Positions 1 to 64,000 of a stretch of 64,000 bases of DNA are shown here, one piece after another. The number at the start of each line of letters is the position of its first letter. Positions within the stretch are counted from its first letter, which is position 1. The notes under the pieces are model-generated. The model was not told where the DNA came from. It worked only from the letters and a program-made list of their open reading frames with translations, and did not search any database. This stretch comes from Halomonas halmophila. Lineage in GTDB: Bacteria > Pseudomonadota > Gammaproteobacteria > Pseudomonadales > Halomonadaceae. The stretch is taken from positions 1 through 64,000 of the forward strand of contig NZ_BJOC01000023.1 in assembly GCF_006540005.1 (NCBI RefSeq). Direction: 5' to 3'. Made by a program: the position numbers and the translations under genes.

Positions 1-78
1 CGAGCTTCGAGCCGTGAGATCAGGTCAGTACACTGGAATTGGCTTGAATCTGCCAGCAGCTCGTTACTCGTGACTCGT

Positions 79-99
79 CGCCGGGGCGTCGCCCCGGCG
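79..99 (-). terminator. GC-rich hairpin just downstream of recG
   Basis: A perfect 9-bp GC-only stem (CGCCGGGGC paired with GCCCCGGCG, 3-nt loop) lies 8 bases past the recG stop codon. It is placed like a terminator for the leftward oxyR-recG operon, but no T-run follows it on the minus strand, so an intrinsic terminator is uncertain. Nothing else is recognised in bases 1-106. Confidence 0.35.
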
Positions 100-106
100 C
101 TCGCGG

Positions 107-2188
107 CTACACTTGCCCGTAACGATCGGCGGTTTCGCCGAGCCAGCGACGAATCAGTGCCTGGCTGGCGTCCGGGCGGCTGGCCAGCAGCGCCTCGGCC
201 AGGGGCGAGACCTGGGGCAGCAGGTCGGCGTCGCGCTCCAGGTCGGCGATCTTCATCTGTGCCAGGCCGGTCTGGCGGGTGCCGAGCACCTCACCGGGGC
301 CGCGGATCTCCAGGTCGCGTTCGGCGATGCGGAAGCCGTCGGTGGTCTCGCGCATCACCGTCAGGCGCTGGCGCGAGGTGTCGGAGAGCGGCGGATGATA
401 GAGCAGCAGGCAGTAGCTCTCGGTGGAGCCGCGGCCGACGCGGCCGCGCAGTTGGTGAAGCTGCGAAAGCCCCAGGCGCTCGGGGTTCTCGATGATCATC
501 AGGCTGGCGTTGGGCACGTCGACGCCGACCTCGATGACGGTGGTGGCCACCAGCAGGTCCAGCTCGCCCTCCTTGAAGGCGGCCATGATCTCGGCCTTTT
601 CGCTGGCCTTCATGCGGCCATGCACCAGGCCGATGTTGAGCCCCGACAGCGCCTCTTCCAGTTCGTCGCGGGTGGCCTCGGCGGCCTGGCACTGAAGGGC
701 TTCGGATTCCTCGATCAGGGTGCACACCCAGTAGGCCTGTCGGCCCTGGTCGCAGGCATGGCGAATGCGATCGACCACCTCGGGGCGGCGTTCGTCGGGG
801 ATCACGGCGGTTTTCACCGGCGTGCGCCCGGGGGGTAATTCGTCGATCACCGAGACATCCAGGTCGGCGTAGGCGCTCATTGCCAGGGTGCGCGGAATCG
901 GCGTGGCGGTCATGATCAACTGGTGCGGCGTCAGGCCGCCGGCTTCGCCCTTCTCGCGCAGGGCCAGACGCTGGTGGACGCCGAAGCGGTGCTGCTCGTC
1001 GATGATCGCCAGGCCCAGGCGCTGGAAATGCACATCGCCCTGGAAGATGGCGTGGGTGCCGACCACCATCTGTGCCCGACCATCCTGGATGGCCGCCTTG
1101 GTATCCAGCCGGGCCTTGCCCTTGAGTTTGCCGGCCAGCCAGGCGACCTCGATGCCGAGTGGCTCGAACCAGTCGCGGAAGGCGCGGTAATGCTGTTCGG
1201 CGAGGATCTCGGTGGGCGCCATGATCGCCGCCTGGCAGCCGCCGGCGATGGCCGAGAGGGCCGCCATGCCGGCCACCACGGTCTTGCCGGAGCCCACGTC
1301 GCCCTGCACCAGGCGCAGCATGGGCATCTCGCCGGCCAGGTCGGCGCGAATCTCGTCGAGCACGCGGCGCTGGGCGCCGGTCAGCGAGAAGGGCAGCTGG
1401 GTCAGGAAGCGGGCCTGCAGGCCGCGGCCGTCCGGCAGCGGCGGTGCGCCATCCTGCTGGATGCGCAGGCGCACCTCGCGCAGGCTCAATTGGTGCGCAA
1501 GCAGTTCCTCGAGGGCCAGGCGCCGGCTGCTCGGATGCTTGCCATCGGCCAGTGCCTCCGGATCGGCATCCGGCGGGGGCAGGTGCAGGGTCTTCAGGCA
1601 GTCGTGCAGGGCCGGCAGCTGAAAGCGCTGGCGCAGCTCATCGGGCAACCATTCCGGGAGCTCCTCGGGGGCGGCCTCCAGGCGCTCCAGCGCCTGACCG
1701 ATCAGGGCACGCAGGCGGGTCTGGTGGAGGCCCTCGGTGGCCGGGTAGATGGGCGTCAGGTGATCCTCCACCGGGGCGTTGGCATCACTCAGCAGCCGGT
1801 ATTCCGGGTGATAGATTTCCAGGCCGGTGGCCCCGGCACGGGCCTCGCCGAAGGCGCGCACCTGCACCCCGGCGCGAAACTGTTGCTGCTGAGCCGGCGA
1901 GAAATGAAAGAAGCGCAGGCTGAGAATGCCCGAGCCGTCGCGCAGGCGCACCAGCAGGCTGCGACGCCGCCCGCGCACCACCTCGGCTGCCGCGACCTCG
2001 CCCTCGACCACGGCCTCGCTGCCCGAGCGCAGGGTGGCGATGGGCGTGACGCGGGTCCGGTCCTGATAGCGCAGGGGCAGGTGAAACAGCAGGTCGGCCA
2101 CGCTCTCGATGCGCAGCCGAGCCAGCTTGAGGGCCAGGGCTTCGCCCACCCCCTTGAGGTTGGTGACAGGGGCGTCGAGCTGTGTCAT
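107..2188 (-). CDS. recG: ATP-dependent DNA helicase RecG
   Basis: RecG is a superfamily 2 helicase that regresses stalled replication forks and processes branched recombination intermediates. The 693-residue product matches the usual RecG length. Visible are an N-terminal wedge/OB region (NLKGVGEALALKLARL, then VEGEVAAAEVV), the Walker A motif GDVGSGKT, the DEQH box in IIDEQHRFGV, MTATPIPRTL, and the C-terminal QLRGRVGRG motif. The start MTQLDAPV is chosen because the open frame upstream only shadows oxyR. This ATG overlaps the oxyR stop by four bases (ATGA), implying translational coupling. An oxyR-recG operon is known from Pseudomonas. Confidence 0.97.
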   Translation of the reverse strand: MTQLDAPVTNLKGVGEALALKLARLRIESVADLLFHLPLRYQDRTRVTPIATLRSGSEAVVEGEVAAAEVVRGRRRSLLVRLRDGSGILSLRFFHFSPAQQQQFRAGVQVRAFGEARAGATGLEIYHPEYRLLSDANAPVEDHLTPIYPATEGLHQTRLRALIGQALERLEAAPEELPEWLPDELRQRFQLPALHDCLKTLHLPPPDADPEALADGKHPSSRRLALEELLAHQLSLREVRLRIQQDGAPPLPDGRGLQARFLTQLPFSLTGAQRRVLDEIRADLAGEMPMLRLVQGDVGSGKTVVAGMAALSAIAGGCQAAIMAPTEILAEQHYRAFRDWFEPLGIEVAWLAGKLKGKARLDTKAAIQDGRAQMVVGTHAIFQGDVHFQRLGLAIIDEQHRFGVHQRLALREKGEAGGLTPHQLIMTATPIPRTLAMSAYADLDVSVIDELPPGRTPVKTAVIPDERRPEVVDRIRHACDQGRQAYWVCTLIEESEALQCQAAEATRDELEEALSGLNIGLVHGRMKASEKAEIMAAFKEGELDLLVATTVIEVGVDVPNASLMIIENPERLGLSQLHQLRGRVGRGSTESYCLLLYHPPLSDTSRQRLTVMRETTDGFRIAERDLEIRGPGEVLGTRQTGLAQMKIADLERDADLLPQVSPLAEALLASRPDASQALIRRWLGETADRYGQV

Positions 2189-3102
2189 GCCATGGCCGGT
2201 TCGGTCTTGCGGCATGTCGCGATGGCCTGGGTCACCGCATCGATGGCCTGCGGCCGCGGGAAGCTGGCGCGCCAGGCGATCGCCACGGTGCGGCCGGGAG
2301 CCGGGTCGGCGAAGGGGCGCGTGGTCAGCAGGCCCTGTTCGTAGTGATGGCCGATGGCCGAGTGCGGCAGCACCGTGATGCCCAGCCGGGAGGCGACCAT
2401 GTGGCGAATGGTCTCCAGCGACCCGCCCTCGGCGGTCAGCGTATTGTTGGGGCTGTTGAGCTTGTGGCTGATGGCCGGGCAAGCCTCGAGGATCTGGTCG
2501 CGGAAGCAGTGTCCCTCGCCGAGCAGCAGCAGGCGCTCATCCAGCAGGTCTTCCTTGGCAATGGTGTCGCGGTTGGCCCAGGCATGATCGGCCGGCATCA
2601 GCACCTCGAAGGGCTCGTCATACAGCGGCTTGGTCACCACATCCGTCTCGGTGAACGGCAGGGCGACGATGATGGCATCGAGCTCGCCGCTGCGCAGCTT
2701 GCGCCGCAGGTCGCCGGTGAAGCCTTCCTCGATGTAGAGTGGCATCTGCGGTGCCTGGCGTGTCAGCTCGGGCACCAGGTGCGGGAACAGGTAAGGGCCG
2801 ATGGTATAAATCGCGCCGATGCGCAGCGGGCTGGCCAACTGGTCGCGGCCGGCGGTGGCCAGTTCCTTGATCACGCTGCTCTGCTCTAGCACGCGCTGGG
2901 CCTGCTCGACGATTCGCGCCCCCAGGGGGGTGACCTGTACGGTGGACTTGGAGCGTTCGAACAGGGCCACGCCGAGCTCTTCCTCGAGCTTTTTCACGGC
3001 CACCGACAGTGTCGGCTGCGAGACGAAGCAATTCTCGGCGGCGCGCCCGAAATGGCGCTCCTGGGCCAAGGTTACGATATAGCGGAGTTCTGTTAGAGTC
3101 AT
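2185..3102 (-). CDS. oxyR: Hydrogen-peroxide-sensing LysR-type regulator OxyR
   Basis: OxyR is a LysR-type activator that forms an intramolecular disulfide on contact with hydrogen peroxide and switches on catalase and peroxiredoxin genes. The N-terminal helix-turn-helix is clear (RHFGRAAENCFVSQPTLS). The two redox cysteines lie in GEGHCFRDQILEAC. Counting from MTLTELRYIV they fall at residues 199 and 208, the same numbers as in E. coli OxyR, which favours this start over the ATG 15 bases upstream. A GAAAGGA sequence lies about 13 bases before it. It is the first gene of a two-gene operon with recG and diverges from the SDR gene at 3195. Confidence 0.95.
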   Translation of the reverse strand: MTLTELRYIVTLAQERHFGRAAENCFVSQPTLSVAVKKLEEELGVALFERSKSTVQVTPLGARIVEQAQRVLEQSSVIKELATAGRDQLASPLRIGAIYTIGPYLFPHLVPELTRQAPQMPLYIEEGFTGDLRRKLRSGELDAIIVALPFTETDVVTKPLYDEPFEVLMPADHAWANRDTIAKEDLLDERLLLLGEGHCFRDQILEACPAISHKLNSPNNTLTAEGGSLETIRHMVASRLGITVLPHSAIGHHYEQGLLTTRPFADPAPGRTVAIAWRASFPRPQAIDAVTQAIATCRKTEPAMA

Positions 3103-3194
3103 TGTGGTGCCGGGCATCCTTTCATGTGGTAGGGGGTCCCGCCGTCAGGGCATCCTCGTATGATAGAGACTTTTTATCAGGGGGCGAAAGAAGA

Positions 3195-4064
3195 GTGAAG
3201 ACGACAACGCTGATTCTGGGTTGTGGCGATATCGGCACGATCCTTGGTGGCGAGCTGCAGCAGGCGGGCCACCGGGTCGTCGGGGTGCGCCGTGATGCGC
3301 GCAAACTGGCCGACACCGGGCTGGAAACGCTGGCCCTCGACCTGGGCGATGCCGAGGCGCTGAAGACGCTGCCGGATGCCGATATCGTGGTCTATGTGGT
3401 CAGTGCGGATCGCTTCGAGGAGGATGCCTACCGGGCCGCCTACCCGGCGGGGCTGAAGACGGTGCTCGCCGAACTGGGCCGTCGCGCGACGCCACCGCGC
3501 CATGTGTTCTTTGTCTCATCCACCGGGGTCTACGCCCAGCAGGATGGTGAGGTGGTCAACGAGGCCAGCGAGACTCAACCTGGCGGGTTTTCCGGCAAGC
3601 TGATGCGCGAGGCCGAACAGGCGCTGATCGCGCATGACCTGCCGGGTAGCGTGATACGCTTCTCGGGCATCTATGGCCCGGGGCGCGACCGCCTGATCCG
3701 TCAGGTCAAGGAAGGCCGCATCGCCGCCGCCACTCCGGTCATGTACTCCAACCGCATTCACCGTGATGACTGTGCCGGCGTGCTCGCTCACCTGATCGGC
3801 AAGGCGCTGGACGGCGAGTCCCTGCACGAGCTGTATCTGGCCAGTGACTGCGAACCCGCGCCCATTCATGACGTCATGACCTGGATGGCGAAGCAGCTCA
3901 AGGTCGAATCCAGCGAGACCATCCAGTCGCCGCTGCGCCGCCGGGCCAGCAAGCGCTGTGACAATACCCGGCTGCTGGATAGCGGTTATCGGTTCCGTTA
4001 CCCGACCTTCCGCGAGGGCTATACCGACGTCCTGCGGGCCGGCGGCCACCTGCCGGACAAGTGA
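3195..4064 (+). CDS. NAD(P)-dependent SDR-family epimerase/dehydratase-like protein (YeeZ-like)
   Basis: An extended short-chain dehydrogenase-type protein of 289 residues with an N-terminal Rossmann motif (LILGCGDIGTILGG), the SSTGVYAQ segment typical of atypical epimerases, and a C-terminal substrate half. It resembles E. coli YeeZ, whose substrate is not established. The start is the GTG at 3195 (VKTTTLILG), just ahead of the dinucleotide-binding motif with a purine-rich GAAAGAAG before it. The open frame further upstream overlaps the oxyR promoter side and is unlikely to be translated. It diverges from oxyR and converges on thpR with 13 bases between stops. Catalytic activity is not proven. 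Confidence 0.85.
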   Translation: MKTTTLILGCGDIGTILGGELQQAGHRVVGVRRDARKLADTGLETLALDLGDAEALKTLPDADIVVYVVSADRFEEDAYRAAYPAGLKTVLAELGRRATPPRHVFFVSSTGVYAQQDGEVVNEASETQPGGFSGKLMREAEQALIAHDLPGSVIRFSGIYGPGRDRLIRQVKEGRIAAATPVMYSNRIHRDDCAGVLAHLIGKALDGESLHELYLASDCEPAPIHDVMTWMAKQLKVESSETIQSPLRRRASKRCDNTRLLDSGYRFRYPTFREGYTDVLRAGGHLPDK

Positions 4065-4077
4065 GCACGCGAGCTGC

Positions 4078-4587
4078 TCAAGGGCGTGAGCTGGCGAGGG
4101 TCGTATAGCGGCTGCCCTGTGGCGTGGGCACCGAACTGACCAGTGATACACGCGCATAGGACCAATCCAGCTCGACCGTGGGCAAGTCTGTGGCGGGCGG
4201 GGGAGAGGCGTTCCTCAACAGCGAGATGTGCGGCCTGAACTGCCGGGGCTGCACCTCGATACCGAAGCCTGCCAGCGACTCGACCAGCGACGCCTGACGC
4301 CGCTGCAGCTCAGCGGACCCCGGGCCACCCACCCAGACAATGCGCGGCCCGGCGAAATGGCCCCAGCGATCCAGCCGCCACTGTCCCGCGCCGAACACCT
4401 GGCTCTCCAGCCAGCGGCTCAGCGACTCGGCCGCCGCCTCGGACTGCTCGCCCAGAAACGCCAGGGTCAGGTGCAGGTTGTCATCGACGATGCGCTGGCC
4501 ACCGCACTGGGCGTGAGCCGCATCGGCCAGCTGCCCGAGCTGCCGGCGCAGCCCGGGCGGGGGAATCAGCGCGAGGAAAAGTCTCAT
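4078..4587 (-). CDS. thpR: RNA 2',3'-cyclic phosphodiesterase (2H phosphoesterase, LigT family)
   Basis: A 169-residue member of the 2H phosphoesterase family, which hydrolyses RNA 2',3'-cyclic phosphates to 2'-phosphates and can join tRNA halves in vitro. Both catalytic HxT/S motifs are visible: HLTLAFLG near residue 41 and HISLLRN near residue 125. The N-terminus MRLFLALIPPPGLRRQL is typical. It stands alone: it converges with the SDR gene and is separated from ridA by about 170 bases that contain no gene I can support. Confidence 0.9.
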   Translation of the reverse strand: MRLFLALIPPPGLRRQLGQLADAAHAQCGGQRIVDDNLHLTLAFLGEQSEAAAESLSRWLESQVFGAGQWRLDRWGHFAGPRIVWVGGPGSAELQRRQASLVESLAGFGIEVQPRQFRPHISLLRNASPPPATDLPTVELDWSYARVSLVSSVPTPQGSRYTTLASSRP

Positions 4588-4754
4588 TTAGCAGTAAAAG
4601 GAAAGAGAAGATTCATGTTGCGAGCGAAGATAGGCTGGTCGCTGTCGGAGCGCAGCTACCGGAGTGTAGCCTGCTACATGAGGATAGCGACGGTCCGACG
4701 CTTCGGCACCGCCGGCGGCCAGGATATCGAGCGCAGCAATGAATCATCCTTTCC

Positions 4755-5144
4755 TCAGTCGCCGATGACCAACACCGCTTCCGCCTCGACCTGACTACCC
4801 TTCGGCAGCGCCTTGACGCCCACCGCAGCGCGCGCCGGATAGGGTGCGTCGAACACCTCTTCCATGAGCTGATTGACGATGGCGAAGTTGTCCAGGTCCA
4901 CCAGATAGAGGTTGAGCTTGACCACATCCTTCAGGCCACCGGCGGCCTCTTCGCAGACCGCCTTGAGGTTGGCGAAGACCTGACGGGCCTGGGTTTCGAA
5001 ATCGTCGGAAACGATCTCCATGGTCGCCGGGTCCAGCGGAATCTGGCCGGAGAGATAAACCGTGTTGCCCGCCTTGATGGCCTGAGAGTAGGGGCCGATG
5101 GCGGCAGGCGCTTGTTGGGTATTGATGACGGCCTTGTTGCTCAT
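4755..5144 (-). CDS. ridA: RidA family reactive enamine/imine deaminase
   Basis: A 129-residue RidA/YjgF protein, which hydrolyses reactive enamine and imine intermediates released by PLP enzymes and so protects metabolism from 2-aminoacrylate damage. The family signature is clear: [25 protein letters not shown] near the N-terminus and a C-terminal [10 protein letters not shown] with the conserved substrate-binding arginine. The start [10 protein letters not shown] is preceded by GGGAGCG at good spacing. The frame continues upstream into a shorter-scoring extension that I discard. It follows spoT in the same direction after 86 bases. Confidence 0.94.
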
Positions 5145-5230
5145 GGTGCGCTCCCGTGATGGTGTTGTGATGTTGATGAAATAGCTAACCTGGCCTGCCG
5201 ACGATGACGACAGGCCGAGGGCAGATTGAA

Positions 5231-7363
5231 TCAATTGCTCAGGCGGTTGATCTTGCTGACGTGTGACAGGTTGCGCAGTCGCTTGATGATGCGCGCCAGG
5301 TGGCCGCGGTTATGTACCGCCAGGGTCAGGCTGACGATCGCCAGCCGAGCGTCGCGCTCCTCGATATCCACGCGTTCGATGTTGGCATCCGCATCGGTGA
5401 CCACGCTGGCCAGTTCGGCGATCAGGCCCCGCCGGCTCTCGACCTCGAGGCGCAGTGGCACCGGGAAGTCTTCGTCGCCCTGGTCAGCCCAGCTGAGTGG
5501 AAACAGCTTTTCCGGGTCGTCGCGACGAATTTCGGCCAGATTACGGCACCGTGAACGGTGCACGACGATACCCTTGCCGGCCGACAGGTGGCCGATCACT
5601 TCATCGCCCGGCAAGGGATGGCAGCAGCGTGCATACTTGATCACCATGCCCTCGGCGCCACTGATCATGATCGGCCCCTGGACCTGCTCGCTGGCCATTG
5701 GCACCTGGTCGTCATGTGGCAGAGCCACCAGACGCCGTGCCACCACATTCGCCACCCGGGTGCCGAGCCCGATGGCCGTCAGCAAGGCATCGGTATCGTC
5801 CAGCTCGAGCTCTTTCAGCACGGCCGTCATGGCGCCTTCGGGCAGCTCCTCGAGGCTGGTCTCGTAGGCGGCCAGCGACTTGTTGAGCAGCCGGCGACCC
5901 AGCTGTGCGGCCTCCGTTTGCTGCTGGTGCTTGAGGGCATGCCGAATCGCCGAACGCGCCTTGGCGGTCACCACACTGTTGAGCCATGCCGGATTCGGCT
6001 TGGCGCCGGGCGCCGTGATGATCTCCAGGGTCTGGCCGCTTTCCAGCCGGGTCGACAGCGGCGCCAGATGGCGGTCGATGCGGCAGGCGATGCAGCGGTT
6101 GCCGATATCGGTATGCACATTATAGGCAAAGTCGATCACCGTGGCGCCCTGGGGCAGTTCTCGAATGTCGCCCTTGGGCGTGAACACGTAGATATCGTCC
6201 GGGAAAAGGTCGTTCTTGACGTGTTCGATGAACTCCAGCGAGTCACCGGCATGGCGCTGCATCTCGAGCAGGCCCTTGACCCAGGCTCGCGCCCGGGCAT
6301 GGCTGCCCTCGGCAATCGGATGCTCGGTCTGACCGGCCTTGTACAACCAGTGAGCGGCAATGCCGTTGTTGGCCATGGCTTCCATCTCGCGGGTGCGGAT
6401 CTGCACCTCGATGGGCATGCCGCCGGTGCCGAACAGGGTGGTGTGCAGGCTCTGGTAGCCGTTGGCCTTGGGGATCGCGATGTAGTCCTTGAAGCGCCCG
6501 GGCACCGGCTTGTAGAGGTTGTGTACCACACCGAGGATGCGGTAGCAGGTATCCACATCCTGGGTGATGATGCGGAACCCGAACACATCCATGATCTCGG
6601 CGAAGGGTTTGCGCTGATCGCGCATCTTGCGATAGATCGACAGCAGGTGCTTCTGCCGGCCGACCACCGAGCCCTTCAGGCCTTCGTCGTCGAGGCTCTG
6701 CTGCAGGCTGTTCTGGATCTGGCGGATCGATGCCCGGCGATGGCCCCGGGCACTGGCCACGGCGCGCTTGATGCGTTCCGAGCGCATCGGGTGCAGGGCC
6801 TGAAAGGAGAGGTCCTCGAGCTCGACGCGGATGGTGTTGATACCCAGACGGCTGGCGATGCGAGCATAGATTTCCAGCGTCTCGCGGGCGATACGCCGTT
6901 TCTTCTCGGGGCGCAGGGCGCCGAGCGTACGCATGTTGTGCAGTCGGTCGGCCAGCTTGACGATGATCACCCGCATGTCGCGGGACATCGCCAGCACCAT
7001 CTTCTGGAAGTTCTCGGCCTGGGCGACCGCCTTGTCCTCGAAGGTGATCTGGGTCAGCTTGGAGACGCCGTCCACCAGCTCGGCCACCGGCTTGCCGAAC
7101 TGCTTGCCGAGGGCCTGCTTGTCGATGCCGGTATCCTCGATGACATCGTGCAGCATGGCGGCCATCAGGCTCTGATGGTCCATGTGCATGTTGGCCAGGA
7201 TATTGGCGACCGCCAGGGGGTGCGTTACATAGGGCTCGCCGGAGCGGCGACGCTGACCGTCGTGTGCCTGCTCGGCGTAATAGAAGGCACGCTTGACCTG
7301 CTGGATCTCATCCTGGGGTAGATAGCCGCCGAGTCGGTCGGCCAGGTCATCGATGGTGAACAT
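5231..7363 (-). CDS. spoT: Bifunctional (p)ppGpp synthetase/hydrolase SpoT
   Basis: A 710-residue RelA/SpoT homologue. SpoT hydrolyses and makes (p)ppGpp, the stringent-response alarmone. Domains in order: HD hydrolase with intact HDVIEDT at about residue 72, the synthetase domain with [19 protein letters not shown] near residue 290, TGS (about 385-450, [16 protein letters not shown]), a zinc-finger/helical linker ([15 protein letters not shown]), and a C-terminal ACT domain. An intact HD together with intact synthetase residues marks it as SpoT, not RelA. It lies in a gmk-rpoZ-spoT-ridA run like the gmk-rpoZ-spoT operon of E. coli. Confidence 0.97.
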
Positions 7364-7454
7364 GCAGCGCGCCTTGAGTACGTCGTGAGAGCCCCGAACG
7401 TTGTATCAGCCCCGAGCAAGATCGACAGGCCAGGTGGCCGGGCCCATGAAGGCC

Positions 7455-7733
7455 TCATTCGTCGAGGGGGGCTTCCTGTTCAGCATCCGGCGCATTGTAC
7501 TCGCGGCGAACCGGCGGCTGAGACGCCTCGATCGGCTCATCGAGCACGCTGGCATCGATCAGGCCTCCGGCGATCTCGCGCAGCGCCATGACCGTGGGCT
7601 TGTCGTTTTCCCAGGGCAGCAGGGCATCACGCGAGCCGCGGGACAGCTGGCGGGCACGGTGGGTGGAAATCATCACCAGCTTGAAGCGGTTTTCGACGTT
7701 TTCCAGACAATCTTCGACGGTGACTCGGGCCAT
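7455..7733 (-). CDS. rpoZ: RNA polymerase omega subunit
   Basis: A 92-residue omega subunit, which assists beta-prime folding in RNA polymerase and forms part of a ppGpp-binding site. [20 protein letters not shown] and the RARQLSRGS segment are diagnostic. The acidic C-terminal tail is typical of gammaproteobacteria. It sits between gmk and spoT in the same direction, the classical arrangement linking polymerase, guanylate metabolism and alarmone synthesis. Confidence 0.97.
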
Positions 7734-7815
7734 GGGTGCCTTCCTGAATGCTGACGGGAAAAACCCCGGTCGGCGTCATGGCGCCCCAGGGATTCCAGTG
7801 GATAGACGGGATAGA

Positions 7816-8448
7816 TTACTCGACGCCTGGTGCCTCTGACAAGAGCGCCTCCAGCAGGGGGGCCAGGCGCTGGCCGGCGCGCGCCTGGCTCAGGCGTTGG
7901 GCGATGATCAGCGACTGCAGCTCGCGTAGTGCCGTGGTGAAGTCATCATTGATCAACAGGTAATCATATTCGTGATGATGAGACATCTCGTTGATTGCCT
8001 CGCGCATGCGTGAGGCAATCACGGCGTGCTGATCGGTACCGCGACCGGCCAGGCGATGTTCCAGCTCTTCGCGGGATGGCGGCAGGATGAAGACCGAGAC
8101 GGCATCCGGGAAACGCTCGCGGACCTGACGCGCGCCCTGCCAGTCGATCTCCAGGATCACGTCCTGGCCGGCCTTGAGCAGGGCTTCGACGGCTCCGCGC
8201 GAGGTGCCGTAGAGGTTGTCGAAAACCTGCGCGTATTCGAAGAACTCGCCCTGCTCGATCAACGACTCGAACTCGGCATGATCGACGAAGTGGTAGTTCA
8301 CGCCGTCGACCTCGCCTTCCCGGCGCGGCCGGGTGGTATGCGAGACCGATACCTTGAGGCCGTCGAGGCTCTCGATCAGCTCGCGCACCAGGCTGGTCTT
8401 GCCGGCGCCGGACGGAGCGGAAACGATGAACAGCGTACCTTGTGGCAT
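7816..8448 (-). CDS. gmk: Guanylate kinase
   Basis: A 210-residue guanylate kinase, phosphorylating GMP to GDP with ATP in the cytosol. The P-loop is SAPSGAGKTSL near the N-terminus, followed by SHTTRPRREGEVDGVNYHF, which carries the GMP-binding residues, and the lid/Asp region ILEIDWQGARQV. The length is normal for the family. It is the first gene of the leftward gmk-rpoZ-spoT set; the MFS gene upstream is separated by about 105 bases. Confidence 0.97.
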   Translation of the reverse strand: MPQGTLFIVSAPSGAGKTSLVRELIESLDGLKVSVSHTTRPRREGEVDGVNYHFVDHAEFESLIEQGEFFEYAQVFDNLYGTSRGAVEALLKAGQDVILEIDWQGARQVRERFPDAVSVFILPPSREELEHRLAGRGTDQHAVIASRMREAINEMSHHHEYDYLLINDDFTTALRELQSLIIAQRLSQARAGQRLAPLLEALLSEAPGVE

Positions 8449-8553
8449 GGGCAGGGGTCCTAAGCAGTGGGCGGCTCATGGCTCATGGGACGGGAAAGTA
8501 TCGCATATCTCCTCCCCCGGCCCCAGCCCCGAGCCGTGCCTGTCTGGCCGGGG

Positions 8554-9741
8554 TTACGCCGCCCGGGTCGTGCTCGGCTGTCGCCGCTCCTGCCACAGGC
8601 CGATGGCAAAGACCACCAGGCCGCACAAGGCCAGCCCGGCGCCGACCAGGCCAGAAGACGACCAGTCGGCTCCGGCCTTGATGACCACCGCCGCCAGCCA
8701 GGCACCCAGCGCATTGGCGCCGTTGAAGGCGGCATGGTTCATCGAGGCCGCCATGGTCTGGGCATCGCCGGCGACATCCATCAACCGAGTCTGCAGGGCT
8801 GGCCCCAGGGCCATGCTGGTGCCCACCAGGCCGACGAAGAGCAGGCCGCTGACCAGATGGTTGGCGGCGAAGTAGAAGCCCCCCTGAACCAGCAGGCACC
8901 ACACCAGGATGCAGGGAATGGCTCGGGTCAGGTTCTTGTCCGCCGCGCGGGCGCCGGCCAGGTTGCCGATGATGGTCCCCACGCCGAAGATCGTCAGCAC
9001 CCAGGGACCCAGGGTCTCGGCCATGCCGGCCTGGCTAGAGAGAGTGGGTACCACATAACTGAAGACCGCAAACATGCCACCGAAGCCGATGCTGCCGACG
9101 CCCAGCGTGAAGAGCACGCGCGGTTTGACCAGCGCTGACATCTCGCGTTTGGGGCTGGCATGGGGATCGCGGGGCTGGCTGGGTACCCAGAGGCGGATCA
9201 TGAGCGCCGTCACCAGCGCGATGAGGCCGACTCCGAGAAAAGCGCTGGGCCAGCCCAGCCACTGGCCGGTCCAGGTCGCCAGCGGTGCGCCCACCACGAT
9301 GGCCGACGTCAGGCCCAACATCACTCGGCTCACCGCCCTGGCCCGCTCTTCCACCGGCACGGCGGCGGCGGCCACCAGGGCGGCGATGCCGAAATAGGCG
9401 CCGTGGGGCAGGCCGGCTAGAAAGCGCAGGCCGACGAAAGGCCATAATGAGGTCGCCATGGCACTGGCGATATTGCCCACGGCGAAGACCAGCATCAGCG
9501 CGATCAACAGCATGCGGCGCGGCAGGCGGGCTGCCAGGGCGGAGATCAGCGGCGCGCCGACGACGACCCCCAGGGCATAACTCGAGATGGCATAGCCCAC
9601 CTCGGCGGTGGCGACCTGCAGATCAGCGGCGACACGCTCCAGCAGGCCCATGATCACGAACTCACTGGTCCCGATGCCGAATCCGCCCAGGGCAAGGGCA
9701 ACCTCGGCCAGTCGGGGGTTGTGTTTCCTGTCGGTCGACAT
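8554..9741 (-). CDS. Major facilitator superfamily efflux transporter (AraJ/DHA1-like)
   Basis: A 395-residue inner-membrane transporter with about 12 hydrophobic segments. The N-terminal half carries FGIGTSEFVIMGLL and the loop motif AARLPRRM between segments 2 and 3, as in DHA1 drug and sugar efflux permeases of the AraJ/YdhP type. Substrate cannot be read from sequence. The start MSTDRKHN is preferred over a start seven codons upstream because AAGGAG sits seven bases before it. A strong intrinsic terminator for the upstream gene ends only about 20 bases before this start codon, leaving no room for a normal promoter in between. Confidence 0.85.
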   Translation of the reverse strand: MSTDRKHNPRLAEVALALGGFGIGTSEFVIMGLLERVAADLQVATAEVGYAISSYALGVVVGAPLISALAARLPRRMLLIALMLVFAVGNIASAMATSLWPFVGLRFLAGLPHGAYFGIAALVAAAAVPVEERARAVSRVMLGLTSAIVVGAPLATWTGQWLGWPSAFLGVGLIALVTALMIRLWVPSQPRDPHASPKREMSALVKPRVLFTLGVGSIGFGGMFAVFSYVVPTLSSQAGMAETLGPWVLTIFGVGTIIGNLAGARAADKNLTRAIPCILVWCLLVQGGFYFAANHLVSGLLFVGLVGTSMALGPALQTRLMDVAGDAQTMAASMNHAAFNGANALGAWLAAVVIKAGADWSSSGLVGAGLALCGLVVFAIGLWQERRQPSTTRAA

Positions 9742-9760
9742 GGCGACGCTCCTTGCCAAC

Positions 9761-9791
9761 AAAAAACGATCCTGGCGTGATGCCAGGATCG
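9761..9791 (-). terminator. Intrinsic terminator of the VTT-flavoprotein gene, abutting the MFS start
   Basis: On the minus strand a perfect 10-bp stem (CGATCCTGGC with GCCAGGATCG, 5-nt loop) is followed directly by six T residues. It lies 65 bases past the stop of the gene at 9856 and immediately before the AAGGAG and start of the MFS gene, so it could also act as an attenuator for that gene. Confidence 0.8.
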
Positions 9792-9855
9792 CGGATAAAT
9801 ACGACGAAAGTATAAATGTAGCCGCCTAAATATGCGAGCGCTGCCATTCCCCCGG

Positions 9856-12039
9856 TTACTCGGTGCGTCCGCCCTTGCCGGGCACTTTCCGGGACGACGC
9901 TGTCTCGCCGCGTCGCCAGGCGAAATAGCGGGCCAGCCAGCCCAGCAGGCGTTCCGGCTTGTGGGCGTTCTTCCACAGCCCGGCGGAGCCCTTCACGGCC
10001 TCCGACAGGGTCGGGTAGGGATGAATGGTGCCCAGCAGCTTGTTGAGGCCGATGCCTTGCTTCATGGCCAGGGTGACCTCGGCCAGCCATTCGCCGGCAT
10101 GTTCGCCGACCAGGGTGGCACCCAGGATGCGATCCTTGCCGGCCGGGGTGAGGATCTTGATGAAGCCGCTCGTGGCACGCTCGGCGATGGCGCGGTCGCT
10201 CTCGGCCATCTCATAGCGGGTGACCTCGTAGGCGATGCCCTGCGCCTGTGCCTCTCGTTCGTTGAGGCCGACCCGCGCCACCTCGGGCTGCAGATAGGTC
10301 ACGGCGGGCATGATGCGGTAATCGACCTTGAAGCGCTTGAACTCGCCAAACAGCGCATTGACCGCTACATGCCAGGCCTGATGAGCCGAAGCATGGGTCA
10401 ACTGGTAGGGGCCGGCCACATCGCCGCAGGCCCAGATGTTGGGCAGGTGGGTCTGCAACTGCTCGTTGACTTCCAGGGCGCCGTTATCGCGGGTGGTGAT
10501 GCCCAGTTCCTCGAGACCCAGCCCCTCGACATTGGCCCGGCGACCGACACTGACCAGCAGCCGGTCGAAGGCGAGGCGCGAGCGCTCGCCGGCGGTGTTC
10601 TCGACCACCAGCCAGTTCTCGCCTGCCTCGACACAGACCTCCACCGCCTGGGTGGCGGTATGCACCGTGACGCCCTCGTCGCTCAGGGTGCGCTCGACCA
10701 GCTCGCCGACCTCCGCGTCCTCGCGGCCCAGCAACTGGGGCGTGCCCTCGACCAGCGTGACCCGGCTGCCCAGGCGGGCGAAACTCTGGCCCAGCTCGCA
10801 GCCGATGGCCCCGCCACCCATGACCACCAGGCGTTCGGGCAGCTCGGTGAGCGACCAGAGGTTGTCGGAGGTCAGCACCTCGATCTGCTCGATGCCGGGG
10901 ATGCTCGGCACAAAGGGCGTGGCCCCGGTGGCGATGACGATATGCCGGGCACTCAGGCGGCGACCATCAACGTCCACCGTCCAGGGCGACGTCAGTTTTG
11001 CCGAACCGCGCTGGACTTCGACGCCCAGGCCGGTATAGCGCTCCTCGCTGTCATGGGGTTCCACCTCGCGAATCACCTGGTGGACGTGATTCATGACCTC
11101 GCCGAAGTCGATGCGTGGCTCACCGGCGTGCACGCCCATGCGTGGTGCCTCGCGGACCTGCTGAGCGGCACGGGCGGCGCGGATCAGCGCCTTGGAGGGC
11201 ACGCAGCCGGTGTTCAGGCAGTCGCCGCCCATGGCCTCGCGCTCGACCAGTGCCACACGGGACTTTACTGCGCTGGCGATATAGCTTGTGACCAGTCCTG
11301 CCGAGCCGCCGCCGATCACCAGCACATCGTAGTCGAAGCTTGCTGGCCGCTGATGGTCCTGATAGCGCCGGCGGCGCTGCAGCCAGTCGACGCCCCAGCG
11401 TGCCACCAGCGGGAAGATGCCCAGCAGCGCAAAGGACAGCAGCAGCGAGGGCGAGACGATGCCGCCGACCGACTCCAGCTGGCCGAGCTGCTGGCCGGCG
11501 TTTACGTAGACGAAGGTGCCGGGAATCATGCCGATCTGGCTGGCCAGGTAGAACACCGGGGTGCGCAGCCGGGTCAGGCCCATCACCAGGTTGATGACGA
11601 AGAACGGAAAGATCGGCACCAGGCGCAGGCTGAACAGGTAGAGCGCACCGTCGCGCTCGACGCCGCGGTTGATGGTCTCGATCTGGCGGGCGAAGCGTCG
11701 CTCCACGGTCTCGCGGAAGAGGGTGCGCGACAGCAGGAACGCCAGGGTGGCGCCGAGGCTGCTGGCAAAGGAGATCAGCACCAGCCCCCAACCGAGACCG
11801 AACAGGGCGCCGCCCAATAGGGTCAGCAGGGCGGCACCGGGCAGCGACAGCGCGGCCATCAGCACATAGATGACAAAGAAGCCACCGGCCACCAGCCACG
11901 GCGAGGCGGCGAACCACTGGTCGAAGCGCGACTGCAGCGACTGGATGGACGCCAGAGTCAGGTAGTCATCGAGGCCTGCGCCGAAGAACAGCGCGATCAG
12001 CGAGAGCACTATCGCGAGGATCAGCAAGCGTTGTTTCAC
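9856..12039 (-). CDS. Fusion of VTT/TVP38 membrane domain with a disulfide-type FAD oxidoreductase
   Basis: A 727-residue two-part protein. Residues 1-220 form a TVP38/TMEM64 (VTT, DedA-like) membrane domain with several hydrophobic helices and the motif FxxRLVPIFPFFVINLVMG. Residues 235-700 form a class I pyridine-nucleotide-disulfide oxidoreductase related to dihydrolipoamide dehydrogenase and mercuric reductase: FAD motif VIGGGSAGL, redox cysteines C274 and C279 in GGDCLNTGCVPSK, NAD(P) motif VVMGGGAIGCELG, and a C-terminal HPYPTLSEA with the catalytic base histidine. The start is GTG with AAGGAG seven bases upstream. The electron acceptor and transported substrate are unknown. The fusion places a dithiol-type flavoprotein at the cytoplasmic membrane. 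Confidence 0.85.
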   Translation of the reverse strand: MKQRLLILAIVLSLIALFFGAGLDDYLTLASIQSLQSRFDQWFAASPWLVAGGFFVIYVLMAALSLPGAALLTLLGGALFGLGWGLVLISFASSLGATLAFLLSRTLFRETVERRFARQIETINRGVERDGALYLFSLRLVPIFPFFVINLVMGLTRLRTPVFYLASQIGMIPGTFVYVNAGQQLGQLESVGGIVSPSLLLSFALLGIFPLVARWGVDWLQRRRRYQDHQRPASFDYDVLVIGGGSAGLVTSYIASAVKSRVALVEREAMGGDCLNTGCVPSKALIRAARAAQQVREAPRMGVHAGEPRIDFGEVMNHVHQVIREVEPHDSEERYTGLGVEVQRGSAKLTSPWTVDVDGRRLSARHIVIATGATPFVPSIPGIEQIEVLTSDNLWSLTELPERLVVMGGGAIGCELGQSFARLGSRVTLVEGTPQLLGREDAEVGELVERTLSDEGVTVHTATQAVEVCVEAGENWLVVENTAGERSRLAFDRLLVSVGRRANVEGLGLEELGITTRDNGALEVNEQLQTHLPNIWACGDVAGPYQLTHASAHQAWHVAVNALFGEFKRFKVDYRIMPAVTYLQPEVARVGLNEREAQAQGIAYEVTRYEMAESDRAIAERATSGFIKILTPAGKDRILGATLVGEHAGEWLAEVTLAMKQGIGLNKLLGTIHPYPTLSEAVKGSAGLWKNAHKPERLLGWLARYFAWRRGETASSRKVPGKGGRTE

Positions 12040-12105
12040 CGTGTTCTCCTTGGGCCCACCGAGATCAGCGGGTATTGGTGTGATGTTCCGGGCGGCAAGA
12101 CACCG

Positions 12106-12780
12106 CTAGCTGCCTGGGGCACCGTATTCTCGACCATACAGGTTCCCGGAGCCGTCAGGCTTGGTGAGGGTCAGGATGCGTCCGCCCACGGCCCGGGCAT
12201 CGGCTTCATCATGAGTCACCATCAGGGTTGGCAGGTGATGGTCGCGAACCCGTTCGAAGACCCATTGACGGATCTCGTCGCGCAGCGCGGCGTCGAGTCT
12301 GGAAAAGGGCTCATCGAGCAGTATGGCGCGTGGCGCCGAGAGCAGCACCCGCAGCAGCGCGACCCGCGCCTTCTGGCCGCCGGAAAGCGTCGCCGGGTCG
12401 CGCCGCGCAAAGGCTTCCAACCCTACCGAGGCCAGTGCCGCCCGGATACGCTCACGGCGTTCACCGCCGCGGCGCATGCCGAAGGCCAGGTTGCCTTCCA
12501 CATCAAGATGGGGAAAGAGCAGCGGATCCTGGAACAACAGGCCGAGATGGCGCTGCTCGGCGGGCAGGGTGTCGAGGCGGGTGTCATCCAGCCGCACCTG
12601 CCCGCTGGCCTGGAAGGCCGGGCTCAGAAAGCCGGCGATATACGCCAGCAGGGTCGACTTGCCCACGCCGGAGGGGCCCATCACGGTCACGATCTCGCCG
12701 GGCGCGATGGCGGTGTCGAGGCTCAGCAGTGACTGCAGGCCCTGGTGAATCTGAACATTGTCGAGGTGCAGGGTCGCCAT
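12106..12780 (-). CDS. ABC transporter ATP-binding protein (YnjD-like)
   Basis: A 224-residue ABC ATPase: Walker A GPSGVGKST, Q-loop LLFQDPLLFPHL, signature LSGGQKARVALLR, Walker B AILLDEP, and the H-loop in MVTHDE. The start MATLHLDNVQ is chosen; the longer open frame upstream shadows the permease gene. It is the third gene of a substrate-binding protein/permease/ATPase operon with the gene order and protein types of E. coli ynjBCD. The import substrate of that family is unsettled. Confidence 0.9.
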   Translation of the reverse strand: MATLHLDNVQIHQGLQSLLSLDTAIAPGEIVTVMGPSGVGKSTLLAYIAGFLSPAFQASGQVRLDDTRLDTLPAEQRHLGLLFQDPLLFPHLDVEGNLAFGMRRGGERRERIRAALASVGLEAFARRDPATLSGGQKARVALLRVLLSAPRAILLDEPFSRLDAALRDEIRQWVFERVRDHHLPTLMVTHDEADARAVGGRILTLTKPDGSGNLYGREYGAPGS

Positions 12781-12797
12781 GAACGCTTGCCTTCCGA

Positions 12798-14507
12798 TCA
12801 GTGTGACAACAGCAGGCCGCGCCGCCGCCGGAACAGCAGGCGTGGCAGCAACAGCGCCACTACAAAGCCCAGTGCCGGCAGTGCCAGTTGCAACAGGGCA
12901 TGGATGGCCGTCAGGCGACGGTCGCCGCCGCTGGCCAGACTGACGGCCTCGGTGGTCACGGTCTCCACCCGGCCGGCCCCGAGCAGCAGGGTCGGCAGGT
13001 ACTGGCCGATGCTCACGGCAAAGCCGACCGCCGCCGCGGTCAGAATGGGCGCCAGCAGCATGGGCAGGCGTACGCCCATAAAGACCCGCCAGGGGCCGGC
13101 GCCCAGGCTGCGCGCCTGCTGGGCCCAGCGCGGGTCCAGGCGCCGGTAGCTTTCGGCCAGCGATAGAAACAGGTAGGGCAGCACGAAGACCGCGTGGCCG
13201 AGGATCACCGCCAGCATGCCTGGCTGCTGGCCCAGTTGGGCCTGCAGCATCACCAGACCGAACAGGAAGGCCACCGAGGGCACCAGCAACGGCAGATACA
13301 GAATCAGCTGAGCGCCCGGGCGCAGCGGGCGGCGGCGCAGTGTCTCGGCTTCCAGCGAGCCCAGCACCAGCACCAGCGACAGCAGGGTAGCACCCAGCGC
13401 CACCGCCAGCGACTGGGTCACCGGGCTCAACAGGCCGTCGGCGGCGTCCTGCCAGTTGCCGAGGGTGGGCGGCCAGGGCAGCGACTGCGGGAAGGGCCAG
13501 TAACCGGCCACCGACCACAGCGCCAGCCCGGCCAGCGCGAGCAGCATCAGGCCCAGCACCAGGCGCATCGCCCAGCGCGCCAGCAGGCTCAAGCTGCGTT
13601 CCCCGCAGTGGCGGTGACCATCCTGCCACCAGCCGCGGCTGAGACGCACCACCAGGCGCTCCACCAACCACCAGCCGAGCAGCGCCACCAGGGTCACCAG
13701 CAGCTGCAGCAGGGCCCCGGCCGAGGCCATGAAGCGTGTCGTCAGATCGGGATCATGCAGCCAGCCGACCACGGCCACCGCCAGCGTCGAAGGAGTCGTC
13801 GGCCCGAGGATCATGGCCACCTCCACGTTGGAGGTGGCGAAGGCGATCACCGCATAGACCGGCAGCCGCAGCAGCGGGTAGAGCCCGGGCATCACCGTCT
13901 TGAGAAAGGCCGTCAGCGGTGGATAGCCCAGGCTGCGGGCCACCATCATGCGCTCATCGGCCCGGCATTGCACCAGCGCCGCCAGGCTCATCAACAGCAG
14001 GAAGGGAACTTCCTTGATGACCAGGCCGAGGATCAGCGCCAGCCCCCAGTCGTCGCCGGGAAAGGCGAAATCGGGCGGGTAGTCGAGACCGGTCAGCCAG
14101 GGCGACACAATCCGCATCACCCAGCCGGAAGGCGCCAGCAGGAAGGCCAGCCCGATCGCCGCGGCGGCATGTGGCACGGCCAGCAGCGGTGCCAGCCAGC
14201 CCTGCAGGCGGCGGTACACCGGGGACTGCAGGAAGCTGCCCAGAAACAGCACCACCACCGCCAGCGAGATGAGCGCACTGCCCAATCCCGAGACGAGGCT
14301 GAGGCGCAGCATCTCGCCCAGGCCCGGTACCCGGGCCAGCTCGCGCCAGGGGGCCAGGCTCAGCTGTTCACCGCCCAGCGCCGGCAGCCAGCCGAAGGCC
14401 GGAGCCAGTGCCCCGGCCAGGCCGCTGAGCACCGGCAGGCTGAGCAGGCCGATGGTCAGCCAGGGTAGGGTCCGGATGACCAGTCGATAGGACAGTGCCG
14501 CTGTCAT
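12798..14507 (-). CDS. ABC transporter permease, fused double-unit type (YnjC-like)
   Basis: A 569-residue inner-membrane permease with two homologous halves, each of about six hydrophobic segments, as in YnjC and other fused Fe/thiamine/polyamine-type importers. Permease EAA-like loops are seen in DERMMVARSLGYPPLTAFLKTV (first half) and DPRWAQQARSLGAGPWRVF (second half). Its ATG overlaps the stop of the binding-protein gene by four bases, and 17 bases separate it from the ATPase, so the three genes form one operon. Confidence 0.9.
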   Translation of the reverse strand: MTAALSYRLVIRTLPWLTIGLLSLPVLSGLAGALAPAFGWLPALGGEQLSLAPWRELARVPGLGEMLRLSLVSGLGSALISLAVVVLFLGSFLQSPVYRRLQGWLAPLLAVPHAAAAIGLAFLLAPSGWVMRIVSPWLTGLDYPPDFAFPGDDWGLALILGLVIKEVPFLLLMSLAALVQCRADERMMVARSLGYPPLTAFLKTVMPGLYPLLRLPVYAVIAFATSNVEVAMILGPTTPSTLAVAVVGWLHDPDLTTRFMASAGALLQLLVTLVALLGWWLVERLVVRLSRGWWQDGHRHCGERSLSLLARWAMRLVLGLMLLALAGLALWSVAGYWPFPQSLPWPPTLGNWQDAADGLLSPVTQSLAVALGATLLSLVLVLGSLEAETLRRRPLRPGAQLILYLPLLVPSVAFLFGLVMLQAQLGQQPGMLAVILGHAVFVLPYLFLSLAESYRRLDPRWAQQARSLGAGPWRVFMGVRLPMLLAPILTAAAVGFAVSIGQYLPTLLLGAGRVETVTTEAVSLASGGDRRLTAIHALLQLALPALGFVVALLLPRLLFRRRRGLLLSH

Positions 14508-15709
14508 TGACTGCCGTAGCGCTGCCGCCAGGCGCTTTCGAGCGGCTCGATCCAGGAGGGGTGCGGCTCACGCAGTAGCGCGCCGGCGGCCTGCGGCGGC
14601 AGACTCTCGGCGGCGCGACTATCGGTCTCGAAGGCCTCACGCTGTTCGGCGGAAAGCCGTGACATCTCGAGTACCGAGGCATCGCCCCAGACACTCAGAT
14701 CCTGCTTGTGTGCCTGGGCCGCGGGCGACATCAGGAAGTTGGCGACCACCAGAGCACCGGCCTTATGTTGGGCGTTGAAGGGGATCGCCACGAAGTGCAC
14801 ATTGCCCAGGGTGCCGTCGTCGAGAAAGTAACTGCGCGTACTGGGCGGTAGCTGATGGTCGAGCACGCCAGCGGCCGGGGCCGAGGGCGTGAAAGTGAAG
14901 GCCAGGCTGAGCGAGCCGTCGCCCATCAGTTGGCGCATCTTCGGGCCGCCGGCGGGAAAATCCTCGCCTTCCCGCCATAGGTGCGGGTGGAGCTGGTCCA
15001 GATAGCGCCACAGGGGCGCAGTGACGGCCTCGAAATCGGCGTTATCGACGGGCTCGTAAAGCACCTCGGGCGTCTTGACCAGCCCCAGCAGGGCCTGCTT
15101 GAGAAAGCTGGTGCCGAAAAAGGACGGCGGCTTGGGGTAGGTGAAGCGGCCCGGGTTCTCCCGGGCCCACTCCAGCAGGGCCGGCATGCTGCGCGGCGGC
15201 TCTGAGACCCGGGCGCTGTCGTAATAGAAAGTGATCTGTGCGCGGCCCCAGGGCGCCTCGTAGCCCTCTACCGGCAGGGTGAAATCCTCACGCACCTCGG
15301 GGTTCTGCTCGGGTGCGGTCAACGAGAAGTTCGGCAGCTGCTCGGCCCAGGGCCCGTAGAGCAGTTCGCGCTCCTTCATGGCGGCGAAGTTCTCACCGTT
15401 GATCCATAGCAGGTCGGTGGTGCCTTCCTGAGTATTGCCGGCCGACTTCTCGGCCAGGATGCGGCCGACCGTCTCGGCGATATCGCCGACCTTGACGTGT
15501 ACCAGCTCGATGTCATGGCGCACCTCGACCTGCTCGGCCACCCAGTCGATATAGCCATTGACGCGGGAATCCCCGCCCCAGGCACTCCAGTAGACGGTCT
15601 GGCCGCTGGCGGCCTCGGTCACCGTCGACCATTCGGACAGCTCAAAGGCCTGACCGATGCCGGGTACGGCCAGCATGGCGGCCAGCAGCAGGCCCCGTGT
15701 ATGTCTCAT
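14504..15709 (-). CDS. ABC transporter substrate-binding protein (YnjB-like)
   Basis: A 401-residue periplasmic binding protein. A signal peptide is visible (MRHTRGLLLAAMLAVPGIGQA, cleavage near residue 21). The mature part begins with a family-typical segment, VYWSAWGGDSRVNGYIDWV, and contains DLLWINGENF, both characteristic of YnjB-type proteins. It is the first gene of the operon with the fused permease and ATPase. The ligand is unknown. No riboswitch was recognised in the short leader upstream. Confidence 0.88.
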   Translation of the reverse strand: MRHTRGLLLAAMLAVPGIGQAFELSEWSTVTEAASGQTVYWSAWGGDSRVNGYIDWVAEQVEVRHDIELVHVKVGDIAETVGRILAEKSAGNTQEGTTDLLWINGENFAAMKERELLYGPWAEQLPNFSLTAPEQNPEVREDFTLPVEGYEAPWGRAQITFYYDSARVSEPPRSMPALLEWARENPGRFTYPKPPSFFGTSFLKQALLGLVKTPEVLYEPVDNADFEAVTAPLWRYLDQLHPHLWREGEDFPAGGPKMRQLMGDGSLSLAFTFTPSAPAAGVLDHQLPPSTRSYFLDDGTLGNVHFVAIPFNAQHKAGALVVANFLMSPAAQAHKQDLSVWGDASVLEMSRLSAEQREAFETDSRAAESLPPQAAGALLREPHPSWIEPLESAWRQRYGSQ

Positions 15710-15778
15710 GTCGTGCTCCTCTGGTTTGCCCCAAGGTTATGTCGTCCGCGCGGGCGAATCCTTACACCTCGCATTCAC

Positions 15779-16927
15779 CTAATCCTCCGGCGGCGGCGTG
15801 AAACGGGCGATGAAGCGCCGGTCGATGCGTTGCTTCCAGCGCCACACCCAGCGGCCGGCGATGCCCAGGGCGCCGCGACTGGCGATGGCCCGGCCATCAC
15901 CGGTGCCGATCAGCGCCAGAACCTGGCGCTGCGGTTGATAAGGCCGGGTTGGCTCGCTGCGGCAGGCGTGCCGCAGGTTCTCTGCCAGCAACGGGCCCAT
16001 GCGTACGGCGTGGACTCCGGCCTTGGGCAAGGGTGGGGCAAAGGCCGCGCAGTCGCCAGCCGCCCAGAGACTCGGCGGGCCAGCCCGAGGCTGGCGTACT
16101 GCCAGTGTATCGGTTACGGCAATGAAACCGCGATCATCCAGGGGCAGATCGCTATTGGCCAGCCAATCATGGCCGCAGGCGCCGGTGGCCCAGAGCACCA
16201 GGTCTGCCGGATGCACCTGGCCACGCTCATCCTCGACGCCCTGGTCGACGATTTGGCTGGCGCCATGTTCCCCGTGCCAGGCGACCCCGGCCCGTGCTAG
16301 CTGACGGCGCATCAGCCAGGCGGGCAGGCGTCCGGAGCCCGGCAGCGGTTGCGCCGAATGGCCGAGCAGGGTGCCCTGCCAGTCGATATCCGGGCGCTCA
16401 GCACGCAAGCGCGCCAGCACCGCGAGCAGGGTCTCGCAGCCCGCTGCTCCGGCACCCACCGCCAGCACCCGGCGCGGTGGCTTGGTGGGCCATGCGGCGA
16501 CCTCGGCCAGCAAAGCCGGCCAGCGCTCCTGCAGGGCATCCAGCGGGCGCATGGGCAGCAATTCCGGCGCCTGGGCGCTGGGTTCTCGGGCCGGGGCCGC
16601 CAGCGTCGCCCCGACATTGAGCGAGGCCTGGTCGTACTCCAGCCAGTCGCCGCTGGCCAGTTGCACACGCTGCTCGGCGGCACGAATCGCGACTACCGAA
16701 TCCTGGACCAGCCGCGCCCCGGCGCGCTTCGCCAGCCAGGCCATGCCGAGGGTCATGTCGTCGGTGGTGTACTCCCCCGCCAGCCAGGCCGGCACCATGC
16801 CGGAGTAGGGCGCCCTGTCTCCCGGCATGACGAGGGTGATTGATACCCCTGGCTCCGGCTGGCGCGCAAAGGCCTCCAGCACGAAGGCATGGGCATGGCC
16901 GCCGCCGATCAGCAGCAGGTGGATCAT
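15779..16927 (-). CDS. FAD-dependent pyridine-nucleotide oxidoreductase resembling the SelD N-terminal module
   Basis: A 382-residue NDH-2-like flavoprotein. The FAD motif is LLIGGGHAHA at residues 5-14, followed by MVPAWLAGEYT, a second dinucleotide motif AVGAGAAGCE near residue 175, and the C-terminal ATGAC and LWAAGDCAAF motifs. This combination resembles the oxidoreductase module often fused to the N-terminus of selenide-water dikinase (SelD). Here no SelD domain follows: the protein ends with a basic tail. It lies 69 bases upstream of the YnjB-like gene in the same direction and may be cotranscribed. The physiological reaction is unknown. Confidence 0.8.
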   Translation of the reverse strand: MIHLLLIGGGHAHAFVLEAFARQPEPGVSITLVMPGDRAPYSGMVPAWLAGEYTTDDMTLGMAWLAKRAGARLVQDSVVAIRAAEQRVQLASGDWLEYDQASLNVGATLAAPAREPSAQAPELLPMRPLDALQERWPALLAEVAAWPTKPPRRVLAVGAGAAGCETLLAVLARLRAERPDIDWQGTLLGHSAQPLPGSGRLPAWLMRRQLARAGVAWHGEHGASQIVDQGVEDERGQVHPADLVLWATGACGHDWLANSDLPLDDRGFIAVTDTLAVRQPRAGPPSLWAAGDCAAFAPPLPKAGVHAVRMGPLLAENLRHACRSEPTRPYQPQRQVLALIGTGDGRAIASRGALGIAGRWVWRWKQRIDRRFIARFTPPPED

Positions 16928-17190
16928 CTACGTGTCCTCCTCGTCTCGCTCACTGGTTGAGCCGTTGGCCGCTCTTACACCCTACACTTTGCCTGGTTAT
17001 TGCTCTGTCGAGGCATCCTTTAGGAGGCAGCTTATTGATTGCAAGTCGGACTATCCGGCGTTGATAGTTAGGCGAGCTTTCGAGCACCGCGCAACGAAGC
17101 GATTTGCATGCGCAGGCATTTAAGCAGTGATTCCCTAACTGAAGTACCATGACGTTACCCTGGCGGCTTCTTCTCAAGAGCGAGACCACT

Positions 17191-17850
17191 ATGATGCCCT
17201 TCACGCCCTTTGGTGGGACCATTTTTCGGCTGGTGCTCCAGGTGCCGCTCCTGGGGATGTTATCCGGTTGTGCGATCTTCGCGCCGTCGCCGCCGGAACG
17301 GCAGTCCAACATCTGCGAGATCTTCCGCGAACAGCCGGACTGGTATGACGCGGCGAAGGCTTCGGAGCAGCGCTGGGGAACGCCTATCTCGACGCAGATG
17401 GCCTTCATCGAGCGGGAGTCGTCCTTCCGCAGCCATGTGCGCCCACCGCGCACCTACCTGCTGGGCTTTATTCCCTGGACGCGGCCGTCTTCGGCCTTTG
17501 GCTACGCCCAAGCGCTGGATCCGGTGTGGGACGAGTATCAGGACGATGTTGGCGGTATCTTCGCCAGCCGCTCGGACATGGAAGACGCCACGGACTTCAT
17601 CGGTTGGTACAACGCGCGCACTCAACGCATGACCGGAGTATCACTGAACAATCCACGCCACCTCTACCTGGCCTACCATCAGGGCCAGGGCGGCTATAAT
17701 CGCGGCAGCTATCGCGGTAAGCCGGTCGTCCTCCGCGCCGCCGGTGAGGTCGCCACCACGGCATCGCGTTACCGCTCGCAACTGCCCTCCTGCGAGGCCG
17801 AGTTCCAGTGCGACGCCTTCTACCAGGTGTGGCCCTTCTGTCGGGGATGA
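17191..17850 (+). CDS. Lytic-transglycosylase-like lipoprotein
   Basis: A 219-residue predicted lipoprotein. The N-terminal hydrophobic stretch ends in a lipobox (LGMLSGC), giving a lipidated cysteine near residue 29. The body has features of the lysozyme-like SLT fold: AFIERESSFRSH (catalytic-type glutamate in a family-like ES motif), SAFGYAQAL, and YLAYHQGQGGY, corresponding to the AYNAG-type motif. It probably cleaves peptidoglycan in the periplasm. The start MMPFTPFGG is chosen since it gives a normal signal peptide; an upstream in-frame ATG at 17149 is also possible. It borders the flagellar region but has no direct sequence tie to it. Confidence 0.75.
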   Translation: MMPFTPFGGTIFRLVLQVPLLGMLSGCAIFAPSPPERQSNICEIFREQPDWYDAAKASEQRWGTPISTQMAFIERESSFRSHVRPPRTYLLGFIPWTRPSSAFGYAQALDPVWDEYQDDVGGIFASRSDMEDATDFIGWYNARTQRMTGVSLNNPRHLYLAYHQGQGGYNRGSYRGKPVVLRAAGEVATTASRYRSQLPSCEAEFQCDAFYQVWPFCRG

Positions 17851-18253
17851 GGGGGCAGTAAAGAGGCGCGATGAAAATTCGGCAGATCCTGATGCACAGT
17901 TACTGGTATAACCTAGAAAAAAAGGGATGCAGACTTAGGCAGCGCATGCAAGAGCAGTCATGTGACTTAACAGGGTTGCGTGACCCTTCGAGTACTCATT
18001 CCTTGACCTTAATTATCATGAGAGGAGAGGTACCAGCCAAAGCTCAGTGTTTTCTGATGATATTCATCACAGCGGTGGGCTCATGCAGAAATTCGAGAAG
18101 GTGAGTGGCGGGTTCCGGTTTTGAAGACGAAAATGGCTTTTTAGACGCTTGGGCTTTGATAAAGCGAGCCACATGATTGTTTTGGGCTAAAGTTCGAATC
18201 ATATGTGTCGAAAAAACCTATAATAGATCGTAATATTCTTGGTAGGAAACGTC
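17851..18253. other. AT-richer intergenic region with no supported gene
   Basis: About 400 bases, clearly lower in GC than the neighbours. A 77-codon open frame at 17871-18104 has no recognisable domain or biased codon use and is not called. The right end holds a FliA-type promoter (18188-18214) and a TATAAT-like hexamer at about 18219, both pointing at the next gene. Confidence 0.5.
18188..18214 (+). promoter_or_regulatory. FliA (sigma-28)-type promoter for the degenerate PAS-GGDEF-EAL gene
   Basis: TAAA at 18188-18191, 15 bases, then GTCGAAAA at 18207-18214 (6 of 8 match to GCCGATAA). It lies 40 bases before the start codon. Five bases of -35 extension (TAAAGTTCG) match other FliA sites in the window. 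Confidence 0.6.
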
Positions 18254-19996
18254 ATGTCGGATGAAAAGGGCAAACCTGAAGGGCCTGGTGCCGGAGAGCA
18301 CTCTGACGGCGCCGAAGTGGTTAAGCATCCTGTGCTTCAGTGGCCGATGCTGGCCGCCTCTCGCACGGCCGCGGGTATTGTCCTGCTGGACAAGCACTAT
18401 CGAGTACTGTGGGCCAATGACGCATTTTATGCATTGTCGAGCTGTGAGCCATCCGATCTTGTAGGGCAGGCGGGTCACAGCCTGGTTCGTCGACCGTCGC
18501 TACAGTCATCATGGTTTTCCAACGAGCCGGTCTCTGGTAATTGGCAGCGAGTTCAGGTCAATCGTTCGGGTGAAGAGGGTAGTTCTCACGATGCTTTCAT
18601 GTTTGAAAACAGGCTTCCCTCTCACCAGAACGGGGCGTCAATCATGTGGACGTTCATCGATCCATGCAATGATGCACCGCCTGTATCTTCAGGGAAAGCT
18701 CATGCCTACCCTGGGTCCCTGGCCGGAATGACTTCTGTCTGGCTGTTCGAAGATCGTGTCAGTCATGCCCTGGAGCGTGCTGAGCGTCATGATGGTCAGA
18801 TTGGCTTATTGCTGGTCAGCCTGGATGGCTTCGAGGTATTGCGAGAGCGCCTCGGTGATGAAAGCCTTGACATGCTTCAGCAACAGGTCGGACGGCGCCT
18901 GATTCAAACCTTGCGGAACGAAGATAGCCTGAGTCGCTTGGGGCAAGGACGCTGGGGGATCTTGATCGAACAAGCGGTAACCCCGGGTAGTTTGCAGACT
19001 GTAGCCTTGCGTTGTCAGGAAGCGATGGAGGCTCCATTTCGAGTAGGACATGAGGCACCGTTATTATCGCTTTCCATGGGCATTGCGATTTATCCTCAGG
19101 ATGGTGACATGCTCGAGTGCTTGGTGGGGAGCGCGGAATCGGCAATTTCTCGTTCGGAACCAGCAAACTATAGTTTTTATGACTCTTCACTCAGGTCGGT
19201 TCTGGGGAGTCGTTTGGCATTGAAGAGATTTGTACAGGACGCCTTACACCATCCGGAAAAAAACTTTCGAGTTGTTTATCAGCCGCGTGTGTCCCCTCAT
19301 GACGGCAGGTGCCGAGATGTAGAGGCTCAATTGCGTCTCATGCATCCGGAGCTGGGAGAGTTGCTACCGAAAGATTTCCTGCCACTGGTGGTCGAATTGG
19401 GGCAGGCTGTTCGCCTGGATCGCTGGCGCATTGAGCTTATGGCGGCTCAACGTGTGCATTGGCAAGAGGCGGGGGGGAAGCTGGCAAAACTTGGTCTTTC
19501 TCTCGATGTCAGTATGGCGACACTGGATCAGTCCGTAGCAGACCGCCGCCCGCTGGATGTCTTCCTGCGCGGTTTGAATCTGGACCTGAGTTGGCTATGC
19601 GTCGAGCTGGATGAGCGGGCTTTCATTGACCAGGCTGCCGAACAGATGCATCTCCTGCGGCGGCTGGTTGCCCTCGGTGTGCGACTGGCAGTGAGTCATT
19701 CCGGCCATGGGCCTGTGGATATCATGAGGCTCGCCAGTCTGCCGGTATCCCGGGTGACGCTTGGTCGGGGCGTTGCTGATGCAATCCGCCAGCCGGATAC
19801 TCCGCCCGCTCGTGGCCTCGAAGCCTTGGTGCGCTGCCTGGAGGCCTTGCAACTCGAGGGCGTGGTGACCGGCGTTTCTACCGAGACTCAACGGAAAGTT
19901 GCCGGGTGCCTGGTGTCGGGTTTCGTTCAGGGCGATGGTGTGTGTGAGGCGCTGGAGGCCGAGGCATTGACAGCCTGGTTGGATGCAGGAGATTGA
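18254..19996 (+). CDS. Catalytically degenerate PAS-GGDEF-EAL protein, probable c-di-GMP effector
   Basis: A 580-residue cytoplasmic protein. Order: PAS-like domain (about 30-135), GGDEF-like (about 160-310), EAL-like (about 320-575). The GGDEF signature is GQGRW (230-234), so cyclase activity is not expected, yet an RxxD inhibitory-site motif is kept five residues before it (R221-D224). The EAL motif reads EAQ (357-359), the metal-binding DDFG is replaced by SHSGHG (481-486), the catalytic lysine position is R500, and the QG motif reads SG. Both domains therefore look inactive and the protein may bind c-di-GMP or a partner instead. The start has AGGAAA six bases upstream. It sits between a FliA-type promoter and the flgNM operon and converges on flgN. 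Confidence 0.82.
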   Translation: MSDEKGKPEGPGAGEHSDGAEVVKHPVLQWPMLAASRTAAGIVLLDKHYRVLWANDAFYALSSCEPSDLVGQAGHSLVRRPSLQSSWFSNEPVSGNWQRVQVNRSGEEGSSHDAFMFENRLPSHQNGASIMWTFIDPCNDAPPVSSGKAHAYPGSLAGMTSVWLFEDRVSHALERAERHDGQIGLLLVSLDGFEVLRERLGDESLDMLQQQVGRRLIQTLRNEDSLSRLGQGRWGILIEQAVTPGSLQTVALRCQEAMEAPFRVGHEAPLLSLSMGIAIYPQDGDMLECLVGSAESAISRSEPANYSFYDSSLRSVLGSRLALKRFVQDALHHPEKNFRVVYQPRVSPHDGRCRDVEAQLRLMHPELGELLPKDFLPLVVELGQAVRLDRWRIELMAAQRVHWQEAGGKLAKLGLSLDVSMATLDQSVADRRPLDVFLRGLNLDLSWLCVELDERAFIDQAAEQMHLLRRLVALGVRLAVSHSGHGPVDIMRLASLPVSRVTLGRGVADAIRQPDTPPARGLEALVRCLEALQLEGVVTGVSTETQRKVAGCLVSGFVQGDGVCEALEAEALTAWLDAGD

Positions 19997-19999
19997 TCA

Positions 20000-20449
20000 T
20001 CATGCTCGTGCGTTCAAGCGTCGTGCCTGCAATCCTGCGCGTCCATTGGCTGCATAGACGTCAGGTTCGGCGATGCGGTGGATGTAATCCAGCGTACTCT
20101 GATTATGTGCCATGCGCACTGACAACAGGTTGCCATTACCTGTGTTGAGGCGCGATATGCGCCTTGCAGCGTCGAGCGTCGCTTGCCACTGCGGCAGGCA
20201 GTCAGCATCTTTGGCAGCTTGCCGAGCTCCTGCTGGACCCGACGCATAGCCCAGCCGTCGCTGTACCCTGGCGCGTTTGGCTTCCGTCGCTTCTAACGTG
20301 TCATGCAAGTGCGCCTTGTCCCTGGCCAGGCGCTGCAGGGCTTTGCCATCGGGTTGACCATCCAACAGCAGGGCGCGCTCTTCTTCCAGCAGGGTGCCGA
20401 GCTTATCGAGTCGAGCTCGCTGGTCGTCGAGCAGTTGCGTCAGGCTCAT
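20000..20449 (-). CDS. flgN: Flagellar export chaperone FlgN
   Basis: A 149-residue helical protein of the FlgN family, the cytoplasmic chaperone that protects FlgK and FlgL and delivers them to the export gate. The assignment rests on size, the N-terminal helical region with heptad-like leucines (LTQLLDDQRARLDKLGTLLEEE), the C-terminal segment NGNLLSVRMAHNQSTLDYI, and position directly after flgM. Its ATG overlaps the flgM stop by four bases. It converges with the PAS-GGDEF-EAL gene, with three bases between stops. Confidence 0.9.
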   Translation of the reverse strand: MSLTQLLDDQRARLDKLGTLLEEERALLLDGQPDGKALQRLARDKAHLHDTLEATEAKRARVQRRLGYASGPAGARQAAKDADCLPQWQATLDAARRISRLNTGNGNLLSVRMAHNQSTLDYIHRIAEPDVYAANGRAGLQARRLNARA

Positions 20450-20736
20450 GTCTCAGAGTCTCCCACCACCAGCTGGTCTTGTACACTGGCGATCAGGCCG
20501 TCGGCAATGCGCTCGGGATGTATTTCGAGGCGGCCCTCGCGGATGGCATCGCGCAACTCGTCCACGCGGGCGGCATCGATGTCCTGACTTGTATCGGTGC
20601 CGGCATGGCGCAGGTGCGTCATGCTTGCCGGGTCGTCACTGGCGCGTTGAGGAGACGGCGTCTCCTGTGTCTTGCGAGCCGGTTCCCCCTGCGTTGTCTG
20701 GTCGGGGCGCATTGGCTGGTGGTTGTCGACTTTCAC
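20446..20736 (-). CDS. flgM: Anti-sigma-28 factor FlgM
   Basis: A 96-residue FlgM, which holds FliA inactive until the hook is complete and is then exported through the hook-basal body. The C-terminal FliA-binding part is recognisable: ARVDELRDAIREGRLEIHPERIADGLI. The N-terminal half is disordered and charged, as usual. Start is GTG (VKVDNHQ), with GAGG eight bases upstream; a longer frame upstream includes the promoter and is rejected. Driven by the FliA promoter at 20771-20797, giving the usual negative feedback loop. Confidence 0.92.
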   Translation of the reverse strand: MKVDNHQPMRPDQTTQGEPARKTQETPSPQRASDDPASMTHLRHAGTDTSQDIDAARVDELRDAIREGRLEIHPERIADGLIASVQDQLVVGDSET

Positions 20737-20770
20737 TCTGGTTGCCTCGTGACCGGTACTGATAGGGAGG

Positions 20771-20797
20771 CTATCGGCGCGTGCGCCTTGCACTTTA
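20771..20797 (-). promoter_or_regulatory. FliA (sigma-28) promoter of flgMN
   Basis: Read on the minus strand: TAAA (20797-20794), exactly 15 bases, then GCCGATAG (20778-20771). It matches the consensus at 11 of 12 defined positions and lies about 35 bases before the flgM GTG. Confidence 0.85.
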
Positions 20798-20892
20798 GGA
20801 TCTAGTGCGAAAAATGCCTGCATTCGTTGATTATTACCTATCAGGCCTCAGAAAAACCTTCCAATATGGGTCATAGTGTGGGCACGACGGCA

Positions 20893-21588
20893 TCAGTTGT
20901 CCACGATCAGGTGGCGTTTGCCGATCACCTGGGCATCAATGACCTCGCGGTTGCCGAGACGCACGCGAATCTTGTCGCCACGTCCGCCTGGTGCCAGTGC
21001 TTCGGCGGACCGGGTGATGCGAAAACCGTCGCCGCGGGCTTCGAGAATGACTTTCTCGCCACGGTTGACCAGTCGTGGCGTGCGAAGTTGATAGTCCTGC
21101 AGTACCTGCCCTTCTGAAAGAGGACGCATGGTGACGCGCCCGATGGCCTGTTCGGACTCTCGCAGGGCTTGGCGCGGCAGGCGAGCCAGGTCGCCATGAC
21201 GAAATACCACATTGTCATGGGTGATTGTTTCGCCGGCGGCAATGTCCCGGGCGGTCTCGAGGTGCGTGCCGATCACCGAAACCTCGGCTTGCAGGAAGCG
21301 GGTGCGTCTTCCCTGCTCGCCGCACTTGACGCCCACCGAGATGCGGCCGAGCGGCGGCCGGGAAGCATTGGGCAAGAATGGTTTCGGCGAGGGACAGGCC
21401 GGAAATTTTGCCGCAGGAGGATATAGCGTCACTTCGGTGTCATCCCCCAAGGAGTTGGCCTGGACCTCGAGGAACTGTCGCACATTGTCCAGCATCGCCT
21501 CATCGGCGGCTTGGGCCTGGAAAGTGGCGAGGCTTGCTACCACCAGGACGAAGATCAGGTGCGTTGTCGCCAGCGTTGTTCGAGTCAT
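20893..21588 (-). CDS. flgA: Flagellar P-ring assembly chaperone FlgA
   Basis: A 231-residue periplasmic protein that assists FlgI polymerisation into the P ring. A signal peptide is visible (LIFVLVVASLATFQAQA). The SAF-type C-terminal domain shows the family pattern: ARDIAAGETITHDNV, ITRSAEAL and RVRLGNREVIDAQVIG. It diverges from flgB across 162 bases. The flgMN operon follows in the same direction after its own promoter. Confidence 0.95.
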   Translation of the reverse strand: MTRTTLATTHLIFVLVVASLATFQAQAADEAMLDNVRQFLEVQANSLGDDTEVTLYPPAAKFPACPSPKPFLPNASRPPLGRISVGVKCGEQGRRTRFLQAEVSVIGTHLETARDIAAGETITHDNVVFRHGDLARLPRQALRESEQAIGRVTMRPLSEGQVLQDYQLRTPRLVNRGEKVILEARGDGFRITRSAEALAPGGRGDKIRVRLGNREVIDAQVIGKRHLIVDN

Positions 21589-21750
21589 CTTGTTATCGGG
21601 GTTGGTGAGCCTAGTCGTAGAGTCTAGCGCCCGTCGCGCCGAGGGAATCGTGGAAATGGCCTAGGTAATGTCGGTTGTTCACGCCTTTGGAAGGACAAGG
21701 GAATCGCTATTCTCCAACGTCGACGAATCCTTTTTGCCGGAGGGTGCCGG
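21589..21750. promoter_or_regulatory. Divergent control region between flgA and flgB
   Basis: This 162-base spacer must carry promoters for flgA (left) and the flgB operon (right). No FliA site is seen, as expected for early genes. CGCTATT at 21705-21711 resembles one half of an FlhDC box. A second half-site at the expected distance was not found, so FlhDC control is inferred mainly from gene class. Confidence 0.4.
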
Positions 21751-22164
21751 ATGATCGATCAGCTCGATGCCGCCTTCAACTTCCATCAACAGGCCTTGTC
21801 TCTCCGCCATGAGCGCCAGCAGGTCCTGGCAAGCAATATCGCCAACGCCGACACACCGGGCTACAAGGCCCGCGACATGGACTTTACCAGTGCCCTGGAG
21901 CGTGCCATGCAAAAGGCTGGGGGAGGTGGCGAAGGACTTGCTCTGGAGCAGACAGCGTCACGGCACCTGCCCGGGCAGGCACCCGCTCTGCCCCGCGGGG
22001 ACCTGCTCTATCGCGTGCCCGACCAGCCAAGCCTGGATGGTAATACCGTGGATATGGATCGCGAGCGTGCTCAGTTTGCCGATAACTCCGTGCGCTATCA
22101 GGCGGCGCTGACCTTTATCGGACGCCGGATCCAGGGCCTGAAATCGGCCATGCAGCCCGAATGA
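21751..22164 (+). CDS. flgB: Flagellar proximal rod protein FlgB
   Basis: A 137-residue rod subunit that polymerises on the MS ring inside the periplasm. The family motif RQQVLASNIANADTPGYKARDMDF near the N-terminus is diagnostic. It opens the flgBCDEFGHIJ operon, with 15 bases to flgC. GGAGG precedes the start. Length is normal. Confidence 0.97.
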   Translation: MIDQLDAAFNFHQQALSLRHERQQVLASNIANADTPGYKARDMDFTSALERAMQKAGGGGEGLALEQTASRHLPGQAPALPRGDLLYRVPDQPSLDGNTVDMDRERAQFADNSVRYQAALTFIGRRIQGLKSAMQPE

Positions 22165-22179
22165 CCAGGAGCGGCCATT

Positions 22180-22587
22180 ATGTCGATGTTTTCCATATTT
22201 GATATTTCCGGCTCGGCGATGAGCGCTCAGTCGCAACGCATGAACGTGACGGCCAGCAATCTGGCCAATGCCGACAGCGTGGCCGGTCCCGATGGTGAGG
22301 CGTACCGCGCCAAGCAGGTGCTGTTCGAGACGCGTGCCCAGTCGCGCTCCGGTGTCGGCGGGGTCGCTGTCCGGGAAGTGGTCGAGGACCCTTCGCCGCT
22401 GCGTCGGGAATACCGTCCCGAACACCCGCTGGCCGATGACCAGGGATATGTGGACATGCCCAACGTCGATCCGGCCGAGGAAATGGTCAACATGATTTCC
22501 GCGTCGCGCTCCTATCAGGCCAACGTCGAAGTCATGACGACCAACAAGCAGTTATTGCTCAAGACATTGACCATGGGCAAGGGGTGA
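22180..22587 (+). CDS. flgC: Flagellar proximal rod protein FlgC
   Basis: A 135-residue rod subunit. [14 protein letters not shown] near the N-terminus and a C-terminal [24 protein letters not shown] are the expected rod/hook coiled-coil signatures. GGAGCGG precedes the start. Five bases separate it from flgD, so translation is probably coupled. Confidence 0.97.
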
Positions 22588-22591
22588 CATC

Positions 22592-23290
22592 ATGGCCAGC
22601 ACCATTGATTCTGGAGTGGTCAACACGCTCAACAGTAGTGGAAGCGGCACGGGAGGCTTGAACGCCAGCCAGTCCGGGGCGCTGCGCGAGAACTTCATGA
22701 CCCTGCTGGTGACGCAGTTGCAGAACCAGGACCCGCTCAACCCGATGGACAATCAGCAGACCACCTCGCAACTGGCCCAGATCAATACCGTCAGCGGGAT
22801 CGAGAAGCTCAACGACTCCCTCTCCGAGATCAATGGCCAGATCGATGCCGGTCAGTCCCTGCAGGCATCCGGCCTGATCGGCAAGGGCGTGCTGGTGCCG
22901 GGTGACCGCGTCTTGCTGAGCCAGGGCGAAGAAGGCGAGGTGAACACCACGCCCTTCGGTGTCGAGCTGCAGAGCCCCGCCGACAACGTCACCGTTACCA
23001 TTACCAATGGAGATGGCCAGGTCATCAATCGCTATGACGTGGGCGCTGTGGATAGTGGCATTGATTCCTTCAGCTGGAACGGCAAGACCAGCGATGGCGA
23101 AGCCGCAGTCGATGGGGCTTACAAGGTCGCGGTCGAGGCCACCCAGGAAGGGGAGTCGGTCCCGGTCGAGACCCTTAATTACGCCCAAGTCAACAGCGTC
23201 ACGCCGGCCGGCGAAAGCGGTGACATCCAACTCGACCTGGGGGCCGTCTACGGCCGGGTCGTCCTGTCCGATATCAAGCAGATCCTGTAA
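22592..23290 (+). CDS. flgD: Flagellar hook cap / hook assembly protein FlgD
   Basis: A 232-residue scaffold that sits at the tip of the growing hook and is discarded when the hook is finished. The conserved N-terminal export and cap region is clear (ENFMTLLVTQLQNQDPLNPMDN), followed by a tudor/Fn3-like C-terminal half ending in GRVVLSDIKQIL. It lies between flgC and flgE, as in most flagellar operons. Confidence 0.97.
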   Translation: MASTIDSGVVNTLNSSGSGTGGLNASQSGALRENFMTLLVTQLQNQDPLNPMDNQQTTSQLAQINTVSGIEKLNDSLSEINGQIDAGQSLQASGLIGKGVLVPGDRVLLSQGEEGEVNTTPFGVELQSPADNVTVTITNGDGQVINRYDVGAVDSGIDSFSWNGKTSDGEAAVDGAYKVAVEATQEGESVPVETLNYAQVNSVTPAGESGDIQLDLGAVYGRVVLSDIKQIL

Positions 23291-23319
23291 CGACAACCGA
23301 GTGACAAGGGGAACGACAC

Positions 23320-24588
23320 ATGGGCTTTTCACAAGCACTCAGCGGCCTCAACGCGGCCTCATCCAGCCTGGATGTGCTGGGCAACAACATCGCCAATTCC
23401 CAGACTGTGGGTTTCAAGGGCAGCGATACCCTGTTCTCGGATGTCTATGCCAACTCCAAGGTCGGGCTGGGTACCAAGGTTTCCCGAGTGCTGCAGGACT
23501 TCGGCGAAGGTAACCTGGAATCCACCGGCCGTGATCTGGATCTGGGCATCAGTGGCGAAGGCTTTCTGCGCATGCAGCAGAACGGCGAGGTTGTCTACTC
23601 GCGCAACGGCCAGCTCTCCATGACCGCCGATGGATACCTTCAGAATGCCCAGGGGGCGCGCTTGATGGGCTTCGGCGTCAATGCCGAAGGCCAGGTGCAG
23701 ACTGGGGGCCAGCCCGAGGTGCTGCAGGTCTCGGCCGAGGAAATGGCGGCCAGTGCCACCACGGATGTTTCCACCACGCTCAACCTGGATTCCCGTGAAG
23801 TGCCCGATGAGGAGCTCGACCAGGTTGACGTGACGACTGACGTGTCGGACCCGGCCAATAACCAGCAGACCCTGAACTACCACTACGCCAACAACTTCAC
23901 TTCCTACGACTCGCTGGGTAATCCGCGCAACGCCACCGTCTACTACGAGAAGTCCGGGGCCAACAGCTGGACCGGACGGGTGACGATGGACGGCCATTAC
24001 AGCGCGGACAACGACTTCACCCTCAATTTCGACAATAGCGGGCAACTAGACACCATCAATGGTAACGATGCCAATGACCCGGCCAATATGCCGGCCATCA
24101 GCGTGGCCAGCGACAATACAACCCCGCTGGGTGGTGAGCCGGCTGAACTGGCCTTCAGCCTCAATATCACCGGCTCCACCCAGTTCGGCAACACCTCGCG
24201 TTCCAGTGATCTGACCCAGAACGGCTATACCTCCGGTGCCCTTGTGGGTACCAGTATCGAAGACGACGGCACTATCATGCGCAACTACTCCAACGAGCAG
24301 TCGCGTCCGGCCGGTCAGATCGCGATGGCCAGCTTCCGTAATCCCGAAGGCCTTGATCCGGCGGGCAACAACGCCTGGACCGCCACCGCCGCCTCCGGCC
24401 AGGAACTGATCGGCGCACCGGGAACCGGCCAGCTGGGCGGTGTCCAGTCCGGTGTCGTCGAAAGCTCCAACGTGGACATGGCGCAGGAACTGGTGGAAAT
24501 GATCGTCACTCAGCGGGCTTACCAGGCCAACTCCCAGACCATCAAGACTCAGGACGAAGTCCTGCAGACCGCCATCAACCTGCGCTGA
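23320..24588 (+). CDS. flgE: Flagellar hook protein FlgE
   Basis: A 422-residue hook subunit. The N-terminal D0 segment GFSQALSGLNAASSSLDVLGN with NNIANSQTVGFKGS and the C-terminal helix VEMIVTQRAYQANSQTIKTQDEV are standard. The central domain, about 130-350, is acidic and rich in Asn and Asp, common in salt-loving bacteria. GGGG lies before the start. The length is in the normal range. Confidence 0.97.
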   Translation: MGFSQALSGLNAASSSLDVLGNNIANSQTVGFKGSDTLFSDVYANSKVGLGTKVSRVLQDFGEGNLESTGRDLDLGISGEGFLRMQQNGEVVYSRNGQLSMTADGYLQNAQGARLMGFGVNAEGQVQTGGQPEVLQVSAEEMAASATTDVSTTLNLDSREVPDEELDQVDVTTDVSDPANNQQTLNYHYANNFTSYDSLGNPRNATVYYEKSGANSWTGRVTMDGHYSADNDFTLNFDNSGQLDTINGNDANDPANMPAISVASDNTTPLGGEPAELAFSLNITGSTQFGNTSRSSDLTQNGYTSGALVGTSIEDDGTIMRNYSNEQSRPAGQIAMASFRNPEGLDPAGNNAWTATAASGQELIGAPGTGQLGGVQSGVVESSNVDMAQELVEMIVTQRAYQANSQTIKTQDEVLQTAINLR

Positions 24589-24605
24589 TCGCGCCGGAGT
24601 GACAC

Positions 24606-25367
24606 ATGGATCGCATGCTCTATACCGCCATGAGCGGACTTCGGCAAAGCATGGAGCAACAGGGGGTGGTCAGCCACAACCTGTCGAATGTCTCCACTAC
24701 CGGCTTTCGCGCCCAGCTGCACGCCATGCGCGCGGTACCGGTCCAGGGCGATGGCCAATTGGACACACGGGTCTCGGTGGCGGCTTCCACCCCCGGCTCG
24801 GACTTCTCGCCGGGGCCCATGAACCGCACCGGACGCACCCTGGATGTCGCCATGCAGGGTGATGCCTGGCTGGCCGTCCAGGCATCTGACGGCACCGAAG
24901 CCTATACGCGACGTGGCGACTTGCAGGTAGATGGCAACGGCCTGCTGCGCAGTGCCGGTCGTCCGGTGATCGGCGAGAACGGCGGCCCGATCCAGGTGCC
25001 TCTCGGCTCGGAACTTTCCATGGGCAGCGACGGCACGATCAGTGCCATCGCGCCCGGGCAGCAAGCCGATGCTCTGGCGGCGGTGGGACGCATCAAGCTG
25101 GTCACGCCCGGTGACGATGGACTGACGCGTGGCGTCGATGGCCTCTTCCGGACGCCGCCCGGGGAGGGGGGAGCAGTAGCGGCGCTGCCCGCCGACGAGG
25201 ACGCCCGTGTGGTCAGCGGCGCTCTGGAAGGCAGCAACGTCAGCGCCGTGGATGCCATGGTGTCGATGATCGGTGTGGCGCGCCGCTACGAGCTGCAGAC
25301 CAAGGCCATCGAAACCGCCGACGAGAACGCTCAACGCGCCAATAGTCTGCTCGCCCTGCAGGGCTGA
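24606..25367 (+). CDS. flgF: Flagellar proximal rod protein FlgF
   Basis: A 253-residue rod subunit. [22 protein letters not shown] and [13 protein letters not shown] at the N-terminus, [18 protein letters not shown] in the middle, and [21 protein letters not shown] at the C-terminus fit FlgF. It is followed by flgG after 25 bases. Confidence 0.96.
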
Positions 25368-25392
25368 CGCGACAGGACACGAGGAACCCGAG

Positions 25393-26175
25393 ATGATCAA
25401 CTCATTGTGGACGGCCAAGACCGGCCTGGAATCCCAGCAGGTCAAGCTGGACGTCATTTCCAACAACTTGGCCAACGTCAACACCAACGGTTTCAAGCGT
25501 TCCAGGGCGGTGTTCGAAGACCTGCTCTACCAGAACCTGCGCCAGCCGGGGGCCCAGAACGATGTGCAGAATCGCCTGCCCTCGGGCATGCAGGTCGGTA
25601 CCGGGGTGCGTCCGGTGGCCACCGAGCGGCTGCATACCCAGGGGGGCCTCGAGAACACCGAGAACTCCCGTGACCTGGCCATCAACGGCAAGGGCTTCTT
25701 TCAGGTTCGCATGCCGGATGGCACCACGGCCTATACCCGCGACGGCAGCTTCCAACTGGACGAGAACGGCCAGATGGTCACCGCCAACGGTTATCCCCTG
25801 GAGCCGGCCATCATCATTCCCCAGAACGCTCTGTCGGTCAGCATCGGCGAGGATGGCATCGTCTCGGTCACTGAACCGGGCAGCAGTGCGTCCAATGAGG
25901 TCGGCCAGATCACCGTATCCAGTTTCGTCAATCCCGCGGGTCTCGAGAGCATCGGTGGCAACCTCTATCGCGAGACTGCTGCCTCGGGGCCCCGCAACGA
26001 GGGCATTCCGGGGATGAATGGCGCTGGCCGGCTCCTTCAAGGGTATGTCGAAACGTCCAACGTCAACGTGGTCGAGGAAATGGTCAGCATGATCCAGACC
26101 CAGCGAGCCTACGAGATCAACAGCAAGGCGGTACAGACCAGCGACGAAATGCTGGCGCGTCTCACCCAGCTATAA
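25393..26175 (+). CDS. flgG: Flagellar distal rod protein FlgG
   Basis: A 260-residue distal rod subunit. The start [16 protein letters not shown] is chosen because the family N-terminus begins here; the longer frame upstream overlaps flgF. Signatures: [34 protein letters not shown], and the C-terminal [21 protein letters not shown]. Length matches the usual 260-262 residues. Confidence 0.97.
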
Positions 26176-26224
26176 CGGGAAGCGGCACGATGACTCGATG
26201 GTGCAATGGCAGGGAGGCGCGAGC

Positions 26225-26914
26225 ATGAGCGGGAGGAAGGCGGGTGCCGGATTCCGGCTGCTCGGTGTGGCCGTGTTGATGGTGCTGCTGCTGGGTGGTT
26301 GCGCCCAGATTCCACGAGCATCGGTGGTCGGCGAGCAGGAGAAGATCGATATTCCCGAGCCTCAAAGGCCGATACCCAATGGGTCCATCTATCAGGCTCA
26401 TCAAGGGTACCAGCCGCTGTTCGAGGACCGACGGCCAAGACAGGTCGGTGACGTGTTGACCATCATTCTGGACGAACAGGTCAGTGCCAGCAAGAACGCC
26501 CGTTCCAACGCCGACCGCAACGGCTCCTCCAGCCTGACTCTCGACCAGCTGCCCGATGCACTCGAGACGCTTGGCGAGTATGGCTTCGATATCGAGGGTG
26601 AAAGTGACTTCGAAGGCGGCGGTGGTGCCCAGGCGACCAACTCTTTTACCGGCACGATCACGGTGACGGTCATCGATGTGATGAGCAACGGGAACCTGAG
26701 GGTCCGAGGCGAGAAGCAGATCGCCATCAATCAGGGTACCGAGTTCATCCGTTTCGGTGGCGTGGTCAATCCGCGCTCGATCACCGGCAACAATACCGTG
26801 CCCTCGACCTCGGTGGCCGATGCCCGCATCGAGTATGTTGGCGATGGCTATATCAACGAGGCGCAGCACATGGGTTGGCTGCAGCGTTTCTTCCTCAATG
26901 TTTCGCCTTTCTAG
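26225..26914 (+). CDS. flgH: Flagellar L-ring lipoprotein FlgH
   Basis: A 229-residue outer-membrane lipoprotein that forms the L ring. The signal sequence ends in the lipobox LLLGGC at about residue 25. Family segments include [23 protein letters not shown] and the C-terminal [27 protein letters not shown]. The start MSGRKAGAG is chosen for its GGGAGG eight bases upstream and normal signal-peptide length; an in-frame start 27 bases earlier is less likely. Confidence 0.96.
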
Positions 26915-26939
26915 TGGTGTCAGGATGAGATTCGGTAGC

Positions 26940-28052
26940 ATGCGCAAGACGTTTTTCGACTGGCGCCGGCTGGTGCTGGTGCTGACTTGCCTGGTCGCCC
27001 TGCCGGCCCAGGCGGAGCGCATTCGCGAGATTGCCAGTTTCGCCGGTGTACGCGACAACGCCCTGGTGGGCTATGGGCTGGTGGTCGGCCTGGACGGCAG
27101 CGGTGACCGGACCATGCAGGCGCCATTTACCGGCCAGAGTCTGACCAACATGCTCTCACAGTTGGGCATCACCGTGCCCGCCGGCACCAACATGCAGCTG
27201 CGTAATGTAGCGGCGGTGATGGTGACCGCCGATCTGCCGCCCTTCGCACGTCGGGGGCAGCGTATCGATGTGGTGGTCTCATCGGTGGGCAACGCCGACA
27301 GCCTGCGTGGCGGCACCCTGCTGATGACGCCGCTCAAGGGGGCCGATGGCGCGACATACGCCATCGCCCAGGGCAATCTGCTGGTCGGTGGCGCGGGTGC
27401 CTCCGCCGGTGGGTCGAGCGTGCAGATCAACCAGCAGGCCGGCGGCCGCATCGCCAATGGCGCCACGGTGGAAAAGGAAGTGCCGCTGGCATTGGGCAGC
27501 AACGGTGGTCGCCTGGAACTGCAGCTCGATCGGAGCGATTTCGGCACGGTCCAGCGAGTGGTCGAGGCCATCAACCGATCGTTCGGCTACTCGGTGGCGT
27601 CGGCGCAAAATGGCCGGGTCATCTCCCTGGATGGACCCGGTGATGCGAATGCTCGGGTCAACTTCATGGCCCGGATCGAAAACCTCGAGGTTACCCCTAC
27701 CGAGGCACCGGCCAAGGTGGTGCTCAATTCGCGTACCGGGGCCATCGTGCTCAATGGCGCCGTCACCTTGCACCAGGCTGCGGTAGCCCATGGCAACCTG
27801 TCCATCATCATCGACAGCGACTATGGCGTCAGCCAGCCGAATCCCTTCACCGAGGGCGAGACCGTGGTAGTGCAGGACACCGAGGTCAGCATCGAGCAGC
27901 AGCCTGGCACCCTCAAGGTCGTGGAAGGCGCCAACCTGCTCGATGTGGTGGATGCCCTCAATTCCCTGGGCGCCACGCCCAATGACTTGATGTCGATCCT
28001 CGAGGCCCTGAAGGTGGCGGGGTCGTTGCGGGCCGAACTGGAGATCATCTGA
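26940..28052 (+). CDS. flgI: Flagellar P-ring protein FlgI
   Basis: A 370-residue periplasmic P-ring subunit. Signal peptide MRKTFFDWRRLVLVLTCLVA ends near AQA. Family segments: RIREIASFAGVRDNALVGYGLVVGLDGSGD, QSLTNMLSQLGI, and the C-terminal LNSLGATPNDLMSILEALKVAG. An in-frame ATG at 26925 is an alternative start; AGGATGAG upstream favours 26940. Its stop overlaps the flgJ start by one base (TGATG), implying coupled translation. Confidence 0.95.
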   Translation: MRKTFFDWRRLVLVLTCLVALPAQAERIREIASFAGVRDNALVGYGLVVGLDGSGDRTMQAPFTGQSLTNMLSQLGITVPAGTNMQLRNVAAVMVTADLPPFARRGQRIDVVVSSVGNADSLRGGTLLMTPLKGADGATYAIAQGNLLVGGAGASAGGSSVQINQQAGGRIANGATVEKEVPLALGSNGGRLELQLDRSDFGTVQRVVEAINRSFGYSVASAQNGRVISLDGPGDANARVNFMARIENLEVTPTEAPAKVVLNSRTGAIVLNGAVTLHQAAVAHGNLSIIIDSDYGVSQPNPFTEGETVVVQDTEVSIEQQPGTLKVVEGANLLDVVDALNSLGATPNDLMSILEALKVAGSLRAELEII

Positions 28053-29035
28053 TGAGCCTGGGTGGCGGACAAGGTATCGGCGAACATCTCGCCATGGACG
28101 TGCAGGGACTGGCGCGGCTCAAGCACACCGCGCACCGTGCCCCGGAAGAAGGCCTGGAAGTGGCGGCCAGGAAGTTCGAGGCGATGTTCGTGCAGATGAT
28201 GATGAAGAGCATGCGCGATGCCGTGCCGAGCTCGGGGCTGCTCGATAGCCGGAATACCGACTTCTACACCTCCATGCTGGACAAGCAGCTCTCCCAGCAT
28301 ATCGCCGAGCGTGGCACCGGGCTGGCCGAGCAACTCTTCGCCCAGTTGGGCGACCGGCTCGACAACGCTCGCTCGCAACAGGGCGAGTCCATCGAAGCAC
28401 TGATCGCCGGCATTCCGCGCGGCACGCCACGCCCCCTGGAGGATGCGCTGGTGCCGAAGGACGAACCAGAGGTCAGCATGCCCGAGAACTTCCTCGATGA
28501 AGTCAAGGCCGTCTCCGCCGCGGACAACTCGCCCGCCGTCGCCGATGACCGCCCCGCGCATGTGCGTGATTTCGTCGGCCGCCTGGCGGCACCGGCACAG
28601 GTGGCCAGCGAGGCCTCCGGCGTGCCGGCCGAGCTCATCCTCGCCCAGGCCGCCCTGGAAACCGGCTGGGGCCGCCATGAGATCGCCACGCATGACGGTG
28701 GCAACAGTCACAACCTCTTCGGTATCAAGGCGGGAGAGAGCTGGCAGGGCGAGACGACCGAGATTGCCACCCATGAAGTCATCGACGGCGAACGCCGGGC
28801 GGTGCGTGATCGCTTTCGCGTCTACGATTCCTTCGAGGCGGCCTTCACCGACTATGCCCGCTTGATCAGCGACAACCCGCGCTACGCCGGGGTCACCGAG
28901 GCCGCCACGGCCGACCAGGCCGCCCACGCCCTGCAGCGTGGCGGCTATGCCACCGACCCGGCCTATGCCGACAAGCTGGTCGCGGTTATGGATACGCTGG
29001 GGCCCCTGGCAGGCTCCCGACTTGCACAACGCTGA
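28052..29035 (+). CDS. flgJ: Flagellar rod-capping muramidase FlgJ
   Basis: A 327-residue dual-function protein. The N-terminal rod-cap domain (about 30-130) shows KFEAMFVQMMMKSMRDA. The C-terminal beta-N-acetylglucosaminidase domain (about 165-325) shows AELILAQAALETGWGRHEI with the catalytic-type glutamate, NLFGIKAG and the YDSFEAAFTDY segment. It digs through peptidoglycan to let the rod pass. It is the last gene of the flgB operon; a FliA promoter for flgKL follows in the gap. Confidence 0.97.
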   Translation: MSLGGGQGIGEHLAMDVQGLARLKHTAHRAPEEGLEVAARKFEAMFVQMMMKSMRDAVPSSGLLDSRNTDFYTSMLDKQLSQHIAERGTGLAEQLFAQLGDRLDNARSQQGESIEALIAGIPRGTPRPLEDALVPKDEPEVSMPENFLDEVKAVSAADNSPAVADDRPAHVRDFVGRLAAPAQVASEASGVPAELILAQAALETGWGRHEIATHDGGNSHNLFGIKAGESWQGETTEIATHEVIDGERRAVRDRFRVYDSFEAAFTDYARLISDNPRYAGVTEAATADQAAHALQRGGYATDPAYADKLVAVMDTLGPLAGSRLAQR

Positions 29036-29099
29036 TCGTCCGACGTTCACGCCTGACCTGATTGTCACGACGAGCCGGCTTTTTTCGCCGAGACAGGCC

Positions 29100-29126
29100 T
29101 CAAGCCGGATGCCCATCGGCCGATAG
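29100..29126 (+). promoter_or_regulatory. FliA (sigma-28) promoter of flgKL
   Basis: TCAA at 29100-29103, 15 bases, then GCCGATAG at 29119-29126, 30 bases before the flgK start. It allows late, FliA-dependent expression of the hook-filament junction proteins. Confidence 0.8.
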
Positions 29127-29155
29127 GGGTGTCATCGGCACAAGGAATCTCCGAC

Positions 29156-30823
29156 ATGAGCATCTTCTCCATCGGACTCAGTGGGCTCAACGCCGCACAA
29201 AACGCCCTGAGCACCACCAGCAACAACATCAGCAACGTCTTCACGCCGGGTTACAACCGCGAGGTGGCGATTCTTGGCGAGAGCACCTCCGGCAGCGGGG
29301 TTCAGGTCAACGACATCCAGCGTCAGTTCGATCGTTATGTCGCCGACCAACTCAATGCGGCGACCTCCGAGTCCAGTGCCCTGGAGACTTATCGCAACCA
29401 GGTGGAGCAGATCGACAGCCTGCTGGCCGATCGCGAGGCGGGGCTGGCACCCCTGATGCAGGGCTTCTTCTCGTCGCTGGAAGACCTCGCCAGCGCTCCT
29501 GCCGACCCTGCCGCCCGTCAGGGCGTGCTGGGCAGCGCGGATACCCTGAGCGCCCAGTTCCGTTCCTTCGACGGTTATCTGCGTGACATGCAGGGGGGGG
29601 TCAACGGCCAGATCCGTGACGAGGTCACCCAGATCAACAACACCACCGAGCAACTGGCCGGGATCAATCGCGAAATTTCCCTGGCCCGGGCGCGCGATGG
29701 CGAAGCGCCCAATGGCTTGCTCAATCAGCGCGACCAACTGGTGCATGAACTCAACGAGCGCCTGGACGTGCGTCTCGATGTCCAGGATGGCAAGGCCTAT
29801 AACATCAGTCTGCCCAATGGCCAGCCCCTGGTAGGCGGGAGTCAGTCGTTCGAGCTGCAGGCCATCGACTCGCCCGATGATCCGCAGCGTACCGTGCTTG
29901 GGTACCGCAACTCGGGCGGCGATGTCGTGCCCATGGAAGAGGACGCCGTGACCGGCGGCAGCCTGGGGGGCCTGATGAGCTTCCGCTCCGAGACCCTGGA
30001 CAAGACCCAGAACCAGATCGGCCAGATGGCGGTGTCGCTGGCGACGGCCTTCAACGCACAGCATGCCGAAGGCGTCGACCTGGATGGCGAGGCCGGCGGC
30101 GACTTCTTCGAAATCGGGCAGCCGCGCACCTATGCCGCCGCCGACAATCCGGGCGGGGCCGCAATCACCGATGCGAGCTTCGACACCGAGAACATCGATC
30201 GCCTGCGTGCCAGCGATTACACCGTCAAGGTCACCGACAGCGAGAGCAATCCGCCGGTCTTCGAGGTCAGGCGGCGTGACACTGGCCAGGTGCTGGGCGC
30301 CGACGAGGTGACCTCCAACGACCCCAATAATGACGGCAGCGATGCCACCCTGAGCTTCGGTGGGGTGACCCTGACCTTCGATGATGCCGGCAAGCTGGCC
30401 GAGCATGACAGCTTCGAGGTCCAGCCGGTGCGTAGCGCGGCGGGTGGCCTGGAGACGGCGATCAGTGATCTGGACCGGATCGCAGCGGCCAGTGTCTCGG
30501 GGGGCTCCGGCAACAACGAGAACGCCCTGGCCATGCAGGACCTGCAGGACGCCAGCCTGGTCGGCGGTTCGGCCTCGCTCAGCGGCGCCTATGGTGCCAT
30601 GGTCAGCGATGTCGGCAACCGCACCAATGTCGTCCAGGTCAACCTGGAGGCCCGGCAGGGGCTCACCGAGCAGCTGGAAGCCTCTCGGCAGTCCGAGTCC
30701 GGCGTCAACCTGGACGAGGAAGCCGCCAACCTGATCCGCTACCAGCAGTACTACCAGGCCAACGCCAAGGTCATCGAAACCGGCAAGACGATGATCGACA
30801 CCATTCTCGGCCTGCGCGCCTGA
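29156..30823 (+). CDS. flgK: Flagellar hook-filament junction protein FlgK
   Basis: A 555-residue junction protein (HAP1). The N-terminus SIFSIGLSGLNAAQNALSTT with NNISNVFTPGYNRE and the C-terminus EEAANLIRYQQYYQANAKVI are diagnostic. AAGGA sits nine bases before the chosen ATG; the upstream in-frame start lies close to the promoter and is rejected. It follows its own FliA-type promoter and is a client of FlgN. Confidence 0.96.
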   Translation: MSIFSIGLSGLNAAQNALSTTSNNISNVFTPGYNREVAILGESTSGSGVQVNDIQRQFDRYVADQLNAATSESSALETYRNQVEQIDSLLADREAGLAPLMQGFFSSLEDLASAPADPAARQGVLGSADTLSAQFRSFDGYLRDMQGGVNGQIRDEVTQINNTTEQLAGINREISLARARDGEAPNGLLNQRDQLVHELNERLDVRLDVQDGKAYNISLPNGQPLVGGSQSFELQAIDSPDDPQRTVLGYRNSGGDVVPMEEDAVTGGSLGGLMSFRSETLDKTQNQIGQMAVSLATAFNAQHAEGVDLDGEAGGDFFEIGQPRTYAAADNPGGAAITDASFDTENIDRLRASDYTVKVTDSESNPPVFEVRRRDTGQVLGADEVTSNDPNNDGSDATLSFGGVTLTFDDAGKLAEHDSFEVQPVRSAAGGLETAISDLDRIAAASVSGGSGNNENALAMQDLQDASLVGGSASLSGAYGAMVSDVGNRTNVVQVNLEARQGLTEQLEASRQSESGVNLDEEAANLIRYQQYYQANAKVIETGKTMIDTILGLRA

Positions 30824-30841
30824 TTCAGGGAGTCACCTCAC

Positions 30842-32059
30842 ATGCGTATCAGTACCGTCACCATGTTCGAGCAGAGCGTCTCCTCCCTGAACCAGCAGCA
30901 GAGCGGCTTTCTCGATGTCAGTCAGCAGATCGCCAGCGGTCGTCGGGTGGTCAATCCCTCCGATGATCCCCAGGCTGCCGCGCGGGCGGTGGGGGTCGAC
31001 CAGTCCATGGCTATCACCCAGCAGTACACCGACTCGCGAGTCAGCGCGCGTAATGCGCTTTCTCAGAGCGAGAGCGTGCTCAACAGTGTCAGCGATGCTG
31101 TGACCAGCGCCAAGACACTGCTGATTCAGGCCTCCAGCGACACCCTGAGCGACGCCGACCGCGAGTCCGTGGCCAGTGAGCTGCGCGGGGTCTATGAAAC
31201 CCTGATCGGTCAGGCCAATGCCACCGATGGCAACGGTCGCTATCTGTTCGGCGGCTATGAGGATGGCAGCAAGCCCTTCGTCAAGAACGGTGACGGCGAT
31301 ATCGAATACGTCGGTGGTAGCGAGGTTCGGCAACAGCGCATCGACGCCTCGCGCCTGATGGATGTGAGCAACAGCGGCCAGGACATCTTTCAGAGCGTGC
31401 CGAGTGGTGCCGGCTACGTGGCCGAGGCCAATGCCGACAATGCCGGTAGCCTGACCTTCAAGGGGCCGGAAATCCTCGACGCCGAGGCCGACGACTACGG
31501 CAAGCGCTTCCAGGTCAGTTTCGCCGAGGACGGCAATACCATGACCTACTCGGTGAGTGCCGAAGGCGAGCCCGTGGCGGGCATGCAGGATATCGCCTAT
31601 CAGTCAGGCGAGCTCCTGCAGGTCGGCGGACTGAGCATGGAGTTGCAAGGCGATCCCGAGGATGGCGACAGTCTCTCGGTTGGCCCCGCCGATACCATGA
31701 ACACCGATCTCTTCAAGACCCTCGAGAAAGCGATCGGCGTGCTGGAAACTCCCGCCGAGACCTCCCAGGAGCAGGCAGCACTCCGTAACACCTTGAACAC
31801 GTCGATGCGCGAGCTCGACAACAGTCTCGACAACGTCCTGACCTTGCGTGCCTCCATGGGCGCGCGACTCAACGAGCTCGATGTGGTCGACTCGGTGAGC
31901 GACAACCGAATGCTCAACTACGAGCAGACCCTCTCGGACCTGGTCGACTTGGACTACGCCGAGGCGATTTCCGAGTACAGCATGCGCCAGGTCGGCATGC
32001 AGGCCTCCCAGAAGACTTTTGCGGATCTGAAGGGGATGTCGTTGTTCCAGTACTTATAA
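30842..32059 (+). CDS. flgL: Flagellar hook-filament junction protein FlgL
   Basis: A 405-residue junction protein (HAP3) that connects FlgK to flagellin. N-terminus MRISTVTMFEQSVSSLNQQQ and the flagellin-like segment QQIASGRRVVNPSDDPQAAARA are clear, with a C-terminal coiled region ending in YSMRQVGMQASQKTFADLKGMSLF. It lies 18 bases after flgK and is followed by a rho-independent terminator. Confidence 0.96.
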   Translation: MRISTVTMFEQSVSSLNQQQSGFLDVSQQIASGRRVVNPSDDPQAAARAVGVDQSMAITQQYTDSRVSARNALSQSESVLNSVSDAVTSAKTLLIQASSDTLSDADRESVASELRGVYETLIGQANATDGNGRYLFGGYEDGSKPFVKNGDGDIEYVGGSEVRQQRIDASRLMDVSNSGQDIFQSVPSGAGYVAEANADNAGSLTFKGPEILDAEADDYGKRFQVSFAEDGNTMTYSVSAEGEPVAGMQDIAYQSGELLQVGGLSMELQGDPEDGDSLSVGPADTMNTDLFKTLEKAIGVLETPAETSQEQAALRNTLNTSMRELDNSLDNVLTLRASMGARLNELDVVDSVSDNRMLNYEQTLSDLVDLDYAEAISEYSMRQVGMQASQKTFADLKGMSLFQYL

Positions 32060-32118
32060 GGGAGAGTTTCCCTGTCGGTCATGGTGGAACGTTTTGACTC
32101 CATGGCCCCTTGTCCCGC

Positions 32119-32143
32119 CCAGGCTTCCCGGCCTGGTTTTTTT
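32119..32143 (+). terminator. Intrinsic terminator after flgKL
   Basis: CCAGGC stem, TTCCCG loop, GCCTGG stem, then seven T residues, 60 bases past the flgL stop. It separates flgKL from the convergent fliLMNOPQR operon. No T-run is present in the opposite direction. Confidence 0.85.
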
Positions 32144-32152
32144 CATGCTGGC

Positions 32153-32953
32153 TCAGACGGCCGGCGGCAAGGATGCCAGCATCTCGAGCAGCCCCCGCAG
32201 GGCGCCGACTCCCTGATCGAAGAGTCGCTCGAGGAAACGGTCGAGGTCGGTCATCAGTACCATCAACAGGATAATGCCCACCGTCAGAGAGGCGGGAAAG
32301 CCGATATTGAACACCGTGAGCTGCGGCGCCGCACGATTGAGGATGCCAAGCGAAAGGTTGATGATGAGCAGCGAAGCTACCAGTGGCAGGGCCAGCAGCA
32401 TGCCAGAAGAGAAGATGGTGCCGCCGTAACGAGCCAGCATCATGAAGGCTTCGGGATCGAAGCGCCCCATGCCGATGGGCAGGGTGCGAAAGCTGTCGGC
32501 AAGGACCTCGAGCACCACCAGATGCACGCCGAAGGCCAGGAACATCAGCAACGTGATCATGTAGAGCAGCCGCGAGAGCACCATCATATTTGTGCCGCTG
32601 GAAGGGTCGAAGAAGGTGGCGAAGGCCAGCCCCATCTGCAGGCCGATGAACTCGCCGGTGGCCTGCACCACCGTCAGGGTCACGCGCATGACCAGGCCCA
32701 TGGCCGCGCCGATCAACAGCTGCTCCGCCAGGATGCCGAGCCCTTGCCAGGAGACGATCGGCACGTCCGGCATCGGCGGCAGGATGGGCGCGATCACCAT
32801 CGTCAGCGCGCCGGCCAGCGCAATCTTGACCTGGCGGGGGACGCCGGAGTGCCCCCACACCGGCGAGCTGAGCATCAGGCCCGTGATCCTGGCGAAGGGC
32901 CACAGGAAGGCGACCAGCCAGCCGTGCAGTTGGGCGAAGGTGACCTCGACCAT
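32153..32953 (-). CDS. fliR: Flagellar export gate membrane protein FliR
   Basis: A 266-residue inner-membrane subunit of the type III export gate (FliPQR core). The N-terminus VTFAQLHGWLVAFLWPFARITGL, the RQVKIALAGALT segment and the C-terminal GIILLMVLMTDLDRFLERLFD fit FliR. Several membrane helices are visible. It is the last gene of the fliLMNOPQR operon and faces flgL. Confidence 0.96.
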   Translation of the reverse strand: MVEVTFAQLHGWLVAFLWPFARITGLMLSSPVWGHSGVPRQVKIALAGALTMVIAPILPPMPDVPIVSWQGLGILAEQLLIGAAMGLVMRVTLTVVQATGEFIGLQMGLAFATFFDPSSGTNMMVLSRLLYMITLLMFLAFGVHLVVLEVLADSFRTLPIGMGRFDPEAFMMLARYGGTIFSSGMLLALPLVASLLIINLSLGILNRAAPQLTVFNIGFPASLTVGIILLMVLMTDLDRFLERLFDQGVGALRGLLEMLASLPPAV

Positions 32954-32968
32954 GCCGGGCGTCCGCTG

Positions 32969-33238
32969 TCAGGAAATGAGCGTCGGGATGTTGCTGAACA
33001 GCTCCCGGGTGAAGTTGGTGATCAGCTTGAGCAGCCAGGGGCCGGCCAGAACCAGCACGGCGAAGACCGCCAGGATCTTGGGGATGAACGACAGCGTCAT
33101 CTCGTTGATCTGGGTGGCTGCCTGGAACAGGCTCACCAGCAGGCCGGTAAGCAGTGCCGTCAGCAGCAAGGGACCGGCCAGCAGTAAGGTGACGCGCATG
33201 CCCTGGTAGGCAATGGTCATAACCGTCTCGGGCGTCAT
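32969..33238 (-). CDS. fliQ: Flagellar export gate membrane protein FliQ
   Basis: An 89-residue, two-helix membrane protein. MTPETVMTIAYQGMRVTLLLAGPLL and the middle segment QAATQINEMTLSFIPKI are family hallmarks. It occupies the normal place between fliP and fliR. Confidence 0.97.
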   Translation of the reverse strand: MTPETVMTIAYQGMRVTLLLAGPLLLTALLTGLLVSLFQAATQINEMTLSFIPKILAVFAVLVLAGPWLLKLITNFTRELFSNIPTLIS

Positions 33239-33260
33239 GCGTGTCTCCTCGGGTCGGGCA

Positions 33261-34043
33261 TTAGATATAGAAGCTTTCCGCCAGCGAGCCGATCAAAAGC
33301 TGCCAGCCATCGACCAGCACGAACAGCATCAGCTTGAACGGCAACGAGATGGTGATCGGCGGCACCATCATCATGCCCAGCGACATCAGGGTGCTGGCCA
33401 CCACCAGGTCGATGATCAGGAAGGGAATGAAGATGGTAAAGCCGATCTGGAAAGCCGTCTTCAGCTCGCTGGTCACGAAGGACGGTACCAGGACCCGCAA
33501 GGGTACGTCCGCCGGGCCCTGCATCTCGCCGATGTCGGCCAGGCGAGCGAACAGCGCCAGGTCCGGTTCCCGGGTCTGGGCCATCATGAATTCCCTCAGC
33601 GGGCCCTGGGCCTGGTTCAGAAACTCGGGAAAGTTGATGTCGCCGTTGGACAGCGGCACCCAAGCCTGGGCATGCACCTCGCCGAAGACCGGCGCCATGA
33701 TGAAGAACGTCAGGAACAGTGCCAGCCCCAGCAGGACCTGGTTGGGCGGAGTGGCCTGGGTGCCCATGGCGGTGCGCAGCAGGCTCAGCACGATGATGAT
33801 GCGGGTGAAGCTGGTCATCATCAGCAAGGCCGCCGGCAGGAAGGCCATGGAGCTGAGCAGCAACAGGGTCTGCAGCGACAGCGACCACTTCTGGCCACCG
33901 TCTTCCATGGGCTCGCTGATGATGCCGGGAATCTGCTGGGCCAGTGCCGGGGAGGGCAGGGCCAGCAGGCACAGCGTCAGCAAGGACAGTGTCAGCAGAA
34001 GCAGCGGAGAGAAGCGACAGGGGCGATGCGGCGTGCCGGTCAT
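33261..34043 (-). CDS. fliP: Flagellar export gate membrane protein FliP
   Basis: A 260-residue gate subunit with a cleavable signal peptide (ending PSPALAQ). Conserved segments [37 protein letters not shown] and the C-terminal [20 protein letters not shown] identify it. Its ATG overlaps the fliO stop by four bases. Confidence 0.97.
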
Positions 34044-34474
34044 GACGTCCCCCGCGGCCCGTCATCGCGCCCCGTGGCTTGCTGTCGCAAGGCCCGTGCG
34101 AAGCGCCTGGCAAAGCCGCCTTCGTCGGTATCCGTGGCGGCCGGTGGTGCCTCATCCTGCGGCGCCGGCAGTTCATGCAGCTTGTTGACCTGGCCGCCGC
34201 CGACACCGAGCACCAGCCAGGTGGACTCGACTTCGACGATCACCACCCGCTCGCGGTTGCCCACATTGGTGCCGCCGATTAGCTTCGGGCGCTGTCCTCG
34301 ACCTGTGCCGGCGCCACCGAGGCGGCGCAGCAGGTGGTTGCAGATCAGGATGATGGCGATGACGAGCGCCAGGGCGGCGACCGTCTTGCCCAGGGTCGCC
34401 ATGCCGACCAGGGCATCGCCTCCCTGGGCGATGCCGTCGGCGACGGCGCCGTCGAGCTCGGCGTTCTGGCTCAT
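34040..34474 (-). CDS. fliO: Flagellar export assembly protein FliO
   Basis: A 144-residue protein with one membrane helix ([19 protein letters not shown], about residues 31-49) and a small cytoplasmic domain ([20 protein letters not shown]) typical of FliO, which assists FliP ring assembly. FliO is poorly conserved, so the call leans on position between fliN and fliP as well. It overlaps both neighbours by four bases. Confidence 0.92.
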
Positions 34475-34983
34475 CGGTTCAGCTTCTGGACCCGTTCGGA
34501 CGGCGTGATGATCTCGGTGATGCGGATGCCGTACTTGTCTTCGATGACCACCACCTCGCCCTGGGCGATCAGGTAGCCATTGATCAGGATATCCATGGGC
34601 TCGCCGGCCAGCCCCTCGAGCTCGATCACCGAGCCCTGGGCCAGCTCGAGCAACTGCTTGATGGTCAGGCGAGTGCGGCCCAGCTCCACGGTCAACTTGA
34701 CCGGGATGTCCATGATCATTTCGAGGTCGCGGGGCAAGGCGGCGTTGTCGCCCTGCTCCAGTGGCTGGAAGACGCTGTCGCAGGCGGCGCGCGCGGCCTC
34801 CGACGAGGCATCGGACGCCTCGGTATCGGTACCCTCGGCGGCATCCTGCTCGGCCAGGGCTTCGGCCCAGGGATCCGCCTGCTCCGCGGCATTCTCGGAC
34901 GCGCTGTCGCCCTCCTGTTCCGACATGGCGTCGGCCCAGTCGTCGTCGCCGACGTTCTTATCGGGCTTGTTGGGGTCAGTCAT
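34471..34983 (-). CDS. fliN: Flagellar switch protein FliN
   Basis: A 170-residue C-ring subunit. The C-terminal SpoA domain (about 90-170) is clear: MDIPVKLTVELGRTRLTIKQLLEL and NGYLIAQGEVVVIEDKYGIRITEI. The N-terminal 80 residues are a long, very acidic linker, common in halophiles. The start MTDPNKPD is chosen; the frame upstream shadows fliM. It overlaps fliM by eight bases. Confidence 0.96.
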   Translation of the reverse strand: MTDPNKPDKNVGDDDWADAMSEQEGDSASENAAEQADPWAEALAEQDAAEGTDTEASDASSEAARAACDSVFQPLEQGDNAALPRDLEMIMDIPVKLTVELGRTRLTIKQLLELAQGSVIELEGLAGEPMDILINGYLIAQGEVVVIEDKYGIRITEIITPSERVQKLNR

Positions 34984-36019
34984 GATGGGGGTCCTCGGGT
35001 TTCGGCTCGGACGCCTTGACGAAGGCATCGGACGGCGCGTGGTCGGCGGCGTGGTCGAACAGGTGCAAGACGCGCAGTGCCCGCTGGCCGTGCTGGCTGC
35101 CGTACTCGCACTCCATGACCGGCACGCCATCCACCTTGGCGGTCACCGTTTCGGGCAACTCCAGGGGCAGGATGTCGCCCACCTCGAGCTTCGTCACATC
35201 GGAGATTCGCGAGGGAAGGTCGGCGAAATCGGCGACCAGCTCGACTGCCGAATGGCGAATCTCGCCGGCCATGCGCCGCGTCCAGGTGCCGTCCTGGTCC
35301 TGATGGCCATCGCTCAAGGGATTGGTGAGCAGGTCGCGCAATGGCTCGATCATCGAATAAGGCATGCATACCTGGAAGCTGCTGGCCAGGTTGCCCACCT
35401 CGAGATTGAAGCTGGTGTTGACCACGATCTCGTTGGGCGAATTGGTGATGTTGGCGAACTTCGCCTGCATCTCGGAGCGCAGGAAGCTGATCTCGAGCGG
35501 GTAGACCGATCGCCAGGATTCGCTGTATGCCTCGATGGCCAGGCGCAGCATGCGCTGGATGATGCGCTGTTCGGTGTTGGTGAACTCCCGCCCTTCCGAC
35601 TTGGCCAGGAAGCGGCCGTCGCCGCCGAACAGGTTGTCCACCACCATGAACACCAGGTTGGGCGGAAAGACGATGAGCGCCGAGCCCTTCAGCGGCTTCA
35701 TGGCGATCATGTTGATGTTGGTGGGAACCGGAACGTTGCGCGAGAACTCGCTGTAGCTCTGATAGCGCACCGAGTCCACGGTGATATCGGCGCTGCGCCG
35801 GATCAGATTGAACAGGCCCACGCGGAAATGACGAGCGAAGCGCTCGTTGATGATATCCAGCGTATGCAGGCGTTCACGGATGATGCGGTGCTGAGAGGCC
35901 GGGTCGAAGGGGCGCACCTTGGGGGTGTTGCCGCCGCCGCCACTGGGCTCATCATCTCCGCTGACGCCCTTGAGCAGGGCATCGATTTCATCCTGGGACA
36001 GTAGATCGTCCTGAGACAT
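34976..36019 (-). CDS. fliM: Flagellar switch protein FliM
   Basis: A 347-residue C-ring protein that receives CheY-P. The CheY-binding N-terminal peptide is present (LLSQDEIDALLKG, residues 6-18). The CheC-like middle domain and C-terminal SpoA domain follow (KLEVGDILPLELPETVTAKVDGVPV). GGAG precedes the start. It lies between fliL and fliN. Confidence 0.97.
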   Translation of the reverse strand: MSQDDLLSQDEIDALLKGVSGDDEPSGGGGNTPKVRPFDPASQHRIIRERLHTLDIINERFARHFRVGLFNLIRRSADITVDSVRYQSYSEFSRNVPVPTNINMIAMKPLKGSALIVFPPNLVFMVVDNLFGGDGRFLAKSEGREFTNTEQRIIQRMLRLAIEAYSESWRSVYPLEISFLRSEMQAKFANITNSPNEIVVNTSFNLEVGNLASSFQVCMPYSMIEPLRDLLTNPLSDGHQDQDGTWTRRMAGEIRHSAVELVADFADLPSRISDVTKLEVGDILPLELPETVTAKVDGVPVMECEYGSQHGQRALRVLHLFDHAADHAPSDAFVKASEPKPEDPHHD

Positions 36020-36042
36020 GGGGTGACTCCGCGACCTCGCCG

Positions 36043-36522
36043 CTATTGCACGATGAATTCGGTAAAGAGCACATCCTCGATGGCGAGGTCGGGTTGTGTC
36101 TCCGACATCGGGGCCTCGAGCGCGGCGATGATCTGGTCGGCCAGGCGCTTCTTGCCGTTTGCCGATGTCAGGCCTTCTGCCTGTTTGCCCGAGAGCAGGG
36201 TCAGCAACCGGCTGCGCACCTGCGGCATGTGGGTCTCGAGCAGTTTGCGACTCTGGGCGTCGGCCACCTTCAGTGAGATGCCGGCATAGAGCAGCCTGGC
36301 ACCATAGTTATCCTCGGCCAGGTTGACGGTGAAGGGGTCGATCTGGACGAAGATCGGCGCCTGATACTCGATGGCCGCTGGCTCTTCCGCACGGGCCTGT
36401 TCCATGCCCCCTTGCTGGGTAAACAGCATGAACAGTGCCGTGGCGGCGGCCGACAGGCTCAGGACGACCAATACCACCAGCAACCACAGCAGCTTCCGCG
36501 AGCCGCCTACGGATGTCGCCAT
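36043..36522 (-). CDS. fliL: Flagellar basal-body-associated protein FliL
   Basis: A 159-residue single-pass membrane protein around the stators. One N-terminal helix (LLWLLVVLVVLSLSAAATAL) and the stomatin-like periplasmic domain (FTVNLAEDNYGARLLYAGISLKV) fit FliL. It is the first gene of fliLMNOPQR; a hairpin at 36599 separates it from fliK. Confidence 0.95.
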   Translation of the reverse strand: MATSVGGSRKLLWLLVVLVVLSLSAAATALFMLFTQQGGMEQARAEEPAAIEYQAPIFVQIDPFTVNLAEDNYGARLLYAGISLKVADAQSRKLLETHMPQVRSRLLTLLSGKQAEGLTSANGKKRLADQIIAALEAPMSETQPDLAIEDVLFTEFIVQ

Positions 36523-36598
36523 TACCGCTCCTGTTTGTCGATGAGGGCCAATGTGTGGGGGATTATGCCGACTCGAGGCCGGCCATGATGAAACGAAC

Positions 36599-36617
36599 AG
36601 GCCCAGTGAATGGGCCT
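36599..36617 (-). terminator. Hairpin between fliK and fliL
   Basis: A perfect 7-bp stem (AGGCCCA/TGGGCCT, 5-nt loop) lies 56 bases past the fliK stop. The following bases on the minus strand are T-rich (GTTCGTTTC) without a clean run. Likely ends the fliFGHIJK transcript, so fliL may have its own promoter. Confidence 0.5.
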
Positions 36618-36672
36618 ATCTTGGGTTTTTGCTCGCGCTTCGGCTCGAGAGCGGCAAGTTGTCGACGCCCTC

Positions 36673-38019
36673 TCAGGCGTAGAGGTCGACTCGTCCATCC
36701 AGGGGTACCTCCAGGGGCGCTTGCCGGTCGGTGGCGAGTGCGCCGCCGGTCGGTTCGTCATCGGCTCCGGGCAGGCCCGGGTCGCTGCCGGCAAGGCCGC
36801 TGCCCGTGTCGTCGGCGCTACCCTGCTGGTGCTCGCCCACCGAGGTCTCGCCGAGGGTGATGCCCTGCTCCGCCAGGGCCTCGCGCAATTGCGGCATGGC
36901 CTGTTCCAGGGCCTGCCGGACCGCTGCGTGGGCGGAGAGGAACTGGGCATGAGCCCCCTGGTCGCCGATCTTCAGGGAGACCGAGAGCGGGCCCAGCTCG
37001 GCAGGGTGGAGGCGCATTTCGATACGCTGCTCGCCACTTCCCTGGCTGAAGCGCAGTAACTGTCGCCCCAGTTGCTGAGTCCAGTCCTGACTGCCCACCG
37101 GAGCGGTCAGGCTGGCCTGGGCGGGCGTCGTGGCGGCGCCGGCCAGGGTGGACGTTACCTGGCCGGGAGCGCCGGTACCGGCATGCTGGGCCGGCATCGA
37201 GGCTGAGGTGGTCGTGTCGAGCAGTGGCGAGGTCGCGCCGGCATCGCCCCGTGTCGGCACGAAGGCCGTGGCGTCCGCCGGGGTGCGTTGTGCCACAGCG
37301 AGGGCGGAGGACACCGCCTGGGCGATCGGGCTCGGCCGTTGTTCCGGGGCCTGGGCCTGCATCCGGGCCGAGGGCAGCTCGCCGGAGGTTGTGGCCGGAC
37401 GGAGCGCCTCGGCAGCGGCGCGTGCCTCGCGCGTCATGGCCGCATCGAACGGGGTCCCGGCCTGCCGGGCGACGGTGGCTTGTTGAATGGCGCCTCGCGA
37501 TATGGCCTGTTGCGACATATCGACCCGTGGCATGCCGCCCGGCGCGAGGCTTTCCCGAGGCGCGCCGGCATTCACGGCGGCGGCCCGGGCCGTGGCATCT
37601 CCGGGGAGGCGAGCCGTCGTCTCCAGCTGGCCCGAGGCCGTCGCGGCCTGGGTGCCCCGGGTCGCTTGTCCGGGGCCTTGTGCGACCGCCAGAGGGCCTT
37701 GTGCCGCGGCCTGAGTGCCGGCCTGTTCGATCAACAGCAGGCGCTCCATGGCGGCCGTCAGCTCGGGCGACGGCTCGGAGGTGGCCGTGTCGATCCGTTG
37801 CGTCCAGTCATTGGCGTGCCGCACCAGCGTTGCGGTCTCGGCCGTGGCGGTACCGGTTGCCGCGGCATTCGAAGCACCGTCACGCCCGCCGCCCGAGAGC
37901 GACGCCATGGCCTCGGCGAAGGCGCCTCGTTCGGGGGCGTCGGCCTTGGCGACGGCGCCAGTGGCGTCGGTCGAGGCATTCTTGCCGAGCGCGCCCATGA
38001 GTCGCGGTAGGGTATCCAT
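36673..38019 (-). CDS. fliK: Flagellar hook-length control protein FliK
   Basis: A 448-residue molecular ruler that sets hook length and switches export specificity. The long Ala/Thr/Pro-rich N-terminal region is exported and poorly conserved. The C-terminal Flg_hook domain (about 320-415) shows the diagnostic RIEMRLHPAELGPLSVSLKI. The ATG at 38019 with AGGAG upstream is chosen over the TTG three bases before. Last gene of fliFGHIJK. Confidence 0.94.
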   Translation of the reverse strand: MDTLPRLMGALGKNASTDATGAVAKADAPERGAFAEAMASLSGGGRDGASNAAATGTATAETATLVRHANDWTQRIDTATSEPSPELTAAMERLLLIEQAGTQAAAQGPLAVAQGPGQATRGTQAATASGQLETTARLPGDATARAAAVNAGAPRESLAPGGMPRVDMSQQAISRGAIQQATVARQAGTPFDAAMTREARAAAEALRPATTSGELPSARMQAQAPEQRPSPIAQAVSSALAVAQRTPADATAFVPTRGDAGATSPLLDTTTSASMPAQHAGTGAPGQVTSTLAGAATTPAQASLTAPVGSQDWTQQLGRQLLRFSQGSGEQRIEMRLHPAELGPLSVSLKIGDQGAHAQFLSAHAAVRQALEQAMPQLREALAEQGITLGETSVGEHQQGSADDTGSGLAGSDPGLPGADDEPTGGALATDRQAPLEVPLDGRVDLYA

Positions 38020-38041
38020 CAATGTCTCCTTGATGTTCGTC

Positions 38042-38491
38042 TCAGCCCCCGAACAGAGGCGCTCGTTGCCGTGTGCTGTTCACCAGGTCGTCGCTGGCGC
38101 GCTGTTCGCGTCGTTGCTCGGTGCGCCGGCGTGAGGCGTCACGGCGCTCGGCCAGGGTGTCGTAGGAGCGCAGCCGCCGCTGCTCGCTCTGCCAGTGTTG
38201 CTGGCTCCGGTCGACGCGCTGCTGTTGTTCGCCCAGGGCCTGGCGGGCGCGCTCCAAGGCGTCGTCGAGCGAGGCCAGGAAGCGCTGGTAGTTGTGCATG
38301 GAGGCCGGGTCGATCCCTTCGCGCAGGGCCGTCTGCAGCCGCGCGGCGTACTCGGCGCGGTAGCGTTGCAGGGCCTCCAGTTGCTCGGCGACCTGCTGGG
38401 CGTCGCGGCGGTCGCCGGCCAGGCGCTGTCCGGCCTGGTCGCGGGCCTGGCGGGCCATTTCGGTCAGGGTGTCCAGTGGTGTGCGGCTCAT
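38042..38491 (-). CDS. fliJ: Flagellar export protein FliJ
   Basis: A 149-residue, highly charged coiled-coil protein that acts as the stalk of the FliI ATPase hexamer and as an escort for empty chaperones. Long helices rich in Arg, Gln and Glu fill the sequence ([21 protein letters not shown]). The ATG overlaps the fliI stop by four bases. The call rests on helical composition, size and position between fliI and fliK. Confidence 0.92.
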
Positions 38492-39882
38492 GGCGTGCCT
38501 CCCGATACGCCGGCCAGGGCGAGGCGCGAGGCCTCGAGATCGGCGCATTCGTCGATGTCCTGTTGCAGGAAGGCCTCCAGGTCCGGATAGCGGCGCACGG
38601 CGTCGTCGAGCCGTTCGTCGTTGCCCGGATGGTAGGCACCGACGCTGATCAGGTCGCGGTTGCGCTGATAGCGTGAGAAGAGGCCCTTGAAACGCTGGGC
38701 CTGGCGTCGCTGGTTGTCGTCGATGACGGCGTTCATCGCCCGGCTGATGGAAGCCTCGATATCGATGGCCGGATAGTGGCCGGCCTCGGCCAGCACGCGG
38801 GACAGCACCACGTGGCCGTCGAGAATGGCTCGTGCCGAGTCGGCGATGGGGTCCTGCTGGTCGTCGCCCTCGGTCAGGACGGTGTAGAAAGCGGTGATCG
38901 AGCCGCCGCCGCGCTCGGCGTTGCCGGCGCGCTCCACCAGGTTCGGCAGCTTGGCGAAGACCGAGGGCGGATAGCCCTTGGTGGCCGGTGGCTCGCCGAT
39001 GGCCAGGGCGATCTCGCGCTGCGCCATGGCGTAGCGCGTCAGCGAGTCCATGATCAGCAGGACGTCGCGCCCCTGGTCGCGGAAGCCCTCGGCGAGCCGG
39101 GTGGCGTAGGAGGCACCCTGGAGGCGTTGCAGCGGCGAGGTGTCGGCGGGAGCCGCGACCACCACGGCACGTTCTCGGCCATGGGCGCCGAGGATATTGT
39201 CGATGAAGTCCTGGACCTCGCGGCCGCGCTCGCCGATCAGGCCGACCACGATGACGTCGGCGCGGGTATAGCGGGCCATCATGCCCAACAGTACCGACTT
39301 GCCGACGCCGGAGCCGGCGAACAGGCCCATGCGCTGGCCGCGACCGACGCTGAGCAGGGCATTGATGGCACGGATGCCGACGTCGATCTGGGTGTCGATC
39401 GGGGCCCGCGCCAGGGGATTGAAGGGGGGCTGCGCCAGGGGCGCGCGCGGCGAATCGTCCAGCGGGCCGAGGTCGTCCAGCGGCTCGCCGTTGCCGTCCA
39501 CCACCCGGCCCAGCAGGGCCTCGCCGATCGGGAAACGCCGCGCGGCGTCGCCGGTGCTTTCGCCCAGTGGGTGGACCCGGGCGCCGGGCATCAGGCCGGA
39601 CAGGCCGGCCAGCGGCATCAGGAACAGCCGGTCGCCGGAGAAGCCGACCACCTCGGCCTCGGCATAACGGGTCGCCGGTTGCCCGGGCACGTCGGGCAAT
39701 TCGATGCGACAGGCATTGCCGAGGGCGACCTGCAGGCCGACGACCTCGATCACCATGCCGGTGGCGCGCACCACGCGACCACTGGCACGACGGGTCGGCA
39801 GGGCCTCGACGCGGCCGCGCATGCCGCGCAGCGCGCGCTGCCAGTGGTCACGGTGAGGGTCGAGGTGGCCTGTCGCGTTCAT
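38488..39882 (-). CDS. fliI: Flagellum-specific ATPase FliI
   Basis: A 464-residue export ATPase related to F1-beta. Walker A is [13 protein letters not shown] (about 170-182), followed by [15 protein letters not shown] and the Walker B region [19 protein letters not shown]. The N-terminal beta-barrel ([13 protein letters not shown]) and C-terminal helical part are complete. Two adjacent ATGs exist; the second is chosen for GGAG spacing. Confidence 0.97.
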
Positions 39883-39885
39883 CAT

Positions 39886-40635
39886 TCACTCCGTGGTGGC
39901 GCCGGTGGTTGCCGGGCGCGTCCGACGCTTGCGCTGCTGGTCGCGTACTGCCTGCCAGCGGGATTCCCAGGTAGCGTCCAGCTCACCGCTCTCGCTGGTC
40001 ACCCGGCAGCCGCCGCGACTGAGCTGGTCGTCCGGCTGCAGGCGCCAGCCGGCGGCCGCGAGCTCATCGCCCAGCGTCTTCTCCACCAGCCGCAGGTCCA
40101 GGGGGTGCAGCCAGAGCCGCTGCTGGCCGACCAGCGGCGGCTCGGTGTGCAGCAGGGCGCGTACCAGCTCGAGCACCTGCCGCGGTCGTGCCTTGAGGGC
40201 CTCGCCGGCCAGCTGGCGTCCCGTGGCCAGGGCGAGCTCGACCAGGTCATCAGCGATGGCGTCGTCCAGCGCGGTCAGCGCCTCGTTGAACTGGCTCGTC
40301 AGTTCCCGCAGGGGCGCGATCTCTTCCTCGAGGCGGTGCTCGAAGGCCGCATCGGCTTCTCGCTGTGCGTCCTCGCGCCCCTGGGCGAGGCCTTCGGCAT
40401 GTCCTGCCTCCCGGCCCTGGCGCAGCCCTTCCTCGTAGGCGTCGCGACGAACCTGTTCGCGGAGCGCGTCGAGGGCTTCCTGCTGGCGCTGGGCTCCCTG
40501 GCGGCGCGTCTGCGCGGCGTGGGCCTCGGCTTCGGTGGCGACGTTCTCCCGGTCGGCGCGCAACTCGCCCATGCGCCAGCGTCGCCAGGTCGAGATCGCG
40601 GCGGCGTCCCGAGCGTTTCGCGCGTCGTCAGACAT
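39886..40635 (-). CDS. fliH: Flagellar assembly protein FliH
   Basis: A 249-residue peripheral stator of the export ATPase. The middle coiled coil has Gly/Ala repeats typical of FliH (EEGLRQGREAGHAEGLAQGRE, shown up to its GxxxG-like pattern) and the C-terminal V-ATPase E-like domain follows. N-terminal tryptophans (STWRRW) fit the C-ring/FlhA contact segment. Start MSDDARNA, with GGAG nine bases upstream, overlaps fliG by eight bases. Confidence 0.93.
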   Translation of the reverse strand: MSDDARNARDAAAISTWRRWRMGELRADRENVATEAEAHAAQTRRQGAQRQQEALDALREQVRRDAYEEGLRQGREAGHAEGLAQGREDAQREADAAFEHRLEEEIAPLRELTSQFNEALTALDDAIADDLVELALATGRQLAGEALKARPRQVLELVRALLHTEPPLVGQQRLWLHPLDLRLVEKTLGDELAAAGWRLQPDDQLSRGGCRVTSESGELDATWESRWQAVRDQQRKRRTRPATTGATTE

Positions 40636-41626
40636 AGGCTTCGTCTCCACCGCTCAGCACCACTTCGCCGGCGTCGGCCAGGCGGCGAACCACCTGCAGG
40701 ATGGCCTTCTGTTCGGCCTCCACCTGGGAAACCCGGATCGGCCCGCGGGCGTCCATGTCCTCGCGCAGCAGGTCGGCGGCACGCTGCGACATGTTGCGCA
40801 GGAACTTCTCCAGGAGCGCCTCCGGCGCACCCTTGAGCGCGACCACCAGGGAGTTGGAGTCGATTTCCTTGAGCACCAGCTGGATGCTGCGGTCGTCCAG
40901 GTCGAGCATGTTCTCGAACAGGAACATCTCGTCGATGATCTTCTGCGCGAGATCCTCGTTGTGGGAGCGCACGGTATCGATGGCGGCTTCTTCCTGATGG
41001 GTGTTCATCAGGTTGAGGATCTCCGCCGCGGTGCGGGCGCCGCCCATCTTGCTGCGTTTCAGGTTCTGGCCGTCGAGCATGTTGGTCAGTACCTCGGTGA
41101 GCTCCTGCAAGGCGGCCGGCTGGACGCCGCTGAAGGTGGCGATGCGCAGCACCACATCGTTGCGCAGCTTGTCGTCGAACATCTCGAGCACATCGGCGGC
41201 CTGATGGCGTTCGAGATGGATCAGTATGGTGGCGATGATCTGCGGGTGCTCGTCACGGATCAGCTCGGCCACCATGGAGGCTTCCATCAGGTTGAGGGCA
41301 TCGATGCCGGTGCTGGTACTGGAGGTTTCCATGACGTCCTCGATGAGGCTCGAGGCGCGTTCGCTGCCCAGCGCCTTGGTCAACACCGAGCGAATGTGAT
41401 CGCTGGAGTTGAGGTTCAGGGCGATGAACTCCTCGGTCTCGTCGTGGAAGTGCTGCAGCACCTGGCGCATCTCCTCGTGAGAAACCTGCTCCAGGGTCGC
41501 CATTTCCAGGCTGATCTGTTGTACCTCCTTGGCCGTCATGTGCTTGAACACTTCGGCCGCGCTGTCCTCGTCCAGGGCCAGCAGGAGGATGGCGCTGCGG
41601 CGCGTACCGCTCATCTTATTGCTCAT
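40628..41626 (-). CDS. fliG: Flagellar motor switch protein FliG
   Basis: A 332-residue rotor protein that generates torque with MotA. N-terminal FliF-binding part (SGTRRSAILLLALDEDSAAEVFKHM), the middle EHPQIIATILIHL segment, and the C-terminal charged torque helix region (DLDDRSIQLVLKEID) are clear. The start overlaps the fliF stop by 11 bases; an ATG 12 bases further in is an alternative. Confidence 0.97.
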   Translation of the reverse strand: MSNKMSGTRRSAILLLALDEDSAAEVFKHMTAKEVQQISLEMATLEQVSHEEMRQVLQHFHDETEEFIALNLNSSDHIRSVLTKALGSERASSLIEDVMETSSTSTGIDALNLMEASMVAELIRDEHPQIIATILIHLERHQAADVLEMFDDKLRNDVVLRIATFSGVQPAALQELTEVLTNMLDGQNLKRSKMGGARTAAEILNLMNTHQEEAAIDTVRSHNEDLAQKIIDEMFLFENMLDLDDRSIQLVLKEIDSNSLVVALKGAPEALLEKFLRNMSQRAADLLREDMDARGPIRVSQVEAEQKAILQVVRRLADAGEVVLSGGDEAYV

Positions 41627-43364
41627 GCTTGTTCATCCAGCCGCGAACGATCATGGCCACCATGCGGGGATCCTCCTGGGCCATCTCCCGCAGGTCATTG
41701 AGGTTCTGCTCATAGGCCGAGGCCTTGCGCCGGCGTCGGGGCGACTCGTAGCTCGCCGCTTCGTCCTCGCCGTCCGTCGCCTCCTCGTCCGGGGCCTCAT
41801 CGCCGACCCGGGCGTCGACGCTGGGCGCCGGTGGCGCGGCGGCGGGCAGAGGTTGTTCGGTGTAGCGCCTTATCAGCGGACGCAGGATCAGCAGGTAGAG
41901 CAGCAGCAGGGCGAGGCCCACCAGCAGATAGCGGCCCAAGGCAAATGCCAGGCGCTGCAGCTCGGGCCGCTGCCACCAGGCCAGCTTGGTCTCCGGCGAC
42001 GCCTGGTCGGCGAAGGGGCGGTTGACCACCGTCACCTGGTCGCCTCGTGCCTCGGAGAAGCCCATGGCCTGGCGTACCAGCCGTTCCACCTGGGCCAGCT
42101 CATCCTCGTCGAGGGGGGCGGCCGTCGGTTCGCCGTCGGGCTGGTCGGCAGGAATCTGTCGGTAATCGATCACCACCGCTGCCGACAGGCGCTCGACCTG
42201 GCCGCGCTCGTGCTCCACGTGGGAGACCTGACGATCGACCTCGTAGTTGATCACGTCGTCACGGCTCAGGCGGCGCCGGGACTGAGTGGCCGGGTCGGCC
42301 GCCTCGTCGTCGGCGCCCGGATCCTCGTCCTCCGCTCCGTCTTCGCCCTCTTCCACCGGTGTCGCGATGGGCGATTCGGCGTAACCCGGCGGAGTATTGC
42401 TCAGCGCCCCCGGAACGCCACTGGCCAGGTCATTGCCGTTGAGGTTGATACTGGTCTGGCGGCTGCGTACCGCGGCCTCGTTGGGCGGCTGGTTGGGCGT
42501 GTAGCGTTCGGCGGTTTCTTCGCGCCGGGAGAAGTCGAGCTGGGCGGTGACCTGGGCGCGGACATTGTCGCGACCGAGGATCGGCGTGAGGATGGCCTCG
42601 ATGCGTTGGCGATAGGTGCGTTCCACCTCGGCGACGTAATCCAGTTTGGTACCGTCGAGCCCTGTGGAACCACCGTCAGGGCTCGACAGCAGGCGCCCGT
42701 CCTGGTCGACCACCGTGACCGCTTCGGTGGGCAGGTCGGGCACGCTGCTCGAGACCATGTGGGCAATGGCGTTGACCTGTCCCTCGCCGAGGACACGGCC
42801 GGGCTCCAGGGTCAGCACCACCGAGGCCTTGGCCGGCTCGCGGCGGCGCACGAACACTGAGTCCTTGGCCAGCGCCAGGTGTACCCGGGCGCCGGCGACC
42901 GGTCCCAGCGACTCCATGGAACGCGCCAGCTCACCCTCGAGACCGCGCTGGTAGTTGATCTGCTCTGCGAACTGGCTGATGCCGAAGGCCTGGTTTTCCA
43001 TCAGCTCCAGGCCCACGTTGCCGCCTTTCGGCAGGCCCTGTTCGGCAAGCTGCAGACGCAGCTTATGAACCTGCTCGCCGGGCACCATCAGGGCCTGGCC
43101 GCCCTGGCTGAAGTGGTAGGGAATCCCGCGGCTGTCCAGCTCGCCGATGATGCTGCCGCCGTCGGCCTTGCTGAGGTTGCTGTACAGTACGCGGTACTGC
43201 GGGGCGCTGGCCCACAGCAGCAGGGCGGCGATCACCGCGATCGAGGCGGCGCCCGCGATCAGCAGGGGGACGAGGGGACTGCCGCGCAACTGGCGTTTCA
43301 GTCGCGCGAACGATGAGGAGGACTGATTATCCTGGCGGCCGGTGGCGGAAGCGCCACTACTCAT
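41616..43364 (-). CDS. fliF: Flagellar MS-ring protein FliF
   Basis: A 582-residue membrane ring protein with two transmembrane helices (about 32-52 and 458-480). Ring-building motifs include YRVLYSNLSKADGGSIIGEL, the conserved QINYQRGLEGELARSM, and a long acidic periplasmic loop. The C-terminus carries the FliG-binding helix (REMAQEDPRMVAMIVRGWMN). First gene of the fliFGHIJK operon, divergent from fliE. Confidence 0.97.
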   Translation of the reverse strand: MSSGASATGRQDNQSSSSFARLKRQLRGSPLVPLLIAGAASIAVIAALLLWASAPQYRVLYSNLSKADGGSIIGELDSRGIPYHFSQGGQALMVPGEQVHKLRLQLAEQGLPKGGNVGLELMENQAFGISQFAEQINYQRGLEGELARSMESLGPVAGARVHLALAKDSVFVRRREPAKASVVLTLEPGRVLGEGQVNAIAHMVSSSVPDLPTEAVTVVDQDGRLLSSPDGGSTGLDGTKLDYVAEVERTYRQRIEAILTPILGRDNVRAQVTAQLDFSRREETAERYTPNQPPNEAAVRSRQTSINLNGNDLASGVPGALSNTPPGYAESPIATPVEEGEDGAEDEDPGADDEAADPATQSRRRLSRDDVINYEVDRQVSHVEHERGQVERLSAAVVIDYRQIPADQPDGEPTAAPLDEDELAQVERLVRQAMGFSEARGDQVTVVNRPFADQASPETKLAWWQRPELQRLAFALGRYLLVGLALLLLYLLILRPLIRRYTEQPLPAAAPPAPSVDARVGDEAPDEEATDGEDEAASYESPRRRRKASAYEQNLNDLREMAQEDPRMVAMIVRGWMNKHEQ

Positions 43365-43648
43365 GCGGGCCTCCCCGCTCGTTCGGCGCCAGCGTCCAGG
43401 GTGTCAAAAGAAGAAGGCATCGACTGCGTTCCGTCCATCACGGTTCGCCGCCCGGGTCGGGGGCGGAGCTTTGATGGGGCTATTATCCGTGGCGCACGTC
43501 GACCCAAAGGTGTGAAAAGCCCGGTTTTTGCGCGTTATTTGGTGGCATGCGGGGCCGTCGCACCCTGCTAGGCTTTGCCCGAACCGTCGGCGAGCCTGTG
43601 GCTTTTCGGTGCCGATGCCTTGAAACCCTGACCTTTCCCGGAGTCGCA
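43365..43648. promoter_or_regulatory. Divergent control region between fliF and fliE
   Basis: A 284-base spacer holding start signals for both fliF (left) and fliE (right), as in enteric bacteria. No FliA-type promoter was recognised. GATAATAGCC near 43482-43491 (minus) could be an extended -10 or part of an FlhDC half box, but I cannot assign it. Confidence 0.35.
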
Positions 43649-43978
43649 ATGAGTTCACCCGCTCTCGAGTCGGCCCTGACCCAGATGCAAAGTCTCACCA
43701 GTCAGGCTGCCGGCCAGTCGCCCAAGGGGCAGCAGCTCTCCACGACAGTCGGAGAGAGTGGTTTCGTCGACGAGCTGCAGGCCTCCATCGAGCGCATCAA
43801 CACGCTCAAGCAGGAAGCCGCGGAAAAGACGCGTGACTTCCAGGCTGGCAAGCCGGGAGTGGAACTCGATGACGTCATGGTCGATGTGCAGAAGGCCAGC
43901 GTGGCCTTCGAGATGGGCAAGCAGGTGCGCAGCCGACTGATCACGGCCTACAAGGATGTCATGAACATGCGGGTTTGA
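43649..43978 (+). CDS. fliE: Flagellar hook-basal body complex protein FliE
   Basis: A 109-residue adaptor between the MS ring and the rod. The C-terminal family motif LDDVMVDVQKASVAFEMGKQ and RSRLITAYKDVMNMRV is diagnostic. Start MSSPALESA follows GGAG; the frame upstream is non-coding promoter DNA. It stands alone and points away from fliF. Confidence 0.96.
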   Translation: MSSPALESALTQMQSLTSQAAGQSPKGQQLSTTVGESGFVDELQASIERINTLKQEAAEKTRDFQAGKPGVELDDVMVDVQKASVAFEMGKQVRSRLITAYKDVMNMRV

Positions 43979-43998
43979 GCCGGATCTGGCGCACGGTT

Positions 43999-44036
43999 CT
44001 CAGGCATTCTTCGCAGATTCGACGTGCCTGAGTCTT
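43999..44036 (+). terminator. Possible terminator after fliE
   Basis: CTCAGGCA and TGCCTGAG form an 8-bp perfect stem with an 18-nt loop, 20 bases past the fliE stop. The trailing sequence is TCTTGG without a T-run, so intrinsic termination is only possible. Confidence 0.35.
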
Positions 44037-44289
44037 GGCGGGCAGTATCGATGCTGTGTCTGAAAACTGGCTACGCTTGCCCGTCCAGCGTTAAAAATTA
44101 AATCAAAATAAGTATTTACACGACGCAAGCTCCGCCTTTCGTCGTTTTTTGCCTTGCCTGAGCATCCCTCGTCGACCTTTCAGGCAAAGCTTAATCTCGC
44201 TGCTGGCTAACCCTCTCTCCTCTACTACTCGTACGCTCGGTGGCGCCAGTCCCAGGGCAGGCCATGAGTATCGTGACTCGTGGAAGGGC

Positions 44290-44316
44290 TCAAGTCGTCC
44301 ATATCTTCGCCGATAA
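44290..44316 (+). promoter_or_regulatory. FliA (sigma-28) promoter of the chemoreceptor gene
   Basis: TCAA at 44290-44293, 15 bases, then a perfect GCCGATAA at 44309-44316. It is 75 bases before the chemoreceptor start. The downstream LOV gene may be reached from it by read-through. Confidence 0.8.
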
Positions 44317-44391
44317 CCTTCAATCATAGCGATTCCGCGCCTGGCACACAGGCGCCGGGCGACCCCAACCTCCCGATCCACGAGAGTGTTC

Positions 44392-46266
44392 ATGCTGAAC
44401 TCCTTGCGACTGCGTATTCTCATCGCCGCCCTGACGGTGATCGCCGTGGCGTTGATCATTAACGGCGCGGCCAGTTACTTCACCGTCGAATCCCACAACG
44501 AACGCCAGGTCGACCAGAATCTCCGGGCCGTGGCGCACGGCAATGGTCAGGCCATCGAGGAGTGGGTCGACGCCCGCATCGGCATGCTCGAGGCCCTGGA
44601 TGCCGTGGCGACCAGCGAAAGCCCCATGCCCGCTCTCGAGCAGTTGCTGGTGTCCGGGGGCTTCATGAATACTTATATCGCCGATCCGGCGAATGGTGAC
44701 GTCGTCTTCTCGGCCAGCGAGACCCCGGATGGATACGACCCGCGCGAGCGTCCCTGGTACCGCCAGGCCGTGGAGGCCGAGTCCACCGTGGTCACCGCGC
44801 CCTACGAGGACGCCACCTCCGACAAGCTGGTGGTGACCTTCGCCACCCCCTTCTACCGCGACGGCCAGTTGATCGCCGTGGCCGGCGGCGACGTGGCCAT
44901 CGACGCCATCGTCGATATCGTCGACCAGATCGCCCCCACTCCATCGAGCCTGGCGTTCCTGGCGTCCGACGACGGCACCTTGGTGGCCCATCCCGATCCC
45001 GAGATGAGCCTCGAGCCGGTCGTCGAGCTCTCCCCGGCCCTGACGGCTGCGTCATTGAGTGAACTACCCGAAGTCGAGGCCCCCAGGCACGTCATGCTGG
45101 GCGAGTCGGACAAGCTGCTGCGTGGCCAGCCCATCGACGGTACCGACTGGCAACTGGTGGTGGCGCTGGACGAATTCGAGGCCACTGCCGGCCTGCGAGG
45201 CGTGATGAGCGCTTCCGCGATCACCCTGGTGCTGGTCGCCCTGGGTGCGGCCATCCTGCTGGGTGCCTTGCTGCGTGTCGTCTTCCGTCGCCTGCTGGCG
45301 GTGCGCGATGCCATGGACAACGTGGCCAGCGGCAGCGGCGACTTGACCCGAAGGTTGCCGGCGGACGGCAAGGACGAAGTGGCGCAGATCGCGACAGCCT
45401 TCAACCAGTTCGTGTCGCGCATGGAAGAGGTGATGACCACCATCCGCGACAGCAGCGAATCGGTGCGGGTCGCCGCCACCGAGATCGCCACCGGCGGGCA
45501 GGACCTTTCGCGCCGCACCGAGAACGCTGCCTCCAGCCTGCAGCAGACCTCGGCCTCCATGGAGGAAATCACCAGCACCGTGGAACACACCGCCGAGTCC
45601 TCGCGTCAGGCCAACGGCCTGGCCGAATCCTCCTCCGATGTCGCCCGGCGCGGCGGCGAGGCGGTCGACCAGGTAGTCGAGACCATGCAAGGCATCAGCG
45701 ACTCTTCGCGGCAGATCAGCGAGATCGTCAGCGTGATGGACAGCATTGCCTTCCAGACCAACCTGCTGGCGCTCAACGCTTCGGTGGAGGCGGCCCGCGC
45801 TGGTGAGCAAGGACGCGGCTTCGCGGTGGTAGCCGACGAGGTCCGTCAGCTGGCAAGCCGCAGTGCCGAGGCGGCCAAGCAGATCAAGGGCCTGATCGAT
45901 ACCTCCGTGGAACGCACCGAGGAAGGCGCCAGCCAGGTGCGCCAGGCGGGTGAGACCATGGCCGAGATCGTCGAGAGTGTCACCCGGGTTACCGATGTGC
46001 TGGGCGAGATCACTGCCGCCACTTGTGAGCAAAGTGAGGGCATCAGCCAGGTCAATGTGGCGGTCTCCGAGCTTGACCGCATGACCCAGCAAAACGCCGC
46101 CCTGGTGGAAGAGTCGACCACCGCCGCCGAACAGCTCAAGGATCAGGCCGACCGCCTGTCCGCTGCCGTGGGCGGCTTCACCCTGAGCCAGCGTCGTGCC
46201 GACACGACTTCGGCTCGCACCGAGCCGGCACCTCGGCAGGTCGAGTCAGGCACCGAGTTGGTGTAA
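44392..46266 (+). CDS. Methyl-accepting chemotaxis protein with dCache-type sensor
   Basis: A 624-residue transmembrane chemoreceptor. TM1 is about residues 7-29, followed by a periplasmic dCache-like domain ([24 protein letters not shown]), TM2 about 270-292, HAMP (about 295-345) and a cytoplasmic hairpin with the tip sequence [30 protein letters not shown]. The PWYRQA motif matches dCache domains that bind amino acids or other small ligands, but the ligand cannot be named. No CheR-tethering NWETF-like pentapeptide at the C-terminus. It has its own FliA-type promoter. Confidence 0.94.
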
Positions 46267-46349
46267 GGAAGCTTTGGCGTATTGCTAGCCTTTTTGGCAG
46301 AAGAAGCAAGCTCCATGGCTCTTCTTTCTGTGCGGTATGGAGTCAGTCG

Positions 46350-48983
46350 ATGACAGATGATCTTGCCCTGCTGGAAGCGCAGCAGGATGTCCATGAGCTG
46401 ATTGCCCGTCAGGCGCCGCTGGACAATACGCTGGACGCTATTGCCGGCTGGGCAGGTATCCTGCTGCCCGGCGCCAGCGCCGCCTTCATGCGTTTCGATC
46501 AAGCCCGGTGCACGCTCAGCCTGTTGCCCAGCCAGCGTTTTTCCAAGCGTTACTGCGAACGCCTTCAGCAGGTCGGGATCGGGCCGAATGCGCCCTCCTT
46601 TGGTGCAGCTGGCTACTGGCGTCGGCCAATGGTCACGGTCAACATCGTAAGCGATGCACGTTGGCATGACCTGCGGCGTGATGCGCTGGACGAAGGGTTG
46701 CAGGCTTGCTGGTCCTGCCCGGTACTGAACGCGTCCGGGGAGTTGCTGGGCACCTTCGATGCCTATTTTCGAGAGTCCGCGGCCCCTGCCGAGAGCAACC
46801 TTCAGTGGTTGCGGCAGGGCGCTGCGCTGGTGGCGCTTGCCATCATGCGTGACCAGGAAAGCCGTTCTCACCGGGCATTGGCCGAGTGGTACCGCTCCCT
46901 GTTTGATAACCATCCGGAAGGGGTCTATGAGTTCGACCTGAAAGGCCGTTTCCAGCGTGGTAATACGGCCCTTGAACGGATATCCGGCTATGCAGAAGAA
47001 GCGCTTGTGGGACGGCATTTCAATGATTTCATCGACCCTGAATACCGGGAGCTCACTCAGGATGCCTTCGATGCAGCAAGGTCAGGAGAGACTCGCCATT
47101 ACGAAACGGCCGGCATCCATGCCAATGGCCACGTCTATCATCTGGAAATCACCAATTTTCCGGTGACCATCGATGAAGACGTCGTCGGTGTCTATGGTAT
47201 TTGTCGCGATATCACTCAGCGCAAGCACCAGGAATCCGACCTTCGATTATTGCAGCGAGGAATCGAGGCGAGCCCGGTCGGGGTGATCATGGCCGATGCC
47301 ACACAGGAAGACATGCCGCTGGTCTATGCCAACGGTGCCTTCTGCCGGATAACGGGCCATGAATTCAGCCAGGTCATCGGCAGGAACTGTCGTTTCCTTC
47401 AGGGCAGTGAGACCGCCCCGGCGAGCATAGACACCATCCGTGATGCCTTGCGAAGGTGCTCCGCCGTGGAGGTCACACTGCTCAATTATCGTCAGGATGG
47501 CTCGACATTCTGGAATAATCTGTCGATCAGCCCTGTGGTCGACGAGACGGGTAAGTGCACCCACTTCATCGGGACGCTGGAAGAAATTACCCAACAGCTG
47601 GAACAGGAAGCGCAGCTTGCCTATCAGGCGTCGCATGATGTGCTGACGGGGTTAGCCAACCGTTCCGCCCTGGATGGTCGTCTCGAAAGTGAATTTCGCT
47701 CAAGCCGTGAGCAGCGCCATACGCTGGTTGTGATGTACCTCGACCTTGATGGTTTCAGGGTTATCAATGATGGCCTGGGCCACCATGTGGGCAACCTGCT
47801 ACTGGCCGCCGTCGCCGACCGACTGCGTCTGTTGCTCGGAGCCAGCGATACATTGGCCCGTATCGCCAGCGATGAGTTCGTCATGCTGTTTCCGGGGTTC
47901 GAGAACCGGAACGAAGTGACGGATAAGGCACAGTCAATTCTCGATGCATTTGATATGCCCATCGAGATCGCGGGACGTGAGTTGTACATCAGTACCAGTA
48001 TTGGAGTGGCCTACACCGATGCTGGCACCGTATGTTCCCAGGAGTTGCTGCAAAATGCGGGGTTGGCACTGGAAGAGGCGAAGCGTCAAGGGCGCAACAC
48101 CTGGCAGTGGTACAAGGAAGGTTTCAGACAGCGCATCAATGCCAGATGCCTGTTACGACATGATATGCAGGTGGCGCTGCGTGAGCAGCAGTTCGAGCTC
48201 TATTATCAGCCGATCGTGGAGGCGTTCAGCGGGCGAATTCGCAGTGTCGAGGCCCTGGTCCGCTGGCAGCATCCCGAGCACGGGCTGATCTCTCCAGCGG
48301 AGTTCATTCCCCTGGCTGAACAAACCGGGCAAATCATCACACTGGGACGCTGGGTGCTGAGGCATGCGTGTCAGAGCATGGCAAATCGTCTGGCGCAGGG
48401 TGAGCGAGTCTTCCCGGTCTCGGTCAACATCTCGCCCCTGCAGTTTCGGCGCGATGGTTTCCTGGATGAAGTCACGCGCATTCTGGACGAGACACAACTT
48501 CCGCCTGAACTCCTCGAACTGGAGGTGACCGAAAGCATCCTGATGCGGGGCGCCGAACAGGCCATTGCGCTGATCGGGAAATTGCGCGAGCGGGGCATCA
48601 CGATTGCCATCGACGATTTCGGTACGGGCTTCTCCAGCCTCAGTTACCTCCGCGATTTACCCATTCACAGGGTCAAGCTGGATCGTGCCTTCATCCAGGA
48701 TATTCTGACCTGTTCGGGCAATGCGGCTATCGTACAGGGCATTATCACCATGGCCCATCACATGAATCTGCAGGTCGTCGCGGAAGGCATCGAAACCTTT
48801 GATCAGCAGCGGGATCTTGGCCGTCGCCAGTGTGATCTACTGCAGGGATTTCTGTTCGCGAAGCCAATGCCGCTGGATCGGCTGCAAGCACTACCCGACC
48901 GGTTGCCTGAAGCAACCGGGCAGCCAAATGATCGTGAGTATCGCTCCAGCGTTTACAGTCTCGCGCATTGGCAGGCGATATGA
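46350..48983 (+). CDS. GAF-PAS-LOV-GGDEF-EAL protein, predicted blue-light-controlled c-di-GMP phosphodiesterase
   Basis: An 877-residue soluble sensor-enzyme. Order: GAF-like (about 10-168), PAS (about 180-290), LOV (about 300-415), GGDEF (about 420-590), EAL (about 600-850). The LOV domain keeps the flavin/photoactive motif GRNCRFLQG with the adduct-forming cysteine at C347, plus LLNYRQDGSTFWNN. The conserved glutamine that normally contacts flavin N5 is replaced: FIGVQ-type becomes FIGTL, with L410. GGDEF reads ASDEF (506-510) and lacks an RxxD I-site, so cyclase activity is doubtful. EAL is complete: EAL 634-636, N693, DDFGTG 755-760, K776, EGIET 812-816, QG 832-833. It lies 83 bases after the chemoreceptor and is probably cotranscribed. 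Confidence 0.88.
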   Translation: MTDDLALLEAQQDVHELIARQAPLDNTLDAIAGWAGILLPGASAAFMRFDQARCTLSLLPSQRFSKRYCERLQQVGIGPNAPSFGAAGYWRRPMVTVNIVSDARWHDLRRDALDEGLQACWSCPVLNASGELLGTFDAYFRESAAPAESNLQWLRQGAALVALAIMRDQESRSHRALAEWYRSLFDNHPEGVYEFDLKGRFQRGNTALERISGYAEEALVGRHFNDFIDPEYRELTQDAFDAARSGETRHYETAGIHANGHVYHLEITNFPVTIDEDVVGVYGICRDITQRKHQESDLRLLQRGIEASPVGVIMADATQEDMPLVYANGAFCRITGHEFSQVIGRNCRFLQGSETAPASIDTIRDALRRCSAVEVTLLNYRQDGSTFWNNLSISPVVDETGKCTHFIGTLEEITQQLEQEAQLAYQASHDVLTGLANRSALDGRLESEFRSSREQRHTLVVMYLDLDGFRVINDGLGHHVGNLLLAAVADRLRLLLGASDTLARIASDEFVMLFPGFENRNEVTDKAQSILDAFDMPIEIAGRELYISTSIGVAYTDAGTVCSQELLQNAGLALEEAKRQGRNTWQWYKEGFRQRINARCLLRHDMQVALREQQFELYYQPIVEAFSGRIRSVEALVRWQHPEHGLISPAEFIPLAEQTGQIITLGRWVLRHACQSMANRLAQGERVFPVSVNISPLQFRRDGFLDEVTRILDETQLPPELLELEVTESILMRGAEQAIALIGKLRERGITIAIDDFGTGFSSLSYLRDLPIHRVKLDRAFIQDILTCSGNAAIVQGIITMAHHMNLQVVAEGIETFDQQRDLGRRQCDLLQGFLFAKPMPLDRLQALPDRLPEATGQPNDREYRSSVYSLAHWQAI

Positions 48984-49087
48984 GCGAGGTCATTGCCAGG
49001 GAGCTTGCCCAAGCGCGTCTAGTGGCTGCAGGTATCTTCGGTGCTTGGCTAAAGTTCCCGAAAGTTCGCTTAGGCCATGAAGGTATT

Positions 49088-49170
49088 ACTTCCACCTCGT
49101 GGCAGATCAGCGAGATTGTCAGCCTGATGCACCGAAGCGCCTTCCAGGCCAACTTGCTGGCAGGCTCGCC
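49088..49170 (+). pseudogene. Decayed fragment of a chemoreceptor signalling tip
   Basis: Bases about 49100-49160 encode WQISEIVSLMHRSAFQANLLA, closely resembling the tip region of the intact chemoreceptor nearby ([20 protein letters not shown]). Similarity stops abruptly on both sides, there is no start, HAMP or second half, and the frame runs into unrelated Arg-rich sequence. It is a remnant, probably from a duplication or recombination next to the toxin-antitoxin pair. The rest of 48984-49273 holds no recognised gene. Confidence 0.6.
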
Positions 49171-49273
49171 TGGCACCGGCACAACGCCGCGTCGAGGAAG
49201 ACGCCGAAGAAGCGTTCGCCTGAGGTGTCGTATCCTTGTCCCGGTGACATGAAATAACACATAGGGACAAAAT

Positions 49274-49726
49274 ATGGCTTATACTTCGGATGTGGATGTT
49301 CAATCCGATACCGGAGAAACGGCCATGATGGCGGCACAGGCACAGCAGCGCCCTGCGACCAATACCCCGGAAGCAGGGCGCGTCGCGCTCAAGTTCTTCT
49401 TCAACATCATGCAGGCCTGGGGGTGCTCTGTTACCCAGCAGCGCACCCTGCTGGGCGGCATCGGCAATACCACCTACCACAAGTATCGAAAGCTGCCCGA
49501 GGTACGCCTGCCTCGCGACACCATGGAGCGGATTTCCTACCTGATGGGCATCCACAAGGCGCTGCGGATCCTGTTCAGCAACAGCCCGGAGAAGGCCTAC
49601 GAATGGGTGCACAAGCCCAATGAGGCGGCGCCCTTCAATGGTCAATCGGCCCTCGCGTACATGCTCCAGGGTCGCGTGGTGGACCTGGCCGATACGCGCC
49701 GGTATCTCGATGCCGTTAGAGGGTGA
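49274..49726 (+). CDS. Xre/MbcA/ParS-type antitoxin (DUF2384)
   Basis: A 150-residue antitoxin for the RES toxin that follows. The N-terminal Xre-like HTH part (ALKFFFNIMQAWGCSVTQQRTLLG) and the C-terminal toxin-binding domain (RISYLMGIHKALRILFS, AYEWVHKPNEAAPFNGQSAL, LDAVRG) match the Xre/MbcA/ParS family. It normally binds the toxin and represses the operon. The start at 49274 is taken; ATG 49325, with a good GGAG, gives a protein 17 residues shorter and is a fair alternative. Three bases separate it from the toxin. Confidence 0.9.
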   Translation: MAYTSDVDVQSDTGETAMMAAQAQQRPATNTPEAGRVALKFFFNIMQAWGCSVTQQRTLLGGIGNTTYHKYRKLPEVRLPRDTMERISYLMGIHKALRILFSNSPEKAYEWVHKPNEAAPFNGQSALAYMLQGRVVDLADTRRYLDAVRG

Positions 49727-49729
49727 CCC

Positions 49730-50410
49730 TTGCGCTTGCCGAGCATCCTGCCCGCCTGGCACAACGCCTATCGCGTCATCAACAGCGCCTTTCCGCCGAT
49801 CGATGTGTTCGAGGACACGCTCGATCCCGAGGACCTGGAACTCGCCTTCGCCATCGAGGGAATGACCAACGACAGGCTGCTCGAGAAGGCCGGCGAACTG
49901 ACCCGCGTGCCTCGTGTCGATCGCGTCTCCGGGCCCGACTCGACGCCTATCATGGCCGCCTTCACTCATATCGGCAGACGGTCACGATTCAGCGACGGCA
50001 CCTTCGGGGTCTACTACTGCGCCAGCCGCCTGGATACGGCCATCGCCGAGACGCGTTTCCATCTGTCCGAGTTTCTGCAGGCCACTCGGGAGGGCACTGT
50101 CGAGATCACCATGCGGACCTATATCAACACCATCACTCGAGAGCTGGAGGATATCCGGCAGGGCCATGACGGGTTGCACGCCCCAGACCCGGCGCGCTAT
50201 GGGGAGGCTCAGGCCTTCGCCACTCGACGACGCGAGGCGGGCGCGTTCGGGTTGCTCTACCAGAGCGTTCGCGACCCTGGTCACGAGTGCGCCGCTATCT
50301 TTCGGCCGCCCGCCCTCAGCATTCCGGACCAGGGCCCGCATCTGCGCTATCTATGGGATGGCAGGCAACAGGCGATCACCCATGTGCTGGAAGTGTCCGA
50401 GCACCGGTGA
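49730..50410 (+). CDS. RES-domain toxin, predicted NAD+-degrading
   Basis: A 226-residue RES-family toxin. Known members break down NAD+ (phosphorylase or glycohydrolase). The residues named by the family are in place: AYRVI near residue 14, GRRSRFSDGTFGVYYCA (82-98), E107 in AIAETRFH and S179 in LYQSVRDPG. Start is TTG with GAGGG upstream, right after the antitoxin stop, so the pair is translationally linked. It is intact, so its antitoxin is presumably functional. Confidence 0.9.
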   Translation: MRLPSILPAWHNAYRVINSAFPPIDVFEDTLDPEDLELAFAIEGMTNDRLLEKAGELTRVPRVDRVSGPDSTPIMAAFTHIGRRSRFSDGTFGVYYCASRLDTAIAETRFHLSEFLQATREGTVEITMRTYINTITRELEDIRQGHDGLHAPDPARYGEAQAFATRRREAGAFGLLYQSVRDPGHECAAIFRPPALSIPDQGPHLRYLWDGRQQAITHVLEVSEHR

Positions 50411-50441
50411 GGGGGCGGATTCGACGGAGAGGCAGGGCGAT

Positions 50442-50642
50442 CTACTGATCGGCGGCCAGCATCGCCATGGTGTGGGCATTCTGATCGCCGACCGCGCGGG
50501 CATGAAGGTCGAGAAGCTGCTGGTAGTCGCCGGCCATGGCCTCATCCATGCCGCCGGCTTCGAAGCGATCCATAAGGGTGCGGGCATCCCGAATCATCTC
50601 ATCGAGCTCGTCGATCACCTGCCGGTGTTCGTCTTCGGTCAT
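50442..50642 (-). CDS. Small acidic helical protein of unknown function
   Basis: A 66-residue protein, mostly acidic helices (HRQVIDELDEMIRDARTLMDRF). No family recognised. Its ATG overlaps the stop of the upstream gene by four bases, so the two form a unit. It lies downstream of fliC in the same direction, suggesting a flagellum-related accessory role such as a chaperone or regulator, but nothing in the sequence proves this. Confidence 0.6.
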   Translation of the reverse strand: MTEDEHRQVIDELDEMIRDARTLMDRFEAGGMDEAMAGDYQQLLDLHARAVGDQNAHTMAMLAADQ

Positions 50643-50992
50643 GTGGCGAGTTCCTGAACGCGGCGGTAGAGCACTCGAGCGCTCTCGATGGCTACGGCCT
50701 CATGGGTATCGAGCGTCAGTGAGGCACTATTGCCCTGTTGGCATCCTTGGCTGGCGTCTTCCAACTGCCGGGAGTAGCGCTGAATCAGGTGCTCGAGGTT
50801 CATGCGAATCATCGAGATCTCCAGCTCGAACTCGATCTTCAGCTCCTCCAGCCTGGCCGTCTCGTCCTCATCGGTACAGCGCACGATGCGGCCCTGAAGC
50901 GTACTATCCACAAGCCGCTCGGTGGCATGGAGCTTGGGGATAAGGTCGTAGACCACATCGTGGGCCGATAGCGTTTCGGCGGTATCGGGCAA
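50639..50992 (-). CDS. Small helical protein of unknown function downstream of fliC
   Basis: A 117-residue acidic, helical protein (ARLEELKIEFELEISMIRMNLEHLI, central coiled-coil-like). No family recognised; size and helicity recall flagellar chaperones, though fliS and a fliT-like gene are present elsewhere. The start is TTG with a perfect AGGAGG eight bases upstream. That Shine-Dalgarno begins about four bases after the T-run of the fliC terminator, so expression may depend on read-through from fliC. Confidence 0.65.
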   Translation of the reverse strand: MPDTAETLSAHDVVYDLIPKLHATERLVDSTLQGRIVRCTDEDETARLEELKIEFELEISMIRMNLEHLIQRYSRQLEDASQGCQQGNSASLTLDTHEAVAIESARVLYRRVQELAT

Positions 50993-51008
50993 TGTCGGCT
51001 CCTCCTAT

Positions 51009-51036
51009 AAAAACGGGCCCCCGAAGGAGCCCGTTC
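51009..51036 (-). terminator. Intrinsic terminator of fliC
   Basis: On the minus strand ACGGGCTCC and GGGGGCCCGT pair around a TTC-type loop, followed by a TTTTT tract, about 43 bases past the fliC stop. Strong stem. The next gene's AGGAGG follows the T-run at once. Confidence 0.88.
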
Positions 51037-51078
51037 ATTGTCACCGCCTGGAAGGCGCGGTGGTATCCAGTCGGTCAC

Positions 51079-52152
51079 TTAGCCCAGCAGCGACAGGGCG
51101 CTCTGCGGCAGCTGGTTGGCTTGTGCCAGCACGGAGGTGCCTGCCTGCTGCAGGATCTGGTTCTTGGTCATATCTGCCACTTCGGTGGCGTAGTCGGCAT
51201 CCTCGATCCGCGAGCGAGCGGCGGAGAGGTTGGTCTCGTTGGTTTGAAGATTGGTGATGGCAGACTCGAAGCGGTTCTGGATGGCACCTAAATCTGAGCG
51301 CAGGCTATCGACTTCACCGAGAGCTGCATCTAGAGAGGCCAGCGGCCCATCAGTAACCGTGCCAACAGGGCCGCCTGCTTCATCTACAGTGAAGTCTGCT
51401 GTCGGAGCAGTGGGGTCGGTGGCCTCATCAATCGAAACGTTGGAAACGGCAAAGTTATCTGAACCATCGTTGGCAAAATATTTGCCTTCTGCGTCTTGGT
51501 GAAGCGTATAGGTGCCTGAAAGGGTGCCGCCGTCAGCGGCAGTGGCTGTACCGGTAGTCACTGCCACTTCGTTACCGCTACCATCATCACCCGCTGTAGC
51601 TTGTGCTGCAGTTCCCTCGACACCGTTAACATTAAAACCAGTTAAGCCTAGCTCCTCTACATTGGTTGTCTTAAAGTTAATGTCAATGGTTTGACCGTCT
51701 TTAGCACCAACTTGAATCGTCATTGAGTCGGCACCTTCCGCCAACACACTGGTGCCGTTGAAGTCAGTTTCGCGTGAGATGCGATCAATTTCTTCAAGGC
51801 GTTGGCTGATCTCGTCCTGAATCGAGTTTAAGTCCGCCTGTGAGTTAGTGCCATTTTGAGCTTGAACGGTCAGCTCGCGAACGCGCTGGAGGTTGTCGTT
51901 GACCTGGTTGAGGCCACCTTCGGCAGTCTGCGCCGCTGAGATGCCGTCGTTGGCGTTACGCTGTGCCTGGGAAAGGCCGGTGATCTGACTGGACATGCGG
52001 TTGGCGATGGCCTGACCGGCGGCATCGTCCTGGGCGCTGTTGATGCGCAGGCCGGAGCTCAGACGCTCCATTGAGGTAGCCAGGGCATTCTTCGATTCGC
52101 CCAGGTTCTGCTGGGCGATCATCGCGGTGATGTTGGTATTGATCACTGACAT
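51079..52152 (-). CDS. fliC: Flagellin FliC
   Basis: A 357-residue filament subunit, the only flagellin in the window. The conserved D0/D1 ends are standard: MSVINTNITAMIAQQNLGES, MERLSSGLRINSAQDDAAGQAI at the N-terminus, and ESAITNLQTNETNLSAARSRI with ADMTKNQILQQAGTSVLAQA at the C-terminus. The central part (bases about 51280-51880) is visibly lower in GC than the ends, as for an exchangeable antigenic domain. GGAAGG precedes the start. Transcribed from the FliA promoter at 52249-52275. Confidence 0.97.
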   Translation of the reverse strand: MSVINTNITAMIAQQNLGESKNALATSMERLSSGLRINSAQDDAAGQAIANRMSSQITGLSQAQRNANDGISAAQTAEGGLNQVNDNLQRVRELTVQAQNGTNSQADLNSIQDEISQRLEEIDRISRETDFNGTSVLAEGADSMTIQVGAKDGQTIDINFKTTNVEELGLTGFNVNGVEGTAAQATAGDDGSGNEVAVTTGTATAADGGTLSGTYTLHQDAEGKYFANDGSDNFAVSNVSIDEATDPTAPTADFTVDEAGGPVGTVTDGPLASLDAALGEVDSLRSDLGAIQNRFESAITNLQTNETNLSAARSRIEDADYATEVADMTKNQILQQAGTSVLAQANQLPQSALSLLG

Positions 52153-52248
52153 GGTGATTTCCTTCCAAGCTGTTGAGGGCTCCATTGGCGGACCCGTCAC
52201 GCTGGCGCTCCGGGCCTGCCGCAACGGCGCCGTTGGCCGTTACTCCTT

Positions 52249-52275
52249 ATATCGGTGGCCTGGAAGGGACCTTTA
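52249..52275 (-). promoter_or_regulatory. FliA (sigma-28) promoter of fliC
   Basis: On the minus strand TAAA (52275-52272), exactly 15 bases, ACCGATAT (52256-52249), about 97 bases before the fliC ATG. Six of eight -10 positions match. Confidence 0.75.
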
Positions 52276-52419
52276 GGGTGTGAAGTGAAAAATTTTGCTC
52301 TCGGCCCCGAGGCGAACACCAAGCCAAGTCACCTGGGATGCGGTGGGCCAGGAGAGCGGTGATAGACTCGGATCCCTCGCTCTTTACTCCTTACCCTTTA
52401 CTTCTTGCTTCTGAACCCC

Positions 52420-52659
52420 ATGCCCACCATCGACGTGATTATCGAGCTATCGCCTGATGCCTGCCTGGCCCACTACGAGGGCCGGGTGGGCGTGGTGCAT
52501 ACCCGTAGCCTGGACGGGCGTAGCGTGCAGTTTCCGGCCGAGGCGCTGCGGCGGGTGGTGACGCGGGACGGGGTGCATGGCGTCTTTCGCTTGTATGTCT
52601 CGTCCGAGGGCCGCTTCGAGGGGATTCGGCGGCTCTCGGCGCCGCCGGACAGGCGTTGA
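52420..52659 (+). CDS. DUF2835 family protein
   Basis: A 79-residue protein of the DUF2835 family, function unknown. The family pattern is present: HYEGRVGVVHTRSLDGRSVQFPAEALRRVV and DGVHGVFRLYVSSEGRF. The start MPTIDVIIEL is chosen; no strong ribosome site precedes it. It converges on the GGDEF-EAL gene. Confidence 0.8.
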   Translation: MPTIDVIIELSPDACLAHYEGRVGVVHTRSLDGRSVQFPAEALRRVVTRDGVHGVFRLYVSSEGRFEGIRRLSAPPDRR

Positions 52660-52680
52660 TACGGCGCTTGCGGCGCGGCC

Positions 52681-55398
52681 TTATCGGGATGTCATGGCCT
52701 CGCCCCAGCTTGCCACGAAGTCGGCGGGGGGCAACGGGCGCCCAAAGTAGTAACCCTGGGCCTGGTCGCAGCCCAGCCGGGCCAGTTCGCTGGCCTGTTT
52801 CGGCGTTTCCACCCCTTCGGCGATGGTCTGCATGCCCAGGCTGCGCGCCATGGCGATGATGGTTTCCACGATGGCGCGGTCGTGGGGGCCGTCGAGCATC
52901 TCGCGTACGAAGGAGAGATCGATCTTGAGGGTATCGGCGGCGAAGCGACGCAGGTAGGCCAGCGAGGAATAGCCGGTGCCGAAGTCGTCGATCGAGAGGG
53001 TGTAGCCGGCCTGGCGCAGGGCTTGGGTGATGGCGATGGCCTGTTCGGGGTCCCGCATGACGTCGCTTTCCGTCAGTTCCAGGTCGAGGGACGAGGTCGG
53101 CGTGTGGCGGGTCAGTTCGGCGATACGCCGGGCCAGGTCGGGGTCGGTGAATTGCTGGGCCGAGACGTTGACCGACAGCCGGCCCGGCAGGGGATGGCCG
53201 TTGCATCGCCAGGTGGCCAGTTGGCGAGCGGCCTTTTCGAGCACCCATTCGCCCAGTGGACGAATCAGCCCGCGCTCCTCGGCCAGCGGGATGAATTCCC
53301 CGGGGCTGACCCAGCCCCAGTCCTCGTCGTACCAGCGGCATAGCGCCTCGGCCCCCACCAGCTCGCCGCTGGCGAGATCGAACTTCGGCTGATAGTACAG
53401 CTCGAGCTTGCCTTCACCGAGGGCGAGGTGGAGTCGCTCGGTCATCCGTTGGTGGCGCTGCAGGGCCAGGGTCATCGAGGGGTCGAAGGGGCAGGTGCCG
53501 TCGGCCTGGTGCTTGGCGTGGTAGAGGGCGATGCTGGCGAACTTGAACAGCTCTTCGGGTGTGACGGCATCCCGCGGATACTGGGCGGTACCGATGCTGA
53601 CCGAGAGCGTGAAACGGTGGTGGTCGAGGGTGAGGGGGCGGCCCACGGCCTGGCGCATGCGCTCGAGGCATTGTGCCAGCTCCGGCGCCGAGGCTCTGGG
53701 CACCAGCAGGGCGAACTCGTCGCCGGAGAGGCGGGCCAGGCGCTCGTGCGGCGCCAGGGCGGATCGCAGCCGCCCGCCGAGGGTCGCGAGCAGCCGGTCG
53801 CCGACCTGATGGCCGAGGGTGTCGTTGATTTCCTTGAACCGGCGGATGTCGATCAGCAGCAGTGCCAGCGGGGTCTGGTCACGCTCGGCGGCCTGTCGCT
53901 GATGGCTCAGGTCTTCCATGAAGCGAATGCGGTTGGGTAGGCCGGTGGTGCCGTCGGTATAGGCCAGCTGGTGCATGCGTCGGTGGTCGTTGCGGCGTTC
54001 CAGCTCGGCGGCGGCGCCGTTGGAGAGAATGCGCAGCACCGAGGTGGCGAAGGCGTCGGCCTCCAGCGGCTGGCGATACAGCACCATGATGAAGCCGATG
54101 GGCTCGCCTCGGGTGTTGTCCAGCCGGCGGCCGATCCAGGCACAGGTGTCCGCCGGGAAGCCGGGTAGGCCGGAAGGGCCTTCGTGCTGGATCATGATCT
54201 CCTGTTCGTGGAGCAGCGTCGCGCAGGGCGTCCCGGCCAGGGGCAGGCGGCAGGGTGCCAGGCTGAGGCCATCGGAGAGGGCGCTGATCAGGCTGACGAC
54301 GGTCTCGTCGGGAAGGGGCGTGACACTGGCGTCTGCCCTGGAGGCGGGCTCCAGCAGGGCGACGAAGCCGGCGTCGGCCTCGAGAGTGCGGGTCAGGGTG
54401 CTTACCAGTTGATGGAAGTAGTCGTCGCCGACTCGGCTGGTGACGGTGGAGGCGATCTGCATCACCGCCTCCTGCACGCGCTGGGCCTCGTGCTGCTCGG
54501 TGATGTCGGTGATGAAGCCTTCCAGGCAGTCGACCTGGCCGTTGGCGTCGAACACCGCCTGGCCCTGTTCCCACATCCAGCGAAGGCCGCTGTTGGCGGT
54601 CCGCAGGCGGTAGACGACCTGGAACGGCTCTCGCCGGGCGATGGCCTGCTGCACGGCGTCGTCGGCGTACTGGCGGTCGTCCGGGTGAATGAGCTCGAGG
54701 TAGCTGATCCGCCGGTTATGGGTAAGATCCTCGGGGGAGTAGCCGGTCAGGTCGGTGGCCCCCTGACTGACCAGCAGCATGGTCCAGTCCGTGTCGTTGA
54801 GGCAGCGGTAGGCCATGCCCGGTAGATGATTGAGCAGGGTGTTCAGCCGGCGCTCGCTCTCGCGGGCATGGCGCTCGCTTGCCTGCAGAGCGCACTCGGC
54901 ATCTCGTCGGCCCAGTTCGGCACCAGCCTGGGTCGCGGCGATGCGCAGCAGCTCGTACTCCTGGTCGCTGGGCGCCATGGGGCGGTTGGCGAGGACGGCC
55001 AGCAGCCCCAGTTGGGCGCCGTCTGTCGTGAACAACGGCAGTCCCAGATAACTCTCGGCCTCGAGCTCCCGCAGCATGCGGTCATGGGGGAAACGGGACT
55101 GCACATTGCCGGGGTACAGGCACATTTCGTGGCTGGCCACCGTCTCGCAAGGCGTGCCGGCCAAGGCATATTGCACGTTTGCCAGATGTTGCCCCCGGGA
55201 CCAGATGGCCAGGGTCTGGGCCTTGTCGTCCCGCACTCGAGCGATCAGGACATGGTCGGCCGAGAGAAGCTGGGCCAGCCGCTCCACCAGTGTGTAGAAA
55301 AAGTCGTCGGAACCGCTGTGACCAAGCCCTTCGGCGAGTCGCCGGAAGGCCTCCTCGGCAGTGATCCGAGCAGGCATGGGTACACTCTCCCAGGTCAT
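52681..55398 (-). CDS. GAF-PAS-GAF-GGDEF-EAL c-di-GMP turnover protein
   Basis: A 905-residue soluble sensor enzyme. Order: GAF (about 25-165), PAS (about 185-300), a second GAF (about 305-465), GGDEF (about 475-640), EAL (about 655-890). Both GAF domains carry LAGTPC (79-84 and 387-392), suggesting internal duplication. GGDEF reads SGDEF (558-562), an allowed variant, with no RxxD I-site. EAL looks active: EAL 684-686, DDFGTG 804-809, LKID 824-827, EGVET 861-865, QG 881-882. It may make and/or degrade c-di-GMP. ATG 55398 has GGAG nine bases upstream; ATG 55377 is an alternative. It diverges from the PilZ-HD-GYP gene. Confidence 0.88.
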   Translation of the reverse strand: MTWESVPMPARITAEEAFRRLAEGLGHSGSDDFFYTLVERLAQLLSADHVLIARVRDDKAQTLAIWSRGQHLANVQYALAGTPCETVASHEMCLYPGNVQSRFPHDRMLRELEAESYLGLPLFTTDGAQLGLLAVLANRPMAPSDQEYELLRIAATQAGAELGRRDAECALQASERHARESERRLNTLLNHLPGMAYRCLNDTDWTMLLVSQGATDLTGYSPEDLTHNRRISYLELIHPDDRQYADDAVQQAIARREPFQVVYRLRTANSGLRWMWEQGQAVFDANGQVDCLEGFITDITEQHEAQRVQEAVMQIASTVTSRVGDDYFHQLVSTLTRTLEADAGFVALLEPASRADASVTPLPDETVVSLISALSDGLSLAPCRLPLAGTPCATLLHEQEIMIQHEGPSGLPGFPADTCAWIGRRLDNTRGEPIGFIMVLYRQPLEADAFATSVLRILSNGAAAELERRNDHRRMHQLAYTDGTTGLPNRIRFMEDLSHQRQAAERDQTPLALLLIDIRRFKEINDTLGHQVGDRLLATLGGRLRSALAPHERLARLSGDEFALLVPRASAPELAQCLERMRQAVGRPLTLDHHRFTLSVSIGTAQYPRDAVTPEELFKFASIALYHAKHQADGTCPFDPSMTLALQRHQRMTERLHLALGEGKLELYYQPKFDLASGELVGAEALCRWYDEDWGWVSPGEFIPLAEERGLIRPLGEWVLEKAARQLATWRCNGHPLPGRLSVNVSAQQFTDPDLARRIAELTRHTPTSSLDLELTESDVMRDPEQAIAITQALRQAGYTLSIDDFGTGYSSLAYLRRFAADTLKIDLSFVREMLDGPHDRAIVETIIAMARSLGMQTIAEGVETPKQASELARLGCDQAQGYYFGRPLPPADFVASWGEAMTSR

Positions 55399-55507
55399 GG
55401 ATGCTACTCCGGTGCCGTAGTGTTCGGCGTTATATCGAGAGAGTGCGGGTTATGGCGGTTATACGGCAAGCCCTGGGGGCCGGGTGCAAGACAAGTCAGC
55501 AAGGGAC

Positions 55508-55534
55508 TCAAGTTGTACAGGTGGCGGCCGATGT
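55508..55534 (+). promoter_or_regulatory. FliA (sigma-28)-type promoter of the PilZ-HD-GYP gene
   Basis: TCAA at 55508-55511, 15 bases, then GCCGATGT at 55527-55534 (6 of 8). It ends 44 bases before the predicted start and shares the TCAAGTT extension with the motA site. Confidence 0.65.
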
Positions 55535-55578
55535 ATTCAGCATCGTTCCACTGATAGCGAAAGGTGAGAGGCACAGGG

Positions 55579-57264
55579 ATGGTGGAGGACGGCTACGATC
55601 GGGTGGAAAGTCCCATGGAGGTCGAGGCATTGCTCGAGGCGCTGATGGCGCCGGGCGGCGCCTCGCTGCAAGTGGAGGACGCGGGCGGGGAGCCGCTACC
55701 GGTACTGGTGAAGGATCATCGGCCCGGTGAGGAGTTGCAGCTGGATATCAGCGCCATTCGCGAGATAGCGGGGACGCTGCAGCGCGGTCAGCCATTCCGT
55801 CTTTTGGGGCGCAGTCATGGAAAGTTGGTGCGGACCTCGACACTGACCATGCAGTCTTGCCAGGACGACGAGGGACGCCTGGTCTGTCGCAGTGACTATC
55901 CGCGCAGTCTTGAAGTCCTGCAGCGTCGTGAGACGTTTCGTGCCCAGTTGCGACTCGGCATGGAAGTTGGTGCGATACTGCGGAATACCGAAGCTGGCGG
56001 TCGCTCGATTCAGGGGGATCTCAAGGATCTGTCCCTGGAGGGGTGCCGGCTGGAATTGCCGTTATCAGCCAGTGGCTTGCTGGGAGAGGGAGCGGTGCCG
56101 CAGGAAGTCGAGCTCTGCTTCCCCGATGGTACACGCTACGTCATTAGTCGGGCGTCGTTGCGACACCGAAACGCGGATATGGTGCGTCGCGTAGTTCAGG
56201 CGGGCTTCAGGTTCGAGCAGGCAGGTGCTGAGCAGGAGCGCAAACTGTGGTATTTCGTGCGCGCTATCGAGCAGGAGGCGGCACGCCATGTCGAGGGCGC
56301 AGATGCCTCCAGGCAGCCATCACCCTTGTTCCTGGCATCGGTGACTGCTTCCCCCACGATAGGGCGTCGCAACATGTGCCGTTATGCCACGCCCATGGCA
56401 AAGCGACTGTCGCGTGTCGCCGACTACCTGGATGCCCAGATTCTCGAACTGCATCAAGGCGGCGAGGTTTCCTCGGTCCAGTTATCGCGGCACGCTGACC
56501 TGCTGCTGTTGCTGCATGAAGAGGATCGCGAGGCGTTGCTGTTCGCTACGCACTGTCTGCACGAGGAGACCCGGTTGGTTCGCCACTGCGTGAGCGTCGC
56601 AGTACATCTGCTCGATTTGCTGCAGGAGGTTTCACCGCCGCATGAGTTGTGCAAGGCGGTTGTGGCTTCGGCCATGCTGCACGATCTGGGCAAGGCGTTG
56701 TTGCCGGCCGATCTCTGGGAGCTGGCCGCGCCGAGTACTGATGATAAACAACGGATGCGCGAGCATGTCGACATTCTCCAGCCGCGCATGCGTCATTGTC
56801 ATTGGCTGGCCAGCGCGGTGCATACTTCGGTGGTGCAGCGCATCAATGAGCGCTTGGATGGCAATGGGTACCCACAGGGCCTGGGTGGCGAGACGCTGGG
56901 AGAACTTGAACGTGCTGCCGCCGTGGTCGATGTCGTGGACGCTATGCGACGCGACCGGGCTGATCGTCCCGCCTGGCGTCTTCAGGAGGTGATAAGCCAC
57001 CTGCTGACGCATCCCGACGCCTTCGATGCGCGCTGGGTGCGGCGCTATTTTCAGCGTTTCGGTCGCTACCCGATCGGCTCGCTGGTCCGCTTTTCGAGTG
57101 ACACTCTGGGTTGGGTCCAGGGGCTGGACGACAGCGGTGCTGTTGCTCGGGTGCAACTCACCGATACGATCGGACCGCCCACGGAAGAAATGGGTAAGGT
57201 CATTCAGGGCGACGTGAGCCAGCGCCTGGGAGAGGTGGTCGAGGAAGTCGTGGTAAACGGCTGA
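55579..57264 (+). CDS. PilZ-HD-GYP fusion protein, flagellar-brake-like N-terminus
   Basis: A 561-residue protein joining a YcgR-like N-terminal region (about 15-110), a PilZ domain (about 112-235) and an HD-GYP-like domain (about 325-470). PilZ has both c-di-GMP contacts: RETFR (117-121) and DLSLEG (150-155). In the HD-GYP part H336, H368-D369 (HDLGK), H396 and DGNGYP (427-432) are kept, but the usual HH of the HHExxDGxGYP motif reads I422-N423, so metal binding and hydrolysis are doubtful. It probably reads c-di-GMP and acts on the motor or a partner. It is transcribed toward fliD from a FliA-type promoter. Confidence 0.84.
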   Translation: MVEDGYDRVESPMEVEALLEALMAPGGASLQVEDAGGEPLPVLVKDHRPGEELQLDISAIREIAGTLQRGQPFRLLGRSHGKLVRTSTLTMQSCQDDEGRLVCRSDYPRSLEVLQRRETFRAQLRLGMEVGAILRNTEAGGRSIQGDLKDLSLEGCRLELPLSASGLLGEGAVPQEVELCFPDGTRYVISRASLRHRNADMVRRVVQAGFRFEQAGAEQERKLWYFVRAIEQEAARHVEGADASRQPSPLFLASVTASPTIGRRNMCRYATPMAKRLSRVADYLDAQILELHQGGEVSSVQLSRHADLLLLLHEEDREALLFATHCLHEETRLVRHCVSVAVHLLDLLQEVSPPHELCKAVVASAMLHDLGKALLPADLWELAAPSTDDKQRMREHVDILQPRMRHCHWLASAVHTSVVQRINERLDGNGYPQGLGGETLGELERAAAVVDVVDAMRRDRADRPAWRLQEVISHLLTHPDAFDARWVRRYFQRFGRYPIGSLVRFSSDTLGWVQGLDDSGAVARVQLTDTIGPPTEEMGKVIQGDVSQRLGEVVEEVVVNG

Positions 57265-57273
57265 GCATATTCC

Positions 57274-57300
57274 TAAAGTTCCTGGGGGCCTGGCCGATAA
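57274..57300 (+). promoter_or_regulatory. FliA (sigma-28) promoter of fliD operon
   Basis: TAAA at 57274-57277, 15 bases, a perfect GCCGATAA at 57293-57300; 12 of 12 consensus positions. It begins 10 bases past the stop of the PilZ-HD-GYP gene and 95 bases before fliD. Confidence 0.9.
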
Positions 57301-57394
57301 ATGAGAAAATAGCCCATTCGACAAGGCCTGCTCGTGGCATCGTTGCCGACGGCGCTTGTCAGACTGGCCCACTTCGTCTCGTTAAGGAAACGTC

Positions 57395-58771
57395 ATGGCG
57401 TCGATATCATCGCTGGGTATCGGGTCCGGCATGGACCTGAATGGCTTGCTGGATCAGTTGAAATCGGCAGAGCGCGAACAGCTCGAGCCCATTACCGCTC
57501 AGCAGCAGAGTTATGAAGCGAAGGTTTCCGCTTACGGGAAGCTGAAGAGCGCCTTGTCATCCTTTCAGGACGCAGCGGCCAAGCTCAACGGCGAGGAGCT
57601 TTACCAGAGCCTTTCCAGCAACGTGACCGGCGACAGCGTCACCGCGACTGCCTCCAGCGAGGCTCAGGCGGGGCGCTATGACGTGTCGGTGGACGAGTTG
57701 GCGCGCGCCCAGAGCCTGGCGTCCCAGGGCTTCGCCGAGCGTGACGCCGAACTCGGAGCCGGCAGCCTGACCATCGAAGTCGGCACCGGCGACGCTGCCC
57801 AGACCCTGAACCTCGACATCGCCCAGGCTGACAGTTCCCTCGAGGGCATCCGCGATGCCATCAATGCCGAGGGAACCGGCGTGACGGCATCCATCGTCAA
57901 CGACGGCAAGGACAACCCGTATCGCCTGGTGCTCACCAGCGACAAGACGGGTACCGAGTCGACCATCCAGTCGGTCGATTTCGCCAGCGACGCGAGCGAT
58001 GGCACCCTGGATGCCAAGCTCTCCTATGGGGTCGCCGATGCCACCATGGAGCAGACCGTGCAGGCCAAGGATGCGGCCCTGACGGTCAACGGCTTGAGTA
58101 TCAGCAGTCAGTCCAATCAGGTCGAGGGCGCCATTCAGGGGGTCACCCTGGAGATCGCCGAGACGGGCGACTCCACCGTCGAGGTCGAGCTCAACAATCG
58201 CGACCTGCGTGAGGGGGTTTCGGGCTTCGTCGATGCCTACAACAGCCTGCGTGGGACCATCGATTCGCTAACCAGTTTCAACGCCGAAACCGGCGAGGCC
58301 GGCGAGCTGCTCGGTGACAGCACTCTGCGCGGCATCGAGTCGAGGTTGCGTGACATCATCGGCGGGGAGGTCGGCGGTGGCGAGCTCAACATGCTCAGCG
58401 AGGTGGGGATCGACCTGGAGGTCGAGGGCACTCTGACACTCGATGACGACGCGCTCGATGAAACCATCATGGACAACCGGCAGGCACTGGCTGGCCTGTT
58501 TGCCGGCACCGGGTCGAGCGATGGGCTCACCGATACCCTCGATACGGCCCTGGAAAGCATGTTGAAGGAGGGTGGCACGCTCGATATCGCGACCAGCGGC
58601 GTGGAGTCGCGTATCGAGGGGCTCAACGAGCGATATACCCGCATGGAGGGTTCCATCGACCGGACGATCGAGCGCTATCGCAGTCAGTTCAGCCAACTGG
58701 ACGGCATGATTGCCAACATGAATCAGACCAGCACCTACCTGAGCCAGCAGTTCAGCGCACTCAGCGGTTAA
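57395..58771 (+). CDS. fliD: Flagellar filament cap protein FliD
   Basis: A 458-residue cap (HAP2). N-terminus MASISSLGIGSGMDLNGLLD and a C-terminal segment NMNQTSTYLSQQFSAL are family hallmarks; the middle is acidic. First gene after the strongest FliA promoter of the window, followed by fliS after 51 bases. Confidence 0.96.
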   Translation: MASISSLGIGSGMDLNGLLDQLKSAEREQLEPITAQQQSYEAKVSAYGKLKSALSSFQDAAAKLNGEELYQSLSSNVTGDSVTATASSEAQAGRYDVSVDELARAQSLASQGFAERDAELGAGSLTIEVGTGDAAQTLNLDIAQADSSLEGIRDAINAEGTGVTASIVNDGKDNPYRLVLTSDKTGTESTIQSVDFASDASDGTLDAKLSYGVADATMEQTVQAKDAALTVNGLSISSQSNQVEGAIQGVTLEIAETGDSTVEVELNNRDLREGVSGFVDAYNSLRGTIDSLTSFNAETGEAGELLGDSTLRGIESRLRDIIGGEVGGGELNMLSEVGIDLEVEGTLTLDDDALDETIMDNRQALAGLFAGTGSSDGLTDTLDTALESMLKEGGTLDIATSGVESRIEGLNERYTRMEGSIDRTIERYRSQFSQLDGMIANMNQTSTYLSQQFSALSG

Positions 58772-58822
58772 TATGACAGTCCGCCGACGTGAGCCGGGCG
58801 AGCGGGAGTAGAGGAGAGCGAG

Positions 58823-59239
58823 ATGACAGGCACATATGGCGCTACCTATGGGCGCGGCGCAAGCACCTACGCCAGGGTCGGGGTGGAGAGTGGCGTGATG
58901 TCCGCCAGTCCGCACCAGTTGATCACGATGTTGTTCGACGGCGCCCAGGCGGCCATTCGAGCGGCTCGCATCCACCTCGAGGCAGGCAACCTGGCGGAAA
59001 AGGGCAAGTCGATCTCCAAGGCGTTGGATATCGTCAACAATGGTTTGCTGGCGGCCCTGGACGGGGAGCACGGCGGCGAGGTGGCGGGTAACCTGGCGTC
59101 GCTCTACGAGTACATCGCCCGTCGTCTGCTGGCCGCCAATGCCCACAATGACGTCGGGGCTCTGGACGAAGCAGAGCGCCTGCTGGATGACATCGCCTCG
59201 GCCTGGCGGGACATCGAGTTTCAGGCTGCAGGAGCTTGA
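58823..59239 (+). CDS. fliS: Flagellin export chaperone FliS
   Basis: A 138-residue chaperone that holds flagellin unpolymerised before export. SASPHQLITMLFDGAQAAIRAA near residue 30 is diagnostic. Normal length. Three bases separate it from the fliT-like gene. Confidence 0.96.
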   Translation: MTGTYGATYGRGASTYARVGVESGVMSASPHQLITMLFDGAQAAIRAARIHLEAGNLAEKGKSISKALDIVNNGLLAALDGEHGGEVAGNLASLYEYIARRLLAANAHNDVGALDEAERLLDDIASAWRDIEFQAAGA

Positions 59240-59241
59240 GC

Positions 59242-59646
59242 ATGAGTCAGTTTCTCGATGAAGCGCCAGCCTCGAGCGCAGCCGTGCTCGATGTTTACAC
59301 CAGCCTGCTGACACGCAGCGAAAGCATGCTGGAAGCTGCCCTGGCGGCCGACTGGGAAAACCTGGTCGCTCAGGAAACCGAATACGTGCAGCAGGTGGAG
59401 CGGTTGTCGACCCTCGATGCCGGCGTCTCCCTGGGTGGCGAGGAACAGCGACACAAGGCCGAATTGCTGGAGCGCATTCTCGAGAATGACCTGGAGATAC
59501 GCCGCCACCTCATCCAGCGTCGCGATGAGCTGGGCGAGCTGATCGGTGTCTCCCGGCGGCAGCGCGATCTGCAGCGTACCTACGGGGCCGGCGCCAAGCC
59601 CGGCGTCATCGATGCCGGGTCGCGCTTTGGGACGGATTCGTCGTGA
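59242..59646 (+). CDS. fliT: FliT-like flagellar chaperone
   Basis: A 134-residue helical protein in the position of fliT directly after fliS. The N-terminal half (VLDVYTSLLTRSESMLEAALAADWENLVAQE) and the heptad-rich middle fit FliT, which chaperones FliD and can restrain FlhDC in enteric bacteria. FliT is poorly conserved, so position carries much of the call. Start ATG 59242 with GGAG is preferred over the TTG six bases upstream. Confidence 0.65.
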   Translation: MSQFLDEAPASSAAVLDVYTSLLTRSESMLEAALAADWENLVAQETEYVQQVERLSTLDAGVSLGGEEQRHKAELLERILENDLEIRRHLIQRRDELGELIGVSRRQRDLQRTYGAGAKPGVIDAGSRFGTDSS

Positions 59647-60704
59647 GCGGGATCACCCCGCTGCTGGACACGCTGCTGCACCAGGTGCTGGGCAAGCGCG
59701 CCGATGTGCCGCCACCCCGGGACCTGAATCAACCGGTCAAGCCGGTTGCACCCGGCGATGCGCCACGCGCCCTGCACAGCGATTCGCGACTCGACGCTCG
59801 TGCGCCGCCGGAGCGTGCAGCGCCCAGCACGCCGGAGGCACCACGTACCTACGGGCCAATAACGGGACCGGATGCCGCGACCTCCGCCTCGACCCATACC
59901 CATTTCAGTGCCACGGCACGGGCCATCGCCGATCTATTGCTGCGTTTCCCCGCTCCCACCTCGGTGGTGACTCCTGCCGCCCCCCTGATGAGCGCCGATC
60001 AGTCGATCTCGCCCTCCCAGCTGGCGCAACGCCTCGAGGGCAGCGTGCGAGACAGCGGGCTCTTCTACGAGTCACACCTGGCGCGCTGGTTCGTGGGGGG
60101 ACTGTCGCGTCAGCAACTCGAACGTGAGCCCCAGATGTGGCGAACCTTGACCTTTACTCCTGGGCAGGTATCGCCGTCACAAGCTGGCGCTTGGCCCATG
60201 GCGGGTGCCGCGGCGGTCTCCGGAGAAGCTGGATCTTCAGCCACGGAGGTGGCGCGTTCGTCGGCGGTCAACGCCATGGCCGGGCGCGAACCGGTCCATG
60301 AGCACTTGCAGGGGTTGGTCCGCCATCAACTGGAGATGCTGGCATCGCCGACGTTGCGTTGGGAAGGCGATGTCTGGAGTGGGCTGTTCATGGCGTTGGC
60401 GGTGCATTTACCCCCCGAGGGGCGGGAGCATCGACGCGAGGGCGGTGAGTCAACCTCGAGTGATCATGACGATGAAGAAGGGTCCTTCCGCTCCGAGCTG
60501 ACCCTGAAAATCGAGGGTCTGGGAGACATGAGGGTGGCCCTGCGAATGGGGGCGACGACACTGGGTGTCACCCTGCAGGTGCGTGATGCGACGATCCTCT
60601 CGAACCTGGTGACGGAGCTCGAGACGCTGCGCCAGCGGCTGGAGCACCATGGCTTCGAGCATGTGCAGTTGCGCCTGGAAAACTGGGGGGAGGAAGAGGA
60701 ATGA
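59643..60704 (+). CDS. Second FliK-like (Flg_hook domain) protein
   Basis: A 353-residue protein with a long variable, Ala/Pro-rich N-terminal half and a C-terminal domain (about 275-345) like the FliK Flg_hook domain: FRSELTLKIEGLGDMRVALRM, then LRLENWG. It is shorter than the true FliK at 36673 and lacks its HPAELG motif. It starts with GTG overlapping the upstream stop by four bases, and overlaps the small FlhB-like gene the same way. The pair looks like a substrate-specificity module; its role beside the canonical FliK is unknown. Confidence 0.75.
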   Translation: MSGITPLLDTLLHQVLGKRADVPPPRDLNQPVKPVAPGDAPRALHSDSRLDARAPPERAAPSTPEAPRTYGPITGPDAATSASTHTHFSATARAIADLLLRFPAPTSVVTPAAPLMSADQSISPSQLAQRLEGSVRDSGLFYESHLARWFVGGLSRQQLEREPQMWRTLTFTPGQVSPSQAGAWPMAGAAAVSGEAGSSATEVARSSAVNAMAGREPVHEHLQGLVRHQLEMLASPTLRWEGDVWSGLFMALAVHLPPEGREHRREGGESTSSDHDDEEGSFRSELTLKIEGLGDMRVALRMGATTLGVTLQVRDATILSNLVTELETLRQRLEHHGFEHVQLRLENWGEEEE

Positions 60705-60970
60705 CCGACGAGGACGCACGTCGACGGGCTGTGGCGCTGGCCTATGGCGATGATGACGCTGCGCCAAGGGTCGTGGCGCGTGGTTATGGCGAGCTGGCCG
60801 AGCGTATCGTCGAAGAGGCGCGACGTCAGGGCGTCCATGTCCACGACTCCTCAGCGCTGGTGGGTCTGTTGATGCAGCTCAACCTGGATGAAGAAATTCC
60901 GCCCAGGCTGTATCGTGTCATCGCCGAACTGCTGGTCTGGCTGCACGAAAGGTCCGCTGGTGAGCGTTGA
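60701..60970 (+). CDS. Stand-alone FlhB C-terminal-domain-like protein (FlhX type)
   Basis: An 89-residue protein matching only the cytoplasmic C-terminal domain of FlhB: AVALAYGDDDAAPRVVARG, AERIVEEARRQGVHV and EEIPPRLYRVIAELLVWLH. It starts after the place of the self-cleaving NPTH motif, which is absent. Similar free FlhB-C proteins are known in other bacteria (FlhX, Bacillus YlqH) and can sit beside a FliK-like protein, as here. It probably acts in the export switch. Confidence 0.85.
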   Translation: MTDEDARRRAVALAYGDDDAAPRVVARGYGELAERIVEEARRQGVHVHDSSALVGLLMQLNLDEEIPPRLYRVIAELLVWLHERSAGER

Positions 60971-61261
60971 AGGATGTTGGTTCGGGGTTCTTGATTACCT
61001 TTATTGCGTCCCTGCTGCTTTGTCATAGTTTGGTCTTAATCATGTGATTTCATGGAATTTTTCACCGCAAGGGCGGACACGTGACTGCCCCGGGTTGCGA
61101 CCGTTGGTGGCGCCATGTTGCATCCGCTGGCGAATTATAGACAATGTTGAACAAATGAAAAAAAATGGTCGTATGCTGTGCGTTGCGTGAGATGAAAGTC
61201 TTTCGGAAGGCAGGGCAGAATAGGCCATCCCGAATAAATAACGCATTAAAAGCAGGGGATT
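60971..61261. promoter_or_regulatory. AT-rich flhDC control region
   Basis: A 291-base non-coding spacer, markedly lower in GC than the surroundings, with runs such as GAAAAAAAATGG near 61157. It must hold the flhDC promoter. A TATAGA-like hexamer lies near 61136. A TGTGA...TCAC pair near 61042-61064 is too widely spaced for a CRP site. No regulator site can be assigned firmly. Confidence 0.4.
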
Positions 61262-61597
61262 ATGAAATCCAACGAATACCTGGATGAGATTCGTGAAATG
61301 AATCTTGCCTACCTCCTGTTGGCGCAGCGTCTGCTGAATGCTGACCGGGAAGAAGCCATGTTTCGGCTCAAGGTCGATGATGTCATGGCAGACTTTCTTG
61401 CCTCACTGGGTGCCCAGCAGCTTTCGAAATTGGCGAATACCAACCAGTTGTTGTGCTGTCTCGGTCATGCAGGCATCGAACCCCTGCGTCAGGTGGTCGA
61501 TAACCCCAGAGAGCAGGGGTTATCCCACTTTCATTCTTCATTGTTGATGGCGTCCCGGCCTCTGTCGACAGAGGAGGGGGACAGCCGTGTCGAATAA
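61262..61597 (+). CDS. flhD: Flagellar master regulator subunit FlhD
   Basis: A 111-residue FlhD, which with FlhC forms the D4C2 activator of class 2 flagellar promoters. EYLDEIREMNLAYLLLAQRLL at the N-terminus and ASLGAQQLSKLANTNQLLCCL in the middle are diagnostic. It overlaps flhC by 11 bases. Confidence 0.96.
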   Translation: MKSNEYLDEIREMNLAYLLLAQRLLNADREEAMFRLKVDDVMADFLASLGAQQLSKLANTNQLLCCLGHAGIEPLRQVVDNPREQGLSHFHSSLLMASRPLSTEEGDSRVE

Positions 61598-62165
61598 GAG
61601 CCTTCTGGATGAATGGCGACAGGTCCGCCTTGCCATTGACCTGATCGAACTGGGGGCCCGATTGCAGGTGCTCGAAACCGAAACCGACCTCAGTCGCGCC
61701 CGGCTCATTCGGCTTTTCAAGGAAGTGCGCGGGATGTCCCCTCCCAAGGGTATGTTGCCCTTTTCCACGGACTGGTTCATTACCTGGATGCCCAACATCC
61801 ACGCTTCATTGTTCTACAACATCTATCTGCGGTTGCGCGAGGATCATGGCTGTTCGCGCATGGAGGGCTTCATCAAGGCCTACCGCCTTTATCTGGAACA
61901 GGTGGCGATCGATGACGCCGATGCCGTGCTGGGGTTGACCCGGGCCTGGACTCTGGTGCGCTTCTTCGAAAGCGAGCAGTTACAGCTTTCCGGTTGCACG
62001 CGCTGCCATGGACGTTTCGTGGCCCATGCCCACAGCCCGAGTCACGACTACCTCTGCGGTATCTGTCAGCCTCCCTCACGGGCCGGCAAGACACGCAAGC
62101 GACGCGAGCAGGCCAACGCGGAACGGCGCATGCCGCCAGGCCTGGACGCCACGAGCCAGGCTTGA
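61587..62165 (+). CDS. flhC: Flagellar master regulator subunit FlhC
   Basis: A 192-residue FlhC, the DNA- and zinc-binding half of FlhD4C2. The four zinc cysteines lie at 137, 140 (CTRC), 157 and 160 (CGIC), the same numbers as in E. coli. LEVRGMSPPKG-like and FSTDWFITWMPNIHASLF segments are typical. Start is GTG (MSNKSLLDE), inside the flhD end. A strong terminator follows. Confidence 0.97.
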   Translation: MSNKSLLDEWRQVRLAIDLIELGARLQVLETETDLSRARLIRLFKEVRGMSPPKGMLPFSTDWFITWMPNIHASLFYNIYLRLREDHGCSRMEGFIKAYRLYLEQVAIDDADAVLGLTRAWTLVRFFESEQLQLSGCTRCHGRFVAHAHSPSHDYLCGICQPPSRAGKTRKRREQANAERRMPPGLDATSQA

Positions 62166-62172
62166 ATGCCGG

Positions 62173-62206
62173 GCGGCGCCCCTGCCGAGGGGCGCCGCAG
62201 TTTTTT
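62173..62206 (+). terminator. Intrinsic terminator of flhDC
   Basis: A perfect 10-bp GC stem (GCGGCGCCCC/GGGGCGCCGC, 6-nt loop) followed by AG and six T residues, 8 bases past the flhC stop. It isolates flhDC from motAB. Confidence 0.92.
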
Positions 62207-62217
62207 GTGCCACACCC

Positions 62218-62245
62218 TCAAGTTTTGCCACGCCGACGCCGATAA
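62218..62245 (+). promoter_or_regulatory. FliA (sigma-28)-type promoter of motAB
   Basis: TCAA at 62218-62221, 16 bases, then a perfect GCCGATAA at 62238-62245. The spacing is one base longer than at the other sites. It lies 45 bases before the motA start and after the flhDC terminator. Confidence 0.7.
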
Positions 62246-62289
62246 CCAAGGCAGTTACGTCATTCACGTTCCTGCTAAGGATGTCGGCC

Positions 62290-63162
62290 GTGCTGATCCC
62301 CATAGGTTATTTGATCGTCCTGCTCTCCGTTTTCGGCGGCTTTGTACTGGCCGGTGGCAGTCTCGGACCACTGTTCCAGCCCACGGAGCTTCTGATGATC
62401 GGCGGTGCGGGGGTAGGGGCTTTCGTGGCCGCCAACAACGGCAAGGCGCTCAAGGCCACGTTCCGCATCATTCCCCGGCTGCGTCGTTCCAAGAAGTACG
62501 ACAAGGCGATGTACCTGGAGCTGATGACGCTGCAGTACAAGATCCTGACCAAGGTACGCCGCGACGGCATGCTCGGCATCGAGCGTGATATCGACGACCC
62601 TCAGGAAAGCGCGCTGTTCAACGATCATCCCAAGGTTCTGGCCGATCCCATGATCATGACCTTTCTGACCGACTATCTGCGTCTGATGGTCAGCGGCAGC
62701 ATGGACCCCATGGAGCTCGATGAACTGATGCTTCACGAGATCGAGGCCTTCGAGCAGGAAGTCCATATCCCGATCGATGCCATCGGACGCATCGGCGATG
62801 CCATGCCGGCTTTCGGCATCGTCGCAGCGGTGATGGGGGTGGTGAAGGCTCTCAGTACTGCGGCCGCTGGCCCCGAACAGATGGGCCAGATGATCGCCCA
62901 CGCCCTAGTCGGCACCTTCCTCGGAATACTCCTCGGCTACGGCTTCATCATGCCCCTGGCGAGTCGTATCGAGCGCCAGGCCAAGGAAGCCGAGAAGATG
63001 CTGCAGTGCATTCGAGTCACCCTGCTGGCGAGCCTGCATGGTTATGCCCCGCAGTTGGCCGTGGAGTTCGGTCGCAAGGCGTTGCATACAGCTGAACGCC
63101 CGAGCTTCACAGAGATGGAAGAGTATGTGCGACAAGCCAAGCCGGTGGCGGGGAGTGCATGA
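62290..63162 (+). CDS. motA: Flagellar motor stator protein MotA
   Basis: A 290-residue proton-type stator subunit with four membrane helices. N-terminus LIPIGYLIVLLSVFGGF and the C-terminal AAGPEQMGQMIAHALVGTFLGILLGY region are clear. The start GTG 62290 aligns with E. coli MotA (LILLGYLVVL) and has AAGGA eight bases upstream; ATG 62281 is an alternative. Its stop overlaps the motB start (ATGA). Confidence 0.95.
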   Translation: MLIPIGYLIVLLSVFGGFVLAGGSLGPLFQPTELLMIGGAGVGAFVAANNGKALKATFRIIPRLRRSKKYDKAMYLELMTLQYKILTKVRRDGMLGIERDIDDPQESALFNDHPKVLADPMIMTFLTDYLRLMVSGSMDPMELDELMLHEIEAFEQEVHIPIDAIGRIGDAMPAFGIVAAVMGVVKALSTAAAGPEQMGQMIAHALVGTFLGILLGYGFIMPLASRIERQAKEAEKMLQCIRVTLLASLHGYAPQLAVEFGRKALHTAERPSFTEMEEYVRQAKPVAGSA

Positions 63163-64000
63163 GTCAGGGCGACAACAGACGACCGATCATCATTCGGCGC
63201 AAGCGAGTCGTTCATCGCCATCATGGCGGTAGCTGGAAGATTGCCCTGGCGGACTTCATGACGGCGTTGATGGCCCTGTTCCTGGTCATGTGGATCCTGT
63301 CGACGGCCAGCCGCCAGGAGCGCGAGGGCGTGGCCGAGTATTTCAGTACGCCCCTGGTAACCGCCATCGCCGGCGGCGACAGCGCCTCGATGAGCGAAAA
63401 CGTCATTCCCGGCGGCGGGCCAGATCCCGTCTACACCGAGGGCGAGCGCGCACGGATCGACATGCGCCAGCGTTCGCGTCCCAGCGAGCAGCAGCGTCGG
63501 GCCTTCCGCGATCTGCAACGGCGCATCGAGAGGACCATCGAGGCCGACCCGGATCTCAGACAGCTCCGCGACCAATTGCGTTTCGACATGACGCCGGAAG
63601 GGCTGCGCATCCAGCTGGTGGATTCCGAACAGCGTCCCATGTTCGAGCTCGGCAGTGATCAGGTCGCGACCTATATGCGCGACCTGCTGCACCTGATGGC
63701 GCCCATGCTCAACGAGTTGCCCAACGACCTCAGCATCAGCGGCCACACCGACAGCCTGGCCTACCTGAACGGGTATCAGGGTTACGGCAACTGGGAGCTT
63801 TCCTCGGCGCGTGCCAATGCGTCACGGCGCGAGTTGGTCGCCGGGGGGTTGGATCCGGCCAAGCTACTACGGGTCGCCGGTTTCGCCGATCAGGTGGTGA
63901 TGCCGGATACCGAGCCGAGCGATCCGATCAACCGACGCATTGAGCTGCTGATCCTGTTCGAGGAGGTCGCCGAGCGCATCCGCGCGCCGGGGCAGCTGGA
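63159..64000 (+). CDS. motB: Flagellar motor stator protein MotB (runs off the window)
   Basis: The first 280 or so residues of MotB. The plug and membrane helix follow a basic start; the proton-carrying aspartate is D32 (WKIALADFMTAL), the same number as in E. coli. The OmpA-like peptidoglycan-binding domain appears (DLSISGHTDSLAY, LSSARANASRREL, NRRIELLIL). The stop codon lies beyond base 64000, so the C-terminus is not seen. Confidence 0.95.
   Translation, partial: MSQGDNRRPIIIRRKRVVHRHHGGSWKIALADFMTALMALFLVMWILSTASRQEREGVAEYFSTPLVTAIAGGDSASMSENVIPGGGPDPVYTEGERARIDMRQRSRPSEQQRRAFRDLQRRIERTIEADPDLRQLRDQLRFDMTPEGLRIQLVDSEQRPMFELGSDQVATYMRDLLHLMAPMLNELPNDLSISGHTDSLAYLNGYQGYGNWELSSARANASRRELVAGGLDPAKLLRVAGFADQVVMPDTEPSDPINRRIELLILFEEVAERIRAPGQL

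What the first reader, a model, noticed from the sequence alone, without database searches (positions are those of the whole stretch)
46350..48983. LOV-GGDEF-EAL photoreceptor in a flagellar locus, with a natural Gln-to-Leu change at the flavin signalling position
The second sensor domain has the full LOV motif GRNCRFLQG with C347, so flavin binding and cysteinyl-adduct photochemistry are expected. Classical LOV domains follow FIG with V/I-Q; here FIG is followed by T-L (L410). In studied LOV proteins replacing this glutamine by leucine weakens or alters signal relay and slows recovery. The GGDEF is ASDEF (likely inactive) while EAL keeps all catalytic residues. The simplest reading is a blue-light-modulated phosphodiesterase tuned by the glutamine loss and placed beside a chemoreceptor, so light may set swimming by lowering c-di-GMP.
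Basis: partly seen in the sequence, partly recalled or inferred. Interest (0 to 1): 0.8.

Follow-up and report, generated by a model that had tools for sequence, protein, structure and literature searches.

The report
Glutamine-less LOV light-receptor phosphodiesterase
A Halomonas-type bacterium carries a probable blue-light receptor that breaks down a signalling molecule; it lacks a residue long thought essential for passing on the light signal, relatives lost that residue several times over, and the gene looks like a late arrival beside a chemoreceptor gene.

Summary
Window 46350-48983 (+) encodes an 877-residue GAF-PAS-LOV-GGDEF-EAL protein with C347 in GRNCRFLQG, L410 exactly where YtvA and AsLOV2 have the signalling glutamine, ASDEF for GGDEF, and all EAL catalytic residues. 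The kind is known: about 350 natural glutamine-less LOV proteins are published, and a fragment of one (M. loti LOV-GGDEF-EAL, Met) responds to blue light.

Added here: (1) On a tree of 104 Halomonadaceae homologues the glutamine site changes 9 times, 7 of them among cysteine-keeping rows (to Leu, Met or Ile), whereas N482, N492 and Q454 change 0-1 times there. (2) The chemoreceptor pairing looks recent: the two nearest relatives held lack the gene; in the nearest the chemoreceptor gene is continuous, and its last 12 codons now lie downstream of the LOV gene. None of 59 other homologue loci has a chemoreceptor within 400 bp. (3) This copy alone (1 of 104) also has Glu for the DIT-motif Asp beside L410.

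Best reading: an acquired, still photoactive, probably slow-recovering blue-light-controlled c-di-GMP phosphodiesterase. Flavin binding, light response, its sign and any effect on swimming are inferred, not shown.

The parts
46350..48983 (+). GAF-PAS-LOV-GGDEF-EAL gene, 877 aa
46413..46844 (+). GAF_2 domain (aa 22-165)
   Evidence: E 3.9e-10
46902..47225 (+). PAS_4 domain (aa 185-292)
47277..47594 (+). LOV (PAS_9) domain (aa 310-415)
47388..47390 (+). adduct cysteine C347 (TGT)
47577..47579 (+). L410 (CTG) at the LOV glutamine position; 87 of 104 homologue rows have Gln
47583..47585 (+). E412 (GAA) where 103 of 104 rows have the DIT-motif Asp
47628..48098 (+). degenerate GGDEF domain (aa 427-583; ASDEF at 506-510)
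48162..48866 (+). EAL phosphodiesterase domain (aa 605-839), catalytic residues intact
44386..46266 (+). dCache-HAMP chemoreceptor whose last stretch (from about 46166) differs from the nearest relative's
49097..49161 (+). 65-bp chemoreceptor scrap, 85% like window 45706-45770
49185..49223 (+). displaced end of the chemoreceptor gene (RRVEEDAEEAFA and stop), identical to the end of the chemoreceptor gene in the nearest relative L150

Best explanation
The gene encodes a soluble blue-light-controlled c-di-GMP phosphodiesterase. Shown by sequence: complete LOV motif with cysteine and polar flavin contacts, Leu in place of the signalling glutamine, degenerate GGDEF, intact EAL, fixed LOV-to-GGDEF linker length. 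Inferred: FMN binds, blue light makes the C347 adduct, N5 protonation is relayed without the glutamine (water or backbone, as proposed for published Leu variants) into the Ibeta strand and the helix leading to GGDEF-EAL, and EAL activity changes. The Leu should slow dark recovery, shift absorption to the blue and lower amplitude, making the protein a slow light integrator rather than a fast switch. The gene was probably acquired: it sits as an insert in the 3' end of a resident chemoreceptor gene. I expect light to raise phosphodiesterase activity (as in SL2), but the sign is a guess.
For: Domains and residues. Linker from FIG to DxLT is 23 residues in 61 of 61 rows. All six polar contacts checked (N449, R451, Q454, R467, N482, N492) are present here and in 7 of 9 Gln-less Cys-keeping rows, against 63 of 79 rows with both Cys and Gln and 0 of 8 rows lacking both. 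Only 7 of 119 LOV positions carry a residue seen in 3 or fewer of 104 rows. On its end branch the LOV domain has not run faster than the other domains (ratio 0.98). Gln-less Leu variants of YF1 and AsLOV2 and the natural Met protein of M. loti respond to light (PMC9098866, passages); YtvA, parent of YF1, has the same Gly as this protein where AsLOV2 has N414 (G311 in 103 of 104 rows). SL2, a LOV-GGDEF-EAL, is a blue-light-stimulated phosphodiesterase (PMC8846402, passages). Insertion; gene GC 58.0 against 64.9 in the flanks, more extreme than any of 55 homologue loci; relatives sit on plasmids.
Against: Nothing here shows flavin, photochemistry or catalysis. Other Gln-less rows do show a faster LOV domain on their end branches (L073 2.59, L070 2.41, L072 2.20; L046 0.67), and two of the nine Gln-less Cys-keeping rows have lost further contacts (L126, L130), so relaxed constraint is possible in some lineages. 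The Asp-to-Glu change at E412 could uncouple the sensor. Acquisition could in principle be loss in both relatives. Nearness of relatives rests on one marker (FliI).
Confidence: 0.66

Rival explanations
1. The LOV domain still binds flavin and may form the adduct, but with Leu410 and Glu412 the signal no longer reaches the EAL; GAF or PAS ligands, or GTP on the degenerate GGDEF, control the enzyme.
For: Double change in the relay strand; two other sensor domains present; in RmcA and PA0861-type GGDEF-EAL proteins solved with GTP (titles) a non-cyclase GGDEF can be regulatory (recalled).
Against: Pocket kept; published Leu variants keep signalling in several LOV proteins; LOV not faster on this branch.
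Confidence: 0.18
2. The LOV domain now works as a redox or flavin-state sensor rather than a light sensor.
For: Homologues here lacking the cysteine exist in several lineages, and Cys-less LOV proteins can signal by photoreduction to the semiquinone (PMC4682037, passages).
Against: This copy keeps the cysteine and pocket; in 88 Cys-keeping rows the cysteine is by definition fixed, so this set cannot test it further.
Confidence: 0.08
3. The protein makes c-di-GMP in response to light (active cyclase).
For: The Asp, Glu and Phe of the motif remain, and some GGDEF variants are active (recalled); the M. loti protein was tested as a cyclase fragment.
Against: Both glycines are replaced (ASDEF), and the usual GD after the IND motif reads GN; EAL is fully conserved.
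Confidence: 0.05
4. L410 or the insertion is a sequencing or assembly artefact.
For: L410 is one base from Gln (CTG against CAG); draft genome in 90 contigs; chemoreceptor genes are repeated.
Against: Leu at the same site in unrelated genomes; neither junction has a second full copy in the genome, only a 65-bp 85% match; open frame throughout.
Confidence: 0.03

Closest known systems
Natural glutamine-less LOV receptors; M. loti LOV-GGDEF-EAL (WP_140774521.1), PMC9098866
   Same: LOV with cysteine kept, signalling Gln replaced, followed by GGDEF-EAL; hydrophobic replacements (Leu, Ile) are the commonest in the published set
   Different: M. loti has Met and was tested as a cyclase fragment repressed by light; here Leu, degenerate GGDEF, intact EAL, extra GAF and PAS, and Glu for the DIT Asp
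SL2 of Synechococcus elongatus (LOV-GGDEF-EAL; PMC8846402, passages)
   Same: Domain order LOV-GGDEF-EAL, phosphodiesterase output
   Different: SL2 is described there as canonical LOV; this protein lacks the Gln and has GAF-PAS in front
YtvA / YF1 Q123L (PMC9098866, passages)
   Same: Same residue at the Gln site in an engineered LOV that still signals, with Gly where AsLOV2 has N414
   Different: Histidine kinase or STAS output; engineered change
DosP, PA0861, PaMorA, RmcA (PA0575) GGDEF-EAL structures
   Same: Best structural matches for the PAS-GGDEF-EAL part
   Different: Haem or other sensors, no photoactive LOV cysteine (recalled)

Membership tests
LOV photoreceptor domain | PAS fold with NCRFLQ motif and adduct cysteine | tested here: met
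LOV photoreceptor domain | signalling glutamine in strand Ibeta | tested here: not met
   L410. Published work shows this feature is dispensable
LOV photoreceptor domain | flavin binding and reversible adduct | not testable with these tools
   contacts present but no spectroscopy
Glutamine-less LOV receptors (LOV-deltaQ) | other conserved LOV residues kept, Gln replaced by a non-aromatic residue | tested here: met
Glutamine-less LOV receptors (LOV-deltaQ) | light response retained | not testable with these tools
EAL c-di-GMP phosphodiesterase | catalytic metal and substrate residues | tested here: met
EAL c-di-GMP phosphodiesterase | c-di-GMP hydrolysis | not testable with these tools
Active GGDEF diguanylate cyclase | GG(D/E)EF motif | tested here: not met
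   ASDEF
Conserved chemoreceptor-photoreceptor pair | same neighbour in homologues | tested here: not met
   0 of 59 other loci within 400 bp; gene absent in two nearest relatives

The most novel reading that the evidence does not exclude
Replacing the LOV glutamine by Leu, Met or Ile is a recurrent evolutionary tuning switch: mobile c-di-GMP phosphodiesterases in Halomonadaceae repeatedly trade fast, strong signalling for long-lived, sensitive light integration while keeping the photochemistry, with the Asp-to-Glu change here as a second adjustment of the relay.
Probability: 0.3. Interest if true: 0.68.

Novelty: new member of a known kind. Interest (0 to 1): 0.48.

Why it matters
The glutamine was long thought essential for LOV signalling; mutants showed it is not. 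A set of closely related natural proteins in which it was replaced several times beside sisters that keep it is a ready-made comparison: the same output and linker, with Gln or Leu, Met, Ile. It lets one ask whether nature uses this site to set recovery time, and it offers slow LOV phosphodiesterases as optogenetic tools.

Tried and rejected
Considered and set aside: (1) a conserved chemoreceptor-LOV operon: not found in other loci, and the site looks like an insertion. (2) One shared origin of the Gln loss: on the non-LOV tree the AU test rejects one clade of the five Gln-less Cys-keeping rows of the close set (p 2.6e-5) and WIN with L073 (p 9e-4); a third test did not finish, and the groups were named after seeing the tree, which the test does not allow for. 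(3) A LOV domain swapped in from another Gln-less protein: the LOV nearest to WIN is L086 (68%), which keeps Gln. (4) Residues that go with Gln loss: none besides the site itself reached 3 of 7 lineages while rare in Gln-keeping rows. (5) A terminator or promoter between the chemoreceptor and the LOV gene: no site in the gap beyond chance, RNA fold no better than shuffles, so co-transcription is open. (6) A close-relative scan of named genomes gave two Halomonadaceae loci and one remote hit.

Left out of counts: one search gave 61 places at E 1e-255 or better; 59 of the 60 other than the window were fetched as L046-L105 together with one place (G016), and the remaining one (G001) was read from L027. 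Of 43 second-family places that I counted, 39 went into the 104-row set and 4 were not fetched. L057 had no anchor in the neighbour count. L111 and L139 were misread (wrong frame) and corrected. One search, meant to look for cysteines in the other PAS matches of the genome, resolved only one of three.

Full report
What is there. The ORF at 46350-48983 (+) gives 877 residues. Pfam finds GAF_2 (22-165), PAS_4 (185-292), PAS_9, the family that holds LOV (310-415), GGDEF (427-583) and EAL (605-839). C347 lies in GRNCRFLQG, L410 in THFIGTLEEIT, ASDEF at 506-510. Against solved structures the LOV stretch matches LOV photoreceptors at E about 1e-30, and the alignment sets L410 on the Gln of YtvA. The AlphaFold2 model (47 sequences, mean pLDDT 85.6, pTM 0.41, so domain placement is unsure) has L410 in strand 403-412. 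Foldseek's best matches are DosP, PA0861, PaMorA and RmcA GGDEF-EAL structures; a LOV-activated diguanylate cyclase (8c05) is among them.

Surroundings. The window contains FliF, FliG, FliI, flagellin, FliD, FliK-like and MotA-type genes; an Xre-RES pair at 49274-50410; a second GAF-PAS-GGDEF-EAL protein at 52681-55398; and a PilZ-HD protein at 55564-57264. A dCache chemoreceptor ends 83 bp upstream of the gene.

Homologues. Searches of 90 genomes of the genus and 275 of the family gave 60 close homologues that I read as L046-L105, plus L027 and a second family of GAF-PAS-LOV-GGDEF-EAL proteins with long N-terminal extensions; 104 rows in all with the window. Classes at the Cys and Gln sites: Cys+Gln 79; Cys kept, Gln lost 9 (Leu 5, Met 3, Ile 1); Cys lost, Gln kept 8 (Ala 3, Gly 3, Leu 1, Pro 1); both lost 8 (Ser+His 7, Trp+Leu 1).

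How often. On a FastTree tree built without the LOV columns the Gln site changes 9 times and the Cys site 7 times. Among the 88 Cys-keeping rows the Gln site changes 7 times; N482 changes 0, N492 1, Q454 1 and L453 1, but N449 5, R451 4, R467 10 and F509 10, with a median of 10 over positions 300-418. So the Gln is freer than the tightest flavin contacts, not freer than all of them. L126 and L130 are neighbours, with three Gln-keeping rows next to L126, so one loss and one regain would explain them as well as two losses. For the close set an IQ-TREE quick tree gives 5 changes at the Gln site and rejects a single clade of the five Cys-keeping Gln-less rows.

Is it decaying? In the window copy all six polar contacts checked are present; the same holds for 7 of 9 Gln-less Cys-keeping rows and 63 of 79 Cys+Gln rows (Fisher p 1.0), and for 0 of 8 rows lacking both (7 of these are one clade, so the p of 0.002 overstates it). 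On the window's end branch the LOV domain has run at the pace of the others (0.98), but other Gln-less rows differ: L073 2.59, L070 2.41, L072 2.20, L046 0.67. The window copy has a further change nobody else has: Glu412 for the DIT-motif Asp (1 of 104), and His337 (2 of 104).

Output. EAL catalytic residues are invariant apart from one row with an odd C-terminal end. The GGDEF motif is degenerate across the close set: TGDEF 34, VGDEF 10, GGDEF 3, GSDEF 3 and others, of 61. The LOV-to-GGDEF spacing is 23 residues in 61 of 61. I therefore take the protein for a phosphodiesterase with a non-cyclase GGDEF.

How it came here. By FliI the nearest relatives held are G023 (100%) and G022 (94%); neither has a match to the protein at 1e-150. 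In G023 the chemoreceptor (window 44366-46256, 92.7%) runs straight into the Xre-RES pair (window 49175-50417, 97.3%). Its chemoreceptor ends in RRVEEDAEEAFA, that of G022 in a like end; the window's ends in [10 protein letters not shown], while the 39 bases for RRVEEDAEEAFA and stop stand at 49185-49223, downstream of the LOV gene, after a 65-bp chemoreceptor scrap. Identity of the chemoreceptor to G023 is 88-99% per 100 bp and falls to 63% in the last slice. The gene is poorer in G+C than its flanks by 6.9 points, beyond any of 55 homologue loci (-6.1 to +7.3, median -0.4). I read this as an insertion by recombination in chemoreceptor sequence; loss in both relatives is not strictly excluded. 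Homologues at 60.7% identity lie in one identical 9.3-kb block on two plasmids of Halomonas sp. THAF12, with two diguanylate cyclases and a recombinase; others at about 41% lie on Acinetobacter plasmids. The genus is mobile-gene country for this family, but the donor here is unknown.

What is conserved beside it elsewhere. Within the fetched flanks 20 of 60 homologue loci have the PilZ-HD gene, 16 of 60 a membrane PAS-GGDEF gene, 32 of 60 either; flagellin is near in 5 of 59. The common thread is c-di-GMP genes, not chemoreceptors. In the window the PilZ-HD gene lies 6.6 kb downstream.

How it probably works. Blue light, adduct at C347, N5 protonation, relay without Gln, change in the strand and helix to GGDEF-EAL, change in hydrolysis. 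Published Leu variants recover about 10-fold (YF1, by the paper's comparison) to 22-fold (AsLOV2) more slowly, absorb further to the blue, and AsLOV2 Q513L shows half the CD amplitude; His at the site abolishes canonical photochemistry (PMC9098866, passages). AsLOV2 uses N414 in the relay; this family has Gly there (103 of 104), as YtvA does, so YF1 Q123L is the better guide. None of this was measured on the present protein.

Known or new. About 350 natural glutamine-less LOV proteins are in print, mostly Leu or Ile, and an M. loti LOV-GGDEF fragment with Met is blue-light repressed (PMC9098866, passages). Its supplement could not be opened, so I cannot say whether Halomonas sequences are listed; its main text does not name the genus. 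Searches for LOV, GGDEF, EAL and Halomonas together found one paper that holds the words, and Halomonas with blue light and photoreceptor two unrelated ones by their titles. I found no report of repeated loss in one family or of the insertion, within these searches.

Noticed in passing
L059, L060, L061, L063, L064, L065, L066 (one other genus, g23): A clade of 7 homologues has Ser for the adduct Cys and His for the signalling Gln together, with EAL intact; His at this site abolished canonical photochemistry in published LOV proteins, so the domain may sense something else.
   Followed up: partly
L081; L119, L121, L129, L132, L134, L141, L142: Homologues with the adduct Cys replaced (Leu, Ala, Gly, Pro) but the Gln kept.
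   Followed up: partly
window 49274-50410: Xre-RES toxin-antitoxin-like pair; present at the same place in G023 (97%), no match in the fetched region of G022.
   Followed up: partly
window 55564-57264: PilZ domain fused to an HD_5 domain; below all NCBIfam cut-offs; its homologue is the commonest neighbour of the LOV gene elsewhere (20 of 60 loci).
   Followed up: partly
window 52681-55398: Second GAF-PAS-GGDEF-EAL protein beside flagellin.
   Followed up: no
window 51078-52296 against L150, L152: Flagellin region is far more diverged (about 80-84% and 73-75%) than its surroundings in the two nearest relatives, and G022 shows two flagellin matches.
   Followed up: no
L156, L157: A 9300-base block with a LOV-GGDEF-EAL gene, two diguanylate cyclases and a recombinase is identical on two plasmids of one Halomonas strain.
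   Followed up: partly
L158: Acinetobacter soli plasmid homologue has Tyr for the adduct Cys (NYNFLQG) with Gln kept, between insertion sequences.
   Followed up: no
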